Shown: piece by piece, positions 1-59,642 of the stretch
Layout: each line of letters starts with the position of its first letter
Position numbering within the stretch: the first letter of the stretch is position 1
NCBI GenBank assembly: GCA_016196755.1
Contig: JACPXC010000008.1
Span: 1-59,642, forward strand
DNA length: 59,642 bases
Source: Elusimicrobiota bacterium
Lineage (GTDB): Bacteria; Elusimicrobiota; Elusimicrobia; UBA1565
Reading direction: 5' to 3'
Made by a program: the position numbers and the translations under genes
The notes under the pieces: model-generated
Seen by the model: the letters and a program-made list of their open reading frames with translations, nothing else
Told to the model about the DNA's origin: nothing
Database searches by the model: none

Positions 1-1
1 A

Positions 2-136
2 TTGGAAGCGTTCAGCTCGGTGAGCTGGCACGAGTTCCGCCGCGGCGAGGAGTTGGTCCCATTCCCAATCGAGCTCACGGCGCTACAGAAGCTGCTGCTC
101 AGGTTGTTGGAGGTTCCCCGAGAGCCATACTCCTAG
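2..136 (+). CDS. C-terminal fragment of an unidentified protein
   Basis: An open frame enters from the left edge of the window and runs 44 codons to a TAG at 134-136. The translated end (…FPIELTALQKLLLRLLEVPREPYS) is leucine-rich and looks coding, but I do not recognise a family. The 5' end lies outside the window. Another frame is also open across this stretch, so this could be a chance ORF next to the damaged transposase that follows. Confidence 0.3.
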   Translation: MEAFSSVSWHEFRRGEELVPFPIELTALQKLLLRLLEVPREPYS

Positions 137-186
137 GACGGTCACGCGGACGAGGCGGGATAATTCAGAAAACGTCTACCCGCGAG

Positions 187-792
187 TTGCGGAATGTAGG
201 TGGCATCTACGCTAGGGAATGGAATAGGGACAATGGACGGGTCGGCCACGTGTTCGAAGGTCGCTATTGGGTGAAAACCATCCGCAATGAGACTTCTCTC
301 TTGAGGGCCTCGCGCTACGTCCACCGGAATCCCGTTGAAGCGGGACTCGTGTCTAAGGCGGAAGATTGGCGTTGGAGCAGTATGGGGATCTATGCCGGGC
401 GCCGGGCTGGGGAATTCCTGGACAAGGAACCGATACTGCGCGCAATCGGTTCCGGCGGCACAAAGGCATACTGTGATTTCGTCGAGGCGGCTCGGGAACC
501 CGAGCCAAGCGACGACTGGTACTCCGACGATACGTGGCTTTTCACCGGCTCCGTACAGAAAAGAGCCTCGCCTGACTGGCGCTTGCGCGCGGGAGCGATA
601 ATGGATTCAATCGCCGTCGAGTTCGGTTTGCCTCAGGATCTGTGGCGCGGTGACTTGCGGTCCAAGGGACTGAGTGATATCCGCAAAGCGGCGGCAATGA
701 GGCTTCGCGCAGAGCTTTATCTCACTGTCCGCGAGATTGGGGAAGTGATCGGCGTCTCGGCGGGAACGATCTCGCGCATTCTGGCGGCCTGA
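187..792 (+). pseudogene. REP-associated tyrosine transposase (Y1/RAYT), N-terminally truncated
   Basis: The product matches the C-terminal half of IS200-like Y1 transposases that mobilise REP palindromes. It has the GRVGHVFEGRYW segment, the RYVHRNPVEAGLV segment and the WRWSS motif, followed by a helix-turn-helix tail of the DnaA-C type (LTVREIGEVIGVSAGTISRI) often fused to these enzymes. The N-terminal part with the HUH (His-x-His) metal site and its surroundings is missing. The same frame stays open upstream to position 1 but does not read as transposase before about residue TRELRNVGG, so a 5' deletion or recombination removed the catalytic site. The TTG at 187 is only the first formal start, not a believable native one. 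It is followed by trmL after 32 bp. Confidence 0.75.
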
Positions 793-807
793 GTTATGCA
801 ACTAAAC

Positions 808-818
808 GTGCCTGGCAC
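808..818. repeat. Short palindrome GTGCC-T-GGCAC after the RAYT remnant
   Basis: A perfect 5-bp inverted repeat around a single T lies 16 bp after the transposase stop. Palindromes with this core commonly flank RAYT genes as their REP substrate, so this may be a REP remnant. No second copy was noticed in the window. Confidence 0.3.
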
Positions 819-824
819 CAACCC

Positions 825-1301
825 ATGAACGTCGTGCTTCTTGAACCGGAGATTCATTGGAATACCGGAAATATCGGCAGGACTTGCTTGGGGCTGGGGG
901 CTACGCTGCATCTTGTAGAGCCGCTTGGGTTTTCCTTGGATGCCAAAGAAGTGAAACGGGCGGGGCTCGACTATTGGGACAGGGTGGACCTGCGGGTGCA
1001 TAAAGGCTGGGGGGCGCTGGTTATGGCTATCCCAGCCGGGGCGCCGATGATCTTCTTCTCGGCCGAGGCGCGGCAGGACTTCTGGGAGGCGCCCTACGAG
1101 CCCGGGTGCGTCCTGGTGTTCGGGAAGGAGTCGACCGGACTGCCCGCGGACATGCGCAAGCGGCATGCCGACAGCTTGTACCGCATCCCCCACTCGAGCG
1201 GGATACGCTCTCTTAACCTATCGACGGCGGCGGGGATCGTGATGTACGAGGCGGCCCGTCAGATGCGGGTCACTCCGCGCCGGGCGACAGCGGGTCTTTA
1301 G
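825..1301 (+). CDS. trmL: tRNA (cytidine/uridine-2'-O)-methyltransferase TrmL
   Basis: SPOUT-class methyltransferase of the TrmL/YibK family, which 2'-O-methylates the wobble base (position 34) of tRNA-Leu using S-adenosylmethionine. The 158-residue length equals the family norm. The N-terminal VVLLEPEIHWNTGNIGRTC carries the NTGNxGR motif. LVFGKESTGLP (about 105-115) and IPHSSGIRSLNLSTAAGI (about 125-142) form the trefoil-knot cofactor site. The ATG at 825 gives the canonical N terminus. The gene converges on nuoI and their 3' ends overlap by 32 bp (1270-1301). Confidence 0.93.
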   Translation: MNVVLLEPEIHWNTGNIGRTCLGLGATLHLVEPLGFSLDAKEVKRAGLDYWDRVDLRVHKGWGALVMAIPAGAPMIFFSAEARQDFWEAPYEPGCVLVFGKESTGLPADMRKRHADSLYRIPHSSGIRSLNLSTAAGIVMYEAARQMRVTPRRATAGL

Positions 1302-1854
1302 GCGTCTCCATCGACGGGGCCTTGGGCTTGTCGCCCATGAGCTCGGGCATGTCCCAGATGAGGTCCTTCCTGGTCGAGCCCGGGAACTGGATGTACTGGG
1401 AGTCCATCCGGATGGCGTCCTCGGGGCAGGCCTCCACGCAGTAGCCGCAGAAGACGCACAAGCCCAGGTCGATCGAAAAGCTCTTGGCGCGCTTCTCGAT
1501 CATGACGTCGGGGCTCTCCTCGGCCTTGATGTAGATGCACTTGGCCGGGCAGACCGTCTCGCAGAGCATGCAGGCTACGCAGCGCGGCGTACCGTCCTCG
1601 CGCTTGAGCAGGCGGTGGCGCGTGCGCGAGCGGTGCTTGGTCACCTGCCCGTCCTCGGGATACTGGGTCGTCACCGCGCCCGCCAGGCCAGCCCGGCCGA
1701 GCGCCTTCTGGACGTGGCGGTAGAGGTTGACGAAGAAGTGCCGCGAGGTGATGGCGAGGCCCTTCCAGACCTCGACGAGGTAGATCTGCTCCTTGAACCC
1801 CATCTCGGGCCGGCGGACGGCGGCTACGCGGTGCTTGTCGAGGACGGGTTTCAT
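1270..1854 (-). CDS. nuoI: NADH-quinone oxidoreductase subunit I (2x[4Fe-4S])
   Basis: Peripheral-arm subunit carrying clusters N6a and N6b, which pass electrons toward NuoB. The 194-residue product has two ferredoxin motifs, CVACMLCETVCP and CVFCGYCVEACP, eight cysteines in all. An N-terminal amphipathic segment is the usual membrane anchor region. The start ATG at 1854 overlaps the nuoH stop (ATGA). A longer frame continues upstream but is antisense-like noise inside nuoH. This is the last gene of the nuo run, and its 3' end overlaps convergent trmL. Confidence 0.95.
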   Translation of the reverse strand: MKPVLDKHRVAAVRRPEMGFKEQIYLVEVWKGLAITSRHFFVNLYRHVQKALGRAGLAGAVTTQYPEDGQVTKHRSRTRHRLLKREDGTPRCVACMLCETVCPAKCIYIKAEESPDVMIEKRAKSFSIDLGLCVFCGYCVEACPEDAIRMDSQYIQFPGSTRKDLIWDMPELMGDKPKAPSMETPKDPLSPGAE

Positions 1855-2930
1855 GAGAGGAGGGTCACGGCCCAGGCCGTGACCAGCAGGTTCGCCAGGG
1901 CCAGCGGCAGGACGTTCTTCCAGCCGAGGTCCAGGAGTTGGTCGAAGCGGAAGCGCGGCAGGGTCCAACGGATCTGCATGAGCAGCCACAGGACGGCCAG
2001 GAGCTTGGTCGTGAAGGCGGCCACGCCGACCAAGGCGAAGACCGCCTGGGGGAGTCCCAAGTGGCTCAGGCCCGGCACATGCCAGCCGCCCAGAAACAGC
2101 GCCGTGGCCATCCCGGCCAGGACGATCGACTCGAGGAAGTCGGTGGTCAGGAACATCCCGAACTTCATCCCCGAGTACTCGACGAAGTAGCCGACGATCT
2201 CGGCCTCGCCCTCGGGAAGGTCGAACGGGGCGCGCTTGGTCTCGGCCGCGCCCGCGGTCATAAAGAGGATGAAGGCCAAGGGCTGAAGGAAGATGCCCCA
2301 GGCCGGCAGGACGCCGCCGATCATGTGGGCCTGCCAGCGCGAGGCCTGGGCAAGGTCCAGCGTGCCGTAGAGGAACAGCGGGCCGGCGAGGATGGCCAGC
2401 ATGGCCACCTCGTAGGAGATCATCTGGGCGGCGCCGCGCAGGCCGCCCAGCAGGGCGTAGTTGGAGCCCGAGGACCAGCCCGCCATGACGACGCCGTGCA
2501 CGCCGATCGAGAGCAGGGCCAGCACGTAGAGGACGCTGTAGTCGAGCTGGATGGGGACCAGGCTCCAGGTCCGGCCGGCGAACTCGATGACGTCGCCGAA
2601 GGGCAGAGCGGCCAGGCAAAGCGCGGCGCAGGCCATGCTGACGATGGGGGCGAGAGCGTGCCAGGGCCGTATGCCGGCCGGGGGCTCGAAGTCCTCCTTG
2701 GTCAGCATCTTGATGGCGTCCGAGAGGATGTGGAAGAGCCCCAGGAAGCGGAAGCCCAGGATGTCGGCCCGGTTGGCGCCGATCCGGTCCTGGATCACCG
2801 CGCTCTGCTTGCGCTCGACCCAGCTCATGAGCGCGGCTACGTTCATGCCGAAGCCCAGGGCCAGGAGTATCTTGAACCCCGACCAGACGCTGTCGGTCCA
2901 GAAGCGAGGGGACAGCTCGCAGCAGATCAT
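1851..2930 (-). CDS. nuoH: NADH-quinone oxidoreductase subunit H
   Basis: Membrane subunit forming much of the quinone-access channel at the junction of the two complex I arms. The 359-residue product has about eight to nine hydrophobic segments. It carries the conserved WVERKQSAVIQDRIGANRA loop near the N terminus and the acidic, quinone-site-proximal KRAPFDLPEGEAEIVGYF loop. The start at 2930 overlaps the nuoG stop (ATGA), and its stop overlaps the nuoI start, so translational coupling is likely. Confidence 0.95.
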   Translation of the reverse strand: MICCELSPRFWTDSVWSGFKILLALGFGMNVAALMSWVERKQSAVIQDRIGANRADILGFRFLGLFHILSDAIKMLTKEDFEPPAGIRPWHALAPIVSMACAALCLAALPFGDVIEFAGRTWSLVPIQLDYSVLYVLALLSIGVHGVVMAGWSSGSNYALLGGLRGAAQMISYEVAMLAILAGPLFLYGTLDLAQASRWQAHMIGGVLPAWGIFLQPLAFILFMTAGAAETKRAPFDLPEGEAEIVGYFVEYSGMKFGMFLTTDFLESIVLAGMATALFLGGWHVPGLSHLGLPQAVFALVGVAAFTTKLLAVLWLLMQIRWTLPRFRFDQLLDLGWKNVLPLALANLLVTAWAVTLLS

Positions 2931-4528
2931 GCGGCGGCTCCGGCGGGCTGGGAAGCGGCCAAGAGGACGCCCTCGTCGGGGAGCTCGAAGGCCAGCCCGC
3001 GGAAGGCCGGCTCCTCGGCGGTCAGCGCGGCGAAGATAGAGGCGGCGTCCTGATGGGGGAACTCGCCGCCCAGCGCGCGCAGGACCGAGCCGAACCAAGC
3101 CCAGTCGGGCTGGGAGTCGCCCAGGGGCGGGACGGCCTGGCGGAGCCTCTGAAGGCGGCCCTGGAAGTTGGCGGCCGTGGCGTCCTCCTCGAAGCAATGC
3201 GCGGCGGCCAGCACCCAGCGCGCCGCGCCGGTGAAGCGCACGGCGTTGGGGCCCTGCCAGACGGTGAAAGGAAGCTTGTCCCAGCCCGCGGGGACGGCGC
3301 GGTCGACCGCCCAGACTCCCCAGAACCGGTCGGGAGAGAGCTCCGTCAGCGGGCGGGCCGTGTCGAAGCCCAGCGCCCTAGCGCCTTCGAGGTTGGGCAC
3401 CTTCTCCGCGCGGCGCAGGAGGTCGTCGGCCTCGCCGAGCTGTTCGGGTCCCGGGGCGAGCGCCACGTTGGCCGCCGGCACTCCGAGCTTGGCGATGAGA
3501 GCCTTCGCGGCGAAGAGGTCCTCGTTGGAGAGCGTGCCGCTCAGGACGAAGGCCAGACCCTGCGCGCCGCGCTCGGCGACAAGGCGGGTCAGCTCGGCGG
3601 CGATCCCCTTGGCGGCGTCGGCGGGCGAAGTCTCCACCGGCGCCCCGTCCTGGCCCAGCCGCGAGGAGGCCTTGAGCCGTGTGTCGGAGTCGGCCGACTT
3701 GTAGGAGTAGCGTCCCTCGTCGCACATCCACCAGCCGTTCACCTCGGGGTTGAAGCGCGGCTTGAGGCGCGCCACGCGCCGGCCCTCGGTGTGCCAGGGG
3801 CGCTCGGTGTTGGTGTGGACCTCTATCGCGCAGCCGCGCGCGCAGCCGGTGCAGACCGAGGGCGCGCGGTCCAGGTACCAGACCCGCACCGAGAAGCGGA
3901 AGTCCTTGTCGGTCAAAGCGCCGACCGGGCAGATGTCGACGATGTTCCCCGAGTAGGCGTTGTCGACCTCCATGCCGGGATAGACGTCGACGACGGAGCG
4001 GTCGCCGCGGCCGAAGATGCCCATCTCGGAGGTCTTGGTGACGTTGTCGAGGAAGCGCGTGCAGCGCGTGCACTGGATGCAGCGCTCCTGGTCGAGCACC
4101 ACGGTCGGGCCGATCGACTTGCGCTTCTCCTTGTGGCGCTTGTCCTCGCGCACCGTGGACTTGTAGAGGCCGTAGCCCTGGTAGTAGTCCTGGAGCTCGC
4201 ACTCGCCGGCCCGGTCGCAGACCGGGCAGTCCAGAGGGTGGTTGGCCAGGTGGAACTCGAGCGAGGCGGCTTGGGCGCGCTTGGCCGCCGGCGAGTTCGT
4301 CGAAACGACCAATCCCTCTTTGACGGTCGTGCGGCAGGACATCTGCGGCTTGGGGGCCCCGGCGACTTCGCAGACGCAGAGCCGGCAGACGCCCGGGTTG
4401 CCGAGCCCGGGATGGTAGCAGTACCGGGGGATCTCGACGCCTTCTTTGTCCGCGGCGTCTATGACGAGCTGGCCTTCGGGGGCCTCCACGTCCTTGCCGT
4501 CGAGCTTGAACTTGACGAGCTTAGCCAC
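2927..4528 (-). CDS. nuoG: NADH-quinone oxidoreductase subunit G, short form
   Basis: The largest Fe-S subunit of the peripheral arm. The N terminus holds the [2Fe-2S] ligands (YCYHPGLGNPGVCRLCVCEV and the next Cys), then the His-ligated cluster motif HPLDCPVCDRAGEC, then CIQCTRC with DICPVGAL. A further CTGCARGC plus WWMCDEG supplies a cluster-N7-type site at the head of the molybdopterin-like domain. At 533 residues it is much shorter than the roughly 800-900 residues of E. coli or Thermus, so the molybdopterin-fold part is reduced. The GTG start at 4528 lies 8 bp inside the nuoEF 3' end. Confidence 0.92.
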   Translation of the reverse strand: MAKLVKFKLDGKDVEAPEGQLVIDAADKEGVEIPRYCYHPGLGNPGVCRLCVCEVAGAPKPQMSCRTTVKEGLVVSTNSPAAKRAQAASLEFHLANHPLDCPVCDRAGECELQDYYQGYGLYKSTVREDKRHKEKRKSIGPTVVLDQERCIQCTRCTRFLDNVTKTSEMGIFGRGDRSVVDVYPGMEVDNAYSGNIVDICPVGALTDKDFRFSVRVWYLDRAPSVCTGCARGCAIEVHTNTERPWHTEGRRVARLKPRFNPEVNGWWMCDEGRYSYKSADSDTRLKASSRLGQDGAPVETSPADAAKGIAAELTRLVAERGAQGLAFVLSGTLSNEDLFAAKALIAKLGVPAANVALAPGPEQLGEADDLLRRAEKVPNLEGARALGFDTARPLTELSPDRFWGVWAVDRAVPAGWDKLPFTVWQGPNAVRFTGAARWVLAAAHCFEEDATAANFQGRLQRLRQAVPPLGDSQPDWAWFGSVLRALGGEFPHQDAASIFAALTAEEPAFRGLAFELPDEGVLLAASQPAGAAA

Positions 4529-6305
4529 GGGGCTTCTCCAGCCGGCGGTCGAAGTCGGCGCGGAACTTCTTGATCATCGCGGCGGCCACCATGCCGACGG
4601 TGTCGCCCAAGGCGCAGATGACCTTGCCCATGATGTTCTCGCTCAAGCGCACGAGGTTGTCGGCGTCGCCGGCGTCGCCCTTGCCGGCCTTCATGCGGGC
4701 CAGGACCCGGGTCGCCCAGCCCGAGCCCTCGCGGCAGGGCGTGCACTGGCCGCAGGACTCGACCCAGAGGAAGCGCTCGATGATGTGCAGGACGTCGACC
4801 ATGTCGACGGAGTCGTCGAGGAAGATGACCCCGCCGGCGCCGAGGAAGGAGCCCTTGGCGCGCAGGCTGTCGAAGTCCATCTTCAGGCCCCGGGTCTCCT
4901 CGGGCGTGAGCACCGGGGTCGAGGTCCCTCCGGGGATGACCGCCTTGAGCGGCCGTCCGCCCTTCATGCCGCCGGCGGCGGCCAGGAGGTCCTCGATCGG
5001 CGTCCCCAGCGGGAATTCATAGACGCCGGGTTTCTCGACGTGGCCGCTGACTGAGAAGCACCTCGTGCCGCCGCTCTTGGCCACGCCCGCAGCCGCGAAC
5101 GCTTCGCCCCCCTGGGCGATGACCCGGGTCAGCATCATCAAGGTCTCGACGTTGTTGACCACGGTGGGCCAGTTGAGGAGGCCGGCGTTGGTCGGGAACG
5201 GCGGAGGCTGGCGCGGCCAGGCCTTCTTGCCCTCCATCGTCTCCAAGAGGGCGGTGTCGCAGCCCGAGATATAGGCGTTAGCGCCCTGCATGACCAGGAC
5301 GTCCTTGTCGAGCAGGCCCGCGGTCTTGGCCTCGGCGACGGCGGCCTCGAGGAGACGCTTCTGGAGGGCGTACTCGCCGCGGATGAAGATGTAGACGTGG
5401 TCGGCGTCGACCGCGCGCGCGGCGATCTGCAGGCCTTCGATCAGGGCGTGCGGGTTACGCTCCATGAGCACGCGGTCCTTGAAGCAGCCGGGCTCCGACT
5501 CATCGGCGTTGGCCACCAGGATGTGGGGGACCTGGCGGGCGGACTTGGGCGGCACCGTCTCCCACTTCATGGCCACCGGGAAGCCCGCGCCGCCCAGGCC
5601 GCGGAGGTTGGAATTCTTGACCTCCGCCGTGATGTCGGCCGGGGCCATCGTGCGGGCCTTCTCCCAGGCGTTGTAGCCGCCGAAGCGCCGGTAGACCTCG
5701 AGGGTGTGAAGCTTGGGGTCGGCGAAGTCTTTGGTCAGAGCGGCCTTGTCGGAGACCGGGGCGGCGGCCTTGGCCGTGGAGACGGCCTTCGGCGCCTTGC
5801 CGGCCCGGCAGGCGCTCAAGGCGGCGTCGATGGCGGTCGGCGTGGCCGCGCCGAGCAGTTCGTCGTCGATAGCGAAGGCGGGGGCCAGGTCGCAGGCGCC
5901 CAGGCACTCGGAGGCCTCCCAGGAGAACATGCCGTCGGCCGTAGCCGGGCCCTCGGCGACTCCCAGGGCCTTCTCGAGGTGGTGCAGGGCCTTCTCGCCG
6001 CCGGCCAGGTGACAGGAGAGGTTCCGGCACAGCGACACGCGGTGCTTGCCGGCCTTCTCGTGCGGGAAGAAGGGATAGAAGGTGACGACCTCGCGCACGC
6101 GCGCGCGGGTGACGCCGAAGAGGGCGGCCAGGTGGGCCTCGGCGGCCAGCGAGACTTCGCCCTTCCAGATCTGCACCTCGCGCAGGGCCTCGATGAGGCC
6201 CATCGGGGCCTGCGGATAGCGCTTGGTCCAGGCCACCAGCTTGGCCTGCTCCTCGGGGGTGAAGAGCGTCCCCGCCGCGGCGGTCTTCGTCGTCGTCGCG
6301 CTCAC
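4521..6305 (-). CDS. nuoEF: NuoE-NuoF fusion: NADH-binding module of complex I
   Basis: A single 594-residue frame joins the 24-kDa NuoE domain (about 10-165) to the 51-kDa NuoF domain (about 195-594) through an Ala/Lys-rich linker. NuoE ligands for [2Fe-2S] are C93, C98, C134 and C138. NuoF has the FMN-site RGLGGAGFP (235-243), the NADH-site ADESEPGCFKDR (267-278), and N3 cluster ligands C518, C521, C524 (SCGQCTPCREG) and C564. The usual GEETAL nucleotide-site motif reads GCDTAL here (348-353), replacing both glutamates. The GTG start at 6305 overlaps the nuoD stop (GTGA). The domains normally come from separate genes, so this fixes NuoE:NuoF at 1:1. Confidence 0.93.
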   Translation of the reverse strand: MSATTTKTAAAGTLFTPEEQAKLVAWTKRYPQAPMGLIEALREVQIWKGEVSLAAEAHLAALFGVTRARVREVVTFYPFFPHEKAGKHRVSLCRNLSCHLAGGEKALHHLEKALGVAEGPATADGMFSWEASECLGACDLAPAFAIDDELLGAATPTAIDAALSACRAGKAPKAVSTAKAAAPVSDKAALTKDFADPKLHTLEVYRRFGGYNAWEKARTMAPADITAEVKNSNLRGLGGAGFPVAMKWETVPPKSARQVPHILVANADESEPGCFKDRVLMERNPHALIEGLQIAARAVDADHVYIFIRGEYALQKRLLEAAVAEAKTAGLLDKDVLVMQGANAYISGCDTALLETMEGKKAWPRQPPPFPTNAGLLNWPTVVNNVETLMMLTRVIAQGGEAFAAAGVAKSGGTRCFSVSGHVEKPGVYEFPLGTPIEDLLAAAGGMKGGRPLKAVIPGGTSTPVLTPEETRGLKMDFDSLRAKGSFLGAGGVIFLDDSVDMVDVLHIIERFLWVESCGQCTPCREGSGWATRVLARMKAGKGDAGDADNLVRLSENIMGKVICALGDTVGMVAAAMIKKFRADFDRRLEKPRG

Positions 6306-7630
6306 CGGTCCAGTTCCCCCGCGATCATGTTGATCGAGCCGAACGTGGCCACCACGTCGGCCACCGCGCCCCCTTCGAGCATCTTATGGAGGCCGGCCAT
6401 GTTGAAGAAGCAGGGCGGGCGCACGCGCACGCGCCAGGCTCGGTCCTTCCCGTCTGAGACGACGTGGAAGCCCAGTTCGCCGTTGCCGCCCTCGACGGCC
6501 ACGTAGGCCTCGCCGGCCGGCGGCGTGATCCCGCGGCCCCACATGATGATTTCGAAGTGGCGCATCAGGCCCTCGATCGAGCCGTAGGTCTCCTCTTTCG
6601 GGGGGAGGGTCGAGGCCGGGGCGTCCGCCATGACCGAGTCGCGGCCGCAGCGGGCGCCGCCCTCGAGGACGGGGTCGACGGCGGCGGCGGTGTCGAGCAG
6701 CTCGGCGGTCTTGCCGTGTTTGCCCAGGTCCGCCATCTTGGAGCCCGGCATGGCGTCGTCGGGGGCCTGGATGGGGCCGGCCGGCAGCTGGGCGAAGCAC
6801 TGCTCCACGATGCGCATCGACTGGTCGATCTCGGCCAGGCGCACGAGGTAGCGGTCGAAGTTGTCGCCGGCCATGCCCACGGGCACCTCGAAGTCGAGGC
6901 GGTCGTAGACTAAGTAGGGCTCGGCCCGGCGCACGTCGTAGGGGACGCCGGTCGAGCGCAGCATGGGGCCCGTGATCCCATAGGCCAGCGCGGTCTCTTT
7001 GGAGAGGATGCCGACGCCGCGCGTGCGGTCGACGAAGATGCGGTTCTTGGTGAGCAGGCCGTCGGCGTCCTTGACCGCCGAGCGCACCTTCTCGAAGGCC
7101 GCGCGGACCATCGCCGGCCAATCGGCCGGCATGTCGCCCTTGACGCCGCCGACGCGCGTGTAGCTCGTCGTGACGCGCGCGCCGCAGAGCGCGTCGATGC
7201 AGCGGTAGAGCTCCTCGCGGGCCTGGATGAGGTACAGGAAGGCCGTGAAGGAGCCCAGCTCCATGGCGTTGGCGCCCACGCAGGTCAGGTGGTCGGTGAT
7301 GCGCGAGATCTCCGAGGAGGCCACGCGCAGGTACTGGGCGCGCTCGGGGACGGCGATCTTGGCCAGCTTCTCCACCGCCATGCAGTAGCCGGCGTTGTTG
7401 ATGAGCGGGGAGACGTAGTTGAGCCGGTCGGTCCACGGGATGACGTTGTTCCAGGGGTCGTTCTCGGCGTGCTTCTCGAAGGCGCGGTGCAGGTAGCCGA
7501 TCTCGGCCTCCGACTGCAGGACGCGCTCGCCCTCGAGCTTGAGGACGAGGCGCACGACGCCGTGCATGGCGGGGTGGGCGGGCCCCATGTTGAGCATGTA
7601 CGAGCGGGATTCCCTGCGGTCCTGGCTCAT
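6302..7630 (-). CDS. nuoD: NADH-quinone oxidoreductase subunit D (49-kDa)
   Basis: Contributes the quinone-binding pocket together with NuoB and is related to [NiFe]-hydrogenase large subunits. The 442-residue product shows NMGPAHPAMHGVVR near the N terminus, with both pocket histidines, then WTDRLNYVSPLINNAGYCMAVEK. It ends in the family-typical VRPPCFFNMAGL…ADVVATFGSINMIAGELDR. A stretch of roughly 40 residues near 295-335 looks like an insertion relative to typical NuoD. ATGA overlap with nuoC upstream; GTGA overlap with nuoEF downstream. Confidence 0.95.
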   Translation of the reverse strand: MSQDRRESRSYMLNMGPAHPAMHGVVRLVLKLEGERVLQSEAEIGYLHRAFEKHAENDPWNNVIPWTDRLNYVSPLINNAGYCMAVEKLAKIAVPERAQYLRVASSEISRITDHLTCVGANAMELGSFTAFLYLIQAREELYRCIDALCGARVTTSYTRVGGVKGDMPADWPAMVRAAFEKVRSAVKDADGLLTKNRIFVDRTRGVGILSKETALAYGITGPMLRSTGVPYDVRRAEPYLVYDRLDFEVPVGMAGDNFDRYLVRLAEIDQSMRIVEQCFAQLPAGPIQAPDDAMPGSKMADLGKHGKTAELLDTAAAVDPVLEGGARCGRDSVMADAPASTLPPKEETYGSIEGLMRHFEIIMWGRGITPPAGEAYVAVEGGNGELGFHVVSDGKDRAWRVRVRPPCFFNMAGLHKMLEGGAVADVVATFGSINMIAGELDR

Positions 7631-8202
7631 TCGACGATCCTCGGGCGCAGGTCGGCCGGGCTCAGGCGCTCGCGGGCCGAGGCGTCGGCTGGGCCGATGA
7701 GCGGCTGGCGCTTCTTGATGGGGTAGTCCTTGCGCAGGGGGTGGCCCGTGAACTCCGGGTACATCAGGATGCGCTTGACGTCGGGCCGGTCGGCGAAGCG
7801 GACGCCGAACATGTCCCAGACCTCGCGCTCCAGCCAGTCGGCGGCCGGGAAGAGGTCCTTGATCGTGGCCGGGACGCTTTCGCCGTCCACCCAGGAGTCG
7901 AGCGCGAGGCGGGCTTTGATCAGCCCGGTGCCGGCGTCGAGCGCCATCAGCCGGTAGACCAGCTTGAAGCGCCGGCCCTCGGGAGCGGGGCTGACGTTCT
8001 GCGTCCCCTTGCCGAAGCCCTGGTAGTCGACGCAGGTTAGGTCGACGAGGACGTTGAAGCCGTGCTTGGCCTTAAGGAACTCGACGGCGGCGCGGGCCTT
8101 CGCGGGCGGGACCGTCAGCACCGTGTCGGAGCCCGCGCCGCGCGCAGAGAGCGGGGCGCCGCAGAGCGCCTCGATGTCGGAGAGGATGGGGGCTAGGTCC
8201 AT
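7627..8202 (-). CDS. nuoC: NADH-quinone oxidoreductase subunit C (30-kDa)
   Basis: Structural peripheral-arm subunit that packs against NuoD. The 191-residue product carries the family signature around EREVWDMFGVRF and RILMYPEFTGHPLRKDYP near the C terminus. It is a free-standing gene rather than the NuoCD fusion seen in enterobacteria. The ATG at 8202 follows the nuoB stop by one base, and the stop overlaps the nuoD start. Confidence 0.94.
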   Translation of the reverse strand: MDLAPILSDIEALCGAPLSARGAGSDTVLTVPPAKARAAVEFLKAKHGFNVLVDLTCVDYQGFGKGTQNVSPAPEGRRFKLVYRLMALDAGTGLIKARLALDSWVDGESVPATIKDLFPAADWLEREVWDMFGVRFADRPDVKRILMYPEFTGHPLRKDYPIKKRQPLIGPADASARERLSPADLRPRIVE

Positions 8203-8203
8203 G

Positions 8204-8674
8204 CTACGCCCTGCGTCCCTGGGCCTGGATCTTCTTCTGCAGGAGCATGAGTCCCTCGAGCACGGTCTCCGGCCGCGGCGGGCAGCCCGGGATGTAGAGG
8301 TCGACCGGCAGGATCGTGTCGATGCCCTGGACCGTGGCGTAGTTGTCGTAGAAGCCGCCGGTGCAGGTGCAGACCCCGAAGGCTACCACCCACTTGGGCG
8401 CCGCCATCTGGTCGTAGATGCGGCGCAGGACCGGGGCGATCTTGTGGCTGATCGTGCCCACCACCATCAGCACGTCGGCTTGGCGGGGGGAGAAGCGCGG
8501 GAAGCCCGCGCCGAAGCGGTCGATGTCGTAGTGCGAGCAGGCCACCGACATGAACTCCATGCCGCAGCAGGCGGTGACGAAGGGATACTGGAAGATCGAG
8601 TATTTGCGCGCCCAGCCGATCGCTTGGTCGAGCTGGCTGGTCAGGATGCCGGGGGCGCTGAGGTCTTGTTCCAT
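8204..8674 (-). CDS. nuoB: NADH-quinone oxidoreductase subunit B (cluster N2)
   Basis: Carries the terminal [4Fe-4S] cluster N2 that reduces quinone. The 156-residue product keeps the ligands: tandem C36-C37 (TACCGMEFM), C102 in FGVCTCTGGFYDNY, and C131 in IPGCPPRPE. It is the first gene after the foreign cassette block, so it has lost direct contact with nuoA. Upstream sequence shows only a weak ribosome site (CCGAGATAAAATG) and no convincing promoter. Expression may depend on read-through from nuoA or from the cassettes. Confidence 0.95.
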   Translation of the reverse strand: MEQDLSAPGILTSQLDQAIGWARKYSIFQYPFVTACCGMEFMSVACSHYDIDRFGAGFPRFSPRQADVLMVVGTISHKIAPVLRRIYDQMAAPKWVVAFGVCTCTGGFYDNYATVQGIDTILPVDLYIPGCPPRPETVLEGLMLLQKKIQAQGRRA

Positions 8675-8757
8675 TTTATCTCGGGGTACTCTTAGCGACT
8701 AATGGACTTCATTCGTAGGCATTCTTTTGCTCTCAATTCGGGAAGGTTCTAGCGGCG

Positions 8758-8776
8758 GGTCAACCGCAAGTTATGC
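8758..8776 (-). other. Reduced attC-like site (cassette 5 / nuoB boundary)
   Basis: Read on the minus strand this is GCATAAC-TTGCG-GTTGACC: two inverted 7-bp core boxes separated by 5 bp, the form of an integron simple site. The stop codon of the 81-residue gene lies within the first box. The bases after it lead directly to nuoB. Confidence 0.55.
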
Positions 8777-9016
8777 GCCTCTGCGTAGATGTAGGAGGGA
8801 CCTCAGGACTGGTCGAGGAACCGTAATCTCCGCGAACCGCGGCGCGGGGTAGAGATAATCCTCTCCACTTTCATCAATGACGCGCAGATCTCCGTCCTTG
8901 GCGGCTTCTTTATCCGGCAAGACGCGATATATCTTGTGCAGTTCCAGTGAGGCGGGATAGCCGGTGTTGTTCACGCACACGACGAACTGCTGGGCATGGT
9001 TTTTTTGTTTTTTCAT
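8771..9016 (-). CDS. Small conserved hypothetical protein (cassette 5, second gene)
   Basis: The product has 81 residues and begins MKKQKNHAQQFVVCVNNTG. Its most distinctive stretch is LELHKIYRVLPDKEAAKDGDLRVIDESGEDYLYP, followed by a short ITVPRPVLRSL tail. A longer formal frame upstream runs through the preceding gene and is rejected; the ATG at 9016 lies 4 bp after the stop of the 77-residue gene. I know of no assigned function; the sequence resembles small conserved hypotheticals found sporadically in many bacteria. Its TAA is inside an attC-like core box, which ties it to the cassette structure. Confidence 0.7.
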   Translation of the reverse strand: MKKQKNHAQQFVVCVNNTGYPASLELHKIYRVLPDKEAAKDGDLRVIDESGEDYLYPAPRFAEITVPRPVLRSLLHLRRGA

Positions 9017-9020
9017 AATC

Positions 9021-9254
9021 CTAGTCCAAATAGCGTTTCCGTTTGATTTCTTTCTTTCCGATTCCATGGGCTTCGTACCAATGGAGCTCCGCCAGCCGCA
9101 GGCTGCCGTCCTCAAGACGGATTCGCGCAACGCCCTTCATTTTTCGCCAGCGACCTTTACCATAGAACTTCCGCAGGCGGCCGATCTCTCGGATTCGTGC
9201 TCCAACGCAAATCGTCTCAATGGCCGCGATGTCACCGACTACCTCGAAACTCAT
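9021..9254 (-). CDS. Small basic conserved hypothetical protein (cassette 5, first gene)
   Basis: A 77-residue basic protein with GARIREIGRLRKFYGKGRWRK and a strongly conserved-looking tail, AELHWYEAHGIGKKEIKRKR. I cannot assign a family function. The density of Trp, His and Arg suggests nucleic-acid or protein binding, but that is a guess. It forms a tight pair with the next gene (4-bp gap), so the two probably work together. A TAGAAT box lies 6 nt before the ATG and could be a promoter inside the cassette. Confidence 0.7.
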   Translation of the reverse strand: MSFEVVGDIAAIETICVGARIREIGRLRKFYGKGRWRKMKGVARIRLEDGSLRLAELHWYEAHGIGKKEIKRKRYLD

Positions 9255-9295
9255 TGTTGCATTCTACCCTTTCCGCAATCTTTGTGATTCTGTGT

Positions 9296-9374
9296 GCATA
9301 ACGCCGGGCTGAGCCGCGGCGCTATTAGGCTCCTTCCGTATCGTTTACGCCGTCGGCTCTAGCCGATGTTAGAC
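9296..9374 (-). other. attC-like recombination site (cassette 4/5 boundary)
   Basis: A 79-bp imperfect inverted repeat. On the minus strand it begins with GTCTAAC (fits RYYYAAC exactly) and ends with GTTATGC, and its arms pair over about 22 bases: TAACATCGGCTAGAGCCG against the complement of CGGCTCAGCCCGGCGTTA. The central region is unpaired. This layout (R''-L''-loop-L'-R') is that of an integron attC site. Confidence 0.68.
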
Positions 9375-9434
9375 GCCTCTTCTTCGCAGTTAGGCAGTCG
9401 TAGCCTTGTGTGCGGCTCCTCGCTGCATCATCCC

Positions 9435-9839
9435 TCATTCCTTCTTGCCAGGCTTGCCAGCTGCCTTTTCGCATGGGAATGCGTGGGTTAGCGCCAACGC
9501 GGTAAGAATCCTCGCACTCTGGTGGAGGATCTCTGGGCGTCCCTTTAGATACTTCACGACTATTCTTGCGACCTGTCCGGTTTCGAGCCCATCGACCGGA
9601 AGGCAATACAGGGGTTTCTGGGGCTTTGCGATGCTATCTACGGAATGTGAGTCGGTAAATCCGTTGAGGTAGCCGATGCAATGAACTGCGTCGAGCCCTT
9701 CTTGCGTTTTAAGGACCTCTTTGTCGAGCTCTCTTACCGCGGAAGTGCAATTGCGCAACAGGGCGTTGCCGTCACTCTTTTCCTCCGCATGTGCCGCCGG
9801 AATGATCGCGGCCATGGCGATCAGCAGAAAAGCTGTCAT
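9435..9839 (-). CDS. Rap1a/Tai-like immunity-family periplasmic protein (cassette 4)
   Basis: A 134-residue exported protein with a signal peptide (about 1-18, ending AAHA) and the Rap1a-type pattern. This is an early Cys in LLRNCTSAV, then VHCIGYLNGFTD, then YCLPVDGLETGQVARIVVKYL, then ALTHAFPC. The four cysteines suggest two disulphides. Family members include periplasmic immunity proteins that neutralise type VI amidase effectors, and homologues are frequent as orphan integron cassettes. No cognate toxin lies next to it. The ATG at 9839 has a good ribosome site (GGAGG, 6 nt away). Confidence 0.72.
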   Translation of the reverse strand: MTAFLLIAMAAIIPAAHAEEKSDGNALLRNCTSAVRELDKEVLKTQEGLDAVHCIGYLNGFTDSHSVDSIAKPQKPLYCLPVDGLETGQVARIVVKYLKGRPEILHQSARILTALALTHAFPCEKAAGKPGKKE

Positions 9840-9856
9840 TCCAATCCTCCAAGTAC

Positions 9857-9926
9857 GTCTAACGCTTTCGTTGTGCCGCGCGCCATTAGACCGTTCCGCG
9901 CGCGGCGGCTCGTGCGCAAGTTAGCC
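9857..9926 (-). other. attC-like recombination site (cassette 3/4 boundary)
   Basis: A 70-bp inverted repeat. On the minus strand the ends are GGCTAAC and GTTAGAC (the latter fits GTTRRRY exactly). The arms pair through TAACTTGCGCACGAGCCG and the complementary CGGCACAACGAAAGCGTTA, with a GC-rich inner stem (GCGCGC) around a short loop. The right half also resembles a simple site: GCACAAC, 6 bp, GTTAGAC. Confidence 0.7.
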
Positions 9927-9962
9927 GCCGGAATTCAAACTCCCGGGAGAAGAACGCCGCAA

Positions 9963-10466
9963 TCAAGATTCTTTATCTCCACACCCGCAGCTGGAACATA
10001 TTCGACCGAAAGCACCTTCTTGAGTATCGCTGAATTCTTGACCATTCCTCCGCTGAATCCAGTCAAAAAGATTGCCAATCCGCCTTCCTTTTCTGGAAGC
10101 CGATAGGTGAACCTTAGTGTTAACATAGCTGCCTCCCATATCATTCCCCGACTCGGTGACAATCAGAGCGTTTCCTTCACGCCGGACAGTTATCTCGCCA
10201 TCCAAAGTTGTAGAACGCTGAACTTTGGGAAAAAAACCCTTCTTCCCCGATGGTTGTTCGATGCACTGGTTGAGGGAAATAGACGTGAGAGAACAATTGC
10301 CTCCACCACATCTCAACTCAAGTATGTGGACGCCGTCATCAATCTTCTCTCCTTCCTTCGTTCGGACTGCTACCTCAAGACTTACGTCCGGGATGGCGGC
10401 CGATGCTGCATCCGTCAAGACAAGGCTCGCGATAAAAAGTAGTGCGATCGAGTTAGCTCGACTCAT
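9963..10466 (-). CDS. Secreted hypothetical protein with Cys-rich C terminus (cassette 3)
   Basis: 167 residues with an N-terminal signal peptide (LLFIASLVLTDAASA, about 9-23). The body includes ELRCGGGNCSLTSISLNQC and ends in RICSSCGCGDKES, so seven cysteines in total suggest disulphides or metal binding outside the cytoplasm. I do not recognise the family. The ATG at 10466 has a strong ribosome site (GGAGG, 5 nt). It follows the 53-residue zinc-ribbon gene by 27 bp, and both share one cassette. Confidence 0.7.
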   Translation of the reverse strand: MSRANSIALLFIASLVLTDAASAAIPDVSLEVAVRTKEGEKIDDGVHILELRCGGGNCSLTSISLNQCIEQPSGKKGFFPKVQRSTTLDGEITVRREGNALIVTESGNDMGGSYVNTKVHLSASRKGRRIGNLFDWIQRRNGQEFSDTQEGAFGRICSSCGCGDKES

Positions 10467-10493
10467 TCGGACCTCCCTCCCACATCCAGGCTT

Positions 10494-10655
10494 TTACCAC
10501 AGTTTGCCCTCTTTCCGGAGACGACACTCTTCTTTGCTGTGCTTCAACTCGCAAATCCTGCACCTTACCTTCCCACAATTCTCGCAGAAAGGACTTAAAC
10601 CAGGTTCAAGGAGAGAGCCCTCGCATTCGTCACATTTCTTGCTTCCCTCCGTCAT
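10494..10655 (-). CDS. 53-residue double zinc-ribbon miniprotein (cassette 3)
   Basis: A complete small ORF with ATG at 10655, an excellent upstream ribosome site (GGGAGGAG) and TAA at 10494. The spacing KKCDEC-x12-CENC-x4-CRIC-x3-H-x4-C gives seven Cys and one His. That would form a four-Cys zinc ribbon (C8, C11, C24, C27) followed by a CCHC-like knuckle (C32, C35, H39, C44). No signal peptide is visible, so it is probably cytoplasmic. Function unknown; nucleic-acid or protein binding would be typical for such folds. It is too short for most gene callers. Confidence 0.65.
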   Translation of the reverse strand: MTEGSKKCDECEGSLLEPGLSPFCENCGKVRCRICELKHSKEECRLRKEGKLW

Positions 10656-10682
10656 TTTCACTCCTCCCGTACCTCTACGTGC

Positions 10683-10700
10683 GGCTAACCATAATTAGGC
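10683..10700 (-). other. Vestigial attC-like site (cassette 2/3 boundary)
   Basis: On the minus strand GCCTAAT-TATG-GTTAGCC, an inverted pair of core-box-like heptamers only 4 bp apart, lies 4 bp after the stop of the 165-residue gene and 27 bp before the zinc-ribbon ORF. It lacks the long stem of the two full sites, so it is probably a deletion product. Confidence 0.45.
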
Positions 10701-10704
10701 CACC

Positions 10705-11202
10705 TCACTCGCAATCAAACGTCCTTGCAACCGTACTAATGGCAGTAATGCCGTTTTCAACGGATGAAGAGAGAAGCACCTTGCGCTTCAAGTCCAACGC
10801 ATATGAATGGAGCTTATTACCCGTCGGATTCAAATAAACCATCATCAATACCGATCCATCGGAGGAGACAACGCCGGCCTCGAATTCTTCTGAAAAGGAT
10901 TTCCCAGCCTCATCCTTTCCCCAGAAACTCTTGATTCCAACTTTTCGTCCCTTATCCCTGACGGTGAGGGCATACTCTCGATAGGAAGTGTCATCAAAGT
11001 TTGCAGAAGAGAATCGAACGGCCTCAAATGGCGAAGCCTGATTGCATGGCCGTTCCCCGCACCACTGCTTCGTTTCAACAAGCGTATGTTGATAATGCCG
11101 CCCACCCCACGCATTCATTTTACAGCGATAGGCGGAGTCGGCCCGCGCGTTGACGGCGCCGAGGATTACGAGGACTATTCCGGTCAAAATTCGTGTCGTC
11201 AT
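10705..11202 (-). CDS. Secreted hypothetical protein (cassette 2)
   Basis: 165 residues with a clear signal peptide (IVLVILGAVNARA, cleavage about residue 21). The mature part has YRCKMNAWGG, KQWCGERPCNQ and a C-terminal RTFDCE, so four cysteines probably form two disulphides in the periplasm. No family recognised. The ATG at 11202 has GGAG 5 nt upstream. Flanked on both sides by reduced core-box sites. Base composition is clearly more A+T-rich than the nuo genes. Confidence 0.68.
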   Translation of the reverse strand: MTTRILTGIVLVILGAVNARADSAYRCKMNAWGGRHYQHTLVETKQWCGERPCNQASPFEAVRFSSANFDDTSYREYALTVRDKGRKVGIKSFWGKDEAGKSFSEEFEAGVVSSDGSVLMMVYLNPTGNKLHSYALDLKRKVLLSSSVENGITAISTVARTFDCE

Positions 11203-11220
11203 TATGTCTCCATTGGGTTA

Positions 11221-11239
11221 GCCTAACATCGAGTTAGCC
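11221..11239 (-). other. attC-like simple site (cassette 1/2 boundary)
   Basis: On the minus strand GGCTAAC-TCGAT-GTTAGGC: the right box fits GTTRRRY perfectly, and the left box fits RYYYAAC except for a G at its second base, with a 5-bp spacer. The stop codon of the upstream 249-residue gene is inside the left box. The long variable stem is absent. Confidence 0.55.
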
Positions 11240-11983
11240 GCCCAATCTCTGACCCAGCCTTCCGTCTCGCTCACTGAAGTATGCTTTCTGACACACGCGA
11301 ATCAACCCATTGATCTGATGCGTCAATCTAGAAGTGGTCCGATGAAGACGGCGGCTACTAAATTTTATCCGGTTCAGACGAGAAAGCAGGTACTCATCCG
11401 CAATAAGCCACCGAGCATCAACATCTTTCCCTTCTCCATCGACAATGCAGAGGGGGAATCGGCGAGGAATGCTTCGGAGCTGCGAGCGCCACTTATCGCC
11501 GTCCCGTTCGTCGTAGTGGAAAGTAATGTTCCGACATTTTTCCATCAGGTCGCCGGCAGTAAGGCCCCGAACGATTGCTCTCCCGCGTGTCCTACAGACT
11601 TCCTCAAAGGCGCGTCTGACTTCTGGGGCGGCTTTGACTGCCTCCACTATGGGATGCCGAACCGGACGGTTGAACATGAGCCATGCCTCGTGCGAATGAG
11701 AAAGCCATAGACGCCAGAAATAGAAGAGGTGGCTGAATCGGTATTGGCGGGAGAATTTCTTCTTAAGGTTTGGGGATACCATGAACGGGGTTACCATCTT
11801 CAAACTCAATCCAATGTCGTGGGCGGCGGCCAAGAGGCTCAACATCCAGCGTGATGCCACATCATCCGGGAAGAATTTCTTGGGATCCCGGCGGAAGAGC
11901 CCTAGACCATGCCTAGGCTCAAAGAGAGACGGAATGGGATACCGCTCCCGCACGACGTCGCGCTTCTGTTCGAATGTCGCCAT
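11234..11983 (-). CDS. Hypothetical protein with an RNxxxH motif (cassette 1)
   Basis: A 249-residue, Arg/Phe/His-rich soluble protein without a signal peptide or clear membrane segment. The most striking element is LMEKCRNITFHYDERDG near residue 150. RNITFH fits the Rx4-6H catalytic motif of HEPN ribonuclease-like domains, but a six-residue match in one protein is weak evidence. No recognised family otherwise. The TAA stop lies inside the following attC-like box. The ATG at 11983 has only a weak ribosome site. Confidence 0.6.
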   Translation of the reverse strand: MATFEQKRDVVRERYPIPSLFEPRHGLGLFRRDPKKFFPDDVASRWMLSLLAAAHDIGLSLKMVTPFMVSPNLKKKFSRQYRFSHLFYFWRLWLSHSHEAWLMFNRPVRHPIVEAVKAAPEVRRAFEEVCRTRGRAIVRGLTAGDLMEKCRNITFHYDERDGDKWRSQLRSIPRRFPLCIVDGEGKDVDARWLIADEYLLSRLNRIKFSSRRLHRTTSRLTHQINGLIRVCQKAYFSERDGRLGQRLGG

Positions 11984-11996
11984 AGATTCTCAGTGC

Positions 11997-12003
11997 GGCT
12001 AAC
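11997..12003 (-). other. Core box GTTAGCC at the entry of the cassette array
   Basis: A lone GTTAGCC on the minus strand, followed by CGCAC as at the 10683-10689 site, sits 13 bp before the first cassette gene. It would be the outermost recombination point. No attI-length site or integrase gene adjoins it. Confidence 0.4.
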
Positions 12004-12157
12004 GTAAGAATACATCGGTCAGTGTATTGCGGCCAGAAAAAGGAACGATTTAAGAAAACATCCCTATTCGCAGTGGAATCCTCTTCCTTCCCATCCCATC
12101 TTCCCGTGATACACCGTGCCGCCCGTCAACGTATTCAAACCGCTTCCCGCCCAGCAT

Positions 12158-12176
12158 AAGGGGAGTCTCTCCCCTT
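12158..12176 (-). terminator. Hairpin downstream of nuoA (possible weak terminator)
   Basis: A perfect 7-bp stem (AAGGGGA/TCCCCTT, loop of 5) lies 71 bp past the nuoA stop in the 243-bp spacer before the cassettes. There is no proper U-run, so termination would be inefficient. Apart from a second small palindrome near 12220 (GCAAGC-CTA-GCTTGC), I see nothing else in 12004-12246. Confidence 0.3.
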
Positions 12177-12246
12177 CAAGCCCCGCCTCCAAGCTTGTCA
12201 GCCGGGCTCGGAGCTCGAATACAGCAAGCCTAGCTTGCGGCATTCT

Positions 12247-12597
12247 TCAGTCGCAATTCAGCGCTCCTTGGCGCCAGACTACGGCCAACGTCAGCGCCAC
12301 GAGCGTCACGAAACCAGTCAGCGTCAGTAGTTCCGCCCGGCTGACCTCGGGCCGCAGCAGGATGAACGGGACCAGGAACGCCAGGTCCACGTCAAAGACC
12401 ACGAAGAGCACCGCGTAGCGGTGGTAGGTAGCCGTCATCTTGCCGAAGGCCGGCTCGAAGGGGGCCATGCCGGTCTCGAAGGGCATGGCCTTGTTGGCGC
12501 CCATCGGCTTCTTGGGGCCGAGCAGGTTCGAGGCGAAGGCCATGGCCAGCGCCAGCGCCCCGCAGACCAGGACGTTGAGGACCAGGGCGGTGATCAT
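12247..12597 (-). CDS. nuoA: NADH-quinone oxidoreductase subunit A
   Basis: Small membrane subunit near the quinone site (ND3 homologue). The 116-residue product has three membrane segments (about 3-22, 57-79, 88-110). The conserved loop between the first two reads MPFETGMAPFEPA, with Thr where the mitochondrial ND3 cysteine sits, and FDVDLAFLVPF follows in helix 2. Its ATG at 12597 overlaps the nuoN stop (ATGA), so it closes the JKLMN block here, whereas nuoA usually opens nuo operons. Confidence 0.93.
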   Translation of the reverse strand: MITALVLNVLVCGALALAMAFASNLLGPKKPMGANKAMPFETGMAPFEPAFGKMTATYHRYAVLFVVFDVDLAFLVPFILLRPEVSRAELLTLTGFVTLVALTLAVVWRQGALNCD

Positions 12598-13967
12598 CGC
12601 AGCAGCCCCTCGATCCCGTCGCGCAGGCCGGGCATGACGCCCGAGAGCAGGACCCCGGCCGCGCAGGCCAGGACGGCCGCGCGCAGGCCCCAGCGCGGGC
12701 AGGAGCCCGGGCCGCGGGGCGTCTCCGGGGCGGGGTCGAGCGCCAGCGCCTTCACCAGGCCGACGTAATAGCCCAGGCCGATGAGGCTGTTGAGGGCCAC
12801 CGCGGCGGCCAGCCCCGGCGCGCCGGCGCGCCACAGGTCCCAGAGCACGAAGAACTTGGCGAGGAAGCCTCCGGTGGGCGGGACGCCGCCCAGCGCGAGG
12901 AGCAGGACGACGAGGGTCGTCGCGGCCAGCGGGGCGCGCTGGCCGAGGCCGGCCAGGTCGTCGCGCCGGCGCACGCCGGCGGCCTTGAGGGCGAGGAAGG
13001 CGCCGCCGCTCGAGGCCAGATAGAGCGCCAGGTAGAGATAGACCGTGGCCGCGGCGGCGGGCGTCCCGCCCAAGCGCCGCCAGGCCCAGATCGCGGCGAC
13101 CAGGTAGCCGGCGTGGGCCACCGACGACCAGGCCAAGAGGCGCTGGAGGTCGCGCTGGCGCAGAGCCAGGAGATTGCCGAAGGTCATCGTCAGCACGGCC
13201 AGAGCCGGGATGGCCAGCGATTCGACGCGGCCGGCGCCCAGCGAGAGCACGCGCATGAGCAGGAGCGCTCCGGCGGCCTTGACGGCGGTGGCCATGAAGG
13301 CGGCCAGTTCGGCCTCGGCCGCCTCGTAGGCGTCGGGCAGCCAGAACATGAACGGGAACGCGCCGAGCTTGAACAGCGCCGCGGCCGCCATCAAGGCCAC
13401 GCCCAGCGCCGCGGCCGGGGAAGCCTCGGGGGCCGGGCCCAGCGCGAAGCTGCCGGTGCCGGTGTAATAGGCCGCCATCCCGAAGAGGAAGAGGCCGGCG
13501 GCCAGCGCGCCCGCGAAGAAGTACTTGAGCGCGCCCTCCAGCGAGCGGTGGTCCGGACGCAGGCCGTGGAGCAGGAGATAGACCGGCAGGCTCATGAGCT
13601 CCAGGCCCAAGAACAGCGCGAAGAGGTTGTCGGCCGAGGCCAACAGCGACATCCCGCAAAGCGAGCCCGCCAGGAGCGCGGCCGAGCGCGCCGTCAGCGG
13701 GCCGCGGGCGGCGAGGAAAAGCAGTCCCGCCAGCGCGAACAGGCCCGACCAGAGCCGCGCCGTGCCGTCCAGCGCGAACAGGGCTCCGGCAGCGTCCGGC
13801 GAGAAGGCCGCGCACTGGAGGGCGAGCAGGCAGCCCAGGGCGGCCAGGACGCGCGGGGCCTGCCCGGGGCCGCGCGGCCCGGCCAGCGCGGCCAAGGACA
13901 GGGCGACCAGCGCCGCGGCATGGGCCACGGCGGGTCGGGCGGCGGCGAAGTCGGCGCAGAGCGTCAT
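12594..13967 (-). CDS. nuoN: NADH-quinone oxidoreductase subunit N
   Basis: Antiporter-like proton-pumping subunit. The 457-residue product is built of roughly 14 hydrophobic helices. It has GLELMSLPVYLLLHG in the N-terminal half, KLGAFPFMFWLPDAYEAA around the lysine-containing channel helix, QRDLQRLLAWSSVAHAGY, and LGGVPPTGGFLAKFFV. These are the standard NuoN landmarks. Its ATG overlaps the nuoM stop by one base (TGATG). Confidence 0.93.
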   Translation of the reverse strand: MTLCADFAAARPAVAHAAALVALSLAALAGPRGPGQAPRVLAALGCLLALQCAAFSPDAAGALFALDGTARLWSGLFALAGLLFLAARGPLTARSAALLAGSLCGMSLLASADNLFALFLGLELMSLPVYLLLHGLRPDHRSLEGALKYFFAGALAAGLFLFGMAAYYTGTGSFALGPAPEASPAAALGVALMAAAALFKLGAFPFMFWLPDAYEAAEAELAAFMATAVKAAGALLLMRVLSLGAGRVESLAIPALAVLTMTFGNLLALRQRDLQRLLAWSSVAHAGYLVAAIWAWRRLGGTPAAAATVYLYLALYLASSGGAFLALKAAGVRRRDDLAGLGQRAPLAATTLVVLLLALGGVPPTGGFLAKFFVLWDLWRAGAPGLAAAVALNSLIGLGYYVGLVKALALDPAPETPRGPGSCPRWGLRAAVLACAAGVLLSGVMPGLRDGIEGLLR

Positions 13968-15418
13968 CAGCGCCTCGCCAGCGCCGCCACGGCCGGCGCC
14001 ATCAGCGCCAAGAGCGGCTTCGGGAAGAGTCCCAGGCCGAGGATGGGGGCCGCCAGGCTCCAGAGGATGGCCTGCTCGCGCAGGGTCATGTCAGAGACCT
14101 CGCCCGAGCGCGAGGACGGGCCGGGCGGGGCCCAGAACACGCGCTGAAACGACGGCAGGCCGTACGCCGCCGCCAGCACGGCCCCCAGCGAGGCCGCCAG
14201 CGCCAGGGGCCAGCAGGCCTGGAGGAGACCGTAGAGCGTCAGGGCCTCGCCGACGAAGCCGTTGAGCCCGGGCAGGCCGATCGAGGAGAGCATCACGAAG
14301 GCGAAGAAGAACGTGAACCAGGGCGCCGTGGCGGCCAGGCCGCCGAAGTCGTCGAGGCCGCGGGTGTGGGCGCGCTCGTATAGGAATCCGACGAGCAGGA
14401 AGAGGCCCCCGGTGGAGAGGCCGTGGTTGAGCATCTGGAGCGCCGCGCCGGAGAGGCCTTCGGGGGTCAGCGAGAAGATGCCGACCACGCAGAAGCCCAT
14501 GTGGCTGACGCTGGTGAAGGCGATCAGGCGCTTTAAGTCCGACTGCGCCATCGCGCAGAGCGCGCCGTAGAGGATGCTGGCCACGCCGAGGCCGGCCGCC
14601 CAAGGCAGGGCTTCCGCCGATAGCGCTGGGAAGGCCGGCACCAGCACGCGCAGGAAGCCGTAGACACCCATCTTGAGCATGGCGCCGGCCAGCATCACCG
14701 AGCCGGCCGCGGGGGCCTCGGTATGGGCGTCGGGCAGCCAGTTGTGGAGCGGAAAGACCGGCACCTTCACCGCGAAGCCCGCGGCGATGGCGAGGAAGAC
14801 GTACTTGGCCCAGGGGCCGCCGGCCGTGCCGCGGGTCAGCTCGGCGATCTCCCAGGTCCAGGTCCCGGTGGCCTGGTGATGCAGGGCGACGAGGCCGGTC
14901 AGGCCGACCAGGAGCGCGAGGCCGCCCACGAAAGTGTAGAGGATGAACTTGAACGCGGCCTTGCGGCGGTTCGCGGAGCCCCACAGGCCGATGATGAAGA
15001 ACATCGGGATGAGAGACGCATCCCAGAAGAAGTAGAACCAGAACAGGTTCTGCATCGTGAAGACGCCCATGATGGCGGCCTCGAGCGCCAGGAAGGCCGC
15101 CCAGAAGCCTTTCCCATGCCCGCCCGCCCATGAGGCTCCCAGGGACAGGACCGTGAGGAAGGCGGTCAGCCAGCACAGCGCCAGCGACACGCCGTCGACG
15201 GCCACCGAGTAGCGGATGCCGTAGGCGCCGGGGGCCCCCAGCTCGACCAAACGCAGGACGCCGTCTTGGGCGCGGAAAGGGACGATCAAGGTCAGGGAGT
15301 AGGCCAGGACCGCCGCCGCGGTGAGCAAGGCCAGGGCGCGCGCGGCGCGCGCCGACGGGGCGGCCAGCGTCAGCGCGGCGGCGCCGGCGGGGATGATCCA
15401 GAGCAGGCTCACAGACAT
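13967..15418 (-). CDS. nuoM: NADH-quinone oxidoreductase subunit M
   Basis: Antiporter-like proton-pumping subunit, 483 residues. It shows FYFFWDASLIPMFFIIG, which carries the channel glutamate region as Asp-Ala here, VKVPVFPLHNWLPDAHTEAP, QSDLKRLIAFTSVSHMG and SSIGLPGLNGFVGEAL. The ATG at 15418 lies 10 bp inside the nuoL 3' end. A much longer formal frame continues upstream but is a GC-driven antisense artefact within nuoL. Confidence 0.92.
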   Translation of the reverse strand: MSVSLLWIIPAGAAALTLAAPSARAARALALLTAAAVLAYSLTLIVPFRAQDGVLRLVELGAPGAYGIRYSVAVDGVSLALCWLTAFLTVLSLGASWAGGHGKGFWAAFLALEAAIMGVFTMQNLFWFYFFWDASLIPMFFIIGLWGSANRRKAAFKFILYTFVGGLALLVGLTGLVALHHQATGTWTWEIAELTRGTAGGPWAKYVFLAIAAGFAVKVPVFPLHNWLPDAHTEAPAAGSVMLAGAMLKMGVYGFLRVLVPAFPALSAEALPWAAGLGVASILYGALCAMAQSDLKRLIAFTSVSHMGFCVVGIFSLTPEGLSGAALQMLNHGLSTGGLFLLVGFLYERAHTRGLDDFGGLAATAPWFTFFFAFVMLSSIGLPGLNGFVGEALTLYGLLQACWPLALAASLGAVLAAAYGLPSFQRVFWAPPGPSSRSGEVSDMTLREQAILWSLAAPILGLGLFPKPLLALMAPAVAALARR

Positions 15419-17262
15419 GTCGTCACCATGAGCGCCAGCGCGGCCGCGCCGGCCGTCATCCACCAGGCGTAATCGTTGAGGAGGCCCCGGGCGCGGCGGC
15501 CGAGCAGCTCCCCGGCCGCGGGGATGGAGCGGGCCAGGTCCTCCGTGCCTGGGTCCCAGAGCGCGCCCTCGACCACGCCGCCGAGGAACGCCGCGCCGTG
15601 CCCGACGCCGCGCGCTAGGGAGTGGCAGAACGGCTGCCAGCCCCAGTCCGACTCCACGGCCTCCGCGAAGGCGGGGAAGCGCGCGCGCCAGGTGGGCTCC
15701 CAGGCCGGGGCGCCGTCGGCGCAGACCCAAGCCAGGACAGCGCCGGCGGCCATGGCCGTCAACGAGAGCGCGGTGACGAGGTGGGACGGGTGCCCGTGCG
15801 CGGCGCCCAACAGATGCGCCAGCGGGGCGGCGAACAGTCCGGCGACCGCGCCGCCCGCGGCCAAGAGCATGACGGGGACCCACATGGCCGGCGAGACCTC
15901 GTGGGCGTGGGCGTCCTTGCCGCGCTGCCAGGAGCGCTCTCCGAGGAAGGTGAGGAACAAGAGGCGGCCGATGTAGAGGCTCGAGCCCATGGCGGTCAGC
16001 ATGCCCAGGACGGCCAGTCCCGGGAACGCGAAGGCGCCCGAGAGCACGAGCTCCTTCGACCAGAAGCCCCCGAGCGGGGGGACCCCGGCCAGCGAGAGCG
16101 CGGCCAAAGTGAACGCGGCGAAGGTCAGAGGCATGTCGCGGCCGAGGCCCCCGGCGTCCTCCACCGTGGCGGACGGGGCGCCGCCCAGCGAGTCGTGGAG
16201 GCCGTGGATGACGTTGCCGGCGCAGAGGAAGAGCGCGGCCTTGAAGAAGCCGTGCACGATCAGGTGGAACACCGCGGGGAAGACCCCGCCGGCGCCCAGC
16301 CCCAAGGTCATGAGGCCAAGATGGCTGACCGTCGAGTAAGCGAGGACGCGCTTTAGGTCCTTGCGGAAGATCGCGCCGACCGCTCCCCAGACCGCGGTGA
16401 TCCCGCCGATGAGGGCGATGAAGGCCAGAAGGCCCGGGCTGCGCTCGAGCAAGGGGTAGGAGCGCGCGAGGAGGAACACGCCCGCGGTGACCATCGTGGC
16501 GGCGTGCATCAGCGCCGAGACCGGCGTCGGGCCTTCCATCGCGTCGGGCAGCCAGACGTAGAGCGGGAACTGCGCGGATTTGGCGCAGGCGGCCCAGAAC
16601 AGCAGGGCGCCGACGATGAAGGCCCGGTCGGGGCTGATCAGGCCCGGCGCGGCGAAGACGTCGGCGAAGCGCGTCGTCCCCGCCCAGCGGAACATGAGCA
16701 GGATGGCCAGCAGGAAGCCCACGTCGCCGACCCGGTTGGTCAGGAAGGCCTTCCAGGCCGCGGCGCGCGCGGTGGCCTTGTGGCTCCAGAAGCCGATGAG
16801 GAGGAACGAGGCCAGGCCGACCCCTTCCCAGAACAGGTAGAGCTGGAGGTAGTTGTCGGAGGTCAAGAGGCCGATCATCATGAAGAAGAACATGTGGAAG
16901 TACAGGAAGAACGGCGAGAAGCCGCGGTCGTGGGCCATGTAGGCCGAGGCGTACACGTGGATGAGCAGGCCGACGACGCTGACCATGGCCAGCACCGAGA
17001 CGGTGAGGGGGTCGTAGAGCAGGCCGAAGTCGACGCGCATGGAGCCGACGGCGATCCACGTGAAGAGCCGTCCCGACCAGGAGGCCCCGCCCAGCGCCCC
17101 GCCGAGCAGGGCCAGCGCGGCCGCGGCGACGGCGGAGCAGGAGAGCAGGATCGGGAGGTGGGTGGCCGAGGGGCGCACCCGGTGGGTGAGGAAGAAGCCG
17201 ACCGTCAGAGCGGCCACGGGGGCCGCCAGCGGGACGAAGGCCCAGACGGGCAGCTCGCTCAT
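15409..17262 (-). CDS. nuoL: NADH-quinone oxidoreductase subunit L
   Basis: Distal antiporter-like subunit with the long lateral helix. The 617-residue product has LFWEGVGLASFLLIGFW, FLTNRVGDVGFLLAI, KSAQFPLYVWLPDAMEGPTPVSALMHAATMV and RKDLKRVLAYSTVSHLG, then an extended C-terminal region with a last hydrophobic segment at the very end. The start ATG at 17262 overlaps the nuoK stop (ATGA). Upstream extension of this frame is noise. Confidence 0.94.
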   Translation of the reverse strand: MSELPVWAFVPLAAPVAALTVGFFLTHRVRPSATHLPILLSCSAVAAAALALLGGALGGASWSGRLFTWIAVGSMRVDFGLLYDPLTVSVLAMVSVVGLLIHVYASAYMAHDRGFSPFFLYFHMFFFMMIGLLTSDNYLQLYLFWEGVGLASFLLIGFWSHKATARAAAWKAFLTNRVGDVGFLLAILLMFRWAGTTRFADVFAAPGLISPDRAFIVGALLFWAACAKSAQFPLYVWLPDAMEGPTPVSALMHAATMVTAGVFLLARSYPLLERSPGLLAFIALIGGITAVWGAVGAIFRKDLKRVLAYSTVSHLGLMTLGLGAGGVFPAVFHLIVHGFFKAALFLCAGNVIHGLHDSLGGAPSATVEDAGGLGRDMPLTFAAFTLAALSLAGVPPLGGFWSKELVLSGAFAFPGLAVLGMLTAMGSSLYIGRLLFLTFLGERSWQRGKDAHAHEVSPAMWVPVMLLAAGGAVAGLFAAPLAHLLGAAHGHPSHLVTALSLTAMAAGAVLAWVCADGAPAWEPTWRARFPAFAEAVESDWGWQPFCHSLARGVGHGAAFLGGVVEGALWDPGTEDLARSIPAAGELLGRRARGLLNDYAWWMTAGAAALALMVTTCL

Positions 17263-17564
17263 CCCGCCATGCCTCGAAGGGTCTGCGTCTCCGGGACCTC
17301 GTCTTCCCCTCGCCGCATGGACATGATGAGGGAAAGGCCGACCACGACTTCGGCCGCGGCGGCGGCCAAGGTCAGCAGCGCCACGGCCAAGCCGGCCGGG
17401 TCTCCGCGGCGGGCGGCGGTGAAGACGATGAGGATGTTGGCGGCGTTGACCATGAGCTCCACGCCGATGATCATGGCCACGAGCTGGCGGCGCAGGACGA
17501 TGAAGCCCGCGCCCACGGCGAACAGCGCCGAGGCGGTGGTCCAGACGACGCACTCGGCGTTCAC
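17259..17564 (-). CDS. nuoK: NADH-quinone oxidoreductase subunit K
   Basis: Small three-helix membrane subunit (ND4L homologue) of 101 residues. It contains the characteristic GVELMVNAANIL with the conserved membrane glutamate and a second acidic position in AAAEVVVGLSLI. The GTG start at 17564 overlaps the nuoJ stop (GTGA). The last 15 or so residues form a charged cytoplasmic tail. Confidence 0.93.
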   Translation of the reverse strand: MNAECVVWTTASALFAVGAGFIVLRRQLVAMIIGVELMVNAANILIVFTAARRGDPAGLAVALLTLAAAAAEVVVGLSLIMSMRRGEDEVPETQTLRGMAG

Positions 17565-18037
17565 GCGTCCTCCTTGAGGACCGACAGCGAGGCGATGAGG
17601 ACGAGGACGCCCACGGCCTCGGTGGCCAGGGCCCAGGGGCCGAACAGGAGCCGCGCCATGGCCCGCTCCAGCGCCGGACCGGCCTGGGGCAGGGCGTGGA
17701 CGCCGCCGAGGCTCTGTCCCGCGGCCATGAGGCCCGCGAAGGCGGCCAGCGGCGCCAGCCAGGCCACGGGCCGAGGCACGTTGAGCTCGGCCCAGCGTCC
17801 GGACAGCTTCGGCGGGGAGGCCAGGATGGCGATGACGACGAGGACCATGACGGCTCCGGCGTAGACAAGGACTTGCAGAAAGCCCAAGAGAGGCGAACCC
17901 AGGAGGATGAACAGGACGGCGGTCTCGAGCAGGACGCCTAGCAGGCACATCGCCGCGCCGTAGAGCGTCTTCTGGAACAGGGCGGCCGCCGCGAAGAGGA
18001 CCGCTAAGCCGCCGCAGACCGCGAACGTCTCGGTCAT
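17561..18037 (-). CDS. nuoJ: NADH-quinone oxidoreductase subunit J
   Basis: Membrane subunit (ND6 homologue) of 158 residues with five predicted helices. LGFLQVLVYAGAVMVLVVIAI is the family signature of helix 3. The start ATG at 18037 overlaps the stop of the small zinc-ribbon gene (ATGA), which places nuoJ in the same transcript as dxs and ispH. A longer upstream frame belongs to the overlapping genes and is rejected. Confidence 0.93.
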   Translation of the reverse strand: MTETFAVCGGLAVLFAAAALFQKTLYGAAMCLLGVLLETAVLFILLGSPLLGFLQVLVYAGAVMVLVVIAILASPPKLSGRWAELNVPRPVAWLAPLAAFAGLMAAGQSLGGVHALPQAGPALERAMARLLFGPWALATEAVGVLVLIASLSVLKEDA

Positions 18038-18228
18038 GCCGCGACGCCGCGCGAACAAGCCATGCACCAGCCGGCGGTCCGGGCGTTGAGGCTGCGGCGC
18101 GAGAGCTTCACGACGGCCTTGCAGCCGGGGCAATAGACCGCAAGGGCCTCGAGGTCGACCTTGGGGAAATCCCGCTCGAAGGCCTCGCGGGCCGGGTGAC
18201 GGGGGGAGAGCCAGCGTCCATCGCGCAC
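18034..18228 (-). CDS. 64-residue protein with a CPGC…CMAC metal-binding pair
   Basis: A small protein between ispH and nuoJ. Its C-terminal half has VYCPGC-x17-WCMAC, a four-cysteine pattern suited to a zinc ribbon or an Fe-S/rubredoxin-like site; the N-terminal part is charged. The GTG at 18228 lies 2 bp after the ispH stop, and its stop overlaps the nuoJ start, so it is translated within the operon. Not a recognised complex I subunit. A role in assembly of the Fe-S enzymes around it is conceivable but only inferred from position. Confidence 0.7.
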   Translation of the reverse strand: MRDGRWLSPRHPAREAFERDFPKVDLEALAVYCPGCKAVVKLSRRSLNARTAGWCMACSRGVAA

Positions 18229-18230
18229 GC

Positions 18231-19220
18231 TCAAGCCGCCGCGGCGCCGCGGTCCTTGAGGAGCTTCTCGAGCTCGTAGGGCAGCGAGAAGTGGACGTCC
18301 TCCTCGACGGTCACGTCCTCGACGACCTTGGTGACGCCGAGGCGCGAGCGGCAGAAGTCGATGACCTCCTGGACCAGGACCTCGGGGGCCGAGGCGGAGG
18401 CGGTGAGGCCCAGGGTCTTCACGCCCCTGAGCCATTCGGGCTGGATGTCGGTGGCGCGCTCGATGAGGTAGGCCTTGCGGCCGCGCGCCTCGGCGACCTC
18501 GCAGAGGCGCACCGAGTTCGAGCTGTTGGGGGCGCCGAGGACCAAGATCACATCGACCTTGGGTGCCAGGACCTTGACCGCGTTCTGGCGGTTCTGGGTG
18601 GCGTAGCAGATGTCGTCCTTGGGCGGGCACTTGAGCTTCGGGAAGCGCCGCTTGAGCACCGCCACGACCTCGGCGGCGTCGTCGAGCGAGAGGGTGGTCT
18701 GGGTCAGGTAGGCCACTTTCTCGGGGTCGGGGACGGTCACGGCCTCGGCCTCGAGCGTGGTGCCGACCACCTGTATGTGCGCGGGGGCCTCGCCCATCGT
18801 GCCGATGGTCTCGACGTGGTCGTCGTGGCCGATCAGGATGATGGAGTAGCCCTCCTTCGCGTACTTGATGGCCTCGAGGTGGACCTTGGTCACCAGCGGG
18901 CAGGTGGCGTCGATCATCTTGAGCTTGCGGCGCTTGGCGTCCTCGATGACGGCCGGGGCCACGCCGTGGGCCGAGAAGATGAGCCAGGCGCCCTCGGGGA
19001 CGTCGGAGAGGTTCTCGACGGTGACGGCGCCCTTGGCGGCCAGGTCGCTGACCACGTACTTGTTGTGGATGATCTCGTGGTTGACGTAGACGGGCTTGCC
19101 GCAGACGTCGAGCGCCTTCTCGACGACGTCGATGGCGCGCACGACGCCGGCGCAGAAGCCGCGCAGCTTGGCCATGACCAGGGTGTCGACGTGGGTGTCG
19201 GCGAAGGGGGCCGCATTCAT
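18231..19220 (-). CDS. ispH: 4-hydroxy-3-methylbut-2-enyl diphosphate reductase
   Basis: Last step of the MEP pathway: reductive conversion of HMBPP to IPP and DMAPP by a [4Fe-4S] enzyme. The 329-residue product shows the three cluster cysteines in LRGFCAGVVRAI, IDATCPLV and DDICYATQNRQ. Substrate-site residues are seen in HNKYVV, SAHGVAP, GHDDHVE, LTQTTLS and GAPNSSNS. The ATG at 19220 overlaps the dxs stop (ATGA). Typical length. Confidence 0.96.
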   Translation of the reverse strand: MNAAPFADTHVDTLVMAKLRGFCAGVVRAIDVVEKALDVCGKPVYVNHEIIHNKYVVSDLAAKGAVTVENLSDVPEGAWLIFSAHGVAPAVIEDAKRRKLKMIDATCPLVTKVHLEAIKYAKEGYSIILIGHDDHVETIGTMGEAPAHIQVVGTTLEAEAVTVPDPEKVAYLTQTTLSLDDAAEVVAVLKRRFPKLKCPPKDDICYATQNRQNAVKVLAPKVDVILVLGAPNSSNSVRLCEVAEARGRKAYLIERATDIQPEWLRGVKTLGLTASASAPEVLVQEVIDFCRSRLGVTKVVEDVTVEEDVHFSLPYELEKLLKDRGAAAA

Positions 19221-21103
19221 GCCTGCACCGCCGGAAGGGTCTTGGCGCCGAGCCACTCGGCCGTGCGCCGGGCGATGCCGGCGGCGTCCAAGGCCAGCTG
19301 GGCGTAGAGCTGGTCCATCGTGCCGTGGGAGACGAACTGGTCGGGGATCCCCAGGCGCAGGACCTGGGCCGGCCGGTGCGCGTCGGCCAGGGCCTCGAGC
19401 ACGGCCGAGCCGAAGCCGCCCTGGACGGCGTTGTCCTCCACGGTCACCAGGCGCTCGCTCTTCTCGAGCGCCTGGAGGAGCAGGTCGCGGTCCAAGGGCT
19501 TCACGAAGCGCATGTTGAGCACGCCGACCGAGAGCCCGGCGCGCTCGAGGAGCTTCGCGGCCTCGAGGGCGGGAGCGACCCGGTTGCCGATGGCGGCGAT
19601 GGTGCCGTCGTGGCCGTCGCGCAGGCGCACCCCCTTGCCGACCGGGATGGTCTCGAGAGCGGCGTCGAGCTTGGCGCCGGTGCCCTCGCCGCGCGGGTAG
19701 CGCAGCGAGACGGGGGCGTTCATCGCCAGCGCGGTCTTGAGCATGTGCTGGAGCTCGTTCTCGTCGGCCGGCGCCATGACCGTCATGTTGGGGATCATGC
19801 GCAGGTAGGAATAGTCGAAGACCCCGTGATGGGTTGGGCCGTCGGCGCCGACCAGGCCGCCGCGGTCGAGCGCGAGGACGACCGGCAGCTTCTGGAGGCA
19901 GACGTCGTGCTCGATCTGGTCGTAGGCGCGCTGCAGGAAGGTCGAGTAGATGGCCACCACCGGCCGATAGCCCTCGCAGGCCAGGCCGGCCGCGAAGGTG
20001 ACGGCGTGGGGCTCGGCCAGCCCGACGTCGAAGTAGCGCTTGGGGAAGCGGTCCCGGAACATGTCGGTGCCGGTGCCCTCCGGCATGGCGCCGGTGATGG
20101 CGACGACGCGGGGGTCTTCCTCGGCCAGGCGGAGCAGGGTCTTGCCGAACACCGAAGTGTAGGTCGGCGCGGCGGGCTTCTCGCCTTTGATCATCTTGGC
20201 CTGGGCCACGTCGAACTTGCCGGGGCCATGCCAGGTATAGGGATCCTTCTCGGCGGCGTCGTAGCCCTTGCCCTTCTTGGTGACGCAGTGGATGAGGACG
20301 GGGCCCTTGAGGCTCTTGATGTGCCGGAGGACCTCGACGAGGTTGTGGATGTCATGGCCGTCGACGGGCCCGAAGTACTGGAAGCCCATCTCCTCGAAGA
20401 GCATGCCGGGGAAGAGCAGGACGCGGGTGCGCTTGACGACCCGGGTGATGACCGCGCCCCAGAACTTGAAGCGGGCCAGGAACTTCTTGACCTCGACGCC
20501 GGCGTCGCGCACGGCGCCCAGGGTCAGGAGCCGGGTCAGGAAGGTGCTCATCGCCCCGACCTTGTTGGAGATGAACATCTGGTTGTCGTTTAGGATGACG
20601 ATGATGTCGGTCTGCAGGGCCCCGGCGTTGGTGAGTCCTTCGTAGGACTCGCCGCCGGTGATGCAGCCGTCGGAGACGACGGCGACGACCTTGAAATTCT
20701 CGTTCTTTAGGTCCCGGGCCGCGGCCATGCCGGTGGCCGCGGAGATGGCGGTGGAGGCGTGGCCGGCGCCGAATGCGTCGTACTCGGACTCGTCGCGCTT
20801 GAGGAAGCCCGAGATGCCGTCGGCCTGGCGGATGCGCTTGAGGGCCTCGCGGCGGCCGGTGAGGATCTTATGCCCGTAGGTCTGGTGCCCGGTGTCCCAG
20901 ACGATCTTGTCTTTGGGGGTGTCGAAGACGTAATGGAGGGCCGTGGTGATCTCGGCCGAGCCCAGGGAGGAGCCCAGGTGGCCGCCGAGCTTCGAGACGC
21001 ACTCGAGGATCCATTCGCGGAGCTCTTTGGCGACCGTGGGAAGGGCCGAGTTGGGGAGCTGGCGGAGGTCTTTGGGGGACTCGATCTTGGGCAGATATTG
21101 CAT
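19217..21103 (-). CDS. dxs: 1-deoxy-D-xylulose-5-phosphate synthase
   Basis: First committed enzyme of the MEP pathway: TPP-dependent condensation of pyruvate and glyceraldehyde-3-phosphate. The 628-residue product has HLGSSLGSAEITTALH, WDTGHQTYGHKI, the TPP motif SDGCITGG…NDNQ, VDGHDIHNL, GGLVGADGPTHHGVFD and SLRYPRGEG. The catalytic-Glu segment reads GLAEPHAVTF where AEQHAVTF is usual. The ATG at 21103 is preferred over a GTG at 21112 because the GAGAG ribosome site lies 10 nt from the ATG but only 1 nt from the GTG. First gene of the dxs-ispH-nuo run. Confidence 0.95.
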   Translation of the reverse strand: MQYLPKIESPKDLRQLPNSALPTVAKELREWILECVSKLGGHLGSSLGSAEITTALHYVFDTPKDKIVWDTGHQTYGHKILTGRREALKRIRQADGISGFLKRDESEYDAFGAGHASTAISAATGMAAARDLKNENFKVVAVVSDGCITGGESYEGLTNAGALQTDIIVILNDNQMFISNKVGAMSTFLTRLLTLGAVRDAGVEVKKFLARFKFWGAVITRVVKRTRVLLFPGMLFEEMGFQYFGPVDGHDIHNLVEVLRHIKSLKGPVLIHCVTKKGKGYDAAEKDPYTWHGPGKFDVAQAKMIKGEKPAAPTYTSVFGKTLLRLAEEDPRVVAITGAMPEGTGTDMFRDRFPKRYFDVGLAEPHAVTFAAGLACEGYRPVVAIYSTFLQRAYDQIEHDVCLQKLPVVLALDRGGLVGADGPTHHGVFDYSYLRMIPNMTVMAPADENELQHMLKTALAMNAPVSLRYPRGEGTGAKLDAALETIPVGKGVRLRDGHDGTIAAIGNRVAPALEAAKLLERAGLSVGVLNMRFVKPLDRDLLLQALEKSERLVTVEDNAVQGGFGSAVLEALADAHRPAQVLRLGIPDQFVSHGTMDQLYAQLALDAAGIARRTAEWLGAKTLPAVQA

Positions 21104-21121
21104 CTGGGGCACGCTCTCAAG

Positions 21122-21140
21122 GCCGGGAATACATCCCGGC
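21122..21140 (-). promoter_or_regulatory. 5'-leader hairpin of dxs
   Basis: A perfect 7-bp stem GCCGGGA/TCCCGGC with a 5-nt loop ends 18 nt before the dxs ATG and directly abuts the ribosome-binding region. It could modulate translation or act as an mRNA-stabilising hairpin. A TAGAAT box near 21160 may be the -10 element. Regulation is inferred from position only. Confidence 0.35.
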
Positions 21141-21206
21141 TAAATCAGGGACACATTCTAACAAATATAAGAGGAAGCTAGGCCGAAACGGCTATGCCCT
21201 GAGGAC

Positions 21207-21506
21207 CTAGGGAGTGTGGGGGAGGACTTTAGCGCGCTGCCAGCTTTTCGAGTCGTGGGTGGCGTGCCAAAGGTCGTGGGTCCTTTGGAGGTTAAGCCAG
21301 AGTTCAGGGGTAGTCCGGAAGGTCCGGGCCAGGCGGAGAGCCATGTTTGGGGTCACGGCTCCGCGTTCGTTGAGGATATTCGAGACGGTCTTGCGGGAGA
21401 CGCCGAGGGCCACTGCGGCTTGGGAAACGGCCAAAGACAGGCGCTTGAGATAGTGCCTTTTCAAAATCCCGCCAGGGTGGGTTGGTGACCTCCTTCGTGA
21501 ATTCAT
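21207..21506 (-). CDS. higA: HigA-family antitoxin, orphan
   Basis: A 99-residue XRE-type HTH protein of the HigA/VapI group. It shows THPGGILKRHYL at the N terminus, the HTH core LAVSQAAVALGVSRKTVSNILNERGAVTPNMALRLA, then FRTTPELWLNLQRTHDLW. These proteins usually follow a HigB mRNA interferase and repress the joint promoter. Here no HigB frame lies in the 84 bp upstream, so it is unpaired unless it partners with a toxin elsewhere. First gene of the TA island on the dxs side. Confidence 0.85.
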   Translation of the reverse strand: MNSRRRSPTHPGGILKRHYLKRLSLAVSQAAVALGVSRKTVSNILNERGAVTPNMALRLARTFRTTPELWLNLQRTHDLWHATHDSKSWQRAKVLPHTP

Positions 21507-21590
21507 GTCCGCCCTTACTTCATTGATAATCCAAGTAATCGGCTGCGTAAGAGTCGTCGGCCGCAGTTTTCGGAGATCCCGAAAATCTGA

Positions 21591-21773
21591 TTAACGCGCG
21601 GGAGGAATCTTATTGGCCGGAATTTTGACCACTCGGCCATTCTTCCAAACCACGATAGGGTCGCCGCTCAGTCGGTGCTCCTCAATGGTCCTCGCGACGG
21701 CGATTCGGAGCGCCTTTCCGGCCCTTTGCATGATGGTCGAAGTCCGCCTCCCGGACTTTCGCTTGTTGCTCAT
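21591..21773 (-). CDS. Small basic partner of the zeta-like kinase (putative antitoxin)
   Basis: A 60-residue protein with a basic N terminus and a core reading RIAVARTIEEHRLSGDPIVV followed by WKNGRVVKIPA. Its ATG at 21773 overlaps the stop of the zeta-like gene (ATGA), the usual layout of a two-gene toxin unit. A closely related segment (IAVERTIEDHRLTGDPIVVW) survives at 24963-25037 as a remnant. The antitoxin role is inferred from size and coupling; it does not resemble classical epsilon. Confidence 0.65.
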   Translation of the reverse strand: MSNKRKSGRRTSTIMQRAGKALRIAVARTIEEHRLSGDPIVVWKNGRVVKIPANKIPPAR

Positions 21774-22348
21774 CGCAATCCTCCTTTAATCTTAATGAAT
21801 AGCGGAGCGTCCGCCACGATAACCTTTCCATTATCCGCTTCCGCGATGGGAAGGGGATTGTTGCCTGAATTGTCAAAAAGACCCCAAGTGTCCACCACCG
21901 CATGATACTCCGTCAGCAGGTTGCCGACTCCGCGGGCGAACCTCCTTCTTATGTCCGGTTCCGGGACCGAATGTCCGCCTCGATGGACACGATCCTTCAC
22001 TCTCTGAATTGCGAGTTCGACGCGGGGCAACCATAGGAACACGACATGGATTCGATATCCCTCGCGCTTGAGCCTTCTAAAGAGCGCCAAGTACCCTCTA
22101 CCAGAAAGGGTAGTCTCGAAGGCAAAGGTGCGCCGCTGTGCGGCCAATTCGTTGATCTTTCCGAGCATGATGCGACCAGCCTCCATCGCCGCTGTTGATG
22201 GAGCAAATGGCGAAAGCCCGGTGGCGATCAGGTCGGCGTTCACGAATTCCTGACACTTCGCGTGCCGGGGCAGGAATTCCCGGGCGAAAGTCGTCTTGCC
22301 AGCCCCATTCGGACCGGCGATGACGAATAGCTCGGGCGTCGTTTTCAT
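21770..22348 (-). CDS. Zeta-toxin-family P-loop kinase
   Basis: A 192-residue AAA_33/zeta-type kinase with a Walker A (VIAGPNGAGKTTFA, about 10-23). The FVNADLIATGLSPF segment holds the conserved Asp near the substrate site. Also present are TFAFETTLSGRGY, with the typical Glu-Thr, and RVKDRVHRGGHSVPEPDIRRRF. Zeta toxins phosphorylate UDP-N-acetylglucosamine and block cell-wall synthesis; family membership is clear, the substrate here is not shown. It starts 26 bp after the stop of the upstream higA gene and overlaps its 60-residue partner. Confidence 0.85.
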   Translation of the reverse strand: MKTTPELFVIAGPNGAGKTTFAREFLPRHAKCQEFVNADLIATGLSPFAPSTAAMEAGRIMLGKINELAAQRRTFAFETTLSGRGYLALFRRLKREGYRIHVVFLWLPRVELAIQRVKDRVHRGGHSVPEPDIRRRFARGVGNLLTEYHAVVDTWGLFDNSGNNPLPIAEADNGKVIVADAPLFIKIKGGLR

Positions 22349-22374
22349 ATGACGTGCACAGCGGCAGGTCTCAG

Positions 22375-22842
22375 TTACGATGCGTTCCCACCGGGATAGA
22401 AGGTCGCCGGGGTTACGCCGAATCGTTTGCTGAGGCGCTCGATATGCTCTCGCGTAAGACGCCGTTTCCCACGGAGTACCTCTGATACAACGGGTTGTCC
22501 ACCAAGCTCCTTGGCGACGTCGTATTGGCTCAGGTCATTCTGGACCAGAAGGAACTGAAAAACCTCTTCAGGAGTCGAGGAGGCTACTGCGAATTCCTTC
22601 TTTTCGTACTGCGCGATGAATGGGAGAACAGCGCTAAGGTACTGTGTAATTGCGGCTTTGGATCCGGCATCAAGAGTTGAGTTGGACTCCATGAGGATTC
22701 TGACGCCGGCGCTGTAATCGCGATGCATCTTACGGTTCTTCATCGGCTGAGGGGGGAGATGGAGATAGAGCCAGCGAAGGATTCCATTGGGCACCGGGAC
22801 TTCCAAGGGCTTGAGCTTCCTCTCAAGCATCGCGATAGTCAT
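22375..22842 (-). CDS. higA: HigA-type antitoxin of the frameshifted higBA pair
   Basis: 155 residues with a long N-terminal toxin-binding part (AITQYLSAVLPFIAQYEKKEF) and a C-terminal XRE helix-turn-helix (LSQYDVAKELGGQPVVSEVL, GKRRLTREHIERLSKRFGV). This matches the longer HigA class that pairs with HigB of the RelE-like type. Its ATG at 22842 overlaps the ancestral higB stop (ATGA). With the toxin damaged, the antitoxin frame remains intact. Confidence 0.85.
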   Translation of the reverse strand: MTIAMLERKLKPLEVPVPNGILRWLYLHLPPQPMKNRKMHRDYSAGVRILMESNSTLDAGSKAAITQYLSAVLPFIAQYEKKEFAVASSTPEEVFQFLLVQNDLSQYDVAKELGGQPVVSEVLRGKRRLTREHIERLSKRFGVTPATFYPGGNAS

Positions 22843-23128
22843 CTTGGTTTCCTCCAGCGGCCTTTGTCGTACTCGGGGCGGGTCATGACGTAACTGTCAA
22901 GGATTGGAGCGCGTAGTTGATTGTCGCCATGAGGCGGTATTTTGTTCCTGCGATATTGAAAACGGTGTAAGGCGACCCTCGGGCGGCGGATCCAAACGTC
23001 TGCTTAAGGCTTACGAAGTGCTTAAAGTGGTTCTGCTCGACGGTTTGGGTCCACGCGCTCAGGGGGGCTCGGGAATCCGGGTGCTTCCGCTGGAACTCTA
23101 GAATCAGGTCCCGGCCTATGAGCAGCAC
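22839..23128 (-). pseudogene. higB: HigB mRNA-interferase toxin with a single-base frameshift
   Basis: The open frame from the GTG at 23128 gives a HigB N-terminal body (IGRDLILEFQRKHPDSRAPL, FNIAGTKYRLMATINY) but stops early at 22883. The next frame continues with YVMTRPEYDKGRWR, the family's conserved C-terminal end. Adding one T near 22890-22894 (GTTAC to GTTTAC) restores a continuous protein whose TGA overlaps the higA ATG. The truncated product loses the conserved C-terminal residues of the RelE-like fold and is probably inactive. An assembly or sequencing error is the alternative. Confidence 0.8.
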
Positions 23129-23134
23129 TTAGCT

Positions 23135-23164
23135 AATGATAGCAGGATGCTATCATTTGTCAAG
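23135..23164 (-). promoter_or_regulatory. higBA promoter with overlapping HigA operator
   Basis: On the minus strand a consensus -35 (TTGACA, 23159-23164), a 16-bp spacer and a -10 (TATCAT, 23136-23141) precede the higB GTG by 7 nt. A perfect 10-bp inverted repeat (AATGATAGCA-TCC-TGCTATCATT, 23135-23157) covers the spacer and -10, as expected for autorepression by the HigBA complex. The transcript would be leaderless or nearly so. Confidence 0.75.
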
Positions 23165-23239
23165 GGCGCGATCGTTGCGAGGATAAGTTGCTGGGGGAGC
23201 GGGTCAACTTCTCAGCTTCTCTATGTATGACGCCGTCAT

Positions 23240-23503
23240 TCAAAGCGTAAGTCGATGCGACGGGTCCAAACGCTCTCGGATCCACATCTTGATAATCGCC
23301 TGCCGCGAGACGTTGAGTTTGACAGCCTCACGATCGAGCATGTCGACCATCCATGAAGGGAAATCGACGTTAACTCTTTGAACGACCGTGGCATTCTTTA
23401 GGTCTAGATACTTAAGGATGCTTTCGCCCTTTTCGAATCTCTCATCGAATGCCGAAGCTGTGATACGCTTGCCGGTTTTTTTAGTTCTGGATGCTGCTTT
23501 CAT
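23240..23503 (-). CDS. brnA: BrnA antitoxin (ribbon-helix-helix)
   Basis: 87 residues: a basic N terminus, then a CopG-like ribbon-helix-helix reading RVNVDFPSWMVDMLDREAVKLNVSRQAIIKMWIRERL. BrnA dimers neutralise BrnT and repress the operon. The start at 23503 lies 23 bp inside the brnT 3' end, giving translational coupling. Followed by a spacer before higB. Confidence 0.85.
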   Translation of the reverse strand: MKAASRTKKTGKRITASAFDERFEKGESILKYLDLKNATVVQRVNVDFPSWMVDMLDREAVKLNVSRQAIIKMWIRERLDPSHRLTL

Positions 23504-23756
23504 AGATTCTCTCCAAACGGCTATCTGCCCTGTGGCAACTGATCAGTCTGATCGTCTCGCCTCGGCGGGTAAAAACGGCGGCATAACATTTGTCGAAAAC
23601 CTTCGCCAGGATCAAGAATCGACTCTCGCCAACGACGTCTTTGGCGGGAACGATGACATGCGTGACGTCCCATAAGCGTTGTGCCCATTCGAGATCGACC
23701 CCGTGGCGCTTGTCGTTAAGCGCGCTCTTTTGAGGATCGAACTCGAAACGCTCCAT
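23481..23756 (-). CDS. brnT: BrnT ribonuclease toxin
   Basis: 91 residues with the BrnT pattern: FEFDPQKSALNDKRHGVDLEWA at the N terminus (wxPxKaxxNxxKHGv motif), AAVFTRRGETIRLISCHRAD and RLERIYE near the C terminus, all containing the basic catalytic residues of this RelE-like fold. It appears intact. BrnT cleaves RNA and arrests translation. First gene of the pair, preceded by its own promoter and operator. Confidence 0.88.
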   Translation of the reverse strand: MERFEFDPQKSALNDKRHGVDLEWAQRLWDVTHVIVPAKDVVGESRFLILAKVFDKCYAAVFTRRGETIRLISCHRADSRLERIYESSIQN

Positions 23757-23763
23757 TGCTGAT

Positions 23764-23779
23764 AGTATAACAGTTATAC
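23764..23779 (-). promoter_or_regulatory. brnTA -10 box and operator
   Basis: A perfect 7-bp inverted repeat GTATAAC-A-GTTATAC (23765-23779) overlaps a minus-strand TATACT (-10, 23764-23769) placed 7 nt before the brnT ATG. This fits BrnA autorepression. No good -35 hexamer is visible. Confidence 0.6.
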
Positions 23780-23867
23780 CATTATATCGCCAGGCGTATT
23801 GGAAAGCGGCGGCTTGACGCTTGGAGGCCGGCAGAGAGGGCTTTAAATCTGCCGGATTGTCATAAAG

Positions 23868-24992
23868 TCAAAGTCCGGCACTGGCTCTTTCCACCTGCCC
23901 TATCAGCAAGCGGTCTGATTCGAAGACCCGCGACTTCCACGCGGGGTCCGCCGAGTCTAGGAGGTGGCATAGATGCATCCCTAAGGCGTAGAAGTACTTG
24001 GAGCCCGGCTTGCCCAGGCCGGGAAGCTGGGCGGGGCCTTTTCCGAGACTTTGCTCGAAATGCCGATATGTAGGCTCGTTGTTCAATGAGCCCAAGGTCA
24101 CCGGTTGGGGGGAGATCAGAAATTTGGACTCGACGTAGCGGGCGGAGCCTTCCAAAAAAGTCTCGAATCCATCCATGAACCACGCGTCCCTGCCCGGAAA
24201 CGCCGCCTCCAGCGCCGGTCCGAACGCCCGTTCCCTGGCCCGATAGAGCCTCAGCCAATCGGCGAGAACGCGCCGGGCTTCAATGGGAGGCAGTTGTGGA
24301 CCGCCGGTGGCCGCCTCAAGCAGGGCGAATTCGGCGTGTAAAGCCGCGCGAAAACCCTCGTTGAGAGTGTAAAAGGACGCCAGGTCGTCACCAGTGACGG
24401 GACGATTCGGCTCATCCCATCGCGTAATCACCGCCCGGACCTGTGGATGCCACATCTGACGCGCGTGGAAGGCCTCGTGCACGAACACCCCGAGCCATTC
24501 CTCTATCGGCGCGTCCTGGAACCCGGGGTGATTCTTGTGGAGCGCGTCCCACTCCTGGATGATGAGGACCGGGTTCGGCGCGCCTCCCTTCTCGTCCTTA
24601 TGCGTGCCTACCGTCCCCACCATGGACAGCTTGATGTTTTCGTAGGGGAGGTGCTTTTCGCTCAACGTCAGAGCGGGCTCGTTCCAGAGTATCGCGTGAG
24701 CGTCCCAGACCTCGCCCGTCGCTTCGAAGCCGGATTTGCCCGCCATCTCGGAGCAGCCGAGAAGCCATTCCTCCTTTTCTTCGTAGAGCAGGAGGCAATC
24801 CCTGCCGTAAGTCTCGAGGTCCCATTCCGCCAGCGCGGGCCGGAGGTTGGCGTAGGCGGCTTGGACCCGGTTCGTGCGCGTCGGGCCCAGCCGCGACGGC
24901 CGGGAGCGGTGCGGCGGGACTGCGCAGCCAGCGAGGAACGTCGCGGCGCAGAACGCTACAGTGCGCCAGACGACTATCGGATCGCCAGTCAA
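23868..24992 (-). CDS. Lipoprotein, putative zinc metalloprotease
   Basis: A 374-residue protein with an HEAFH motif (H172, E173, H176; GVFVHEAFHARQMW), the HExxH zinc-protease signature. A second acidic region (NEGFRAALHAEFALLE) could supply the third ligand. Residues 12-23 (VAFCAATFLAGC) look like a lipobox ending at C23. The start is a TTG, and the first ten residues (TGDPIVVWR) match an antitoxin of the neighbouring island rather than a signal peptide, so the native start was apparently replaced by fusion. Family not otherwise recognised. Downstream on the same strand lies brnT. Confidence 0.65.
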   Translation of the reverse strand: MTGDPIVVWRTVAFCAATFLAGCAVPPHRSRPSRLGPTRTNRVQAAYANLRPALAEWDLETYGRDCLLLYEEKEEWLLGCSEMAGKSGFEATGEVWDAHAILWNEPALTLSEKHLPYENIKLSMVGTVGTHKDEKGGAPNPVLIIQEWDALHKNHPGFQDAPIEEWLGVFVHEAFHARQMWHPQVRAVITRWDEPNRPVTGDDLASFYTLNEGFRAALHAEFALLEAATGGPQLPPIEARRVLADWLRLYRARERAFGPALEAAFPGRDAWFMDGFETFLEGSARYVESKFLISPQPVTLGSLNNEPTYRHFEQSLGKGPAQLPGLGKPGSKYFYALGMHLCHLLDSADPAWKSRVFESDRLLIGQVERASAGL

Positions 24993-25037
24993 ACGATGAT
25001 CCTCGATCGTCCTTTCAACTGCGATGAGAGCCAGCGC
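24963..25037 (-). pseudogene. Remnant of a second zeta-partner antitoxin
   Basis: In the minus frame this stretch reads ALALIAVERTIEDHRLTGDP then IVVWR, matching residues about 22-44 of the 60-residue protein at 21591-21773 with few changes. No complete gene surrounds it: upstream it overlaps the 88-residue frame, and downstream it passes directly into the lipoprotein gene. It marks a recombination junction. Confidence 0.7.
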
Positions 25038-25255
25038 AAAACATCGTCGCGGATGCTTTTGTGGGCCGAGGGGAAAGCCTCCAGTCTGATTAGTCGGCCG
25101 TGGAACCCATAGTGGACATCGCCTGAATTATCCTCGTCCCAAAGCCCATTTGAGACGATGCGCGGTTTCCATTTCTTGGGGATCCACTTCGCCGCGAAGG
25201 GCGCCGCGTCATCGCCGCTAAGGCCGAAGGTCTTAGCGACGACGCTGGGATTCAC
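24989..25255 (-). CDS. Hypothetical 88-residue protein next to ispA
   Basis: A GTG-initiated frame beginning 9 bp after the ispA stop. The product (WIPKKWKPRIVSNGLWDEDN, SGDVHYGFHGRLIRLEAF, SIRDDVLRWLSSQL) has ordinary amino-acid composition, but no family comes to mind. Its 3' end runs through the antitoxin remnant in a different frame, so the C terminus may be a junction artefact. Could be a truncated foreign gene. Confidence 0.45.
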   Translation of the reverse strand: MNPSVVAKTFGLSGDDAAPFAAKWIPKKWKPRIVSNGLWDEDNSGDVHYGFHGRLIRLEAFPSAHKSIRDDVLRWLSSQLKGRSRIIV

Positions 25256-25264
25256 TGGAACCGG

Positions 25265-26218
25265 TCAGCGGTCGCGAGACACGACATAGTCGGCCAGGTC
25301 GTGGAGGACGGCCGCCCGCTTGCCGAAGGGAGCCAGGGCGGCGTGGGCGCGGCGCACCCAGGTTTTGGCCATCGCCTGGGAGGCCTCGACGCCGTAGAGG
25401 CGGGGGTAGGTCAGCTTCGAGTTGGCCAAATCCGACCCGCTCTTGCCCAGTTTGGCCTTGTCGCCGACCCGGTCGAGGACGTCGTCGGCGATCTGGAACG
25501 CCAGACCGACGGCTCTACCGTAGTTTCGGAGGGCGATGCGCTTCTTCTTGGACGCTTGGGCCAAGATTGCCCCGGCTTCCAGGCTGGCCGTTATTAAAGC
25601 CGCAGTCTTGTGCGTGTGGATGAAATCCAGCCGCTTCTTGGCCCAAGCGCGGCGGCCGTTTGTCAAAGAGTGGTCCTTGGTGTTCTCGGACTCAAGGTCG
25701 GCCATCTGTCCGCCCACCATCCCGCGCCAGCCGGAGCCGGCGGCGATGACGCGCACGAGCTCGGAGGCCCCCTTGCCGGAGAGCTTCAAAGAGGCCGCGT
25801 TGTCGGCCGCGGCCTCGAAAGCCAGGGTCAGCAGGGCGTCGCCGGCGAGTATGGCCGTGGCCTCGCCGAAGACCTTGTGGTTGGTGGGCTTGCCGCGCCG
25901 CAGGTCGTCGTCGTCCATCGCAGGCAGGTCGTCGTGGATGAGCGAGTAGGTGTGGATCATCTCCAGCGCGCCGGCCGTGGCCAGCGCCTTCCGGGGGGAG
26001 AGGCCGCAGCAGGCCGCGGCTTCAAAGACCAGCGCCGGCCTCAGGCGTTTGCCGCCGGCCATGAGCGAGTAGAGCATCGACTTGCGCAGGACTCCGGGCG
26101 CCGTGCCCAAGAAGGTGATCGGGGCCCGGCCGACGCTGCGGATGCGCGCCTTGAGCTCGGCCTCGACGAGACGGCCGGCGTTCTTCAGGGAGCGTTCAAG
26201 CCTCGGGTGCATGCTCAT
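25265..26218 (-). CDS. ispA: (2E,6E)-farnesyl diphosphate synthase (short-chain prenyltransferase)
   Basis: Condenses IPP with allylic diphosphates to make FPP, the precursor of squalene. The 317-residue product shows GGKRLRP, the first Asp-rich motif HDDLPAMDDDDLRRGKPTNH (D96 to D102; with the two-residue insertion of bacterial FPP/GGPP synthases), the GQMADLE region and the second motif FQIADDVLD. The ATG at 26218 has GGAG upstream and overlaps hpnG by 23 bp. Product chain length (C15 or C20) cannot be read with certainty. Confidence 0.93.
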   Translation of the reverse strand: MSMHPRLERSLKNAGRLVEAELKARIRSVGRAPITFLGTAPGVLRKSMLYSLMAGGKRLRPALVFEAAACCGLSPRKALATAGALEMIHTYSLIHDDLPAMDDDDLRRGKPTNHKVFGEATAILAGDALLTLAFEAAADNAASLKLSGKGASELVRVIAAGSGWRGMVGGQMADLESENTKDHSLTNGRRAWAKKRLDFIHTHKTAALITASLEAGAILAQASKKKRIALRNYGRAVGLAFQIADDVLDRVGDKAKLGKSGSDLANSKLTYPRLYGVEASQAMAKTWVRRAHAALAPFGKRAAVLHDLADYVVSRDR

Positions 26219-26912
26219 GGTCTTCTCCGAGGTATATTGCCAAGAATCGCCCTAGGGCGTCCATCGCGGCGCGCGTGCGCAAGCCGGTCATGGCGAGGTG
26301 GGGCAGCTCCCGCCAATGGGCGGCCGCGTAGCGCAACAGGTCCGGAAATGTGTTCCCGTCCGGCGCGGAGGACGGGGCCGTGTCCTCCAGGGAGTCGAGC
26401 ACCGCCCGCGCCGCGACGAAGACCGAGCCGCGTCCTTCGGCCCAGGCCCTTACGGCCGTGCTCTCCATGTCGACGGCGGCGGCGCGCTCCTTGACGCCCA
26501 GCGCGCGTTTCTCCTCGGGCCGCAGGACATGGTCGGCGTGGGCGATGGCGCCGATGTGCAGCGCCACCCCGGCGCGCTCGGCGGCGGGCTTGGCGGCCAG
26601 GGCCAGCTCCACCGGCGCGCCGTGGACGTCGAGGACCAGGTCGCCGGGCTTGAGGCCGGGCTGGAGCGCGCCGCACAGGCCCGTCGACACTGCCAGGCCC
26701 GGGGTATGCCCGTTGGCCGAGCCGAAGACGCGCTCCATCGCGGAGGCGGCGGCCGCGGCGCCGATGCCGGTCTCGACTAAGATGGAGCGCCGGGAGCCTA
26801 CGGTGCCGCGCCATAGGCCGGGACCGTCGGTCACAAGGCCGAGGGCCCGGGCCAACGGGCGGGCCTCCCACGGCGTGGCGGCCGTCAGGACCAGGGCGTT
26901 CTCGTCAGGCAC
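26196..26912 (-). CDS. hpnG: Adenosylhopane nucleosidase HpnG
   Basis: A 238-residue member of the nucleoside phosphorylase/futalosine hydrolase superfamily. It has an N-terminal LTAATPWEARPLARAL, the core VSTGLCGALQPGLKPGDLV and the ribose-site Met-Glu in AAAVDMESTAV. Within hopanoid clusters this family removes adenine from adenosylhopane to give ribosylhopane. The assignment over MTA/SAH or futalosine hydrolases rests mainly on its place between hpnA and ispA. GTG start, 8-bp overlap with hpnA. Confidence 0.85.
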   Translation of the reverse strand: MPDENALVLTAATPWEARPLARALGLVTDGPGLWRGTVGSRRSILVETGIGAAAAASAMERVFGSANGHTPGLAVSTGLCGALQPGLKPGDLVLDVHGAPVELALAAKPAAERAGVALHIGAIAHADHVLRPEEKRALGVKERAAAVDMESTAVRAWAEGRGSVFVAARAVLDSLEDTAPSSAPDGNTFPDLLRYAAAHWRELPHLAMTGLRTRAAMDALGRFLAIYLGEDHEHAPEA

Positions 26913-27918
26913 GGGCGGCCGGCCTCGGGGCGTAGCCGTGCTCCCGGAACCAGGCCACGGCGTCGGCGACGGCCTGCCTCGCGCTGCGCTGAGGGAGCCC
27001 CAGCTCGCGCACGGCCTTCGCGGCCGAGAAGAACATCTTGTAGCGGGCCATGCGCACCGCGTCGAGCGGGGCCACCGGGGTGCCGCCGATGAGGTTCAGG
27101 CGCAGGGTGTCTAGCGCCCCGAAGGCGTAGGCCACCGCGTACGGGGTCTGGAAGCGCGGGGCGGGAAGGCCGGACTCCTCGGCCAGGAGGTCGAGCATCG
27201 CCTTGAGCGTGAGGTTCTCGCCGCCCAGGATGTAGCGCTCGCCGACCTTGCCGCGCTGGGCCGCCAGCCAATGGCCCTCGGCCACGTCGCCGACGTGGAT
27301 GAGGTTGAGCCCGGTGTCGACGTAGGAGGGGAGCTTCCGGTTGAGGAAGTCGACCAGGATCTTTCCCGTCGGGGTGGGCTTCCCGTCCCACGGGCCTATC
27401 GGGGCCGCGGGATTGACCACCACTACTGGAAGGCCTTCGGAGGCCAGCTCCAGCGCGGCCCTCTCCGAGAGCCACTTCGAGCGCTTGTAGACGCCGATGA
27501 TCTCGTCGGGGCCCGAGTAGTGGGAGTCCTCGTCGGCCGAGCCGCCGGTCTTGTCGAGCCGCACCGCGGCCACGCTCGAGCAGTGCACGATGCGCTCGGC
27601 CTTGGCCTTGCCCGCCGCGCGCAGGACGTTGACCGTTCCGTCGACGTTGGCGCGCAGCATCGCCTTCGGGTCGGGGACCCAGATGCGGTAGTCGGCGGCC
27701 ACGTTGAAGACCCAGCGCGCGCCCTGGCAAGCCTTCTCGAGGGAGGCTTTGTCGAGCAGGTCGCCCTCGACCACTTCGACGTCGAGGCCCTTGAGGCCGC
27801 GCCGGTCGGAATTGGGGCGGGCCAGCGCGCGCACGCGCAGGCCCTTGGCGAGCAGGAGCCGCGCGAGGTTGGCGCCGACGAAACCCGTGGCGCCGGTGAC
27901 GAAAGCTAGGTCCGCCAA
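26905..27918 (-). CDS. hpnA: Hopanoid-associated sugar epimerase HpnA
   Basis: An extended short-chain dehydrogenase of 337 residues. It has the NAD(P)-site FVTGATGFVGANLARLLLAKG at the N terminus, NVAADYRIWV, a Ser in HCSSVAAV, and the catalytic Tyr-x3-Lys in VYKRSKW. GLNLIHVGDVAEGHWLA matches the HpnA subgroup. Found in most hpn clusters; the exact reaction is not firmly established. TTG start 6 bp after the hpnH stop. Confidence 0.9.
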   Translation of the reverse strand: MADLAFVTGATGFVGANLARLLLAKGLRVRALARPNSDRRGLKGLDVEVVEGDLLDKASLEKACQGARWVFNVAADYRIWVPDPKAMLRANVDGTVNVLRAAGKAKAERIVHCSSVAAVRLDKTGGSADEDSHYSGPDEIIGVYKRSKWLSERAALELASEGLPVVVVNPAAPIGPWDGKPTPTGKILVDFLNRKLPSYVDTGLNLIHVGDVAEGHWLAAQRGKVGERYILGGENLTLKAMLDLLAEESGLPAPRFQTPYAVAYAFGALDTLRLNLIGGTPVAPLDAVRMARYKMFFSAAKAVRELGLPQRSARQAVADAVAWFREHGYAPRPAARA

Positions 27919-27924
27919 GAGGCC

Positions 27925-29094
27925 TTACTGTCGGACGGCGGACGACCGAGCGCTATCGCGAGGAAGTGCCGCCTCCGAGTCCTTGGAGGCGGCCTCGGGC
28001 AGCGGCCGCGAGACCGGGAACCCCGACGGGATGGCGGAGTTCTTGAGCTTGCCGGCGCGGCGCTTCTTGACCGACCCGGCCACCTCGGCCACGTCGAAGA
28101 CCATGCGCAGGAACTTGGCGGGGCCCGAGAAGGCGTCGTTGACCGACGAGGGCTCGTAGCCCGAGTGCACCATGCAGTTGGCGCATTTCGGATTGCCCGA
28201 GGCGTGGCCGTAAGTCTCCCACTCCGTGGAGTCGAGCAGCTCCTTGTAGGAGGCCGCGTAGCCGCCCTCCGACATCAGGTAGCAGGGACGCTGCCAGCCG
28301 AAGACGTTCCGGAGCGGGATGCCCCAGGGCGTGCACTCGTAGTCGCGCTTGCCCTCGAGGAAGTCGAGGTAGAAGGTGCTGTGGTTGAAGTCCCAGCCCA
28401 TCTTGCGCCAGTCCTTGAGGGTCTCCTTGAACCACTTCTTGGTCTGGTCGCGCAGCAGGAAGAGGTCCTGCTGGGGAGCCTTCTCGTAGGCGTAGCCGGG
28501 GGAGATCATCATCCCGTCCACACCCATGGCCATGCACTCGTCGAAGAAGTGCCGGAACTCGGCGGAGTCCTCGCCCTGGAAGATGGTCGAGTTGGTCATC
28601 ACGTTGAAGCCCAGGGCCTTGGCCTTCTTGATGGCCGAGGTGGCGGCCTTCCAGACGCCCTCCTGGCAGACCATGCGGTCGTGGGTCTTCTCGACGCCGT
28701 CTAGGTGGATCGAGAAGATGAGCTGGCTGGTGGGCTTGAAGCGGTGGAGGTTCTTCTCGAGCAGGATGGCGTTGGTGCAGAGGTAGACGAACTTGCCGCG
28801 CGCCACGAGCCCGTCGACGATCTTGTCGATCTCGGGGTGGGCCAGGGGCTCGCCGCCCGCGACGGTGACGATAGGAGCGCCGCACTCGTCGGCGGCCTTC
28901 CAGCATTCCTCGGGGGTCAGGCGCTTGCGCAGGACGTCCGGCGGGTACTGGATCTTGCCGCAGCCGGCGCACTCGAGGTTGCAGGCGAAGAGCGGCTCGA
29001 GCATCATGACCAGCGGGTAGCGCTCGGCGCCGGAGAGCTTCTTGCCGAGGATATACTTGAACATCGTCATCTGCATGCGGAACGGTACGGGCAT
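27925..29094 (-). CDS. hpnH: Adenosylhopene-forming radical SAM enzyme HpnH
   Basis: Joins the 5'-deoxyadenosyl group of SAM to diploptene, the first step of extended (C35) hopanoid synthesis. The 389-residue product has the radical-SAM cluster motif CNLECAGC (C38, C42, C45), VAGGEPLAHPEI and a C-terminal auxiliary Cys region (NPKCANCMVHSGYEPSSV) typical of HpnH. The ATG at 29094 is chosen over a GTG one codon upstream because the GGAGG site is then 5 nt away. The last ~20 residues derive from an inserted repeat (27943-27993). Confidence 0.94.
   Translation of the reverse strand: MPVPFRMQMTMFKYILGKKLSGAERYPLVMMLEPLFACNLECAGCGKIQYPPDVLRKRLTPEECWKAADECGAPIVTVAGGEPLAHPEIDKIVDGLVARGKFVYLCTNAILLEKNLHRFKPTSQLIFSIHLDGVEKTHDRMVCQEGVWKAATSAIKKAKALGFNVMTNSTIFQGEDSAEFRHFFDECMAMGVDGMMISPGYAYEKAPQQDLFLLRDQTKKWFKETLKDWRKMGWDFNHSTFYLDFLEGKRDYECTPWGIPLRNVFGWQRPCYLMSEGGYAASYKELLDSTEWETYGHASGNPKCANCMVHSGYEPSSVNDAFSGPAKFLRMVFDVAEVAGSVKKRRAGKLKNSAIPSGFPVSRPLPEAASKDSEAALPRDSARSSAVRQ
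27943..27993 (-). repeat. Dispersed repeat copy A inside the 3' end of hpnH
   Basis: A core of 35 bp (27943-27977) is identical at 34 positions to 35181-35215, and similarity extends about 17 bp further. On the coding strand both copies translate in the same frame to EAALPRDxARSxA. The left flank here contains a perfect 9-bp hairpin (GCCGCCTCC/GGAGGCGGC, 27969-27993). It looks like an in-frame palindromic insertion. Confidence 0.75.
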
Positions 29095-29110
29095 CACATC
29101 CTCCGGGGGC

Positions 29111-31150
29111 TCACGCGGCGACCGACTCCGCGCGGCTGCGCAGCTCGGCCTGGTAGCGGCCCAGGGCCAGGAGCGGGAACGAGTCGCGGTAAAGGGTGTA
29201 CTCGAGGTAGAAGACCTTGGGGAAGCCGGTGCCCGTGAACTCGGTCTCGTCCCAATCGCCGCTGGGGCGCTGGGTGTCGAGCAGGTGCGCCACGCCGCGC
29301 TCCACGGCGGGGTCGTCGACCCGGCCGGCCGAGATGAGGCCGAGGATGGCCCAAGCGGTCTGAGAAGGCGTCGACGGTCCTTTTCCCTTGAGCGAGGGGT
29401 CGTTGTAGGTGGCGCAGGTCTCGCCCCAGCCGCCGTCCTCGTGCTGGACCGAGGCCAGCCAGTTGGCCGCCTTTTGGATCCAAGGCTCGGACATGTCGTA
29501 GCCGATGGCCTTGAGTCCCATCAGGACCTGCCAGGTCCCGTAGATGTAGTTGACGCCCCAGCGGCCGTACCAGGAGCCGTCGGCCTCCTGCTCGCGGCGT
29601 ACGAAGTCGACCGAGGCCGAGACGCAGCCGTAGGAGGCGTCGTAGCCTATGTAGCCCAACAGCTCGAGCACCCGGCCGGCGATGTCGGCCCAGGGCGGGT
29701 CGATCATCGCGTTGTGGTCGGCGAAGGGGATCTTGGTCAGGATGACCTTGGTGTTGTCCTTGTCGAAGGCCGCCCAGCCGCCGGTCTTCGACTGCATCGA
29801 GAGCAGCCAATGCAGGCCCCGGAGGCAGGCCTTCTCGCGCTGCTGGGCCAGGCGGTCGTCTAAGTCGACGTGGCGCAGGGCCAGCATGACCATCGCGGTG
29901 TCGTCGATGTCGGGGTAGAAGTCGTTTTTGAACTCGAAGGCCCACCCGCCGACCGGTCCCACGGTATTGGTGTAGCGCCAGTCGCCGGGGCGGCGGATCT
30001 CCTTGGAGAGCAGCCACTCGGCCGAGCGCACCAGCGCGGGATGGCGGCGGTCGAGGCCCGACTCGGCCAGGCCTATGACGGCGATCGCGGTGTCCCAGAC
30101 CGGGGAGTGGCAGGGCTCCATCTCGAGCCGCGGGCCGCGGTCGAGCTCGAGCTGCTCGAACTCGCGGACCTGGGCGCGCAGGCGCGGGTCGTTGTCGGAG
30201 TAGCCGAGGCTCTTCATCGCGAAGATGGTGTTGGCGATGCCGGGATAGATCGCCCCGAGGCCGTCGGAGTCCTCGAGGTGCTCGAGGATCCACTCCTCGC
30301 AGAGCTTGAGCGCCCAGACCCGGATCCAGTGCGGCCCCTTGCCCTCGGCCCCCTTGAGGACCTTGTCGCAGACCAGGAAGAAGTTGGTCCAGGAGAAGAA
30401 GCCGTGAGCCGGCATGTTCTCTCGGAGACTGACGAAGCGGCGCGCGTCGGGGAAGAGCTCGTCGAGGCGCGCGTGCGCGGGGCAGCTCAGCGGCGGCCGT
30501 TCGGACCAGATGACGGCCAGCGGGATGACGATGGCGCGGGTCCAAGACGACATCTCGTAGATGTTGAAATAGAACCAGTTGGGGAACAGCATGATCTCGG
30601 GCGGGATCGACGGCACGCCGTCCCAGTCGTAGAGGCCCCACATGGCCATGTAGAACTTGGAGTAGGTGTTGACCTTGTGGATCCCGCCGAGGGCCGCGAT
30701 GCGCTCGCGCGCCTTGGCCAGGGCCGGGTGGTCGGCTTTGTACCCGGCGAATTTTAGCGCCCAGTAGCCCTTGACCGTGGCCGAGATCTCGGCCGGGCCG
30801 TTGCGGTAGATGTTCCAGCCGCCGTCCGGGAGCTGCTCCTCGAGGATGGTCTGGGCCAGGCGCTGGATCTTGGGGTCGTCGCCGCGGCCCAGGAAGTTCC
30901 AGAGCATGATGGCGTCCGACTCGAGGGTGGTGTCGGCGCCCAACTCCGCGCACCAGTAGCCCTGGCGGCCGTTCTGCTTGCCGAGCAGGGCCTCCTGGGC
31001 CCGGGCGACGCCCTCGCGCAGGGCCTCGGGAAGGGGGGTGGAGGCCTCGCCGTCGGCCGTGGGCCTGAGGCGCTCCGCCCATTGATCGGGCTTGCGGAAC
31101 CGGGGTTGACCGAACGGGGCTAACCACTCGGTCACGAAGCGCTTCACCAT
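29111..31150 (-). CDS. shc: Squalene-hopene cyclase
   Basis: Monotopic membrane enzyme cyclising squalene to hopene/hopanol. The 679-residue product carries the catalytic DIDDTA motif (about residue 415) and repeated QW motifs (QLPDGGWN, GGWAAFDKDN, DGSWYGRWGVNYIYGTW, EDGGWGETC, SGDWDETEFTGTGFPKVFYL). The ATG at 31150 (MVKRFVTEW) is favoured because a TATAAT box lies 10 nt upstream; longer frames would start before the promoter. First gene of the hpn operon; hpnH begins 16 bp after its stop. Confidence 0.95.
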   Translation of the reverse strand: MVKRFVTEWLAPFGQPRFRKPDQWAERLRPTADGEASTPLPEALREGVARAQEALLGKQNGRQGYWCAELGADTTLESDAIMLWNFLGRGDDPKIQRLAQTILEEQLPDGGWNIYRNGPAEISATVKGYWALKFAGYKADHPALAKARERIAALGGIHKVNTYSKFYMAMWGLYDWDGVPSIPPEIMLFPNWFYFNIYEMSSWTRAIVIPLAVIWSERPPLSCPAHARLDELFPDARRFVSLRENMPAHGFFSWTNFFLVCDKVLKGAEGKGPHWIRVWALKLCEEWILEHLEDSDGLGAIYPGIANTIFAMKSLGYSDNDPRLRAQVREFEQLELDRGPRLEMEPCHSPVWDTAIAVIGLAESGLDRRHPALVRSAEWLLSKEIRRPGDWRYTNTVGPVGGWAFEFKNDFYPDIDDTAMVMLALRHVDLDDRLAQQREKACLRGLHWLLSMQSKTGGWAAFDKDNTKVILTKIPFADHNAMIDPPWADIAGRVLELLGYIGYDASYGCVSASVDFVRREQEADGSWYGRWGVNYIYGTWQVLMGLKAIGYDMSEPWIQKAANWLASVQHEDGGWGETCATYNDPSLKGKGPSTPSQTAWAILGLISAGRVDDPAVERGVAHLLDTQRPSGDWDETEFTGTGFPKVFYLEYTLYRDSFPLLALGRYQAELRSRAESVAA

Positions 31151-31160
31151 GAGCGGGGAT

Positions 31161-31166
31161 ATTATA
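31161..31166 (-). promoter_or_regulatory. -10 box (TATAAT) of the shc-hpn operon
   Basis: A perfect TATAAT on the minus strand lies 10 nt before the shc ATG, so transcription would begin about 3-5 nt upstream of the start codon. No clear -35 is seen. No Shine-Dalgarno fits in so short a leader. Confidence 0.6.
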
Positions 31167-31245
31167 CCGCAGAACGGATACACTACTGCGCATGACCGAG
31201 CATAGCGGAGGAAATGGTCGCTTCGGAGGCCGCTAGAAGGCGACC

Positions 31246-33255
31246 ATGCCAAGGGTCCTAGGGTTCGGCCTGCTCGCGGCCTGCGTCTGGTGGCGCCCGC
31301 TGTTCGCCGGGACGGCCTTGTTCGGAGACCTGCTCTACAAGCTGTTCTTCCCGAACCAGGCGTTCCTGAGCCGGACCGTCCTGTCCGGGGAACTTCCGCT
31401 CTGGAACCCTCACGCCTATGGCGGCGTCCCGTTCGCCGCCAACCTGCAGTCGGCGGTCTTCTATCCCTTCACCTACCTCGCGCTCCCGCTCGACTTCCCG
31501 CGCGCCTTGGCCTGGAGCCTGTGGGCCCATACGGCGATGGCCGGACTCTTCATGGCGGCCTTGGCCCAGGCCCTGGGTCTGTCCCGCCGGGGGGCGCTGG
31601 CCGCCGGGGTCATGTTCGCGCTAAACGGCAACTTCCTGCTGCGCTTCGCCGCGCCCAGCCACTTCCACAGCTACGTCTGGCTGCCCTTGATCCTCCTGGC
31701 CGGCTTCAAGAAGGACCTGCCGCCTTGGCTCGCCAGCCTTCTCATGGCGGCGGCGGCCTGCCTTCAGCTCTTCGCCGGCCACCCTCAGTTCCTGCTCTAT
31801 TCCGGGGCGGCCTGCTTGATCTGCGCGGCGGCCTCGCCGGACCGGAGACGCTGGCTGCGCGTCCTGGCCGGGGCGGCGCCGGCGTTCCTGGCGCTGGGCG
31901 CCGTCCAGCTCCAACTGACCGGCGCCTTCCTCGGGGAGAGCGTGCGCGCGGCGGGCTTCGGCTACGACTGGTCGACGATGTACTCGCTGACGCCGCGAGA
32001 GCTCCTCGCCATGCTGGCCCTGCCTCAGTGGAACGCCTACTTCACGCCGTCGAGCGGAGACCCGAGGATCGTCGGCCTTTATTTCGGGCCTTTCGCGGCG
32101 GCCGCCGCCGTCTGGGGCCTGCGCGGCCGGCAAGGTCCCTGGCGGCCGTTCGCCGCCCTCATCGTCTTGGGCTTGCTCCTGTCCCTCGGCCGGCACCTTC
32201 CGGTCTATCCGTGGCTCTACGACCACGTCGGCTTTCTGCGGATGATCCGCTTCCCGCCTCAGGCCGCCTATCTGGCCTGCCTGGGCGTCTCGGTCCTGGC
32301 GGGTCTAGGCGTCGAGCGCCTGCCCGAGCGCCGAGCGCGCTGGCTTACGGCTTTTATCGCGGCCGACCTCCTGCTCTTCGCCTGGAGGGGCGCCGAGACG
32401 ATCGAGCCCGGCGTCTATGCCGACCCGCCCGCCTCGGCCGCCGCGCTCGAGCGGCTGGGCGCCGGACGGATCATGCTGACGCCGCGGACGCGTTATGACC
32501 TCAAGATGTCCGGTGAGACGCGCGCCGAAGCCTGGCGCCGGTTCAAGGAGGTCCTCTTCCCGAACTTCCCGACGGCCTACGGCATCGACGCGGCCGACGG
32601 TCAGGAGGAGCTGCGCTACGCGCGCTACGAGAAGGTCCTCGACTTGGTCGACCACGACCCGTTCTCCCCGTGGATCGACGTGCTGGCCGTCACCCATGTC
32701 CTCACGCGCTGGGACATGCCGCCGAAGTTCCGGCCGGTCGCGACGGGGACGCCGAACGTCTACCACAACCCCGCGGCCCTGCCGCGGGCCTATGTGGTCC
32801 ATGAGACGGCGCATGTGCCCGACGAAGAGGTCCTGGCCTACGTCCAGCGCGCGGGCTCGGCGGCGCTGCGCCTGCGCGCCGTCTCGCCGCGGCCGTTGGA
32901 GGGCGGGGGGGCCTGCGTCGGCGGAGAGGCCCGCGTGGTCGAGCCCGGTTCCCAGCGCGTCCGGGTGGAGACGGAGTCTCCCTGTCCGGGCTGGCTGGTC
33001 CTGGCCGACGCCTGGGACGCGGGCTGGCGGGCCGAGGTAGGCGGAGTCCCCGAGGAGGTCCTGCGCGTCAACCTGGTCCAGCGCGCCGTGCGCGTCCCGG
33101 CCGGACGTTCGACGGTGGAGTTCCGCTACCGGCCGCGCGGGTTCGCGACGGCGGCCTGGGTCTCCGGGCTGGCTTGGCTGACGGTGCTGATCCTCTTCGC
33201 GCTACCAATAGCGTCTGGCGCCAAGAAATCGTTTCTTCCAATATCGCTGTTCTAA
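31246..33255 (+). CDS. YfhO-like multi-pass membrane protein
   Basis: A 669-residue integral membrane protein with about 11-12 hydrophobic helices, then a soluble C-terminal domain and a last helix. LWNPHAYGGVPFAANLQSAV near the N terminus is the hallmark loop of the YfhO/GT-C-like family (W-N-P…G-x-P). Members are linked to glycosylation of lipids or teichoic acids; the substrate here is unknown. Its last 18 codons run antisense through the 3' end of the NlpC gene, so the natural C terminus may have been extended by loss of an earlier stop. Weak TAGAAG box 6 nt before the ATG. Confidence 0.8.
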   Translation: MPRVLGFGLLAACVWWRPLFAGTALFGDLLYKLFFPNQAFLSRTVLSGELPLWNPHAYGGVPFAANLQSAVFYPFTYLALPLDFPRALAWSLWAHTAMAGLFMAALAQALGLSRRGALAAGVMFALNGNFLLRFAAPSHFHSYVWLPLILLAGFKKDLPPWLASLLMAAAACLQLFAGHPQFLLYSGAACLICAAASPDRRRWLRVLAGAAPAFLALGAVQLQLTGAFLGESVRAAGFGYDWSTMYSLTPRELLAMLALPQWNAYFTPSSGDPRIVGLYFGPFAAAAAVWGLRGRQGPWRPFAALIVLGLLLSLGRHLPVYPWLYDHVGFLRMIRFPPQAAYLACLGVSVLAGLGVERLPERRARWLTAFIAADLLLFAWRGAETIEPGVYADPPASAAALERLGAGRIMLTPRTRYDLKMSGETRAEAWRRFKEVLFPNFPTAYGIDAADGQEELRYARYEKVLDLVDHDPFSPWIDVLAVTHVLTRWDMPPKFRPVATGTPNVYHNPAALPRAYVVHETAHVPDEEVLAYVQRAGSAALRLRAVSPRPLEGGGACVGGEARVVEPGSQRVRVETESPCPGWLVLADAWDAGWRAEVGGVPEEVLRVNLVQRAVRVPAGRSTVEFRYRPRGFATAAWVSGLAWLTVLILFALPIASGAKKSFLPISLF

Positions 33256-33654
33256 CCGGTCTTCCGAAACGTCCCTCCCCGCCTTCGGGGAATGGATGAA
33301 GAGCCCCTCTCCTATATACACCCCTACGTGTGAGGGCCCTCTTCGCTCCGTAGTGAAAAAGACCAGATCCCCGGCGCGGAGAGCCGAGCGGCCCACTTGA
33401 CGACCGGCTCGGAATTGGGTCTCGGAGGTCGGCGGAATGTCGATCCCGGCCTGATGATGGGTCCACCAGGCAAGGCCGGAACAATCGAAACCGGAGGCGG
33501 GAGCCCTCCCTCCATGCCGGTAGGGCCGGCCTAATTCGCGCCGGGCCCACTCCGCCACGGCGATGCCCCGGCCCTCGCCTCGCACGCGAGGTCCCGCGCA
33601 GGCCGAGAGAAAGGCAAGGGACAGTGCCGCCAGGAGTGCGGACTTGAGCCGCAC
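33202..33654 (-). CDS. NlpC/P60-family lipoprotein endopeptidase
   Basis: 150 residues with a lipoprotein signal (LAFLSACAG; Cys about 19) and an NlpC/P60 cysteine-peptidase domain. The nucleophile is in GFDCSGLAWW, the His in GPSHVGVYIG, and a further His in FIHSPKAG. Such enzymes cut the D-Glu-DAP bond of peptidoglycan stem peptides. Short form with no extra binding domain. It starts 2 bp after the kinase gene stop, so the two are probably co-transcribed. Convergent with the YfhO-like gene, 54-bp overlap. Confidence 0.9.
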   Translation of the reverse strand: MRLKSALLAALSLAFLSACAGPRVRGEGRGIAVAEWARRELGRPYRHGGRAPASGFDCSGLAWWTHHQAGIDIPPTSETQFRAGRQVGRSALRAGDLVFFTTERRGPSHVGVYIGEGLFIHSPKAGRDVSEDRLEQRYWKKRFLGARRYW

Positions 33655-33656
33655 GC

Positions 33657-35288
33657 TCAGGGGTCCGGCAGCTTCTCGAGCGCCGCGGCGAAATCGGCCG
33701 CGCTCCGGAAGCGGTGCTGGGGCTCCGGGGAGAGCGCCTTGGCCACCAGGTTGTCGAGGTCCTTGGAGAGCCCGGCCGCGGCGCTGGGCGCCTTAAACGA
33801 GCGCTCGCGCTTCTGCGCGAGGTAGTTGGGCCCCTCGAACGGTTGGACCCCCATGGCCATCTCGTAGAGGATGACGCCCAGCGAGAAGACGTCGGACTCC
33901 TTGAACACGGCGCCGAGTTCCTGCTCGGGGGCCAGGTAGGCGGGGTTGCCGATCGGGTCCGACCAGGAGAGCTTGGCGGCGATCTTACGGGCCTCGATGC
34001 CGATCCCGAAGTCGGCGACCTTGGTCAGGCCGTCGCGCGTGACCATCAGGCACTGCGGGGTCAGGTCGCCGTGGAGGATCTTGGACTGGTGGGCGTAGTC
34101 GACCGCGCGCGCGGCCTGGCCGAGCACGCGCTTGACCGAGGTGAGGTTGATGCGCCTGCCCGGCTCGATGAACTCGGAGACCGGCTTGCCGTCGACGCGC
34201 TCCGAGACGATGTGGACCCGGTCTTCCTCGACGAAGACGGCGTAGACCTCGCAGAGGTTGAGGTGCTTGAGGGCGGCGACCTGGCGGGCCCGCTCGAGCA
34301 GGCGGTCGAGGTCCTTCTCGTTGCGGTGCAGTTCCTCGCGCACGCGGCGGATGACGACCGGGCGGCGCACCTGGACCTCCTCGCCGTCGAAGTGCGAGCC
34401 CAGCGCGGTCATCGAGGGGGGCGACATGACGCGCCAGGTCCCGCCGAGGATCGCACCCAGGGCGGGCTCCGCGCGGCGGGCGATCGGGGCGGTGGCAGGG
34501 CCGCCCAAGGCGCGCACCGGAGCGGTCCGGCCCAGCGCCGGGGTGGGGGGGCCGCCGGCCAGCACCGGTTCGGGCACCACCCGCACCGGCATGGCGGTCA
34601 CCGTCTCGCGCCGGCGCCCCTTGGCGCGGCGCAGCAGCCAGCCCACGAAGACGATGAAGACGACGCCGGCCCCCGTCAGCGACCAGGCCAGCCGCTTGCG
34701 GTGCACGGCCGACTCCCGCGCGGCGCGCGCTTGGTCGAAGGCCGAGAGGTCGGCGCGCAGGGCCTCGTCGAGCTGGTCGCGGAAACGGGCCACCTCCTTG
34801 GGATAGTTGTCGTAGTCCATGACCCGGCGCAGGCTGTCCTGGACGTCGGCGCTGCCTCCTCCGGCGATCGCCGAGATGATCGCGGCGCCCTGGCGGAACT
34901 GGAACTCCTTGCGCAGGGTCTTGAAGTCGTCGGTCTCGTCGCGCAAGGTCTCGCGCTTGGCCTCGAGCTCGCGCAGGAGCGGCTCGCGCTCGCGGCCCAG
35001 GGCCGCGAGGTCCCCGTCGGCGTAGCTGTCCTTGAAATCGGCCAGGCGCGCCATCAAAGGCTTGATCTCGGCGACCAGGCCCTTGATGCGCTTCATCGAG
35101 ACGTGGATGCGCTTGTCCTCCGGGGGCTGGGCGGCGGCCGGCTCCGGCTCGGGCGCGCGCGCGGCGCGCCGGGGGGCGGCCGACCGAGCCCTATCGCGAG
35201 GAAGTGCCGCCTCCGGGGGCTTGGGTGCGGCCGAAGCCCCGGAGACAAACAGCAACGCTAGGAGCGCGGCGAGCCGCGTCCGTCTCAT
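33657..35288 (-). CDS. Membrane-anchored Ser/Thr-kinase-like protein with degenerate active site
   Basis: 543 residues: signal peptide 1-20, a periplasmic helical or coiled-coil region (about 60-195), one membrane helix (203-219), then a cytoplasmic kinase-like domain (about 280-540). DFG (426-428) and APE (453-455) are present. The catalytic loop reads HGDLTPQC (406-413) instead of HRDLKPxN, the VAIK lysine is Arg (VVIR, 311-314), and no glycine-rich loop is evident. Asp408 survives, so weak activity cannot be excluded, but a pseudokinase sensor role is likely. Residues about 26-43 come from the dispersed repeat. AAGGA plus a TATATT box lie directly before the ATG. Confidence 0.82.
   Translation of the reverse strand: MRRTRLAALLALLFVSGASAAPKPPEAALPRDRARSAAPRRAARAPEPEPAAAQPPEDKRIHVSMKRIKGLVAEIKPLMARLADFKDSYADGDLAALGREREPLLRELEAKRETLRDETDDFKTLRKEFQFRQGAAIISAIAGGGSADVQDSLRRVMDYDNYPKEVARFRDQLDEALRADLSAFDQARAARESAVHRKRLAWSLTGAGVVFIVFVGWLLRRAKGRRRETVTAMPVRVVPEPVLAGGPPTPALGRTAPVRALGGPATAPIARRAEPALGAILGGTWRVMSPPSMTALGSHFDGEEVQVRRPVVIRRVREELHRNEKDLDRLLERARQVAALKHLNLCEVYAVFVEEDRVHIVSERVDGKPVSEFIEPGRRINLTSVKRVLGQAARAVDYAHQSKILHGDLTPQCLMVTRDGLTKVADFGIGIEARKIAAKLSWSDPIGNPAYLAPEQELGAVFKESDVFSLGVILYEMAMGVQPFEGPNYLAQKRERSFKAPSAAAGLSKDLDNLVAKALSPEPQHRFRSAADFAAALEKLPDP
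35181..35231 (-). repeat. Dispersed repeat copy B inside the 5' part of the kinase gene
   Basis: Second copy of the element at 27943-27993 (34/35 core identity). It encodes PPEAALPRDRARSAAPRR just after the signal peptide, in the same frame as copy A. The inner hairpin is kept only in part (GCCGC…GCGGC). Confidence 0.75.
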
Positions 35289-35300
35289 GTCCTTAATATA

Positions 35301-37154
35301 TCAGGTCGGCGCGGCCGCGGCCAGGGGGAGGGTGAAGGCGAACGTCGAGCCCTTGCCGAGCTCGGAGGAGACTCCGATCGTCCCCTCGTGGGCTTTGACG
35401 ATCTCCTGCGAGATCTTGAGGCCGAGGCCGAAGCCGGCGCGCCGCATGACCTGCGCGTTCTCGGCCTGGAAGAAGCGCTCGAAGATCCGCGGCAGGTCCT
35501 CCTTCGAGATCCCGATCCCGGTGTCGCGCACGCTGATGGTGACCTTGTCGGCCGAGAGCGCCACGGCGAGGAACACCGCGCCGCCCTCGGGCGTGTACTG
35601 GATCGCGTTCGTGCACAGGTTCTGGATGACCTGGCCCACGCGCAGGGGGTCGCCCTTCAGGATGGGGAGCTTGGGCGGCAAGGCTAAGCTCAAGGTGATG
35701 CGCCGCCGCTCGGCGGCGACGTGCACCCGCGACTGCACCTCGGTGACGACCCGCGCCAGGTCCATCTCCTCGAGGCTGACGCGGAGCTTGCCCGACTCGA
35801 TGGCCGCGAAGTCGACTAAGTCCGAGATGAGGCCGTTTAAGGTCTTGGCCGCCGACTCGATGGCGGCGATGGGCCGGTTCAGCGTCGCGTCTTTGGACTT
35901 GAGGGCCATCAGCTGAGCGTAGCCGAGGATGGCGCCGAGCGGGTTCTTGACGTCGTGGGCCACCATGGCGAAGAAGTTCTTCTGGAAGCCGGTCAGGCTC
36001 TCGAGCTCGTGGTTGGTGCGCTGGAGCTCGACGAGCAGGCGCGCGTTCTCGCGCTGGAGGAAGCGGCGCTCCAGGGCCTTGCGGACCGAGAAGGCCAGGC
36101 GGTCGGGGTCCACGGGGGCCAGCAGGCAGTCGTCGAGGCCGACCTCGACGACGGCGGCCAGGCCCTGGAGGGCGCTCTGCAAACTGCCGCGGCGGACGGT
36201 CAAGACGAGGCGCAGTTCGGGGTCGATCAGGCGGAGCTTGGCGGCCGCGCGGGCGGCCGCCTCCGGGGACTCGGCGCTGCCGGCGACGACGGCGACGTGG
36301 CAGCGGTCCTCGACGGTACGCCGCGCCGCGTCCTCCGCGGTGCGGCAGGCGGCGACCTCGAAGCCCTCATCGAGCAGGGCCTCGGAAAGGCGGGCCAGTT
36401 GGACGCGGTCCGGTTCAAACAGCAGGATGCGCCCCAGCGAGAGCGGGTCGGCGGCCTCACGCCCCATGAGCAGGTCCGGCACGGCCGCGAGCAGGCGCCG
36501 CGGCACGAGGGCCGGGCGCCGCCGCCGCAGGGCCGACTCGGCGGCGTGCAGGGGAGCCCGCGACTCGGCGACCAGGAGCCGGATGTCGGGCCGCGCCTGG
36601 CGTGCCAGCTCGAGGATGGCCTCGGCCTCGAGCGGGTCGGGCGTAAGAGCGGCCAGCGCCGCTCCGGGCTCGAGGAAGCGCGCGGCGAAGCTGATGGCCT
36701 CCTGCGGCGAGGCCGCCTCGAAGGGCTTGAAGCCCGCGCGCTCGAGCTTGGCCGGCAGGATCCCGGCCTCGGCCAGCGACGGCTCGACGAGCACGAGCAG
36801 GGAGGTCTGGCCGGACTCCCGGAGCTCCTCGAGGAATCCCTCGTCCGGGGGCCACAGCAGGCGGACCGGCGCGCCGCGCGCGGCCACCGTCGAGGTCTCC
36901 GGGAGCTCGAGCAGGATCAGCGGCGGGGCGCCGGTCTGGACGTGCAGCTCGAGGAGCCTCCGGCGCTCGCGGTCGCGCATGGCCAGATGGTCGGCGACGA
37001 CCCCGGCCGCCCGCGCCTCCCCGTCGCCCCAGGCGGCGGGGAACTGGCTCACCGAGGCCATGATGTCGACGCGCGCGCCGGCCGCGGCGCAGGCCTTCCC
37101 GAATGCCTCGCTCAGGACCTTGTCGGACGAGACCAGGATGAGACGCGGTTCCAT
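35301..37154 (-). CDS. Hybrid histidine kinase with three N-terminal receiver-like domains
   Basis: A 617-residue soluble sensor kinase. Three CheY-like segments (about 4-105, 117-225, 241-362) precede a short coiled linker and a HisKA/HATPase pair. The phospho-acceptor is H400 in FFAMVAHDVKNPLG, with the N-box QNLCTNAIQY (511-520), G1 DTGIGIS (544-550) and G2 GFGLGLKI (574-581). The third receiver lacks the phosphorylatable Asp (CHVAVVAGS), and the first two are divergent, so they may bind partners rather than accept phosphate. No membrane segment, so it senses inside the cell. No response-regulator gene adjoins it. Confidence 0.88.
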   Translation of the reverse strand: MEPRLILVSSDKVLSEAFGKACAAAGARVDIMASVSQFPAAWGDGEARAAGVVADHLAMRDRERRRLLELHVQTGAPPLILLELPETSTVAARGAPVRLLWPPDEGFLEELRESGQTSLLVLVEPSLAEAGILPAKLERAGFKPFEAASPQEAISFAARFLEPGAALAALTPDPLEAEAILELARQARPDIRLLVAESRAPLHAAESALRRRRPALVPRRLLAAVPDLLMGREAADPLSLGRILLFEPDRVQLARLSEALLDEGFEVAACRTAEDAARRTVEDRCHVAVVAGSAESPEAAARAAAKLRLIDPELRLVLTVRRGSLQSALQGLAAVVEVGLDDCLLAPVDPDRLAFSVRKALERRFLQRENARLLVELQRTNHELESLTGFQKNFFAMVAHDVKNPLGAILGYAQLMALKSKDATLNRPIAAIESAAKTLNGLISDLVDFAAIESGKLRVSLEEMDLARVVTEVQSRVHVAAERRRITLSLALPPKLPILKGDPLRVGQVIQNLCTNAIQYTPEGGAVFLAVALSADKVTISVRDTGIGISKEDLPRIFERFFQAENAQVMRRAGFGLGLKISQEIVKAHEGTIGVSSELGKGSTFAFTLPLAAAAPT

Positions 37155-37162
37155 CGCGTGAA

Positions 37163-37199
37163 ATGATACTTCTTAAGGCGCCCGCCGGAATTGTAGACT
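37163..37199. promoter_or_regulatory. Divergent promoter pair between the hybrid kinase and the DUF4015 gene
   Basis: In the 54-bp divergent gap, TATCAT (minus, 37163-37168) sits 8 nt before the kinase ATG and TAGACT (plus, 37194-37199) sits 9 nt before the DUF4015-gene ATG. Both would give near-leaderless mRNAs. No space remains for long -35 regions without overlap, so the two could be co-regulated. Confidence 0.45.
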
Positions 37200-37208
37200 T
37201 CGACGCCC

Positions 37209-38414
37209 ATGCACGTCCTGTCCTTAGTCCTCGCGCTGTCGCTTCCGGCCGCGGCCGAGTCCACTGCTCCCGTGCGCGGCGTGCATCTGACCGCCTGGGT
37301 GGCGGGCTCCGGCAAGGACCGCCGCGCCTTCCTCGACAAGGCCTCGGGCACGCTGGTCAACGCCGTCGTCGTGCCGGTCAAGGAGTACGACGGCCGGGTC
37401 TACATCCCCGGCGTGGCGTCCGCGCAGTCGATGGGCACCGCCCGGCACGCCATCCCCGACCCCAAGGGCCTGGTGGCCGACATCAAGGCGCGCGGCCTGC
37501 GTCCCGTGGCCCGCGTCGTCGTGTTCAAAGACGACACCCTGGCGCGCAAGCGTCCCGAATGGGCGGTGCAGGACTCCTCGGGCGGGATCTGGACCAACAT
37601 GAACGGCGTAGCATGGGTCGACCCCTACCGCAAGGAGGTCTGGGACTACAACATCGAGGTGGCCGTGGCGGCGGCGCGGGCGGGGTTCGAGGAGATCCAG
37701 TTCGACTACATCCGCTTCCCGTCCGACGGCGCCATAAGCCGCTGCCGCTACTCGGTCGCGCATACCACCTCCGGCGCCGGCGCGGCCCTCTCGGCGTTCT
37801 TCGAACGGGCGCGCCAGCACCTGGACCGCGAGGGCGTGGCGATGTCGGCCGCCGTCTTCGGCCTGACGACGACGGCCCGCGACGACATGGGGATCGGGCA
37901 GAAGCTGGCCAAGATGACGGCCCTCCTCGACGCGGTCAGCCCCATGATGTATCCGTCGCACTACGCCAAGGGCGAGTACGGCCTGGCGGACCCCAACGCG
38001 GAGCCCTACAAGATCATCTCCTGGGGACTGCGGGACGCCAAGCGCAAGCTCGGCGGCGTCGAGAAGCTGCGCCCCTACCTCCAGGACTTCTCGCTCGGCC
38101 GGCGCTACGGCGTCTTCGAGGTGCGCGCCCAGCTGCGCGCCGCGCGCCGCCAAGGCGTGGAGAGTTGGATCCTCTGGAACCCCCTCAACCGCTACACCTG
38201 GGAGGCGCTCAAGCCCTTCACCGAGGCGGAGCTCGTCCCGGTCCCCGGCGAGGACGAGCCGCCCGCCAAGCGCGCGCCGCGCGGGCGCTCCATGCCGGCC
38301 AAGCTCTCGGACCAGCCCGCCGTCTCATCGGGGACCGTGTCGATCCCGGCGGCGGCCCCGCCTTTGCCGACAGACTCGGAGCTCAAGGCGCTGCAGGAAC
38401 CAGAGGAATTGTGA
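37209..38414 (+). CDS. DUF4015-family putative glycoside hydrolase, exported
   Basis: 401 residues: signal peptide (LVLALSLPAAAES, about 1-17) and a TIM-barrel domain (about 22-340). VRGVHLTAWVAGS, VVPVKEYDGRVYI, WVDPYRKEVWDYNI, GFEEIQFDYIRFPSDG (probable catalytic Asp) and VSPMMYPSHY are the landmarks of the family. The last 60 residues are a Pro/Ala-rich disordered tail. Likely acts on a cell-surface or peptidoglycan-linked polysaccharide; substrate unknown. Confidence 0.85.
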   Translation: MHVLSLVLALSLPAAAESTAPVRGVHLTAWVAGSGKDRRAFLDKASGTLVNAVVVPVKEYDGRVYIPGVASAQSMGTARHAIPDPKGLVADIKARGLRPVARVVVFKDDTLARKRPEWAVQDSSGGIWTNMNGVAWVDPYRKEVWDYNIEVAVAAARAGFEEIQFDYIRFPSDGAISRCRYSVAHTTSGAGAALSAFFERARQHLDREGVAMSAAVFGLTTTARDDMGIGQKLAKMTALLDAVSPMMYPSHYAKGEYGLADPNAEPYKIISWGLRDAKRKLGGVEKLRPYLQDFSLGRRYGVFEVRAQLRAARRQGVESWILWNPLNRYTWEALKPFTEAELVPVPGEDEPPAKRAPRGRSMPAKLSDQPAVSSGTVSIPAAAPPLPTDSELKALQEPEEL

Positions 38415-38433
38415 GGACCTGGCAAACGGAGCC

Positions 38434-38458
38434 ATTTACGCGCCCGAGGCGCGTAAAT
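38434..38458. repeat. Perfect 11-bp palindrome in the gap before the acyltransferase fusion gene
   Basis: ATTTACGCGCC-CGA-GGCGCGTAAAT lies between the DUF4015-gene stop and the aas ATG. It can act as a bidirectional hairpin terminator, although the following T-tract is poor. Its ends resemble those of the larger palindrome at 50546-50581 (AATTTAC…GTAAATT). Confidence 0.6.
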
Positions 38459-38513
38459 TCCGACTTTCTCCGAACCGGAATAGGGCGGCACATAAATTGA
38501 TGTCCGGAGATAG

Positions 38514-41500
38514 ATGAGCGTCTCCACCCGTTCGCCGGGCTTCAAGAGCCTGATCCTGACCCAGGCGCTGTCGGTCTTCGCCGACAACGCCTTCAAGACC
38601 TACGTGGCGCTCTGGGCGGTCGGCCGCTACGGCCCGAGCGAGGCCGGGCGCCTGATCGCGGCGGCCGGCGCGCTCTTCATCCTGCCCTTCATCGTCCTCT
38701 CGCCCCTAGGCGGGGCCTGGGCCGACCGCTATCCCAAACGCGGCCTCATCCTCAAGCTCAAGGCCGCCGAGCTGGCGCTGTTTCTGGCCGCGGTCCCGGC
38801 GCTGGCCGCCGGCAGCATCCCGGCCCTGCTCCTCATCCTCGGCCTCCTCGGCGCGCAGGGGGCGCTCTTCGCCCCGCTCAAGCTGGCCGCCCTGCCGGAT
38901 CTCGTGCCCGACGAGGACCTCTCCTACGCCAACGGCCTGATGCAGAGCACCTCCTTCATGGGCATCGTGCTGGGGACGCTGTCGGCCGGCCTCCTGGCCC
39001 AGGGCGCCCCGGAGCTGGGCGCGGCGGCTTTCTTCACGGCCGCCTCGGCCGTGGGCCTGGTCTCGGCGTTTTGGCTGCCGGAGCTGCCGGCGGCCGGCGG
39101 GACGCCGGCGGCGGGCGGCCTGCTGGCCCAGGCGCGCTCCGACTTCGCCTTCCTGCGCTCCGAGCGCGGAGTGTTCGAGGCCACCGTCGGCGCGGCCTAT
39201 TTCTGGTTCCTCGCCGCCGTCCTGCAGATGAACCTGCTGGTCTACGGGCGCGCCTCGCTCGGACTCGGCGAGGCGGCGCTCAGCGGCCTGCAGGCCGCCA
39301 TGGCCGTGGGGATCGGGTTGGGCAGCACGCTGGCCGGGATCCTCTCGCGCGAGCGCGTCGAGCTGGGACTGGTGCCGGTGGGCGCGGCGGGGCTGGTGGT
39401 CTCCGCCGCGGCGCTGGCCTTCACGTCGGGCTCGACGGGCGTCACGGCGGGGGGCCTGCTCGTCCTGGGCATGAGCGCGGGCCTGTTCGTCGTCCCGCTG
39501 CAGGCCTTCATCCAGCAGCATGCGGCACCCCAGCGGCGCGGCCGCCTGATCGCGGCGGGCAACACCCTGGCCTTCAGCGGCGTCCTCGCCTCTTCCGTGT
39601 TCCTCTGGGCGATGGAGGGGGTGTTCCGCCTCGACGCCGCGCAGGTGTTCCTCGTCGCCGCCTGCATGACCGCCGTGGTCTGTCTCTTCATCTCCTGGCG
39701 CCTGCCCGATTTCCTGCTCCGCCTGGCCCTCTACCCCGCGGCGAACCTCATCTACCGCATCGAGGTGCAGGGGGGGCGCAACGTCCCGCTGCACGGCGGG
39801 GCCCTGCTGGTGGCCAACCACGTCTCTTTCCTCGACGCGGTGTTCATCGCGGCGGCCTGCCGGCGCATGGTGCGCTTCGTCATGTTCCGCGGCTACTACG
39901 AGCACTGGGCGCTCCATCCTTTCGTGCGCGCGATGGGCTGTATCCCGGTCTCCGAGAACGACGGCCCGCGCGAGATCCTCGCCTCGCTGGGCCGCGCCCG
40001 CGCCGCCGTCGAGTCGGGCGAGGTGGTGTGCATCTTCGCCGAGGGCGAGATCACCCGCCACGGCCAGATGCTCCCCTTCAAGAAAGGCTTCGAGCGCATC
40101 GCCAAGGGCGTCACGGCCCCGGTCGTCCCGGTCCACCTGGACCGCGTCTGGGGGAGCGTGTTCAGCTTCGCCGGCGGGAAGTTCTTCTTCAAGCTCCCGC
40201 GCACCCTGCCGTATCCCGTCACGGTCAGCTTCGGAGCTCCGATCCCGGCCTCGACCCCGGCGGCCGGCGTGCGCCAGGCCGTCTCCGAGGTCGGCGCGGA
40301 GGCTTTCGGCCTGCGCCTGCGCGAGGCCCCGCCGCTGGGCCTGGCTTTCGTCCGCGCGGCCAAGCGCCGCCCGCTCCGGCCCGCCCTGGCCGACTCGACC
40401 GGCGCGGCGCTGAGCTTCGCGGGGGCATTGACGGGCGCCTTGGCTTTGGGCGAGGCGCTCCGGACCCGCCTGCCCGGCGACGCCCCGGTGGCCCTGCTCC
40501 TGCCGCCGGCGGTGGGGGGGGCGCTGGCCAACCTCGCCGTCGTCCTCGAGGGCCGCGTCACGGTCAACCTCAACTACACCTCGCCGCGGGCCACCGCTCT
40601 CGAGTGCGCGGCGCGGGCCAGGTGCGCGGGCATCGTCACCTCGAAGCGCTTCCTCGACAAGCTGGGCTGGAAAACTTCGCCGGAGATGGTCTTCATCGAG
40701 GACCTGCGCGACGCCGCGCCGCGGCTCTCGCCGGTCCTGCGCGCGGCGGCCGCCATCCTGGCGCCGTGCTGGCTCGGCGAGCGCCTGGCGCTCTCCCGAG
40801 CCCGGGTCCCGACCGACCGGCCGGCCACGATCATCTTCACGAGCGGCTCGACCGGGGTCCCCAAGGGCGTCGTGCTCACCCACTACAACATCCAGGCCAA
40901 CATCGAGGGGCTCGGCCAGGTCTTCTCCGCCGCGGCCCACGACTGCCTGCTGGGAGTGCTGCCGTTCTTCCACTCCTTCGGCCACACCGGGGCGCTCTGG
41001 TTCCCGATGACGGCGGGTTTCAAGGCGGTCTATCACTTCAACCCGCTCGACTCGAAAACCGTCGGTTCCCTCGCCGCCGAGCACCGCGCCACTTTCCTGC
41101 TCGGCACGCCGACCTTCCTGCTGGCCTACATGCGCCGCGTGGAGCCAGAGCAGTTCAAGACCCTGCGCTACGTCATCGTCGGCGCGGAGAAGCTGCGCGA
41201 GGAGGCCGCGCGCGCCTTCGCCGAGAAGTACGGCATCGTCCCGCTCGAGGGCTACGGCTCGACCGAGCTCTCCCCGGTGGCCTCGGTCAACATCCCCGAC
41301 GCCGCGCACGGGCCGGTCCGCCAGACCGGCACGAAGCTGGGCAGCATCGGCCATCCTCTGCCGGGCGTGCTCATGAAAGTCGTCGACCCCGATACCGGCG
41401 CCCCGCGCCCGTTCGGCCAACCCGGGCTCCTCCTCGTGAAGGGGCCCAACGTGATGCAGGGCTACCTCGACGACCCCGAGAAGACGGCGGCCGCCGTCCG

Positions 41501-41900
41501 CGACGGCTATTACGTGACCGGAGACATCGCCGCGGTGGACGCCGACGGGTTCTTCGTCATCACCGACCGCCTGAGCCGCTTCTCGAAGATCGCCGGCGAG
41601 ATGGTCCCGCACATCAAGGTCGAGGAGGCCCTCCACCAGGCGGCCGGCCTCCTTGAGCAGACCTTCGTCGTGACGGCGGTGCCCGACGAGAAGCGCGGCG
41701 AGCGGCTGGTCGTCCTGGCCAAGGGCTACGCGGACGTCGAGAGTCTCCTGGCCAAGGTCAAGACCTCGGGCCTGGCCAACCTCTGGCTGCCGGCGCGCGA
41801 GTGCTTCCACGCGGTGGAGGCCTTCCCTCTCCTGGGCTCGGGCAAGCTCGATATGAGCGCTCTCAAGGCCGAGGCCCGCCGCCTCGAGGGGGTGGCGTGA
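38514..41900 (+). CDS. aas: MFS transporter / acyltransferase / acyl-ACP synthetase fusion (LplT-Aas type)
   Basis: A 1128-residue three-part protein for uptake and re-acylation of lysophospholipids. Residues about 1-400 are a 12-helix MFS domain of the LplT type. About 405-600 is a PlsC-like acyltransferase with NHVSFLD (Hx4D, H about 438) and an EGEITRHGQM segment. About 625-1120 is an AMP-forming ligase with the P-loop IIFTSGSTGVPKG (about 772-784), GYGSTELSP and YVTGDIAAVD. The ATG at 38514 has GGAG 5 nt upstream. The downstream amidohydrolase gene overlaps its stop (GTGA). Confidence 0.92.
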   Translation: MSVSTRSPGFKSLILTQALSVFADNAFKTYVALWAVGRYGPSEAGRLIAAAGALFILPFIVLSPLGGAWADRYPKRGLILKLKAAELALFLAAVPALAAGSIPALLLILGLLGAQGALFAPLKLAALPDLVPDEDLSYANGLMQSTSFMGIVLGTLSAGLLAQGAPELGAAAFFTAASAVGLVSAFWLPELPAAGGTPAAGGLLAQARSDFAFLRSERGVFEATVGAAYFWFLAAVLQMNLLVYGRASLGLGEAALSGLQAAMAVGIGLGSTLAGILSRERVELGLVPVGAAGLVVSAAALAFTSGSTGVTAGGLLVLGMSAGLFVVPLQAFIQQHAAPQRRGRLIAAGNTLAFSGVLASSVFLWAMEGVFRLDAAQVFLVAACMTAVVCLFISWRLPDFLLRLALYPAANLIYRIEVQGGRNVPLHGGALLVANHVSFLDAVFIAAACRRMVRFVMFRGYYEHWALHPFVRAMGCIPVSENDGPREILASLGRARAAVESGEVVCIFAEGEITRHGQMLPFKKGFERIAKGVTAPVVPVHLDRVWGSVFSFAGGKFFFKLPRTLPYPVTVSFGAPIPASTPAAGVRQAVSEVGAEAFGLRLREAPPLGLAFVRAAKRRPLRPALADSTGAALSFAGALTGALALGEALRTRLPGDAPVALLLPPAVGGALANLAVVLEGRVTVNLNYTSPRATALECAARARCAGIVTSKRFLDKLGWKTSPEMVFIEDLRDAAPRLSPVLRAAAAILAPCWLGERLALSRARVPTDRPATIIFTSGSTGVPKGVVLTHYNIQANIEGLGQVFSAAAHDCLLGVLPFFHSFGHTGALWFPMTAGFKAVYHFNPLDSKTVGSLAAEHRATFLLGTPTFLLAYMRRVEPEQFKTLRYVIVGAEKLREEAARAFAEKYGIVPLEGYGSTELSPVASVNIPDAAHGPVRQTGTKLGSIGHPLPGVLMKVVDPDTGAPRPFGQPGLLLVKGPNVMQGYLDDPEKTAAAVRDGYYVTGDIAAVDADGFFVITDRLSRFSKIAGEMVPHIKVEEALHQAAGLLEQTFVVTAVPDEKRGERLVVLAKGYADVESLLAKVKTSGLANLWLPARECFHAVEAFPLLGSGKLDMSALKAEARRLEGVA

Positions 41901-42856
41901 GCGGACTCATCGACGTCCACTGCCACCTGGCCGCCCTGCCGACCGCGGCCAACGGCTGCAAGATCTCGGCCAAGATGCTCAAGAGCCCGGCGGCCCGGAT
42001 GGTGGCGTACATGGAGGGGCTGCCGCTCGACCGGCCGGAGGAGGCCAACGCGAAGTACCTGGCCCGCCTCTCCGCCGAACTGGGCGCCTCGACGCGGGTA
42101 TCGCAGGCCGTGGCGCTGGCGATGGACGGGGTCTATGACGACTCCGGACGCCTCGACGAGGCGCACACGGAGTTCCTGATCTCCAACGACTTCGTCTTCG
42201 ACGCCTGCCGCAAGTCGCCGAAGCTCCTGGCCGGGGCATCGGTCAATCCGCGGCGGCGCGACGCGCTCGACGAATTGAGCCGGTGCGCCGGGCTGGGGGC
42301 GGCGCTCGTGAAATCCCTGCCCAACGCCCAGGTCTACGACCCGGCCGACCCGGCCTACGCGCCGTACTGGAAGCGCATGGCGGAACTGGGCCTGCCGCTC
42401 TTGAGCCACATCGGCTTCGAGTTCACGCTGATCGGACACGACCAGAGCGTCGGCTACCCGGAACGCCTGATCGGCGCCCTCGAGGCAGGGGTCAAGGTCA
42501 TCGCCGCCCACGGCTGCAGCAACGGGGTGTTCTTCAAGGAGCCGCACCTAAAGACGATGGAAGACATGATGCGGCGCTTCCCGAACTTCTACGTCGACCT
42601 CTCGGCCTTGAGCCTCCCCAACCGCGTGGGGGCGCTGCTGCGCCTCTCGCGACGCCCGGACTTGAGCGCGCGCTTCCTGTTCGGCACCGACTACCCGCTG
42701 CCGTGCTTCTCGTACCCGGCGCTGGCGGGGGGGTTGGGCGCCTTCTGGGGCGCCTTCGGGAAGGGCAACCGTTTCGACCGGCACGCGGCCGTCCTCGACG
42801 CGCTGGGCGTGGCCGCGGGCGCCGACCCGCGCGCCGTCCTCAGGCTGCCGGCTTGA
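41897..42856 (+). CDS. Amidohydrolase-family metal-dependent hydrolase (TIM barrel)
   Basis: 319 residues starting at a GTG that overlaps the aas stop. An N-terminal DVHCHLAAL (HxH metal ligands), LLSHIGFEF (third His), VIAAHGCSN (fourth His) and FLFGTDYPLPCF (catalytic Asp) identify the amidohydrolase_2-type fold. The substrate is unknown. Its position suggests a link with lipid or envelope metabolism. Formal upstream starts lie inside aas and are rejected. Confidence 0.87.
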   Translation: MSGLIDVHCHLAALPTAANGCKISAKMLKSPAARMVAYMEGLPLDRPEEANAKYLARLSAELGASTRVSQAVALAMDGVYDDSGRLDEAHTEFLISNDFVFDACRKSPKLLAGASVNPRRRDALDELSRCAGLGAALVKSLPNAQVYDPADPAYAPYWKRMAELGLPLLSHIGFEFTLIGHDQSVGYPERLIGALEAGVKVIAAHGCSNGVFFKEPHLKTMEDMMRRFPNFYVDLSALSLPNRVGALLRLSRRPDLSARFLFGTDYPLPCFSYPALAGGLGAFWGAFGKGNRFDRHAAVLDALGVAAGADPRAVLRLPA

Positions 42857-44403
42857 CTCGCGCAGAGGGGCGCGACGCCGTCCTGGTCGCGCTGCTTAGC
42901 CTGGCGGCGTCGCATGCGGCCCACTTCCTCCTCTTCTCGGGCGGCGCCACCTACGAGTTCTGCCAGTACGGCGAGATCGCCCGCAACTTGCTCGAGGGCA
43001 AGGGCCTGACCACGCAGGTGTTTTGGCCCGGGGAACTGGCGGTGCTGGCCGCGGCCGGCAAGGGCTCTCCGGAGTACGCTTTGCCGATGAGCCGCTACCC
43101 GCTCTCGGCGCTCTGGACCGCGCTGTGGCTCCCGCTGGGCGGCGGCGGCGATTACGGCCGGGCGCTGTCGGGCATGGTCGGCGCCGCGCTCTGGGCCGCG
43201 GCCGTCCGCGTCTTCCTCGGCCGGCTCTGGGGCGCGCGCGCCGGCCTGTGGGCGGCGGCGTTCTGGGCGCTGAACCCGGTCGTCACGGCGGGCTATGCGC
43301 TCGAAGGCTACGTGGAGCCGCTCTATGGCGCCGCAGTCCTGTGGATCCTTTGGCGCCTAGTCACCGGCGGACGGCCGATGGAGGCTTTCCTGCTCGGCGC
43401 CGCGGCTCAAGGCCTGCACGGCTCGTTTATCGTCGTCGCTCCCGCCTTCGCGGCGGCCGCCGCAGCGATGGACCGCGCGCGTTGGCGCTCCGCGGCGGCC
43501 CTGCTCGGAGGGGCTTTCGTCATGGGCGCGGCCTGGAGCGCCGTCCTGTCGCTCGGCGCAAGCGCGGCGCCTCCGCTCCTGCTCTGGAACCTCATGGACG
43601 GCGCGCTGACCGGGCGCTTGCCGGCCATGAGCTACGCGGTCCCCTCGTGGTCGGCCTTCGCTTCCCTCCCGGCTGCGGCAGCTCTCCTATTCAAGGCCTG
43701 GCGCCAGCTCAACGGGACGCTCGCCGACCTGCCGGCGCTCTGGGGCATCGAGCTGCTGGTCCCCGCGGCGGTGCTCGGCTTCGTCCAAGCCCAAGGCGCG
43801 GCGCGGCGCGCCGCGTTCGTCGCCGGGGCGGCGCTCGCCTGGGCGTTGACGGTATTCTCCTTTCTGACGCATGAGCGCCTGGTATTCCTCGGTTACCGCT
43901 ACTTCGTCTGGTCCTCGCCGCTCGTCGCCGCGGCCGCCGCCGCGGCCCTGCTCGAGCGCTGGGATCGCGGCCGCGGTTGGCGCCTGGCCGGGGCGGCCTG
44001 CCTGGCGCTCCAGCTCCAGCAGTCGGTCTGGCTCTACGCGTCCCGGCGGCTGGAGGGGGACGCCTCGCGCGCGGCTCCGGTAGAGAGCCTCCCCGAACTC
44101 GACGCCGTCCGCCGGCTCGTACCGGCCGGCGCCACCGTGCTGACCAACATGCCGGCGCAGGTCGCCTGGTACGCCCGGCGCCGGGCGGTGGCGCTCCCGC
44201 ATGAGGCGGCCGGCGCGTTCCCGCTCCGGGAGCTGCATCGCGCCTCGTTTCTCCTCCTCAGCATGGACGGCGCGGGGGAGCCGAGGAACCACGCCGCCTG
44301 GCTGAGCCTGCTGCGCCCGGAGCGCGAGGCGCTGCTGCTCCGGCTCGGCTACGCGCCGCTCTGGCGCTCCGGGACCGCGCTGTTGGCCGGCCCCCGCCTT
44401 TAG
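42853..44403 (+). CDS. GT-C-like polytopic membrane protein
   Basis: 516 residues from a TTG that overlaps the amidohydrolase stop (TTGA). About 9-10 hydrophobic helices follow an N-terminal YEFCQYGEIARNLLEGKGL. That resembles the first extracellular loop of lipid-linked-sugar glycosyltransferases of the GT-C/PMT class, in which an acidic loop is catalytic. The C-terminal ~100 residues (LPELDAVRRLVPAGATVLTN) form a soluble domain seen in such proteins. The sugar donor and acceptor are unknown. Confidence 0.78.
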   Translation: MTRAEGRDAVLVALLSLAASHAAHFLLFSGGATYEFCQYGEIARNLLEGKGLTTQVFWPGELAVLAAAGKGSPEYALPMSRYPLSALWTALWLPLGGGGDYGRALSGMVGAALWAAAVRVFLGRLWGARAGLWAAAFWALNPVVTAGYALEGYVEPLYGAAVLWILWRLVTGGRPMEAFLLGAAAQGLHGSFIVVAPAFAAAAAAMDRARWRSAAALLGGAFVMGAAWSAVLSLGASAAPPLLLWNLMDGALTGRLPAMSYAVPSWSAFASLPAAAALLFKAWRQLNGTLADLPALWGIELLVPAAVLGFVQAQGAARRAAFVAGAALAWALTVFSFLTHERLVFLGYRYFVWSSPLVAAAAAAALLERWDRGRGWRLAGAACLALQLQQSVWLYASRRLEGDASRAAPVESLPELDAVRRLVPAGATVLTNMPAQVAWYARRRAVALPHEAAGAFPLRELHRASFLLLSMDGAGEPRNHAAWLSLLRPEREALLLRLGYAPLWRSGTALLAGPRL

Positions 44404-44409
44404 TAGAAT
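44404..44409 (+). promoter_or_regulatory. -10 box (TAGAAT) of the aceE-aceF-lpd operon
   Basis: TAGAAT directly follows the stop codon of the GT-C-like gene and lies 8 nt before the aceE ATG. There is no Shine-Dalgarno sequence in this gap, which supports a near-leaderless aceE transcript. Confidence 0.5.
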
Positions 44410-44417
44410 CTCCCGCT

Positions 44418-47081
44418 ATGGCCAACGAGACTCTAGACGCGCTAGACGACGTCGAGACCCGCGAGTGGCTCGAGTCGATCAAGGACATCTTGGAGCGCAA
44501 GGGGCATGACACCGTCATCGACCTCTTGAAGCGCCTGGAGACCTACGTCCACGGCCAAGGCGTGCGCATCCCGTTCTCGGCACGCACCCCCTACATCAAC
44601 ACCGTGCCTGTCGATTCGGAGCCCACCTACCCGGGCGAGCTGGCCATCGAGGACCGCATCAAGAGCCTGATCCGCTGGAACGCGATGGCGATGGTGGTGC
44701 GCGCCAACCGCAACGCCGACGGCATCGGCGGCCATATCTCCACCTACGCCTCGGCGGCCACGCTCTACGAGGTGGGCTTCAACCACTTCTTCCGCGCCCG
44801 CGGGGCCGGCAACGAGGGCGACCTGATCTACATCCAGGGCCACTGCTCGCCCGGAATCTATGCGCGCGCCTTCCTGGAGGGCCGCCTGAGCCAGGAGCAA
44901 CTCGAGAACTTCCGGCGCGAGCTCAAGCCGGGCGGCGGGCTGTCCTCGTACCCGCACCCCTGGCTGATGCCCGACTTCTGGCAGTTCCCGACCGTCTCGA
45001 TGGGACTCAGCCCCTTGATGGCCATCTATCAGGCGCGCTTCAACCGCTACCTCGAGGACCGCGGCGTCAAGGAGCCCGGGAACTCCAAGGTCTGGGCCTT
45101 CCTGGGCGACGGCGAGACCGACGAACCCGAGTCCTTGGGCTCCCTCTCGCTGGCCGGGCGCGAGCGCCTCGACAACCTCATCTTCGTCGTCAACTGCAAC
45201 CTCCAGCGGCTCGACGGTCCGGTGCGCGGCAACGGCCAGATCATCCAGGAGCTCGAGGCCCTGTTCCGCGGCGCGGGCTGGAACGTCATCAAGGTCATCT
45301 GGGGCTCGGACTGGGACGCCCTGCTCAAGGCCGACACCGACGCCGCGCTCATCCGGCGCATGAACGAGATCATCGACGGCGAACTGCAGAAGTACATCGT
45401 CGAGTCGGGCGCCTACATCCGCGAGCACTTCTTCGGCAAGGACCCCCGCCTTCTCAAGCTCGTCGAGCACCTTTCCGACGAGGAGATCCGCAAGCTGACC
45501 CGCGGGGGCCACGACGTCCAGAAGGTCTACTCGGCTTACAAGGCCGCCGTCGAGCACAAGGGCCAGCCCACCGTCATCCTGATCAACACCATCAAGGGCT
45601 ACGGCCTCGGCGAGGCCGGCGAGGGCCGCAACATCACCCACCAGCAGAAGAAGCTCAACGAGGAGGAATTGAGGGAGTTCCGCGCCCGGTTCGGCATCCC
45701 GATCTCCGACGAGCAGGTGGCCAGCGCTCCGTTCTACCGCCCCAAGGACGACAGCCCCGAGGTGCGCTATCTGGCCGAGCGGCGCAAGGCGCTGGGCGGC
45801 CCGCTGCCCGCCCGCCGTCCCTCGGCGCCGCCGCTGAAGACCCCGCCCGTCGAGCTCTTCTCGGAGTTCGACAAGGGCACCGAGGGCCGCCAGGTCTCGA
45901 CTACGATGGTGTTCGTGCGCCTCTTGACCAAGCTGCTCAAAGACCCGGAGGTCGGCAAGCTGATCGTCCCGGTCGTCCCCGATGAAGCGCGCACCTTCGG
46001 CATGGAGGCGCTGTTCCGCCAGTGCGGGATCTACTCGCACGTGGGCCAGCTCTACGAGCCGGTCGACTCGGACCAGCTGATCTTCTACAAAGAGGCGCAG
46101 GACGGGCAGATCCTCGAGGAAGGCATAACCGAGGCCGGCTCGATGAGCTCGTTTATCGCCGCCGGCACCGCCTACGCCACGCACGGGATCAACACCATCC
46201 CGTTCTTCATCTACTACTCGATGTTCGGCCTGCAGCGCGTCGGCGACCTGGTCTGGGCCGCCGGCGACATGCGCTGCAAGGGCTTCCTGCTCGGCGGCAC
46301 GGCCGGGCGCACCACCCTGGCCGGGGAAGGCCTCCAGCACCAGGACGGACACAGCCACATCCTCGCCCTGCCGGTGCCGAACCTGCTCGCCTACGACCCA
46401 GCCTTCGCCTTCGAGATCGCGCTCATCGTGCGCGACGGCATCCGCCGGATGTACGAGGAGCAGGAGGACGTCTTCTACTACATCACGCTCGGCAACGAGA
46501 ATTACGCCCAGCCGGCGATGCCGGAAGGCTGCGCGGAGGGCGTGCTCAAGGGGCTCTACGCCTTCAAGAAGGCCCCGGAGGCGAAGCCGCTCAAGGTCCA
46601 GCTCATCGCCTCGGGCGCCATCGTCAACGAGGCCCTGCGCGCGCAGGAGCTCTTGGCCATGCGCGGGGTGGCCGCCGACGTCTGGAGCGCCACGAGCTGG
46701 AAGAACCTCTACCGCGAATGCGAGGAGATCGAGCGCTGGAACCGCCAGCATCCCGGCAAGCCCGCCAAGAAGGCTTGGCTGCAGACCCAGCTCGGCGCGG
46801 CCCAAGGCCCGTTCATCGTGGCCACCGACTACATCAAGGCCCTGCCGGGCATCGTGGCGGAATATTTCCCGCGCCCGCCCGTCCTGCTCGGCTGTGACGG
46901 CTTCGGGCGCAGCGAGACCCGCGAGTCGCTGCGCGACTTCTTCGAGGTCGACGCCAAGAACATCGCCTACGCCGCGCTCTGGGGGCTCCACAAGGACGGC
47001 AAGCTCGACGCCGCGGCTCTGACCGCGGCCCAGAGGGAGCTGGGCCTCGACCCCGAGCGGGCCGACCCGGCGGGACGGTAG
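44418..47081 (+). CDS. aceE: Pyruvate dehydrogenase E1, homodimeric type
   Basis: TPP-dependent decarboxylation of pyruvate and acetyl transfer to the E2 lipoyl group. At 887 residues it equals the E. coli enzyme in length. Landmarks: ANRNADGIGGHISTYASAAT, the TPP motif FLGDGETDEPESLG…NCNLQ (about 228-270), GEGRNITHQQ with the active-site His, and PFFIYYSMFGLQRVGDL. Operon with aceF (1-bp gap) and lpd. Confidence 0.97.
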   Translation: MANETLDALDDVETREWLESIKDILERKGHDTVIDLLKRLETYVHGQGVRIPFSARTPYINTVPVDSEPTYPGELAIEDRIKSLIRWNAMAMVVRANRNADGIGGHISTYASAATLYEVGFNHFFRARGAGNEGDLIYIQGHCSPGIYARAFLEGRLSQEQLENFRRELKPGGGLSSYPHPWLMPDFWQFPTVSMGLSPLMAIYQARFNRYLEDRGVKEPGNSKVWAFLGDGETDEPESLGSLSLAGRERLDNLIFVVNCNLQRLDGPVRGNGQIIQELEALFRGAGWNVIKVIWGSDWDALLKADTDAALIRRMNEIIDGELQKYIVESGAYIREHFFGKDPRLLKLVEHLSDEEIRKLTRGGHDVQKVYSAYKAAVEHKGQPTVILINTIKGYGLGEAGEGRNITHQQKKLNEEELREFRARFGIPISDEQVASAPFYRPKDDSPEVRYLAERRKALGGPLPARRPSAPPLKTPPVELFSEFDKGTEGRQVSTTMVFVRLLTKLLKDPEVGKLIVPVVPDEARTFGMEALFRQCGIYSHVGQLYEPVDSDQLIFYKEAQDGQILEEGITEAGSMSSFIAAGTAYATHGINTIPFFIYYSMFGLQRVGDLVWAAGDMRCKGFLLGGTAGRTTLAGEGLQHQDGHSHILALPVPNLLAYDPAFAFEIALIVRDGIRRMYEEQEDVFYYITLGNENYAQPAMPEGCAEGVLKGLYAFKKAPEAKPLKVQLIASGAIVNEALRAQELLAMRGVAADVWSATSWKNLYRECEEIERWNRQHPGKPAKKAWLQTQLGAAQGPFIVATDYIKALPGIVAEYFPRPPVLLGCDGFGRSETRESLRDFFEVDAKNIAYAALWGLHKDGKLDAAALTAAQRELGLDPERADPAGR

Positions 47082-47082
47082 A

Positions 47083-48357
47083 ATGAGCCTCGACTTCAAG
47101 CTGCCCGAGCTGGGCGAGAACATCAAGCAGGGCGACGTGGTGAAGGTGTTCGTCAAGGCCGGCGACGCCGTCAAGAAGGACCAGCCGCTCATCGAGGTCG
47201 AGACCGACAAGGCCTCGGTGGAGGTGCCGTCGACCGCCGCGGGCACGGTCGCCTCGGTGATGGTCAAGGTCGGCGACAAGGTGAAGCCCGGCCAGGTCCT
47301 CATGAAGCTCGAGGCCGGCGCGGCGGCCGCGACTCCCAACGGCGCCGCGAAGCCGGCCGCCGCGGCGCCCGCTCCGGCCCCCAAGGCCGCGGCGCCCGCT
47401 GCCGCTCCCGCTCCCGCTCCTGCCCCCGCGCCGGCGCCCCCGGCGCCGGTGGCCAGCGGCGCCCCGTCGGGCCCCGCCGCACCCAGCGTCCGCAAGTTCG
47501 CCCGCGAGATCGGCGTCGACATCGCCCAGGTGCCCGGCTCGGGCTCCGAGGGCCGCATCTCGGTCGAGGACGTGAAGGCCTACGCCCGCGCCCGCGCGGC
47601 GGCTCCCGCGGGAGCCGGTCCCGCGCCGGCGCCCCTTCCCGACCTCGCGCGCTGGGGGACGGTCGAGTCGAAGCCCATGTCGGCGGTGCGCCGCGCCACG
47701 GCCCGCCACATGTCCAACGCCTGGACGCGCATCCCGCACGTCACCCAGCACGACAAGGCCGACGTCACCGCCTTCGAGCAGTTCCGCAAGGGGCCGGCCA
47801 AGAAGGCCGGGCTCGACATCACCGTCACCGCGATGGTGGTCAAGGTCTGCGCGGCCGCCCTGCGGCGGTTCCCGCAGTTCAACGTCTCCCTCGACGAGGC
47901 GCGCGACGCCATAATCCACAAGTCCTACTGCCACATCGGCGTGGCCGTCGACACCGAGCGCGGCCTGCTCGTCCCGGTCCTGCGCGACGCCGACAAGAAG
48001 GGCCTCAAGGCGGTGGCCGCGGAGATCACGGCCCTGGCCGGCAAGGCGCGCGAGAAGAGGCTGAGCGCCGACGACATGCAGGGGGGCTGCTTCACGATCA
48101 CCAACCTCGGCGGCATCGGCGGCTCCGGCTTCACGCCGATCGTCAACTGGCCCGAGGTCGCCATCCTCGGGCTGTCGCGCTCCTCCTGGGAGCCGGTCTG
48201 GCAGGAGGGGGAGTTCACCCCGCGGCTCATCATGCCGCTCTCTTTGTCCTACGACCACCGGGTCATCGACGGGGCCGACGCCGCGCGCTTCCTGCGCTGG
48301 GTCGCCGAGGCGCTGGCCCAGCCGCTGGTGCTGGCGCTGGAGGAAGGCAATGGATAA
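47083..48357 (+). CDS. aceF: Pyruvate dehydrogenase E2, dihydrolipoyl acetyltransferase
   Basis: Core of the PDH complex, 424 residues. A single lipoyl domain (about 1-78; lipoylated Lys in EVETDKASVEVP) is followed by a long Ala/Pro linker (about 82-125). Next come the peripheral-subunit-binding domain (VRKFAREIGVDIAQVPGSG, about 130-165) and the catalytic domain (190-424) with LSLSYDHRVIDGADAARFL near the C terminus. One lipoyl domain instead of the three of E. coli. The stop overlaps lpd by 8 bp. Confidence 0.96.
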   Translation: MSLDFKLPELGENIKQGDVVKVFVKAGDAVKKDQPLIEVETDKASVEVPSTAAGTVASVMVKVGDKVKPGQVLMKLEAGAAAATPNGAAKPAAAAPAPAPKAAAPAAAPAPAPAPAPAPPAPVASGAPSGPAAPSVRKFAREIGVDIAQVPGSGSEGRISVEDVKAYARARAAAPAGAGPAPAPLPDLARWGTVESKPMSAVRRATARHMSNAWTRIPHVTQHDKADVTAFEQFRKGPAKKAGLDITVTAMVVKVCAAALRRFPQFNVSLDEARDAIIHKSYCHIGVAVDTERGLLVPVLRDADKKGLKAVAAEITALAGKAREKRLSADDMQGGCFTITNLGGIGGSGFTPIVNWPEVAILGLSRSSWEPVWQEGEFTPRLIMPLSLSYDHRVIDGADAARFLRWVAEALAQPLVLALEEGNG

Positions 48358-49786
48358 GGCGCGCATCGTCGTCGTCGGCGGCGGCCCCGGCGGCTACACC
48401 GCGGCCTTCTACGCGGCGGACCTCGGGATGGATACCGTCCTCATCGACACCGAGCCGGCCCCCGGCGGGGTCTGCGTCTGGCGCGGCTGCATCCCTTCGA
48501 AGGCCCTGCTCCACGCCGCCCACACCGTGGCGCTGGCCCGCGAGGCCGAGGCCTACGGAGTCAAGTTCGCCGAGCCGACCATCGACCTGGCCGCTCTGCG
48601 CGCCTGGAAGGACCGGGTCGTCGGCAAGCTCACCGGCGGCACCGCCCAATTGGCCAAGCTGCGCAAGATCCGCTCGGTGCAGGGCCGCGCGACCCTGCTC
48701 GGCCCCAACAAGCTCGAGGTCAAGAAGGTCGACGGAACGACCGACACCCTGGAGTTCGAGCACTGCGTCCTGGCCACGGGCTCGCGTCCGGTGCGCCTGC
48801 CCTTCCTTCCGGATTCGCCTAAGGTCTGGGACTCGAGCGCGGCCCTGGAGCTGCGCGAGATCCCCAAGCGCCTCGTGGTGCTCGGCGGCGGCTACATCGG
48901 CATGGAGATGGCGACGGTCTACGGCACTCTGGGCTCCGAGGTCACGGTCGTCGAGATGACGCCGGGCCTCCTGCCGGGCTGCGACCGCGACCTCGTGGTG
49001 CCCTTGGCCAAGCGCGCCGAGAAGCTCTGCCGGGGCGGGGTCCTGCTCGACACCAAGATCACCGCCGTCAAAGACGAGGGCGGCATCCTCAAGGTGACGA
49101 TGGAGAACAAGGACGGGGCGCAGACGCGCGAGTTCGACGCCCTGCTCTACTCCGTCGGCCGCAAGCCCAACTCGGACTCCATCGGCTTGGATAAGACCAA
49201 GGTCCAGACCAACAAGAACGGCTTCATCCAGGTCGATCTCGCGCGGCGCACCGCCGAGCCCTCGATCTTCGCCATCGGCGACGTGGCCGGCCAGCCGATG
49301 CTGGCCCACAAGGCCTCCCACGAGGGCCGCACCGCGGTCGACGCCGCCAGCGGCAAGAAGGCCGCCTTCGAGCCGCAGGCCATCCCGGCCGTCGTCTTCA
49401 CCGACCCCGAGATCGCCACCTGCGGGTTAAGCGAGACCCAGGCCGCTGTCGAGGGGAAGGTCGTCGAGGTGGCCCGCTTCTCCTGGGGCGCCTCCGGCCG
49501 CTCGCAGACCCTGGGCCGCACCGACGGGATGACCAAGCTCGTCATCGACCCCGCCACCGAGCGCGTGCTCGGCGTCGGCATCGTCGGGCCGGGGGCCGGC
49601 GAGCTCATCGCCGAGGGGACCCTGGCCGTCGAGATGGGCGCGCGGGCCTCCGACCTCGCCCTGACGATCCACGCCCACCCGACCCTCTCCGAGACGGTCA
49701 TGGAAGCCGCCGAGATGTTCTTCGGCCACTGCACCCACGCCTACCGGCCCAAGAAGCCGGCGGCGCCGGCGCCCGCCAAGCCCTGA
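48350..49786 (+). CDS. lpd: Dihydrolipoyl dehydrogenase (PDH E3)
   Basis: FAD-dependent re-oxidation of dihydrolipoate with NAD+. The 478-residue product has the FAD site VVVGGGPGGYTAA, the redox disulphide GGVCVWRGCIPSKALL (C-x4-C, where CLNVGC is usual), the NAD site VVLGGGYIGMEMA, the second FAD motif FAIGDVAG and the catalytic HAHPTLSET near the C terminus. The tail ends in an Ala/Pro/Lys-rich stretch. Confidence 0.96.
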   Translation: MDKARIVVVGGGPGGYTAAFYAADLGMDTVLIDTEPAPGGVCVWRGCIPSKALLHAAHTVALAREAEAYGVKFAEPTIDLAALRAWKDRVVGKLTGGTAQLAKLRKIRSVQGRATLLGPNKLEVKKVDGTTDTLEFEHCVLATGSRPVRLPFLPDSPKVWDSSAALELREIPKRLVVLGGGYIGMEMATVYGTLGSEVTVVEMTPGLLPGCDRDLVVPLAKRAEKLCRGGVLLDTKITAVKDEGGILKVTMENKDGAQTREFDALLYSVGRKPNSDSIGLDKTKVQTNKNGFIQVDLARRTAEPSIFAIGDVAGQPMLAHKASHEGRTAVDAASGKKAAFEPQAIPAVVFTDPEIATCGLSETQAAVEGKVVEVARFSWGASGRSQTLGRTDGMTKLVIDPATERVLGVGIVGPGAGELIAEGTLAVEMGARASDLALTIHAHPTLSETVMEAAEMFFGHCTHAYRPKKPAAPAPAKP

Positions 49787-49797
49787 CGGCAGGTAAA

Positions 49798-50502
49798 TTG
49801 ATTCGGCTGGGCGTGAGCCTGTCGCTGGCGCTTTGCCTGCTGCTGTCGCTCTCCGCCGTCGCCGAGGCCTCGCCATCGGCGCATGAGACGGTCATCCTGC
49901 TCCACGGCATGGGGCGCACCCGGCTGTCGATGCTCGTCCTGGCTTGGCGCCTGCGCCGGGCGGGCTTCCGGACGATTTCCTTCCCCTATAACCACGCGAT
50001 AGACACGCTGCCTGAGATCTCGGGGCAGCTCAAGGGGCTCATCGCCAAGGAGGCGAGGGGCGGCCGCTACCATCTTGTCGGCCATTCGCTAGGAAACATC
50101 ATCATCCGCGAGGGTTTCCGGGACGGGTATTCAGAGGGCCTTGGCCGGATCGTGATGCTGGCGCCTCCGAACGGGCCGGCCCGCATGGCGGCCAAGCTCA
50201 AGGAAAACCTGCTTTACAGCTGGATCACCGGCGACAGCGGGCAGAAACTGTCGAGCGTCGAGTTCTACGCCGGGCTGCCGGTACCGGACGTCGAATTCGC
50301 CGTCATCGCGGGAGAGCGGGGGACGAGTCTCCTTTCGAAAAACCCCAACGACGGCATCATTCTCGCGGAGACGACGAAGCTCGACGGGATGAAGAGCTTC
50401 GCCCTGCTGCGCAAGACGCATACCTTCATCATGAACTCGGCGGAGACGGCACGCTTGACGGCTCTTTTCCTGCGCGAAGGGCGGTTTCTCGCTCCTGACT
50501 AA
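49798..50502 (+). CDS. Exported alpha/beta-hydrolase (lipase-like)
   Basis: 234 residues with a signal peptide (SLALCLLLSLSAVAEA) and an alpha/beta-hydrolase fold. The oxyanion segment is VILLHGMGRT, the nucleophile elbow GHSLGN (Ser about 99), an Asp in NPNDGIIL, and a His in KTHTFIM near the C terminus. The family includes periplasmic lipases and esterases related to triacylglycerol lipase class 2. The start is a TTG at 49798 or a GTG at 49810; neither has a strong ribosome site, and a TAAATT box overlaps the TTG. It lies 11 bp after lpd. Confidence 0.8.
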   Translation: MIRLGVSLSLALCLLLSLSAVAEASPSAHETVILLHGMGRTRLSMLVLAWRLRRAGFRTISFPYNHAIDTLPEISGQLKGLIAKEARGGRYHLVGHSLGNIIIREGFRDGYSEGLGRIVMLAPPNGPARMAAKLKENLLYSWITGDSGQKLSSVEFYAGLPVPDVEFAVIAGERGTSLLSKNPNDGIILAETTKLDGMKSFALLRKTHTFIMNSAETARLTALFLREGRFLAPD

Positions 50503-50509
50503 GCTCTAA

Positions 50510-50618
50510 CCTGCAAATTTCCGAAAAATTGTCGAGGCAGCATATGCCGAATTTACCGTCGCTGGCGACGGTAAATTCGGCTTATTTTCGCTGGGGAATT
50601 TTTCCGAATTTTTGCAGG
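50510..50618. repeat. Nested palindrome, about 110 bp
   Basis: The centre is a perfect 16-bp stem with a 4-nt loop (GCCGAATTTACCGTCG-CTGG-complement, 50546-50581). It is enclosed by outer arms CCTGCAAATTTCCGAAAAATT (from 50510) and an imperfect complement ending AATTTTTGCAGG at 50618. It could be a MITE-like element, a structured RNA or a strong terminator. It fills most of the gap before the HNH gene. Confidence 0.75.
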
Positions 50619-50657
50619 GTAGGGAACCAAATCGGGGGGGTGAGCGTACTAGTATGT

Positions 50658-51716
50658 ATGCACGAACCTCTTGCGGCATGGACGGATGAAGAGCTTGCCG
50701 CCTCTCTCGAGACCCTAGCGGCCTCGGAGCGGCTGGAGTTGGTCCGCATCCTCAGGCATCTCGCTGAGTTCAACCGCAGGAGGCTGGCCATCACGAAGGG
50801 CTACCCGTCCTTGTTCGCCTACTGCGTCAAGCGGCTCGGGTTCTCGGAAGGGGAGGCGATGCGGAGGATCCTCTCGTTTCGCGCCGCGACCCGGTTTCCG
50901 GTGATCTATCGTCTATTGGAGCGCGGACAGTTGACCGCAACGACCGTCTCGATGCTTGAACCGCATCTGACGCGTCCCAATTACCACGAACTCATCAAGC
51001 GCTCGGCCGGCAAGAGCAAACGTGAGGTTGAGCGTTTGATCGCGGAATTGGCGCCCGAGACTCCTCCGCCGGACAGAATCAGGGTGATCGTGGCTGAAAT
51101 GCAGAACCCCGAAGGGTGTCCGGTGCCGCTCAAAGGTGGAACTGGCTCCTGCGCCACTGAGGACTTGTTCGCGCCGAACATCGCGCCGGCGCTGGAAGGG
51201 GCGCCTAAGCCGGCGCCCGAAGGCCATCCGCCTCTGCCGCGGCGGGCGGTTTTCACTTTCAGCGCGGAAGAGTCCCTGTTGCGGAGCCTCGAGCGCGCAC
51301 GAGACCTTCTTAGGCATAAACATCCCGCCGGGCGCCTTGAGGAGATCTTCACGGAGGCGTTGGATGCCTTGCTCGAAAACATCGATCCACGACGGCGGCT
51401 GGTTCGGAAGACAGCGAGAATGATGAGGGCACGCGAGGCGACGGGGCGCAAGACGATCCCGCGCAAGATCAAGGACGAGGTCTGGAAGCGCGACGGCGGG
51501 GTCTGCTCGTTCGTAGGCGCGGACCGGGTCCGCTGCGCCGCCACCGCCTTTCTCGAGTACGACCATATCCTACCGCGAGCCCATGGCGGCCGTTCGAACG
51601 ACTCAGCCAACATCCGGCTGTTGTGCCGGAACCACAATCAGTCGAAGGCGCGGCGCGTTTTGGGCGATTCGCTCATGGACGCCGCTACCGCGCGGAGGAT
51701 CGGGGGCACGTCATGA
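50658..51716 (+). CDS. HNH endonuclease-domain protein
   Basis: 352 residues from the ATG at 50658; a longer frame from 50529 would run through the palindrome and is rejected. The N-terminal two thirds is helical (LRHLAEFNRRRLAITKGYPS, VKRLGFSEGEAMRRI), as in the abundant HNH-containing proteins of unknown role. The C-terminal HNH site has WKRDGGVCSF, EYDHILPRAHGGRSNDSANI and RLLCRNHNQSKA. Such genes are often multicopy and possibly mobile. A TAGTAT box lies just before the ATG. Confidence 0.85.
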   Translation: MHEPLAAWTDEELAASLETLAASERLELVRILRHLAEFNRRRLAITKGYPSLFAYCVKRLGFSEGEAMRRILSFRAATRFPVIYRLLERGQLTATTVSMLEPHLTRPNYHELIKRSAGKSKREVERLIAELAPETPPPDRIRVIVAEMQNPEGCPVPLKGGTGSCATEDLFAPNIAPALEGAPKPAPEGHPPLPRRAVFTFSAEESLLRSLERARDLLRHKHPAGRLEEIFTEALDALLENIDPRRRLVRKTARMMRAREATGRKTIPRKIKDEVWKRDGGVCSFVGADRVRCAATAFLEYDHILPRAHGGRSNDSANIRLLCRNHNQSKARRVLGDSLMDAATARRIGGTS

Positions 51717-51737
51717 TAGGACGATGGAACTAGAGGA

Positions 51738-52559
51738 TTAGAGCGACGACAGCCCGAGCCGGAACCGCTTCGGGTTCCAGACGCCCTTCTCGGGCGCGGT
51801 CTTGAGAGCGGCGTCGAGGGCGCGCTTGCGGTCGGCCAGCTTTGGGTGGCGCTTGCCGAAGGCGGCCAGCGGCTTGTCCTCGTGGTCGTCGCCGTAGAGC
51901 TTCTCGAGCGCGTCGGGGAGGCCCTTGGCGGCGTAGCCGGCCGCGCCGGCCAGCGCCATGCCGCGCGCGTCGGCGTCGGACTCGTCGGCGCGCGAGAAGC
52001 CCTTGTCGGTCAGCTTGATGAGGAGGCCGGCCGCGGCGCTCAGGCGCGAGCCCTTGGCGCCGGCGGCCTTCGCGGCCTTGCCGCCGGCCTCGAGCAGCTT
52101 GCCGGCCTTGAGGGCCTTCATGGAGTGGCGGCGCTCGACGTGGGCGATCTCGTGGGCGAGGACGCCCGCCAACTCGGCCTCGTTGTGGACGCGCTTGAGG
52201 AGTCCGCGCGTGACGAAGACCCAGCCGCCGGGCGCGGCGTAGGCGTTGACCGCGGCGGTGTCGAGGATGCCGAAGCGCCAGCCGTCGGCGCCGCGCTCGC
52301 TCTTGCGGGCCACGGAGAGGCCGACGAGATTGAGGTAGCGGGTGGCCTTTTCGTCTTGGAGGAGGCCGAAGCGCGCGGCCAGGTTGGCCGAGAGCTCGCG
52401 GCCCAGGGCCTTCTCCTTGGCGGGGGAATCGCTCATGGCCTCGGCCGCGTCCGCGGCGGCTGAGCCGGCCTGCTCCCAGTCGACCTTGCCGTTGGAGACG
52501 TCCATGCCTTTGCAGGCGGACAGGGCCAGAACGGCGGCCAGGAGGAGTCTAGGGCGCAA
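51738..52559 (-). CDS. M48-family metallopeptidase lipoprotein
   Basis: 273 residues from a TTG at 52559 that overlaps the upstream small gene by 11 bp. Lipoprotein signal RLLLAAVLALSAC (Cys about 16). The zinc site is VLAHEIAHVERRHS, with a further Glu in RADESDADARG, and AAPGGWVFVTRGLL precedes it; all are M48 (BepA/LoiP-like) hallmarks. Likely an envelope quality-control protease. No TPR domain is fused. Convergent with the HNH gene (21-bp gap). Confidence 0.88.
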   Translation of the reverse strand: MRPRLLLAAVLALSACKGMDVSNGKVDWEQAGSAAADAAEAMSDSPAKEKALGRELSANLAARFGLLQDEKATRYLNLVGLSVARKSERGADGWRFGILDTAAVNAYAAPGGWVFVTRGLLKRVHNEAELAGVLAHEIAHVERRHSMKALKAGKLLEAGGKAAKAAGAKGSRLSAAAGLLIKLTDKGFSRADESDADARGMALAGAAGYAAKGLPDALEKLYGDDHEDKPLAAFGKRHPKLADRKRALDAALKTAPEKGVWNPKRFRLGLSSL

Positions 52560-52842
52560 GCTTCCCCGTCTTGACGAACTTATCGAGTTCGGCGTCCGAG
52601 ATTTCGACGTCATCGAGCCAGTCGAGGGCCTTGAAGTTGCGGGCCGCGGCGTCGCCGCCGCCCTCGTCCTCATCGAGCCCGCGCACGCCGGCCGTGTTCT
52701 GGGCGCTCTGCTTGATCTTCGTGGAGCGCCGCTGCTCGAGCTTCTGCATCCCTTTCTTGAGGATGGAGCCGAAGTCCGCGGCGTAGGAGGGCCAGAGACC
52801 GACGACCGCGGCCAGGGCCGCCAGGAGGGCGCGTGCGAGCAC
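52549..52842 (-). CDS. Small exported hypothetical protein
   Basis: 97 residues with a signal peptide (LLAALAAVVGLWPSYA, about 6-21). The mature part is charged, with a Lys/Gln-rich region (KKGMQKLEQRRSTKIKQ) and an acidic one (LDEDEGGGDAAA). No family recognised. The stop lies inside the 5' end of the M48 gene, so the two are translationally coupled and may function together in the periplasm. Confidence 0.7.
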   Translation of the reverse strand: MLARALLAALAAVVGLWPSYAADFGSILKKGMQKLEQRRSTKIKQSAQNTAGVRGLDEDEGGGDAAARNFKALDWLDDVEISDAELDKFVKTGKLAP

Positions 52843-52874
52843 GGCCTAATTATACACGTCCCCTGGCGCTTTGG

Positions 52875-52880
52875 TATACT
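52875..52880 (+). promoter_or_regulatory. -10 box (TATACT) of tRNA-Thr
   Basis: TATACT lies 10 nt before the first base of the tRNA, the right place for a short 5' leader. It acts as an internal calibration for -10 boxes elsewhere in the window. No clear -35. Confidence 0.6.
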
Positions 52881-52890
52881 CGCACGCGTT

Positions 52891-52962
52891 GCCGAGGTAG
52901 CTCAACGGTAGAGCAATCGCTTCGTAAGCGATAGGTTGTGGGTTCGAGTCCCATCCTCGGCT
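52891..52962 (+). tRNA. tRNA-Thr (anticodon CGT)
   Basis: A 72-nt cloverleaf: acceptor stem GCCGAGG/CCTCGGC with discriminator T, D-arm GCTC-AACGGTA-GAGC, anticodon stem ATCGC/GCGAT with loop TTCGTAA (anticodon CGT, reads ACG), and T-arm with TTCGAGT. CCA is not encoded. It reads the G-ending threonine codon favoured in this GC-rich genome. Confidence 0.93.
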
Positions 52963-53028
52963 AGATCTTCCGACGGATATCCCGAGCCGCCGGTTCCCGT
53001 CAGGGGCTGGCGGCTCGCGCATTCGAAC

Positions 53029-54339
53029 ATGATCGAGCTGACCAAGCGCCTCTATAGGATCGCCGCCGAGCACCGATACGGATTCACGTTCTTCGCCTAC
53101 ATGCTGGCGGCGATCGTGACCGGGATCGTCTGCGTCGGCTTTATGAAGGCCTTCGAGGCCGTCCTGGCCAACCGCCTCGACTTCCGTAGCGTGGGCGCCT
53201 GGTGCCTCCTCACCACGCCGGCCTTGTTTCTGGCGGCCGTCGAGCTCGTGCGCCGGGTGGCGCCGTGCGCGGATGGAACGGGCATCCCGCAGGTGATATT
53301 CGCCATCCGGAACTCCAAACCCGCGACGGAGCCGGTCTTGGCGCCGCTCACCTCGCTGACGACGATGCTAGTCAAGATCGCCGCCCTCCTCATCGGCCTG
53401 GCTGGCGGCGCGGCCACGGGGCGCGAAGGGCCGACGGTGCACGTGGCGACCTGCGTCTTCGTGAGCCTGCTCCTAGTCATACGCCGGATCTCGGGCATCA
53501 AGTTCGACATGCGCTCGGCCTTGGTCGCGGGCGGGGCGGCCGGCCTAGCGGCGGCCTTCAACACGCCTCTGGCCGGGGTGACCTTCGCGGTGGAGGAGCT
53601 GACGACGGACGCTTTCGCGGGAATCAAGGACGTCGTCATCATGGCCATCGTCGTCGCGGCGATCGCGGCGCAGTACGTGCAGGGTGAGTACAGCTACTTT
53701 GGCCGGCTGCGAATGCCGGACGCCGTGCCGGTGGCGGCCCCGATAGTCATCGGCTTGCTCTGCGGGGTGGTCGGCGTCGTCTTCTCCACGGCGCTCCTGC
53801 GCGGCAAGGCCGTCGCCCTCCGCTGGCAGGCCGGCCGGGGCCGCTACCTGCTGCCGGTCGGCCTCGCGCTGGGCCTGCTGGGGCTGGCCTGGCTGAGTCC
53901 CGTGGACCTCCTGGGCCCGGGCAACTCCGCCGCCCAGACCATGACCGAGGGATCGTTCGGGAGTTGGGCCTACGCCTTCCCCGCCACAAAGATGCTGGCC
54001 ACGCTCCTTACGTATTGGTCGGGTATCGCGGGGGGGATCTTCGCGCCGACCCTGGCTATGGGCGCCGCGTTGGGTGGAGACGTCGCCCATTGGATGGGCC
54101 TCCCGGTGGCGAGTTGCGCGATGATCGGCATGGCGGCCCTCCTCTCGGGGACCATCCAGGCCCCGATCACGGCTTTCGTCATCATATTCGAGATGACGGG
54201 ACATCATGCGATGCTGACGCCCATCATGTTGGGCTCGCTCTTGGCCTGCATCGTCGCCCGCATGCTCGGGGCGGAGCACCTCTACGCGGCGCTGTCGAGG
54301 AACTACCAGCGTCTTCTGCCCCCCGCGGACAGACCCTGA
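53029..54339 (+). CDS. ClC-family chloride/proton antiporter
   Basis: 436 residues with the paired-repeat ClC architecture (about 18 helices). The selectivity signatures are DGTGIPQV (GxGIP), GGAATGREGPTVH (GREGP with the gating Glu) and AGGIFAPTLAMGAALGG (GxFxP). The gating Glu indicates a coupled H+/Cl- antiporter rather than a channel. No regulatory CBS domain is present. The ATG at 53029 begins 66 bp after the tRNA; a longer frame would start inside the tRNA and is rejected. Confidence 0.92.
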   Translation: MIELTKRLYRIAAEHRYGFTFFAYMLAAIVTGIVCVGFMKAFEAVLANRLDFRSVGAWCLLTTPALFLAAVELVRRVAPCADGTGIPQVIFAIRNSKPATEPVLAPLTSLTTMLVKIAALLIGLAGGAATGREGPTVHVATCVFVSLLLVIRRISGIKFDMRSALVAGGAAGLAAAFNTPLAGVTFAVEELTTDAFAGIKDVVIMAIVVAAIAAQYVQGEYSYFGRLRMPDAVPVAAPIVIGLLCGVVGVVFSTALLRGKAVALRWQAGRGRYLLPVGLALGLLGLAWLSPVDLLGPGNSAAQTMTEGSFGSWAYAFPATKMLATLLTYWSGIAGGIFAPTLAMGAALGGDVAHWMGLPVASCAMIGMAALLSGTIQAPITAFVIIFEMTGHHAMLTPIMLGSLLACIVARMLGAEHLYAALSRNYQRLLPPADRP

Positions 54340-54375
54340 GGCCGGGCCATACTTGCGGCCACCCCGCATACTCCC

Positions 54376-54381
54376 TATAAT
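54376..54381 (+). promoter_or_regulatory. -10 box (TATAAT) of the first O-antigen-ligase-like gene
   Basis: A perfect TATAAT lies 12 nt before the ATG at 54394, in the 54-bp gap after the ClC gene. There is no Shine-Dalgarno in between. It implies a leader of only about 5 nt. Confidence 0.55.
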
Positions 54382-54393
54382 CCCGTCGACCCA

Positions 54394-56934
54394 ATGGCGC
54401 AGCAGACCCAGAAATCGCCGGTAAAGACGGCGCATCTCGAGGCCGCCTTCGCGGCGACGAAGTGGGCCAACAAGGCCATCATCTGGTGGCTGCCCATCCT
54501 CTATCTCCTCATCGCCGACTCGTTCTACCTGCGCACCTACGACTCCGCCCAGGTCAAGATAACCCTCGTGCAGATGGGCGGTATCTGCATGTTCTCGCTC
54601 TGGATGTGCCGGCTAATAGAGGAAGGGCGCGGGCTCTTCAACAAGTCCGACCTGGCCACCCTGGCCCCGTTCATGGCCTACTTCGCCTGGGGCATCATCT
54701 CCTTCATGCATGCCCCGTACAAGTACTCCTCGCTCGACGGCTTCCTGCGCCGGGTCTTCTACATGACCGTACCGCTGATCGTCATCCGCGAGTTCGACGA
54801 GAAGGGCACCACCCGCCTCACCCGCATCCTGATCGTCGCCAGTTGGATCACGATCGGCTACGGGATGCTGCAGTGGTTCGACGTCACGTTCTTCCCGAAG
54901 CCCGGCCCCGGCAACGGCCCGGACCCGTTCATCTGGCGCGGGGCCTTCACGCCGCGCGTCTTCTCGACCTTCGGCAACCCCAACTTCTTCGGCAACTTCC
55001 TCGTGCTGCTCTTCCCGATCCTGGTCTGTCAGTTCCTCAAGACCCGGCGCTTCAGCCTCTTGGTCCTGCTCGGGATGCTGTTCTGGAACCTGGTCTCGAC
55101 CGGCACCAAGGGCGCCTGGCTGGGATTTACCGCCGCGACGCTCTTCCTTGCAGGCACCTATTTCTGGTTCTTCGACCGCGAGACCCTGCGGGCGCACGCC
55201 AAGAAGCTCGTCCTGGCCGGGGTGATCGCGGCGGTGACCGGCGTGGGCGGCGTGCTCTTCAAGCTCCAGCAGGACCCGCGCCTGACCTCGATGAACTTCC
55301 GGCTCCATACCTGGGAGGCGACCTGGGAGATGATCACGACCCAGCCGCTCATGGGCACCGGGATATGGTCGTTCTGGACGATCTACCCGGCCTTCCGCCA
55401 CCCGGCGATCTTCCACATCGAGGGCAAGCACAACACCGAGACCGACCATGCCGAGGACGAGTGGCTCGAGGTGCTCTTCGACGAAGGGATCATCGGCTTC
55501 GGCATCTTCCTGTGGATGATCGTCTCGGCCTGCGCCATCGCCTACGGCGCGCTCGGCCAGATGACGGCCGGCTTGAAGAAAGACCAGCGCGCGCCGCCCC
55601 GCGCCTACGACCTGCTCGGCTACCTGGTGGCCTTCCAGGCCATGCTCGCCCACAACACCTTCGACGTCTCGATGCGCTTCGTCTCCTCGGGGGTCTTCCT
55701 CGGCCTGCTCTCCGGCATGGTGGTGAACCTCTCGCGCGGCATGTCGCTGGCGGAGCTCCATGAGCGCGAGGGCGCCGCGCTCGAGCCCTCGACGTCCGCC
55801 TGGCAGACCGTGTCGACCTTCCTGATATGGCCCGCGCGTCTGGTCGGCGTCGGCGCCCTGGCTTGGGCGGCCTTCACCTTCGTCACCGAGTTCAGCAAGC
55901 TCCAGGGGCCCCTCTACACGATGCAGCTCGGGGGGGAGATACTGCAGTGGTGGATCAGCTGGGGCAGCTTCCTGTTCGTGATCGGCGCGCAGGTCGTCAT
56001 CTTCGCGCGCCTGACCTGGCTCTCGCGCAACGCGCTGGTGCCTCTGCTCGTCGCGGGGATGATGTGGCCGCTCCACACGAGCTGGGGACTTTTCAAGGCG
56101 GACGTCCACCATAACATCGCGATCTTCTTCTCCAAGCAGAAGAACTGGGAGCAGGCGCTCAAGAACTACCTCGAGGTGGGCCGCCTCAACCCGGCCTACG
56201 TCATGTCGTTCTACTTCAAGGGCAACGTCTTCAACGACCGCTTCGACATGCGCAAGGTCAGCAACGAGAACTGGGGCGACAAGCCGGGGCAGTCGCGCGA
56301 CGACTTCGAGCGGGCGTTGGACTCCTACGAGCAGGTCCGCGGGAAGGCGCCCAACTACGTCCAGATGCACCACCAGGTCGGCATCCTCTATCTCAAGCGC
56401 GCCGACTGGGAGCGCTCGCAGAGCCGCCCCGCCGAGGCCGAGAAGTACGTCGACCTGGCGCTGGCGCGCTTCAGGCTCTACACGATGCACGACCCGGTCT
56501 TCGCGCCGAACTGGCACCGTATCGCCGAGATCCACCTCACCCGCCAGCAGTACGACCAGGCCATAGACGCCTACAAGAACCTGCTCGAGGCCCCGAACTG
56601 CGCTCCCGAGCAATGGCTCGCCGACAACCCGCGCATGAGAAAGACGATCATGGCCTACCAGGAGTTCTACGAGAAGGACGGGCGCTGGCAGCACCTCCAT
56701 CCCGACCCCGACGCCTATTCCCGGCTCGGCAACGCCTACTTCCTCAAGGGCGACCTGAGCGGGGCCGAGAAGGCGTATAAGGACGCCCTGCACTTCGACA
56801 AGGGCAACCAGATGGCTCAGCGCAACCTCCAGGTCGTCTACGCGAAGGCGCAGGCCGAGGGGCGGCTCAAGCTCACCCCACCGGCCGTCCCCGGCCAGCC
56901 CCCGACCGTGGAGCTGCTCCCGAAGAAAGGCTGA
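54394..56934 (+). CDS. O-antigen ligase/polymerase-like membrane protein with TPR tail
   Basis: 846 residues: about 12 membrane helices (30-590) with a Wzy_C-type periplasmic loop. Landmarks are RVFSTFGNPNFFGNFLVLLFP, STGTKGAWLGF with a conserved Lys, and HNTETDHAEDEWLEVLFDEG. The soluble C terminus (about 600-840) holds tetratricopeptide repeats (WEQALKNYLEVGRLNPAY, YDQAIDAYKNLLEAP, LSGAEKAYKDALHFDKGN). It may join or polymerise surface glycans or glycosylate proteins; which of these cannot be read from sequence. Tandem paralogue follows after 5 bp. Confidence 0.87.
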   Translation: MAQQTQKSPVKTAHLEAAFAATKWANKAIIWWLPILYLLIADSFYLRTYDSAQVKITLVQMGGICMFSLWMCRLIEEGRGLFNKSDLATLAPFMAYFAWGIISFMHAPYKYSSLDGFLRRVFYMTVPLIVIREFDEKGTTRLTRILIVASWITIGYGMLQWFDVTFFPKPGPGNGPDPFIWRGAFTPRVFSTFGNPNFFGNFLVLLFPILVCQFLKTRRFSLLVLLGMLFWNLVSTGTKGAWLGFTAATLFLAGTYFWFFDRETLRAHAKKLVLAGVIAAVTGVGGVLFKLQQDPRLTSMNFRLHTWEATWEMITTQPLMGTGIWSFWTIYPAFRHPAIFHIEGKHNTETDHAEDEWLEVLFDEGIIGFGIFLWMIVSACAIAYGALGQMTAGLKKDQRAPPRAYDLLGYLVAFQAMLAHNTFDVSMRFVSSGVFLGLLSGMVVNLSRGMSLAELHEREGAALEPSTSAWQTVSTFLIWPARLVGVGALAWAAFTFVTEFSKLQGPLYTMQLGGEILQWWISWGSFLFVIGAQVVIFARLTWLSRNALVPLLVAGMMWPLHTSWGLFKADVHHNIAIFFSKQKNWEQALKNYLEVGRLNPAYVMSFYFKGNVFNDRFDMRKVSNENWGDKPGQSRDDFERALDSYEQVRGKAPNYVQMHHQVGILYLKRADWERSQSRPAEAEKYVDLALARFRLYTMHDPVFAPNWHRIAEIHLTRQQYDQAIDAYKNLLEAPNCAPEQWLADNPRMRKTIMAYQEFYEKDGRWQHLHPDPDAYSRLGNAYFLKGDLSGAEKAYKDALHFDKGNQMAQRNLQVVYAKAQAEGRLKLTPPAVPGQPPTVELLPKKG

Positions 56935-56939
56935 ACGCG

Positions 56940-59540
56940 ATGACGGCGCTCCTCGCCGCGATCCATTTCGTCGGGCCCCTGCTGTTCTTCACCGATCTCA
57001 CCCGCAACCCATACTTCACGCAGATAGCGCTGGTCAATGTCGGCCTGGCCGCGGCCGCCGCGATGTGGGTGGCGCGCGCCGTGCCCGAAGGGCGCTGGCG
57101 GTGGGTCAAGACGCCGCTCGACCTGCCCTGGGCCTTGTGCCTCGGCACGGCGGCCCTTTCGTGGACCTATTCCTACCTCGCCCACGCGGCGTTCTACCGC
57201 CCCGCGATGGCCTCCGAGGGCCTGCGTGCCGGACTGTTCCTGGCGGTCAACTCCGCGGCGGCCTACTTCCTGGCCGCCCAGCGCGCCGACCAGGACGGCG
57301 GAGAGGCCGCGTCGGCCCGCCTGGGCGGTTGGACGGCTTTCGTGCTGGTCTGGGGGGCGGCCTGGACCTTCTTTCCGCAGCTGCGCGGGGCGCCGTCGGG
57401 AGCGAGCGCGATCTGGCCGCATGTTTGGGACCCGTACGGGGCCTTGGTCTGGGCCGGAGGCTTGAGCGCCGTCCTCTATCTCGTCCGCTCGGGCGGCACG
57501 CACGACTTCCAGCACCTGCTCCTGGCGACCGGGTTCCTGGGTGCGGTCTACGGCATCGCCCAGTACTTCGCCGTCGAGTTCTTCTGGCCGAAGATCCTCA
57601 ACCCCTACGGCGGCCGCTCCGTCTCGACCTTCGGAAACCCGAACTTCATGTCGTCCTACATGCTCATGCTCCTGCCGATGGCGGTGACCTACTACCTCCA
57701 CGCGCGCTCGCGCGCCGCGCGCCTGGCTTACGCCGCGGTCTTCCTGGCCCTGGAAGGGAGCCTGCTCTGCAGCCTGACGCGCTCGTCGTGGATCGGAGGC
57801 GCGGCGGCCCTGGCGCCTCTGGCCTTCTCCGCCAAGCTGCGCAGGCTGGCGCGTCAGGACCTGGAATTCCACGGCCTGGTCGCCGCGGCGGCCCTGGCGA
57901 TGGCGGCGCTGTGGCCGCAGAGCGCCGTGGGGGGCTACGCTCCGAGCGTCATCGGCCGCCTCTCCGAGCTGAGTCAGGTCCTCACGCCGGCCAAGGGCGA
58001 GGTCGGCTACAGCCCGCTGCACCAGCGCTTCCTCATCTGGCTCTGCGCCTGGACGATGGGGGCGGAGAACCCGCTGACCGGCAAGGGCTTCGGCATGCTG
58101 GAGCTCTTCTATCCCTTCTACCAAGGCCACTACCTCCTGCACATCGACATCGTCCGCAACATGCGCACGCACGCCAACAACGCCCACAACGAGATCCTGG
58201 AGGTCTTCGCGCAGACCGGGATCCTGGGCCTGGGGGCGGCGCTTTTGCTGTGGACGGCGTTCTTCCGCCGGACCTGGAGCTCCCTCACGTCGGTGCGCGA
58301 CCGCGAGTCCGACGAGCCGGTCTGGGCGCTGGCCGCCGCCTCCGGGGCGGCCGGGATGCTGGTCGACAACCTGCTCAACGTCTCGCTCCATTTCGCGGTC
58401 CCGGGCCTGCTCTTCTGGTGGCAGGCCGGTACCGCGATGGGCCTGCTCTCCCGGCGCGAGGAGCGGGTCGCGGAGGTCCCGGCGCCCCGCCCCAAGGCCG
58501 CCGCGGCGGCCGCCCTGACCGCGGCCGCCGCGCTGCTGGTGGCTTGGCATTGGACCGGGCAATGGATGCGCGAGGCGCTCTATTTCGGCGGCTTCAAGGT
58601 CATGCGCCGCGGCGACGCGCGCGGGGCCTCCGACATCCTCGAGCGGGCCTACAAGTGGCACAGCCGCGAGGTCAACACGAACTATGAGCTCGGCAACGCC
58701 TACGCGCGCTCCGACCGCTTCGACAAGGCGGTCTGGGCGTACAAGGAGGCGCTCAACGCCAACTCGGGCTACGACGAGATCTACTTCAACCTCGGCACGC
58801 TCGAGAGCCTGAAGCTCGGCCGCCGCGAGGAGGCGCTCGACCACTACCGGGTCTCCTGGGCGATCAACCCGCTCTCGGAGGGGACGGCGGGGAATTATGC
58901 CGCCCTCCTGCTCCAGCGCGGCGCGCCGGGCGACGCGGAGGAGGCCGAGCAGGCCCTAGAGACGGCCCTCCGCTTCTCGCCCGGCCACGTCAACTTCACG
59001 ATGACCTTGGCCGGGGTCAAGGCCAAGGCCGGGCGCTATGCGGGGGCCGAGGGGCTCTACGCCGGGCTCCTGCGCCGCCAGCCGAACTTCCCTCCGGCCG
59101 AGCAGGCCCTGCGCGCCAGCCTGGCGCTCTCGCGCCGGCCGGCCCCCGAGGTCCTGCGCCAGCTCGACGACTTCCGCAGGCTCGAGGGCCTCATCGGGCG
59201 GCGCGACTATGGGGACGAGTCCCTGCGCCTGGCGAAGGCGGCGGCAGCGGCGTTCCCGGACGCCACGGCCGGCTGGTTCTATCTCGGCAACCTCGAGCTC
59301 ATCCACGGGAACGCGCCGGCCGCGGAAAGCTGGCTCCGCCGCGTCGTGGAGTCCGACCCCAGCAACCTCGGCGCGAAGCTCAACCTCGGGCAGGCGCTCA
59401 AGCGCCTGGGCCGGCGCGAAGAGGCCGCGACCTTCTTCCGCCAGGTGCTGGCCGCCGACCCGGCCAACGCCATGGCCCGCGCGGAACTCGGCGCTGCCGC
59501 GCCCCTGTCAAATCAGTTAAGAATGTTACCGAAGCAATGA
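56940..59540 (+). CDS. Second O-antigen ligase-like/TPR protein
   Basis: 866 residues with the same plan as the preceding gene: helices to about residue 540 with SVSTFGNPNFMSSYMLMLLP, LTRSSWIGGAA and NNAHNEILEVFAQTGILGLG, then TPR units (DKAVWAYKEALNANSGYDEI, AESWLRRVVESDPSNLGA, EEAATFFRQVLAADPANAMA). Tandem duplication followed by divergence is likely. The last eleven residues (LSNQLRMLPKQ) fall in a lower-GC segment starting near 59506 that resembles an insertion-sequence end, so the native C terminus may have been cut and replaced. Confidence 0.87.
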   Translation: MTALLAAIHFVGPLLFFTDLTRNPYFTQIALVNVGLAAAAAMWVARAVPEGRWRWVKTPLDLPWALCLGTAALSWTYSYLAHAAFYRPAMASEGLRAGLFLAVNSAAAYFLAAQRADQDGGEAASARLGGWTAFVLVWGAAWTFFPQLRGAPSGASAIWPHVWDPYGALVWAGGLSAVLYLVRSGGTHDFQHLLLATGFLGAVYGIAQYFAVEFFWPKILNPYGGRSVSTFGNPNFMSSYMLMLLPMAVTYYLHARSRAARLAYAAVFLALEGSLLCSLTRSSWIGGAAALAPLAFSAKLRRLARQDLEFHGLVAAAALAMAALWPQSAVGGYAPSVIGRLSELSQVLTPAKGEVGYSPLHQRFLIWLCAWTMGAENPLTGKGFGMLELFYPFYQGHYLLHIDIVRNMRTHANNAHNEILEVFAQTGILGLGAALLLWTAFFRRTWSSLTSVRDRESDEPVWALAAASGAAGMLVDNLLNVSLHFAVPGLLFWWQAGTAMGLLSRREERVAEVPAPRPKAAAAAALTAAAALLVAWHWTGQWMREALYFGGFKVMRRGDARGASDILERAYKWHSREVNTNYELGNAYARSDRFDKAVWAYKEALNANSGYDEIYFNLGTLESLKLGRREEALDHYRVSWAINPLSEGTAGNYAALLLQRGAPGDAEEAEQALETALRFSPGHVNFTMTLAGVKAKAGRYAGAEGLYAGLLRRQPNFPPAEQALRASLALSRRPAPEVLRQLDDFRRLEGLIGRRDYGDESLRLAKAAAAAFPDATAGWFYLGNLELIHGNAPAAESWLRRVVESDPSNLGAKLNLGQALKRLGRREEAATFFRQVLAADPANAMARAELGAAAPLSNQLRMLPKQ

Positions 59541-59642
59541 GCCGTTAGGCCGTTACCTCCCTTGTGTGCGATTTGCGTTGCTTGGACGCAGGTCCGTCGG
59601 CAAGCCGTTGCCGTGTCTGTTTTAGTAGACATTGTTCGGCTC
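59506..59642. mobile_element. Possible left end of an insertion sequence (IS21-like), partial
   Basis: From TGTCAAATCAGTTAAGAATG at 59506 the base composition drops sharply, and GTTACC repeats with related spacing at 59525 and 59552. The outer TGT… terminus and repeated inner blocks recall IS21-family ends. No transposase frame is visible before the window stops. The 102 bases after the last gene hold nothing else I can identify. Confidence 0.3.

Follow-up and report, generated by a model that had tools for sequence, protein, structure and literature searches.

The locus and its two insertions

The window, i.e. the whole stretch of 59,642 nucleotides that was analysed, carries two near-identical copies of a short element, one in an hpnH-like gene and the other in a protein kinase gene (Table 1). 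They differ at one of 35 bases (27943–27977 versus 35181–35215) and are 86% identical over 63 bases. Their 33-base core has exactly two matches in the window and none in 100 dinucleotide-preserving shuffles. The two copies share their antisense reading frame, which gives EAASKDSEAALPRDSARS in the hpnH-like protein and SAAPKPPEAALPRDRARS in the kinase. A preliminary description had viewed them as a dispersed palindrome inserted in frame into unrelated proteins, in the manner of the Rickettsia palindromic elements, and this view is strongly supported by the copies, frames and empty sites reported below. It had also placed the inserts at positions that tolerate extra residues, a C-terminal tail and a linker behind the signal peptide. 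The hpnH-like protein of the congener G001 lacks the insert in the C-terminal tail and ends a few residues on, and the kinase of the congener G002 shows a gap of 16 aligned columns (one residue off 17) just past the signal-like segment. The term palindromic holds for the family consensus, which forms two hairpins, and less so for the kinase copy, whose hairpin 1 is decayed (C for G at label 9 of the aligned unit).

Table 1. Positions of the element copies, their hairpins, the host genes and the RAYT-like gene in the window
Feature	Position	Strand	Description and evidence
RAYT-like transposase ORF	187..792	+	Partial match to NF047646; shares 53% identity with a Y1_Tnp ORF at another locus of the genome
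Host gene 1, hpnH-like (Radical_SAM + DUF3463)	27925..29097	-	Pfam; insert in the C-terminal tail
Element copy 1 (labels 0–51)	27943..27994	+	In the hpnH-like gene, read antisense, frame A2; pattern and covariance model (81.2 bits)
Hairpin 1 of copy 1	27943..27966	+	CGACCGAGCG-CTAT-CGCGAGGAAG; conserved G-A mismatches, outer pair C0-G23; fold and cross-genome covariation
Hairpin 2 of copy 1	27968..27993	+	Fold and pair counts
Host gene 2, protein kinase	33657..35288	-	Pfam Pkinase; insert right behind the N-terminal signal-like segment
Element copy 2 (labels 0–51)	35181..35232	+	In the kinase gene, read antisense, frame A2; pattern and covariance model (69.3 bits)

Copy number, unit and ends

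The whole genome (4,593,637 bases in 67 contigs) contains 70 copies matching a 24-base core pattern with at most three mismatches (37 forward, 33 reverse), whereas the reversed pattern gave no match in the same search; a covariance model retrieved 72. This number excludes the alternative that only two copies exist, both flanking a larger duplication. Nor can a larger duplication be the cause, since the copies have unrelated flanks.

Once all 70 copies were aligned with their flanks, the conserved unit was found to extend from label 0 to label 51. It is 51 bp long (17 codons), or 54 bp in many relatives, and tandem copies show the same periods (51 bp at three places in this genome, 54 bp in the relative G030). 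Label 0 is a C in 70/70 copies; the left end reads CGAC, the right end GCGGCC, and the left flank shows a preference for a short GC-rich target, approximately GCSGSC. No consistent flanking target duplication was seen among the 70 copies. Five of the six frames of the unit are open, A1 holding a stop. The spans fall into two classes (52 and 55) and 75 of 79 equal 1 modulo 3, but two subfamilies produce these spans, so that they were not taken as independent evidence for frame selection.

Composite copies in the relatives G013 (L373, 1189–1270) and G007 (L072) consist of two successive hairpin-1 units followed by one hairpin 2 and are joined at GAAGTG|TGACC, which suggests that hairpin 1 may be able to act as a module. 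Five intergenic copies of G008 (L360, L361, L363, L364 and L365) have common flanks beyond the unit (ggaatc...GGCC, then agttgg-like), so that in this genome the element may belong to a longer repeat.

Two hairpins supported by covariation

The consensus single strand folds as two hairpins, from label 3 to label 20 and from label 25 to label 50. In hairpin 1 the loop is four bases long (NTAN), and the stem contains two tandem G-A mismatches that are invariant within the genome. Because the single-sequence folding energy is unremarkable compared with shuffles (z about -1), the structure rests on covariation. Strong compensatory changes were found in hairpin 1 across genomes: in copies from other genomes, the pair 8-15 changes from C-G to G-C and the pair 9-14 from G-C to C-G, and in three such copies the mismatched G-A/A-G step is replaced by G-C/C-G. 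The covariation score is 0.175 versus 0.047 ± 0.011 in shuffles, many of the loci having been retrieved by the covariance model, which favours pairs. Hairpin 2 includes four pairs with two-sided changes within the genome itself. Conservation is far higher in hairpin 1 than in the hairpin 2 loop, whatever the reading frame.

An unbiased mutual-information scan of 42 columns ranked three pairs highest, namely 9-14, 8-15 and 0-23. The last of these, which is absent from the covariance model, joins the left junction base to the base located just 3' of hairpin 1. It is C-G in 53 of 59 sequences, T-A in five and C-A in one (Fisher p 1e-6, uncorrected for relatedness); the T-A cases, which are not counted as independent events, represent two genomes or more (L101 and L259).

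Placement in genes and choice of frame

Gene calls came from a codon model, for which the long ORFs of the genome served as training set, rather than from standard annotation. On this basis, 59 of the 70 copies (84%) lie inside ORFs and 11 are intergenic, for a coding fraction of 0.90. The genic copies use the frames very unevenly (A2 35, S0 20, S2 2, S1 1, A0 1, A1 0), 55 of the 59 being read in two of the six frames, as AAPKASEAALPRDSARS or DRALSRGSAASEALGAA. The hypothesis that the five open frames are used equally is rejected (p 8e-18).

The GCSGSC sites themselves prefer certain codon phases. A model that takes the target into account, derived from the 11 intergenic flanks only, gives expectations of 0.34 for S0, 0.23 for A0, 0.20 for A2, 0.08 for S2, 0.07 for S1, 0.05 for A1 and 0.05 for intergenic insertion; target preference therefore accounts for part of the frame bias. 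Pure target chemistry was rejected as its explanation: the model accounts for S0 and for S1, S2 and A1 being rare but fails for A2 versus A0 (35:1, p 5e-11), and the two-frame bias as a whole departs from it (p 4e-9). The excess of A2 over A0 is most simply explained by selection against the A0 peptide. In the relatives, the frames are more even (S0 13, S2 12, A2 11, A0 8, S1 1, with 32 intergenic copies), and most of the copies sampled in G008 and G013 were called intergenic, the codon model possibly missing genes there.

A bias towards insertion on the lagging strand was also considered and is not significant relative to GC skew (33/55, p 0.18). The orientation of the element shows a weak relation to the local majority gene strand (19/55 alike, p 0.03).

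Host proteins and empty sites

According to Pfam, the hosts include IleRS, ArgRS, DnaG, TopA, enolase, SMC, MurD and GlgA. Most inserts lie between domains or at termini (DnaG, GlgA, a histidine kinase, a SnoaL-like pair, TopA, SMC, enolase, MurD), and three are located within a domain envelope (the catalytic domain of IleRS, the DALR domain of ArgRS and an amidohydrolase). Hosts such as IleRS and ArgRS keep intact open frames, and unrelated proteins, some of them encoded by essential genes, are predicted to carry the same 17 additional amino acids without their genes being broken.

Comparison with orthologues from the two congeners and other family members revealed clean empty sites: a block of exactly 17 residues, and nothing else around it, is missing in the relatives of IleRS, ArgRS, MurD, a secreted protein and an FtsX-like permease. 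In GlgA, 18 residues are missing in relatives, through one neighbouring indel, and the C-terminal tails of TopA, enolase and the hpnH-like protein are shorter in relatives. These empty sites indicate that the insertions are recent, precise and tolerated. Both congeners carry a C, not a G, at the gene-strand base of MurD that adjoins the junction; label 0 may therefore belong either to the target or to the insert.

Congeners carry their inserts at different sites with a single exception, the acyl-carrier linker of a polyketide-type synthase, which is occupied in this genome and, at two carrier domains, in G002. In G001, the same linker holds a different sequence, LPNPLPQAGEGRVR. Other repeat-like peptides occur in frame at spots used by the element, VTPTKVGVQSSDLLDSGFRRNDE in the ArgRS of G008 (L157) and PLPNPLPQAGEGRVR in the acyl-carrier linker of G001 (L198), and presumably recall widespread palindromic repeats. 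Since the acyl-carrier linker and the ArgRS loop hold other sequences in these genomes, linkers and loops look like repeated landing sites.

Distribution

The covariance model detected the family in 30 of the 53 genomes of the order. It is patchily distributed, with 72 copies here, 18 in the congener G002 and none in the congener G001, and in a second genus 37 copies in G007 and none in G005. The exact sequence CGAGCGNTANCGCGAGGAAGTGCC was found at 35 loci in GTDB r220 (one genome per species), of which 33 belong to Elusimicrobia MAGs, one to bacterium JA2.bin36 and one to Ruegeria; the Ruegeria match, which lacks hairpin 2, was treated as due to chance. The element is almost confined to Elusimicrobiota. 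Spread by phages, viruses or plasmids found no support: the exact core had no match in IMG/VR, and phage and plasmid collections gave none either. No title or abstract start describing palindromic repeats in Elusimicrobiota was found in the literature, as far as this was covered.

Comparison with known palindromic elements

Palindromic elements of Rickettsia, RPE-1 to RPE-8, were reportedly described by Ogata and co-workers in 2000 and are said to have relatives in Wolbachia. The element resembles them in being a palindrome dispersed in frame in conserved protein genes, which it does not destroy, and in having empty sites in orthologues; judged from the description of RPEs, it would match protein-coding palindromic elements as a kind. 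It differs in build and in host. RPEs are single long stem-loops of about 100–150 bp found in host-restricted, AT-rich intracellular bacteria (PMC3767692, PMC2229807), whereas the element is 51 or 54 bp long, forms two hairpins, is GC-rich and resides in a groundwater lineage with a 4.6-Mb genome.

REPs tagged by GTAG or CGTC are short hairpins, some of which lie in ORFs, including genes for tRNA synthetases and for DNA repair (Di Nocera et al. 2013, PMC3733652). The element shares with REPs the intragenic copies and, with the CGTC REPs, which have no dedicated transposase (PMC3733652), the lack of such an enzyme. However, REPs are predominantly extragenic, unlike the element. The GTAG tag is absent from its ends (CGAC and GCGGCC), and no copy was found in the stretches around the 12 Y1_Tnp hits of the genome, some of which lie near contig ends. 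Compared with CGTC REPs, which have a stem of 8–9 bp and a loop of 4–5 bases (PMC3733652), its end is CGAC and not CGTC, TGTC or CCTC, and its 4-base loop tops a stem that is broken by the tandem G-A mismatches.

A miniature element derived from a cut-and-paste transposon was rejected because the two ends differ (CGACC and GCGGCC) and no consistent duplication flanks the 70 copies. Assignment to GTAG REPs, to CGTC REPs or to classical MITEs was not retained.

A possible mechanistic likeness is to IS200/IS605 elements such as IS608 and to TnpA-REP systems, in which an imperfect hairpin likewise lies by a fixed left-junction nucleotide, there is no detectable target duplication and the junction pairs with an internal base. 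A mismatched bulge is also required in the REP of Escherichia coli (PMC8266576). IS608 uses a tetranucleotide guide 5' of the hairpin for its choice of site (PMC5934647), and guided choice has been discussed for TnpA-REP (PMC8266576). By contrast, the element displays a single covarying pair, located 3' of the hairpin, and does not contain any transposase gene. By analogy, the C at label 0 in every copy, the net insertion of 51 bp, the conservation of the mismatched hairpin and the covariation of pair 0-23, seen as a changed pair in five cases, would fit a guided single-strand transposition.

Origin and maintenance of the family

Taken together, the element is probably a non-autonomous selfish palindrome of 51 bp with two hairpins, which inserts precisely by short GC-rich targets and whose surviving copies are filtered by site and by frame. 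Its copy number, hairpins, empty sites and frame bias are direct observations, from which we infer mobility and guide pairing. The following lifecycle can be proposed. The element would move as a single-strand hairpin through an HUH-type or other enzyme acting in trans, and the junction nucleotide at label 0 would be picked by pairing with the internal guide nucleotide at label 23. Insertion would be precise and could occur at any place in the genome, beside short targets rich in GC (about GCSGSC). As the unit is a multiple of three, produces no detectable target duplication and has five open frames, an insertion would add 17 residues without a frameshift. Most other genic insertions would then be purged, and the survivors would be the copies lying in exposed linkers, loops and termini and read in the two frames that give small or polar peptides rich in Ala, Ser and Arg.

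A more specific version, in which the element is a mainly intragenic mobile palindrome, is possible but somewhat doubtful. Its triplet length, its stop-poor frames and a GC-rich target that favours some codon phases in GC-rich genes would open coding DNA to it nearly as freely as non-coding DNA, the site would be chosen by pairing of the guide nucleotide with the target, and the enzyme would not be a known RAYT.

It seems rather unlikely that the element is the REP of a RAYT system, moved by one of the Y1 tyrosine transposases of the genome. Twelve Y1_Tnp hits were found (one below the family cut-off), the RAYT-like ORF of the window being a further one, and the mismatched hairpin, the lack of a detectable target duplication and the fixed left-junction base resemble REP and IS200/IS605 substrates (PMC8266576, PMC5934647). 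The ORF had been proposed as a RAYT remnant and a possible mobilizing enzyme. It is indeed RAYT-like, its match to NF047646 (REP_Tyr_transpos, E 3e-12) falling below the curated cut-off, but its frame is open to the contig start, so that the contig end truncates it and it is not necessarily a remnant. The role of mobilizer is not supported. No copy of the element was found in the stretches around the 12 hits, some of which have short flanks and several of which are near contig ends. The numbers of RAYT genes and of elements are uncorrelated (Spearman 0.06, 53 genomes), and six element-bearing genomes (G008, G033, G042, G043, G046 and G048) gave no Y1_Tnp hit at E 0.001. At one RAYT locus (L234, contig C26), what lies around the RAYT-like gene is instead a different, unrelated repeat, AAGTCAACAAGTCAACAACTGGCACC, in three copies. 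This repeat also occurs elsewhere in the genome and is a candidate for the repeat family of the L234 RAYT itself.

Much less probable is a role of the repeat as a chromosome site or RNA element (protein-binding site, processing or terminator signal) that host selection maintains and that lies in genes incidentally. The frame-independent conservation of hairpin 1, far above that of the hairpin 2 loop, and the compensatory changes would agree with this, yet recognition by a mobilizing enzyme explains the conservation equally well. Moreover, the element is missing from a congener whose genome is 92% complete and from several family members, its orientation shows no significant bias relative to GC skew, no Rfam match was obtained for six host loci, and the acyl-carrier linker is the only site that congeners have in common.

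It is very unlikely that selection acts on the common peptide as a protein motif (tag, linker or localization signal), with the DNA repeat being secondary: although the two dominant frames give similar small or polar peptides and A2 greatly outnumbers A0 while their targets are about equally common, the two peptides come from opposite strands and are unrelated as readings, 11 copies lie between genes, S2 and A0 are also common in relatives and the hosts have no common function.

Selfish palindromes within protein genes are best known from Rickettsia and Wolbachia, and intragenic REPs elsewhere are a minority. The present family adds a mostly intragenic case from a free-living, GC-rich lineage of another phylum, located in housekeeping genes and recent enough for exact empty sites to be found. 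Three old questions become testable with it, namely the way in which such elements move, the reason for their tolerance and whether the repeated insertion of ready-made peptides truly yields new protein segments. It also carries a warning for annotation: peptides common to unrelated Elusimicrobiota proteins are not domains.

Other repeats in the window

Between two called genes of the window (38438–38460) there is a second palindromic repeat, ACGCGCCCGAGGCGCGTAAAT, which also occurs at L243, L246, L305, L314 and L320. It is often found about 90 bp from another palindrome, GTGCGCGAAGCGTGCAC, the two having 23 and 15 matches, respectively, in approximately 1 Mb of the genome. A 48-nt inverted repeat at 50515–50612, AT-rich in a GC-rich window, has arms that are 79% complementary and 2 nt apart.
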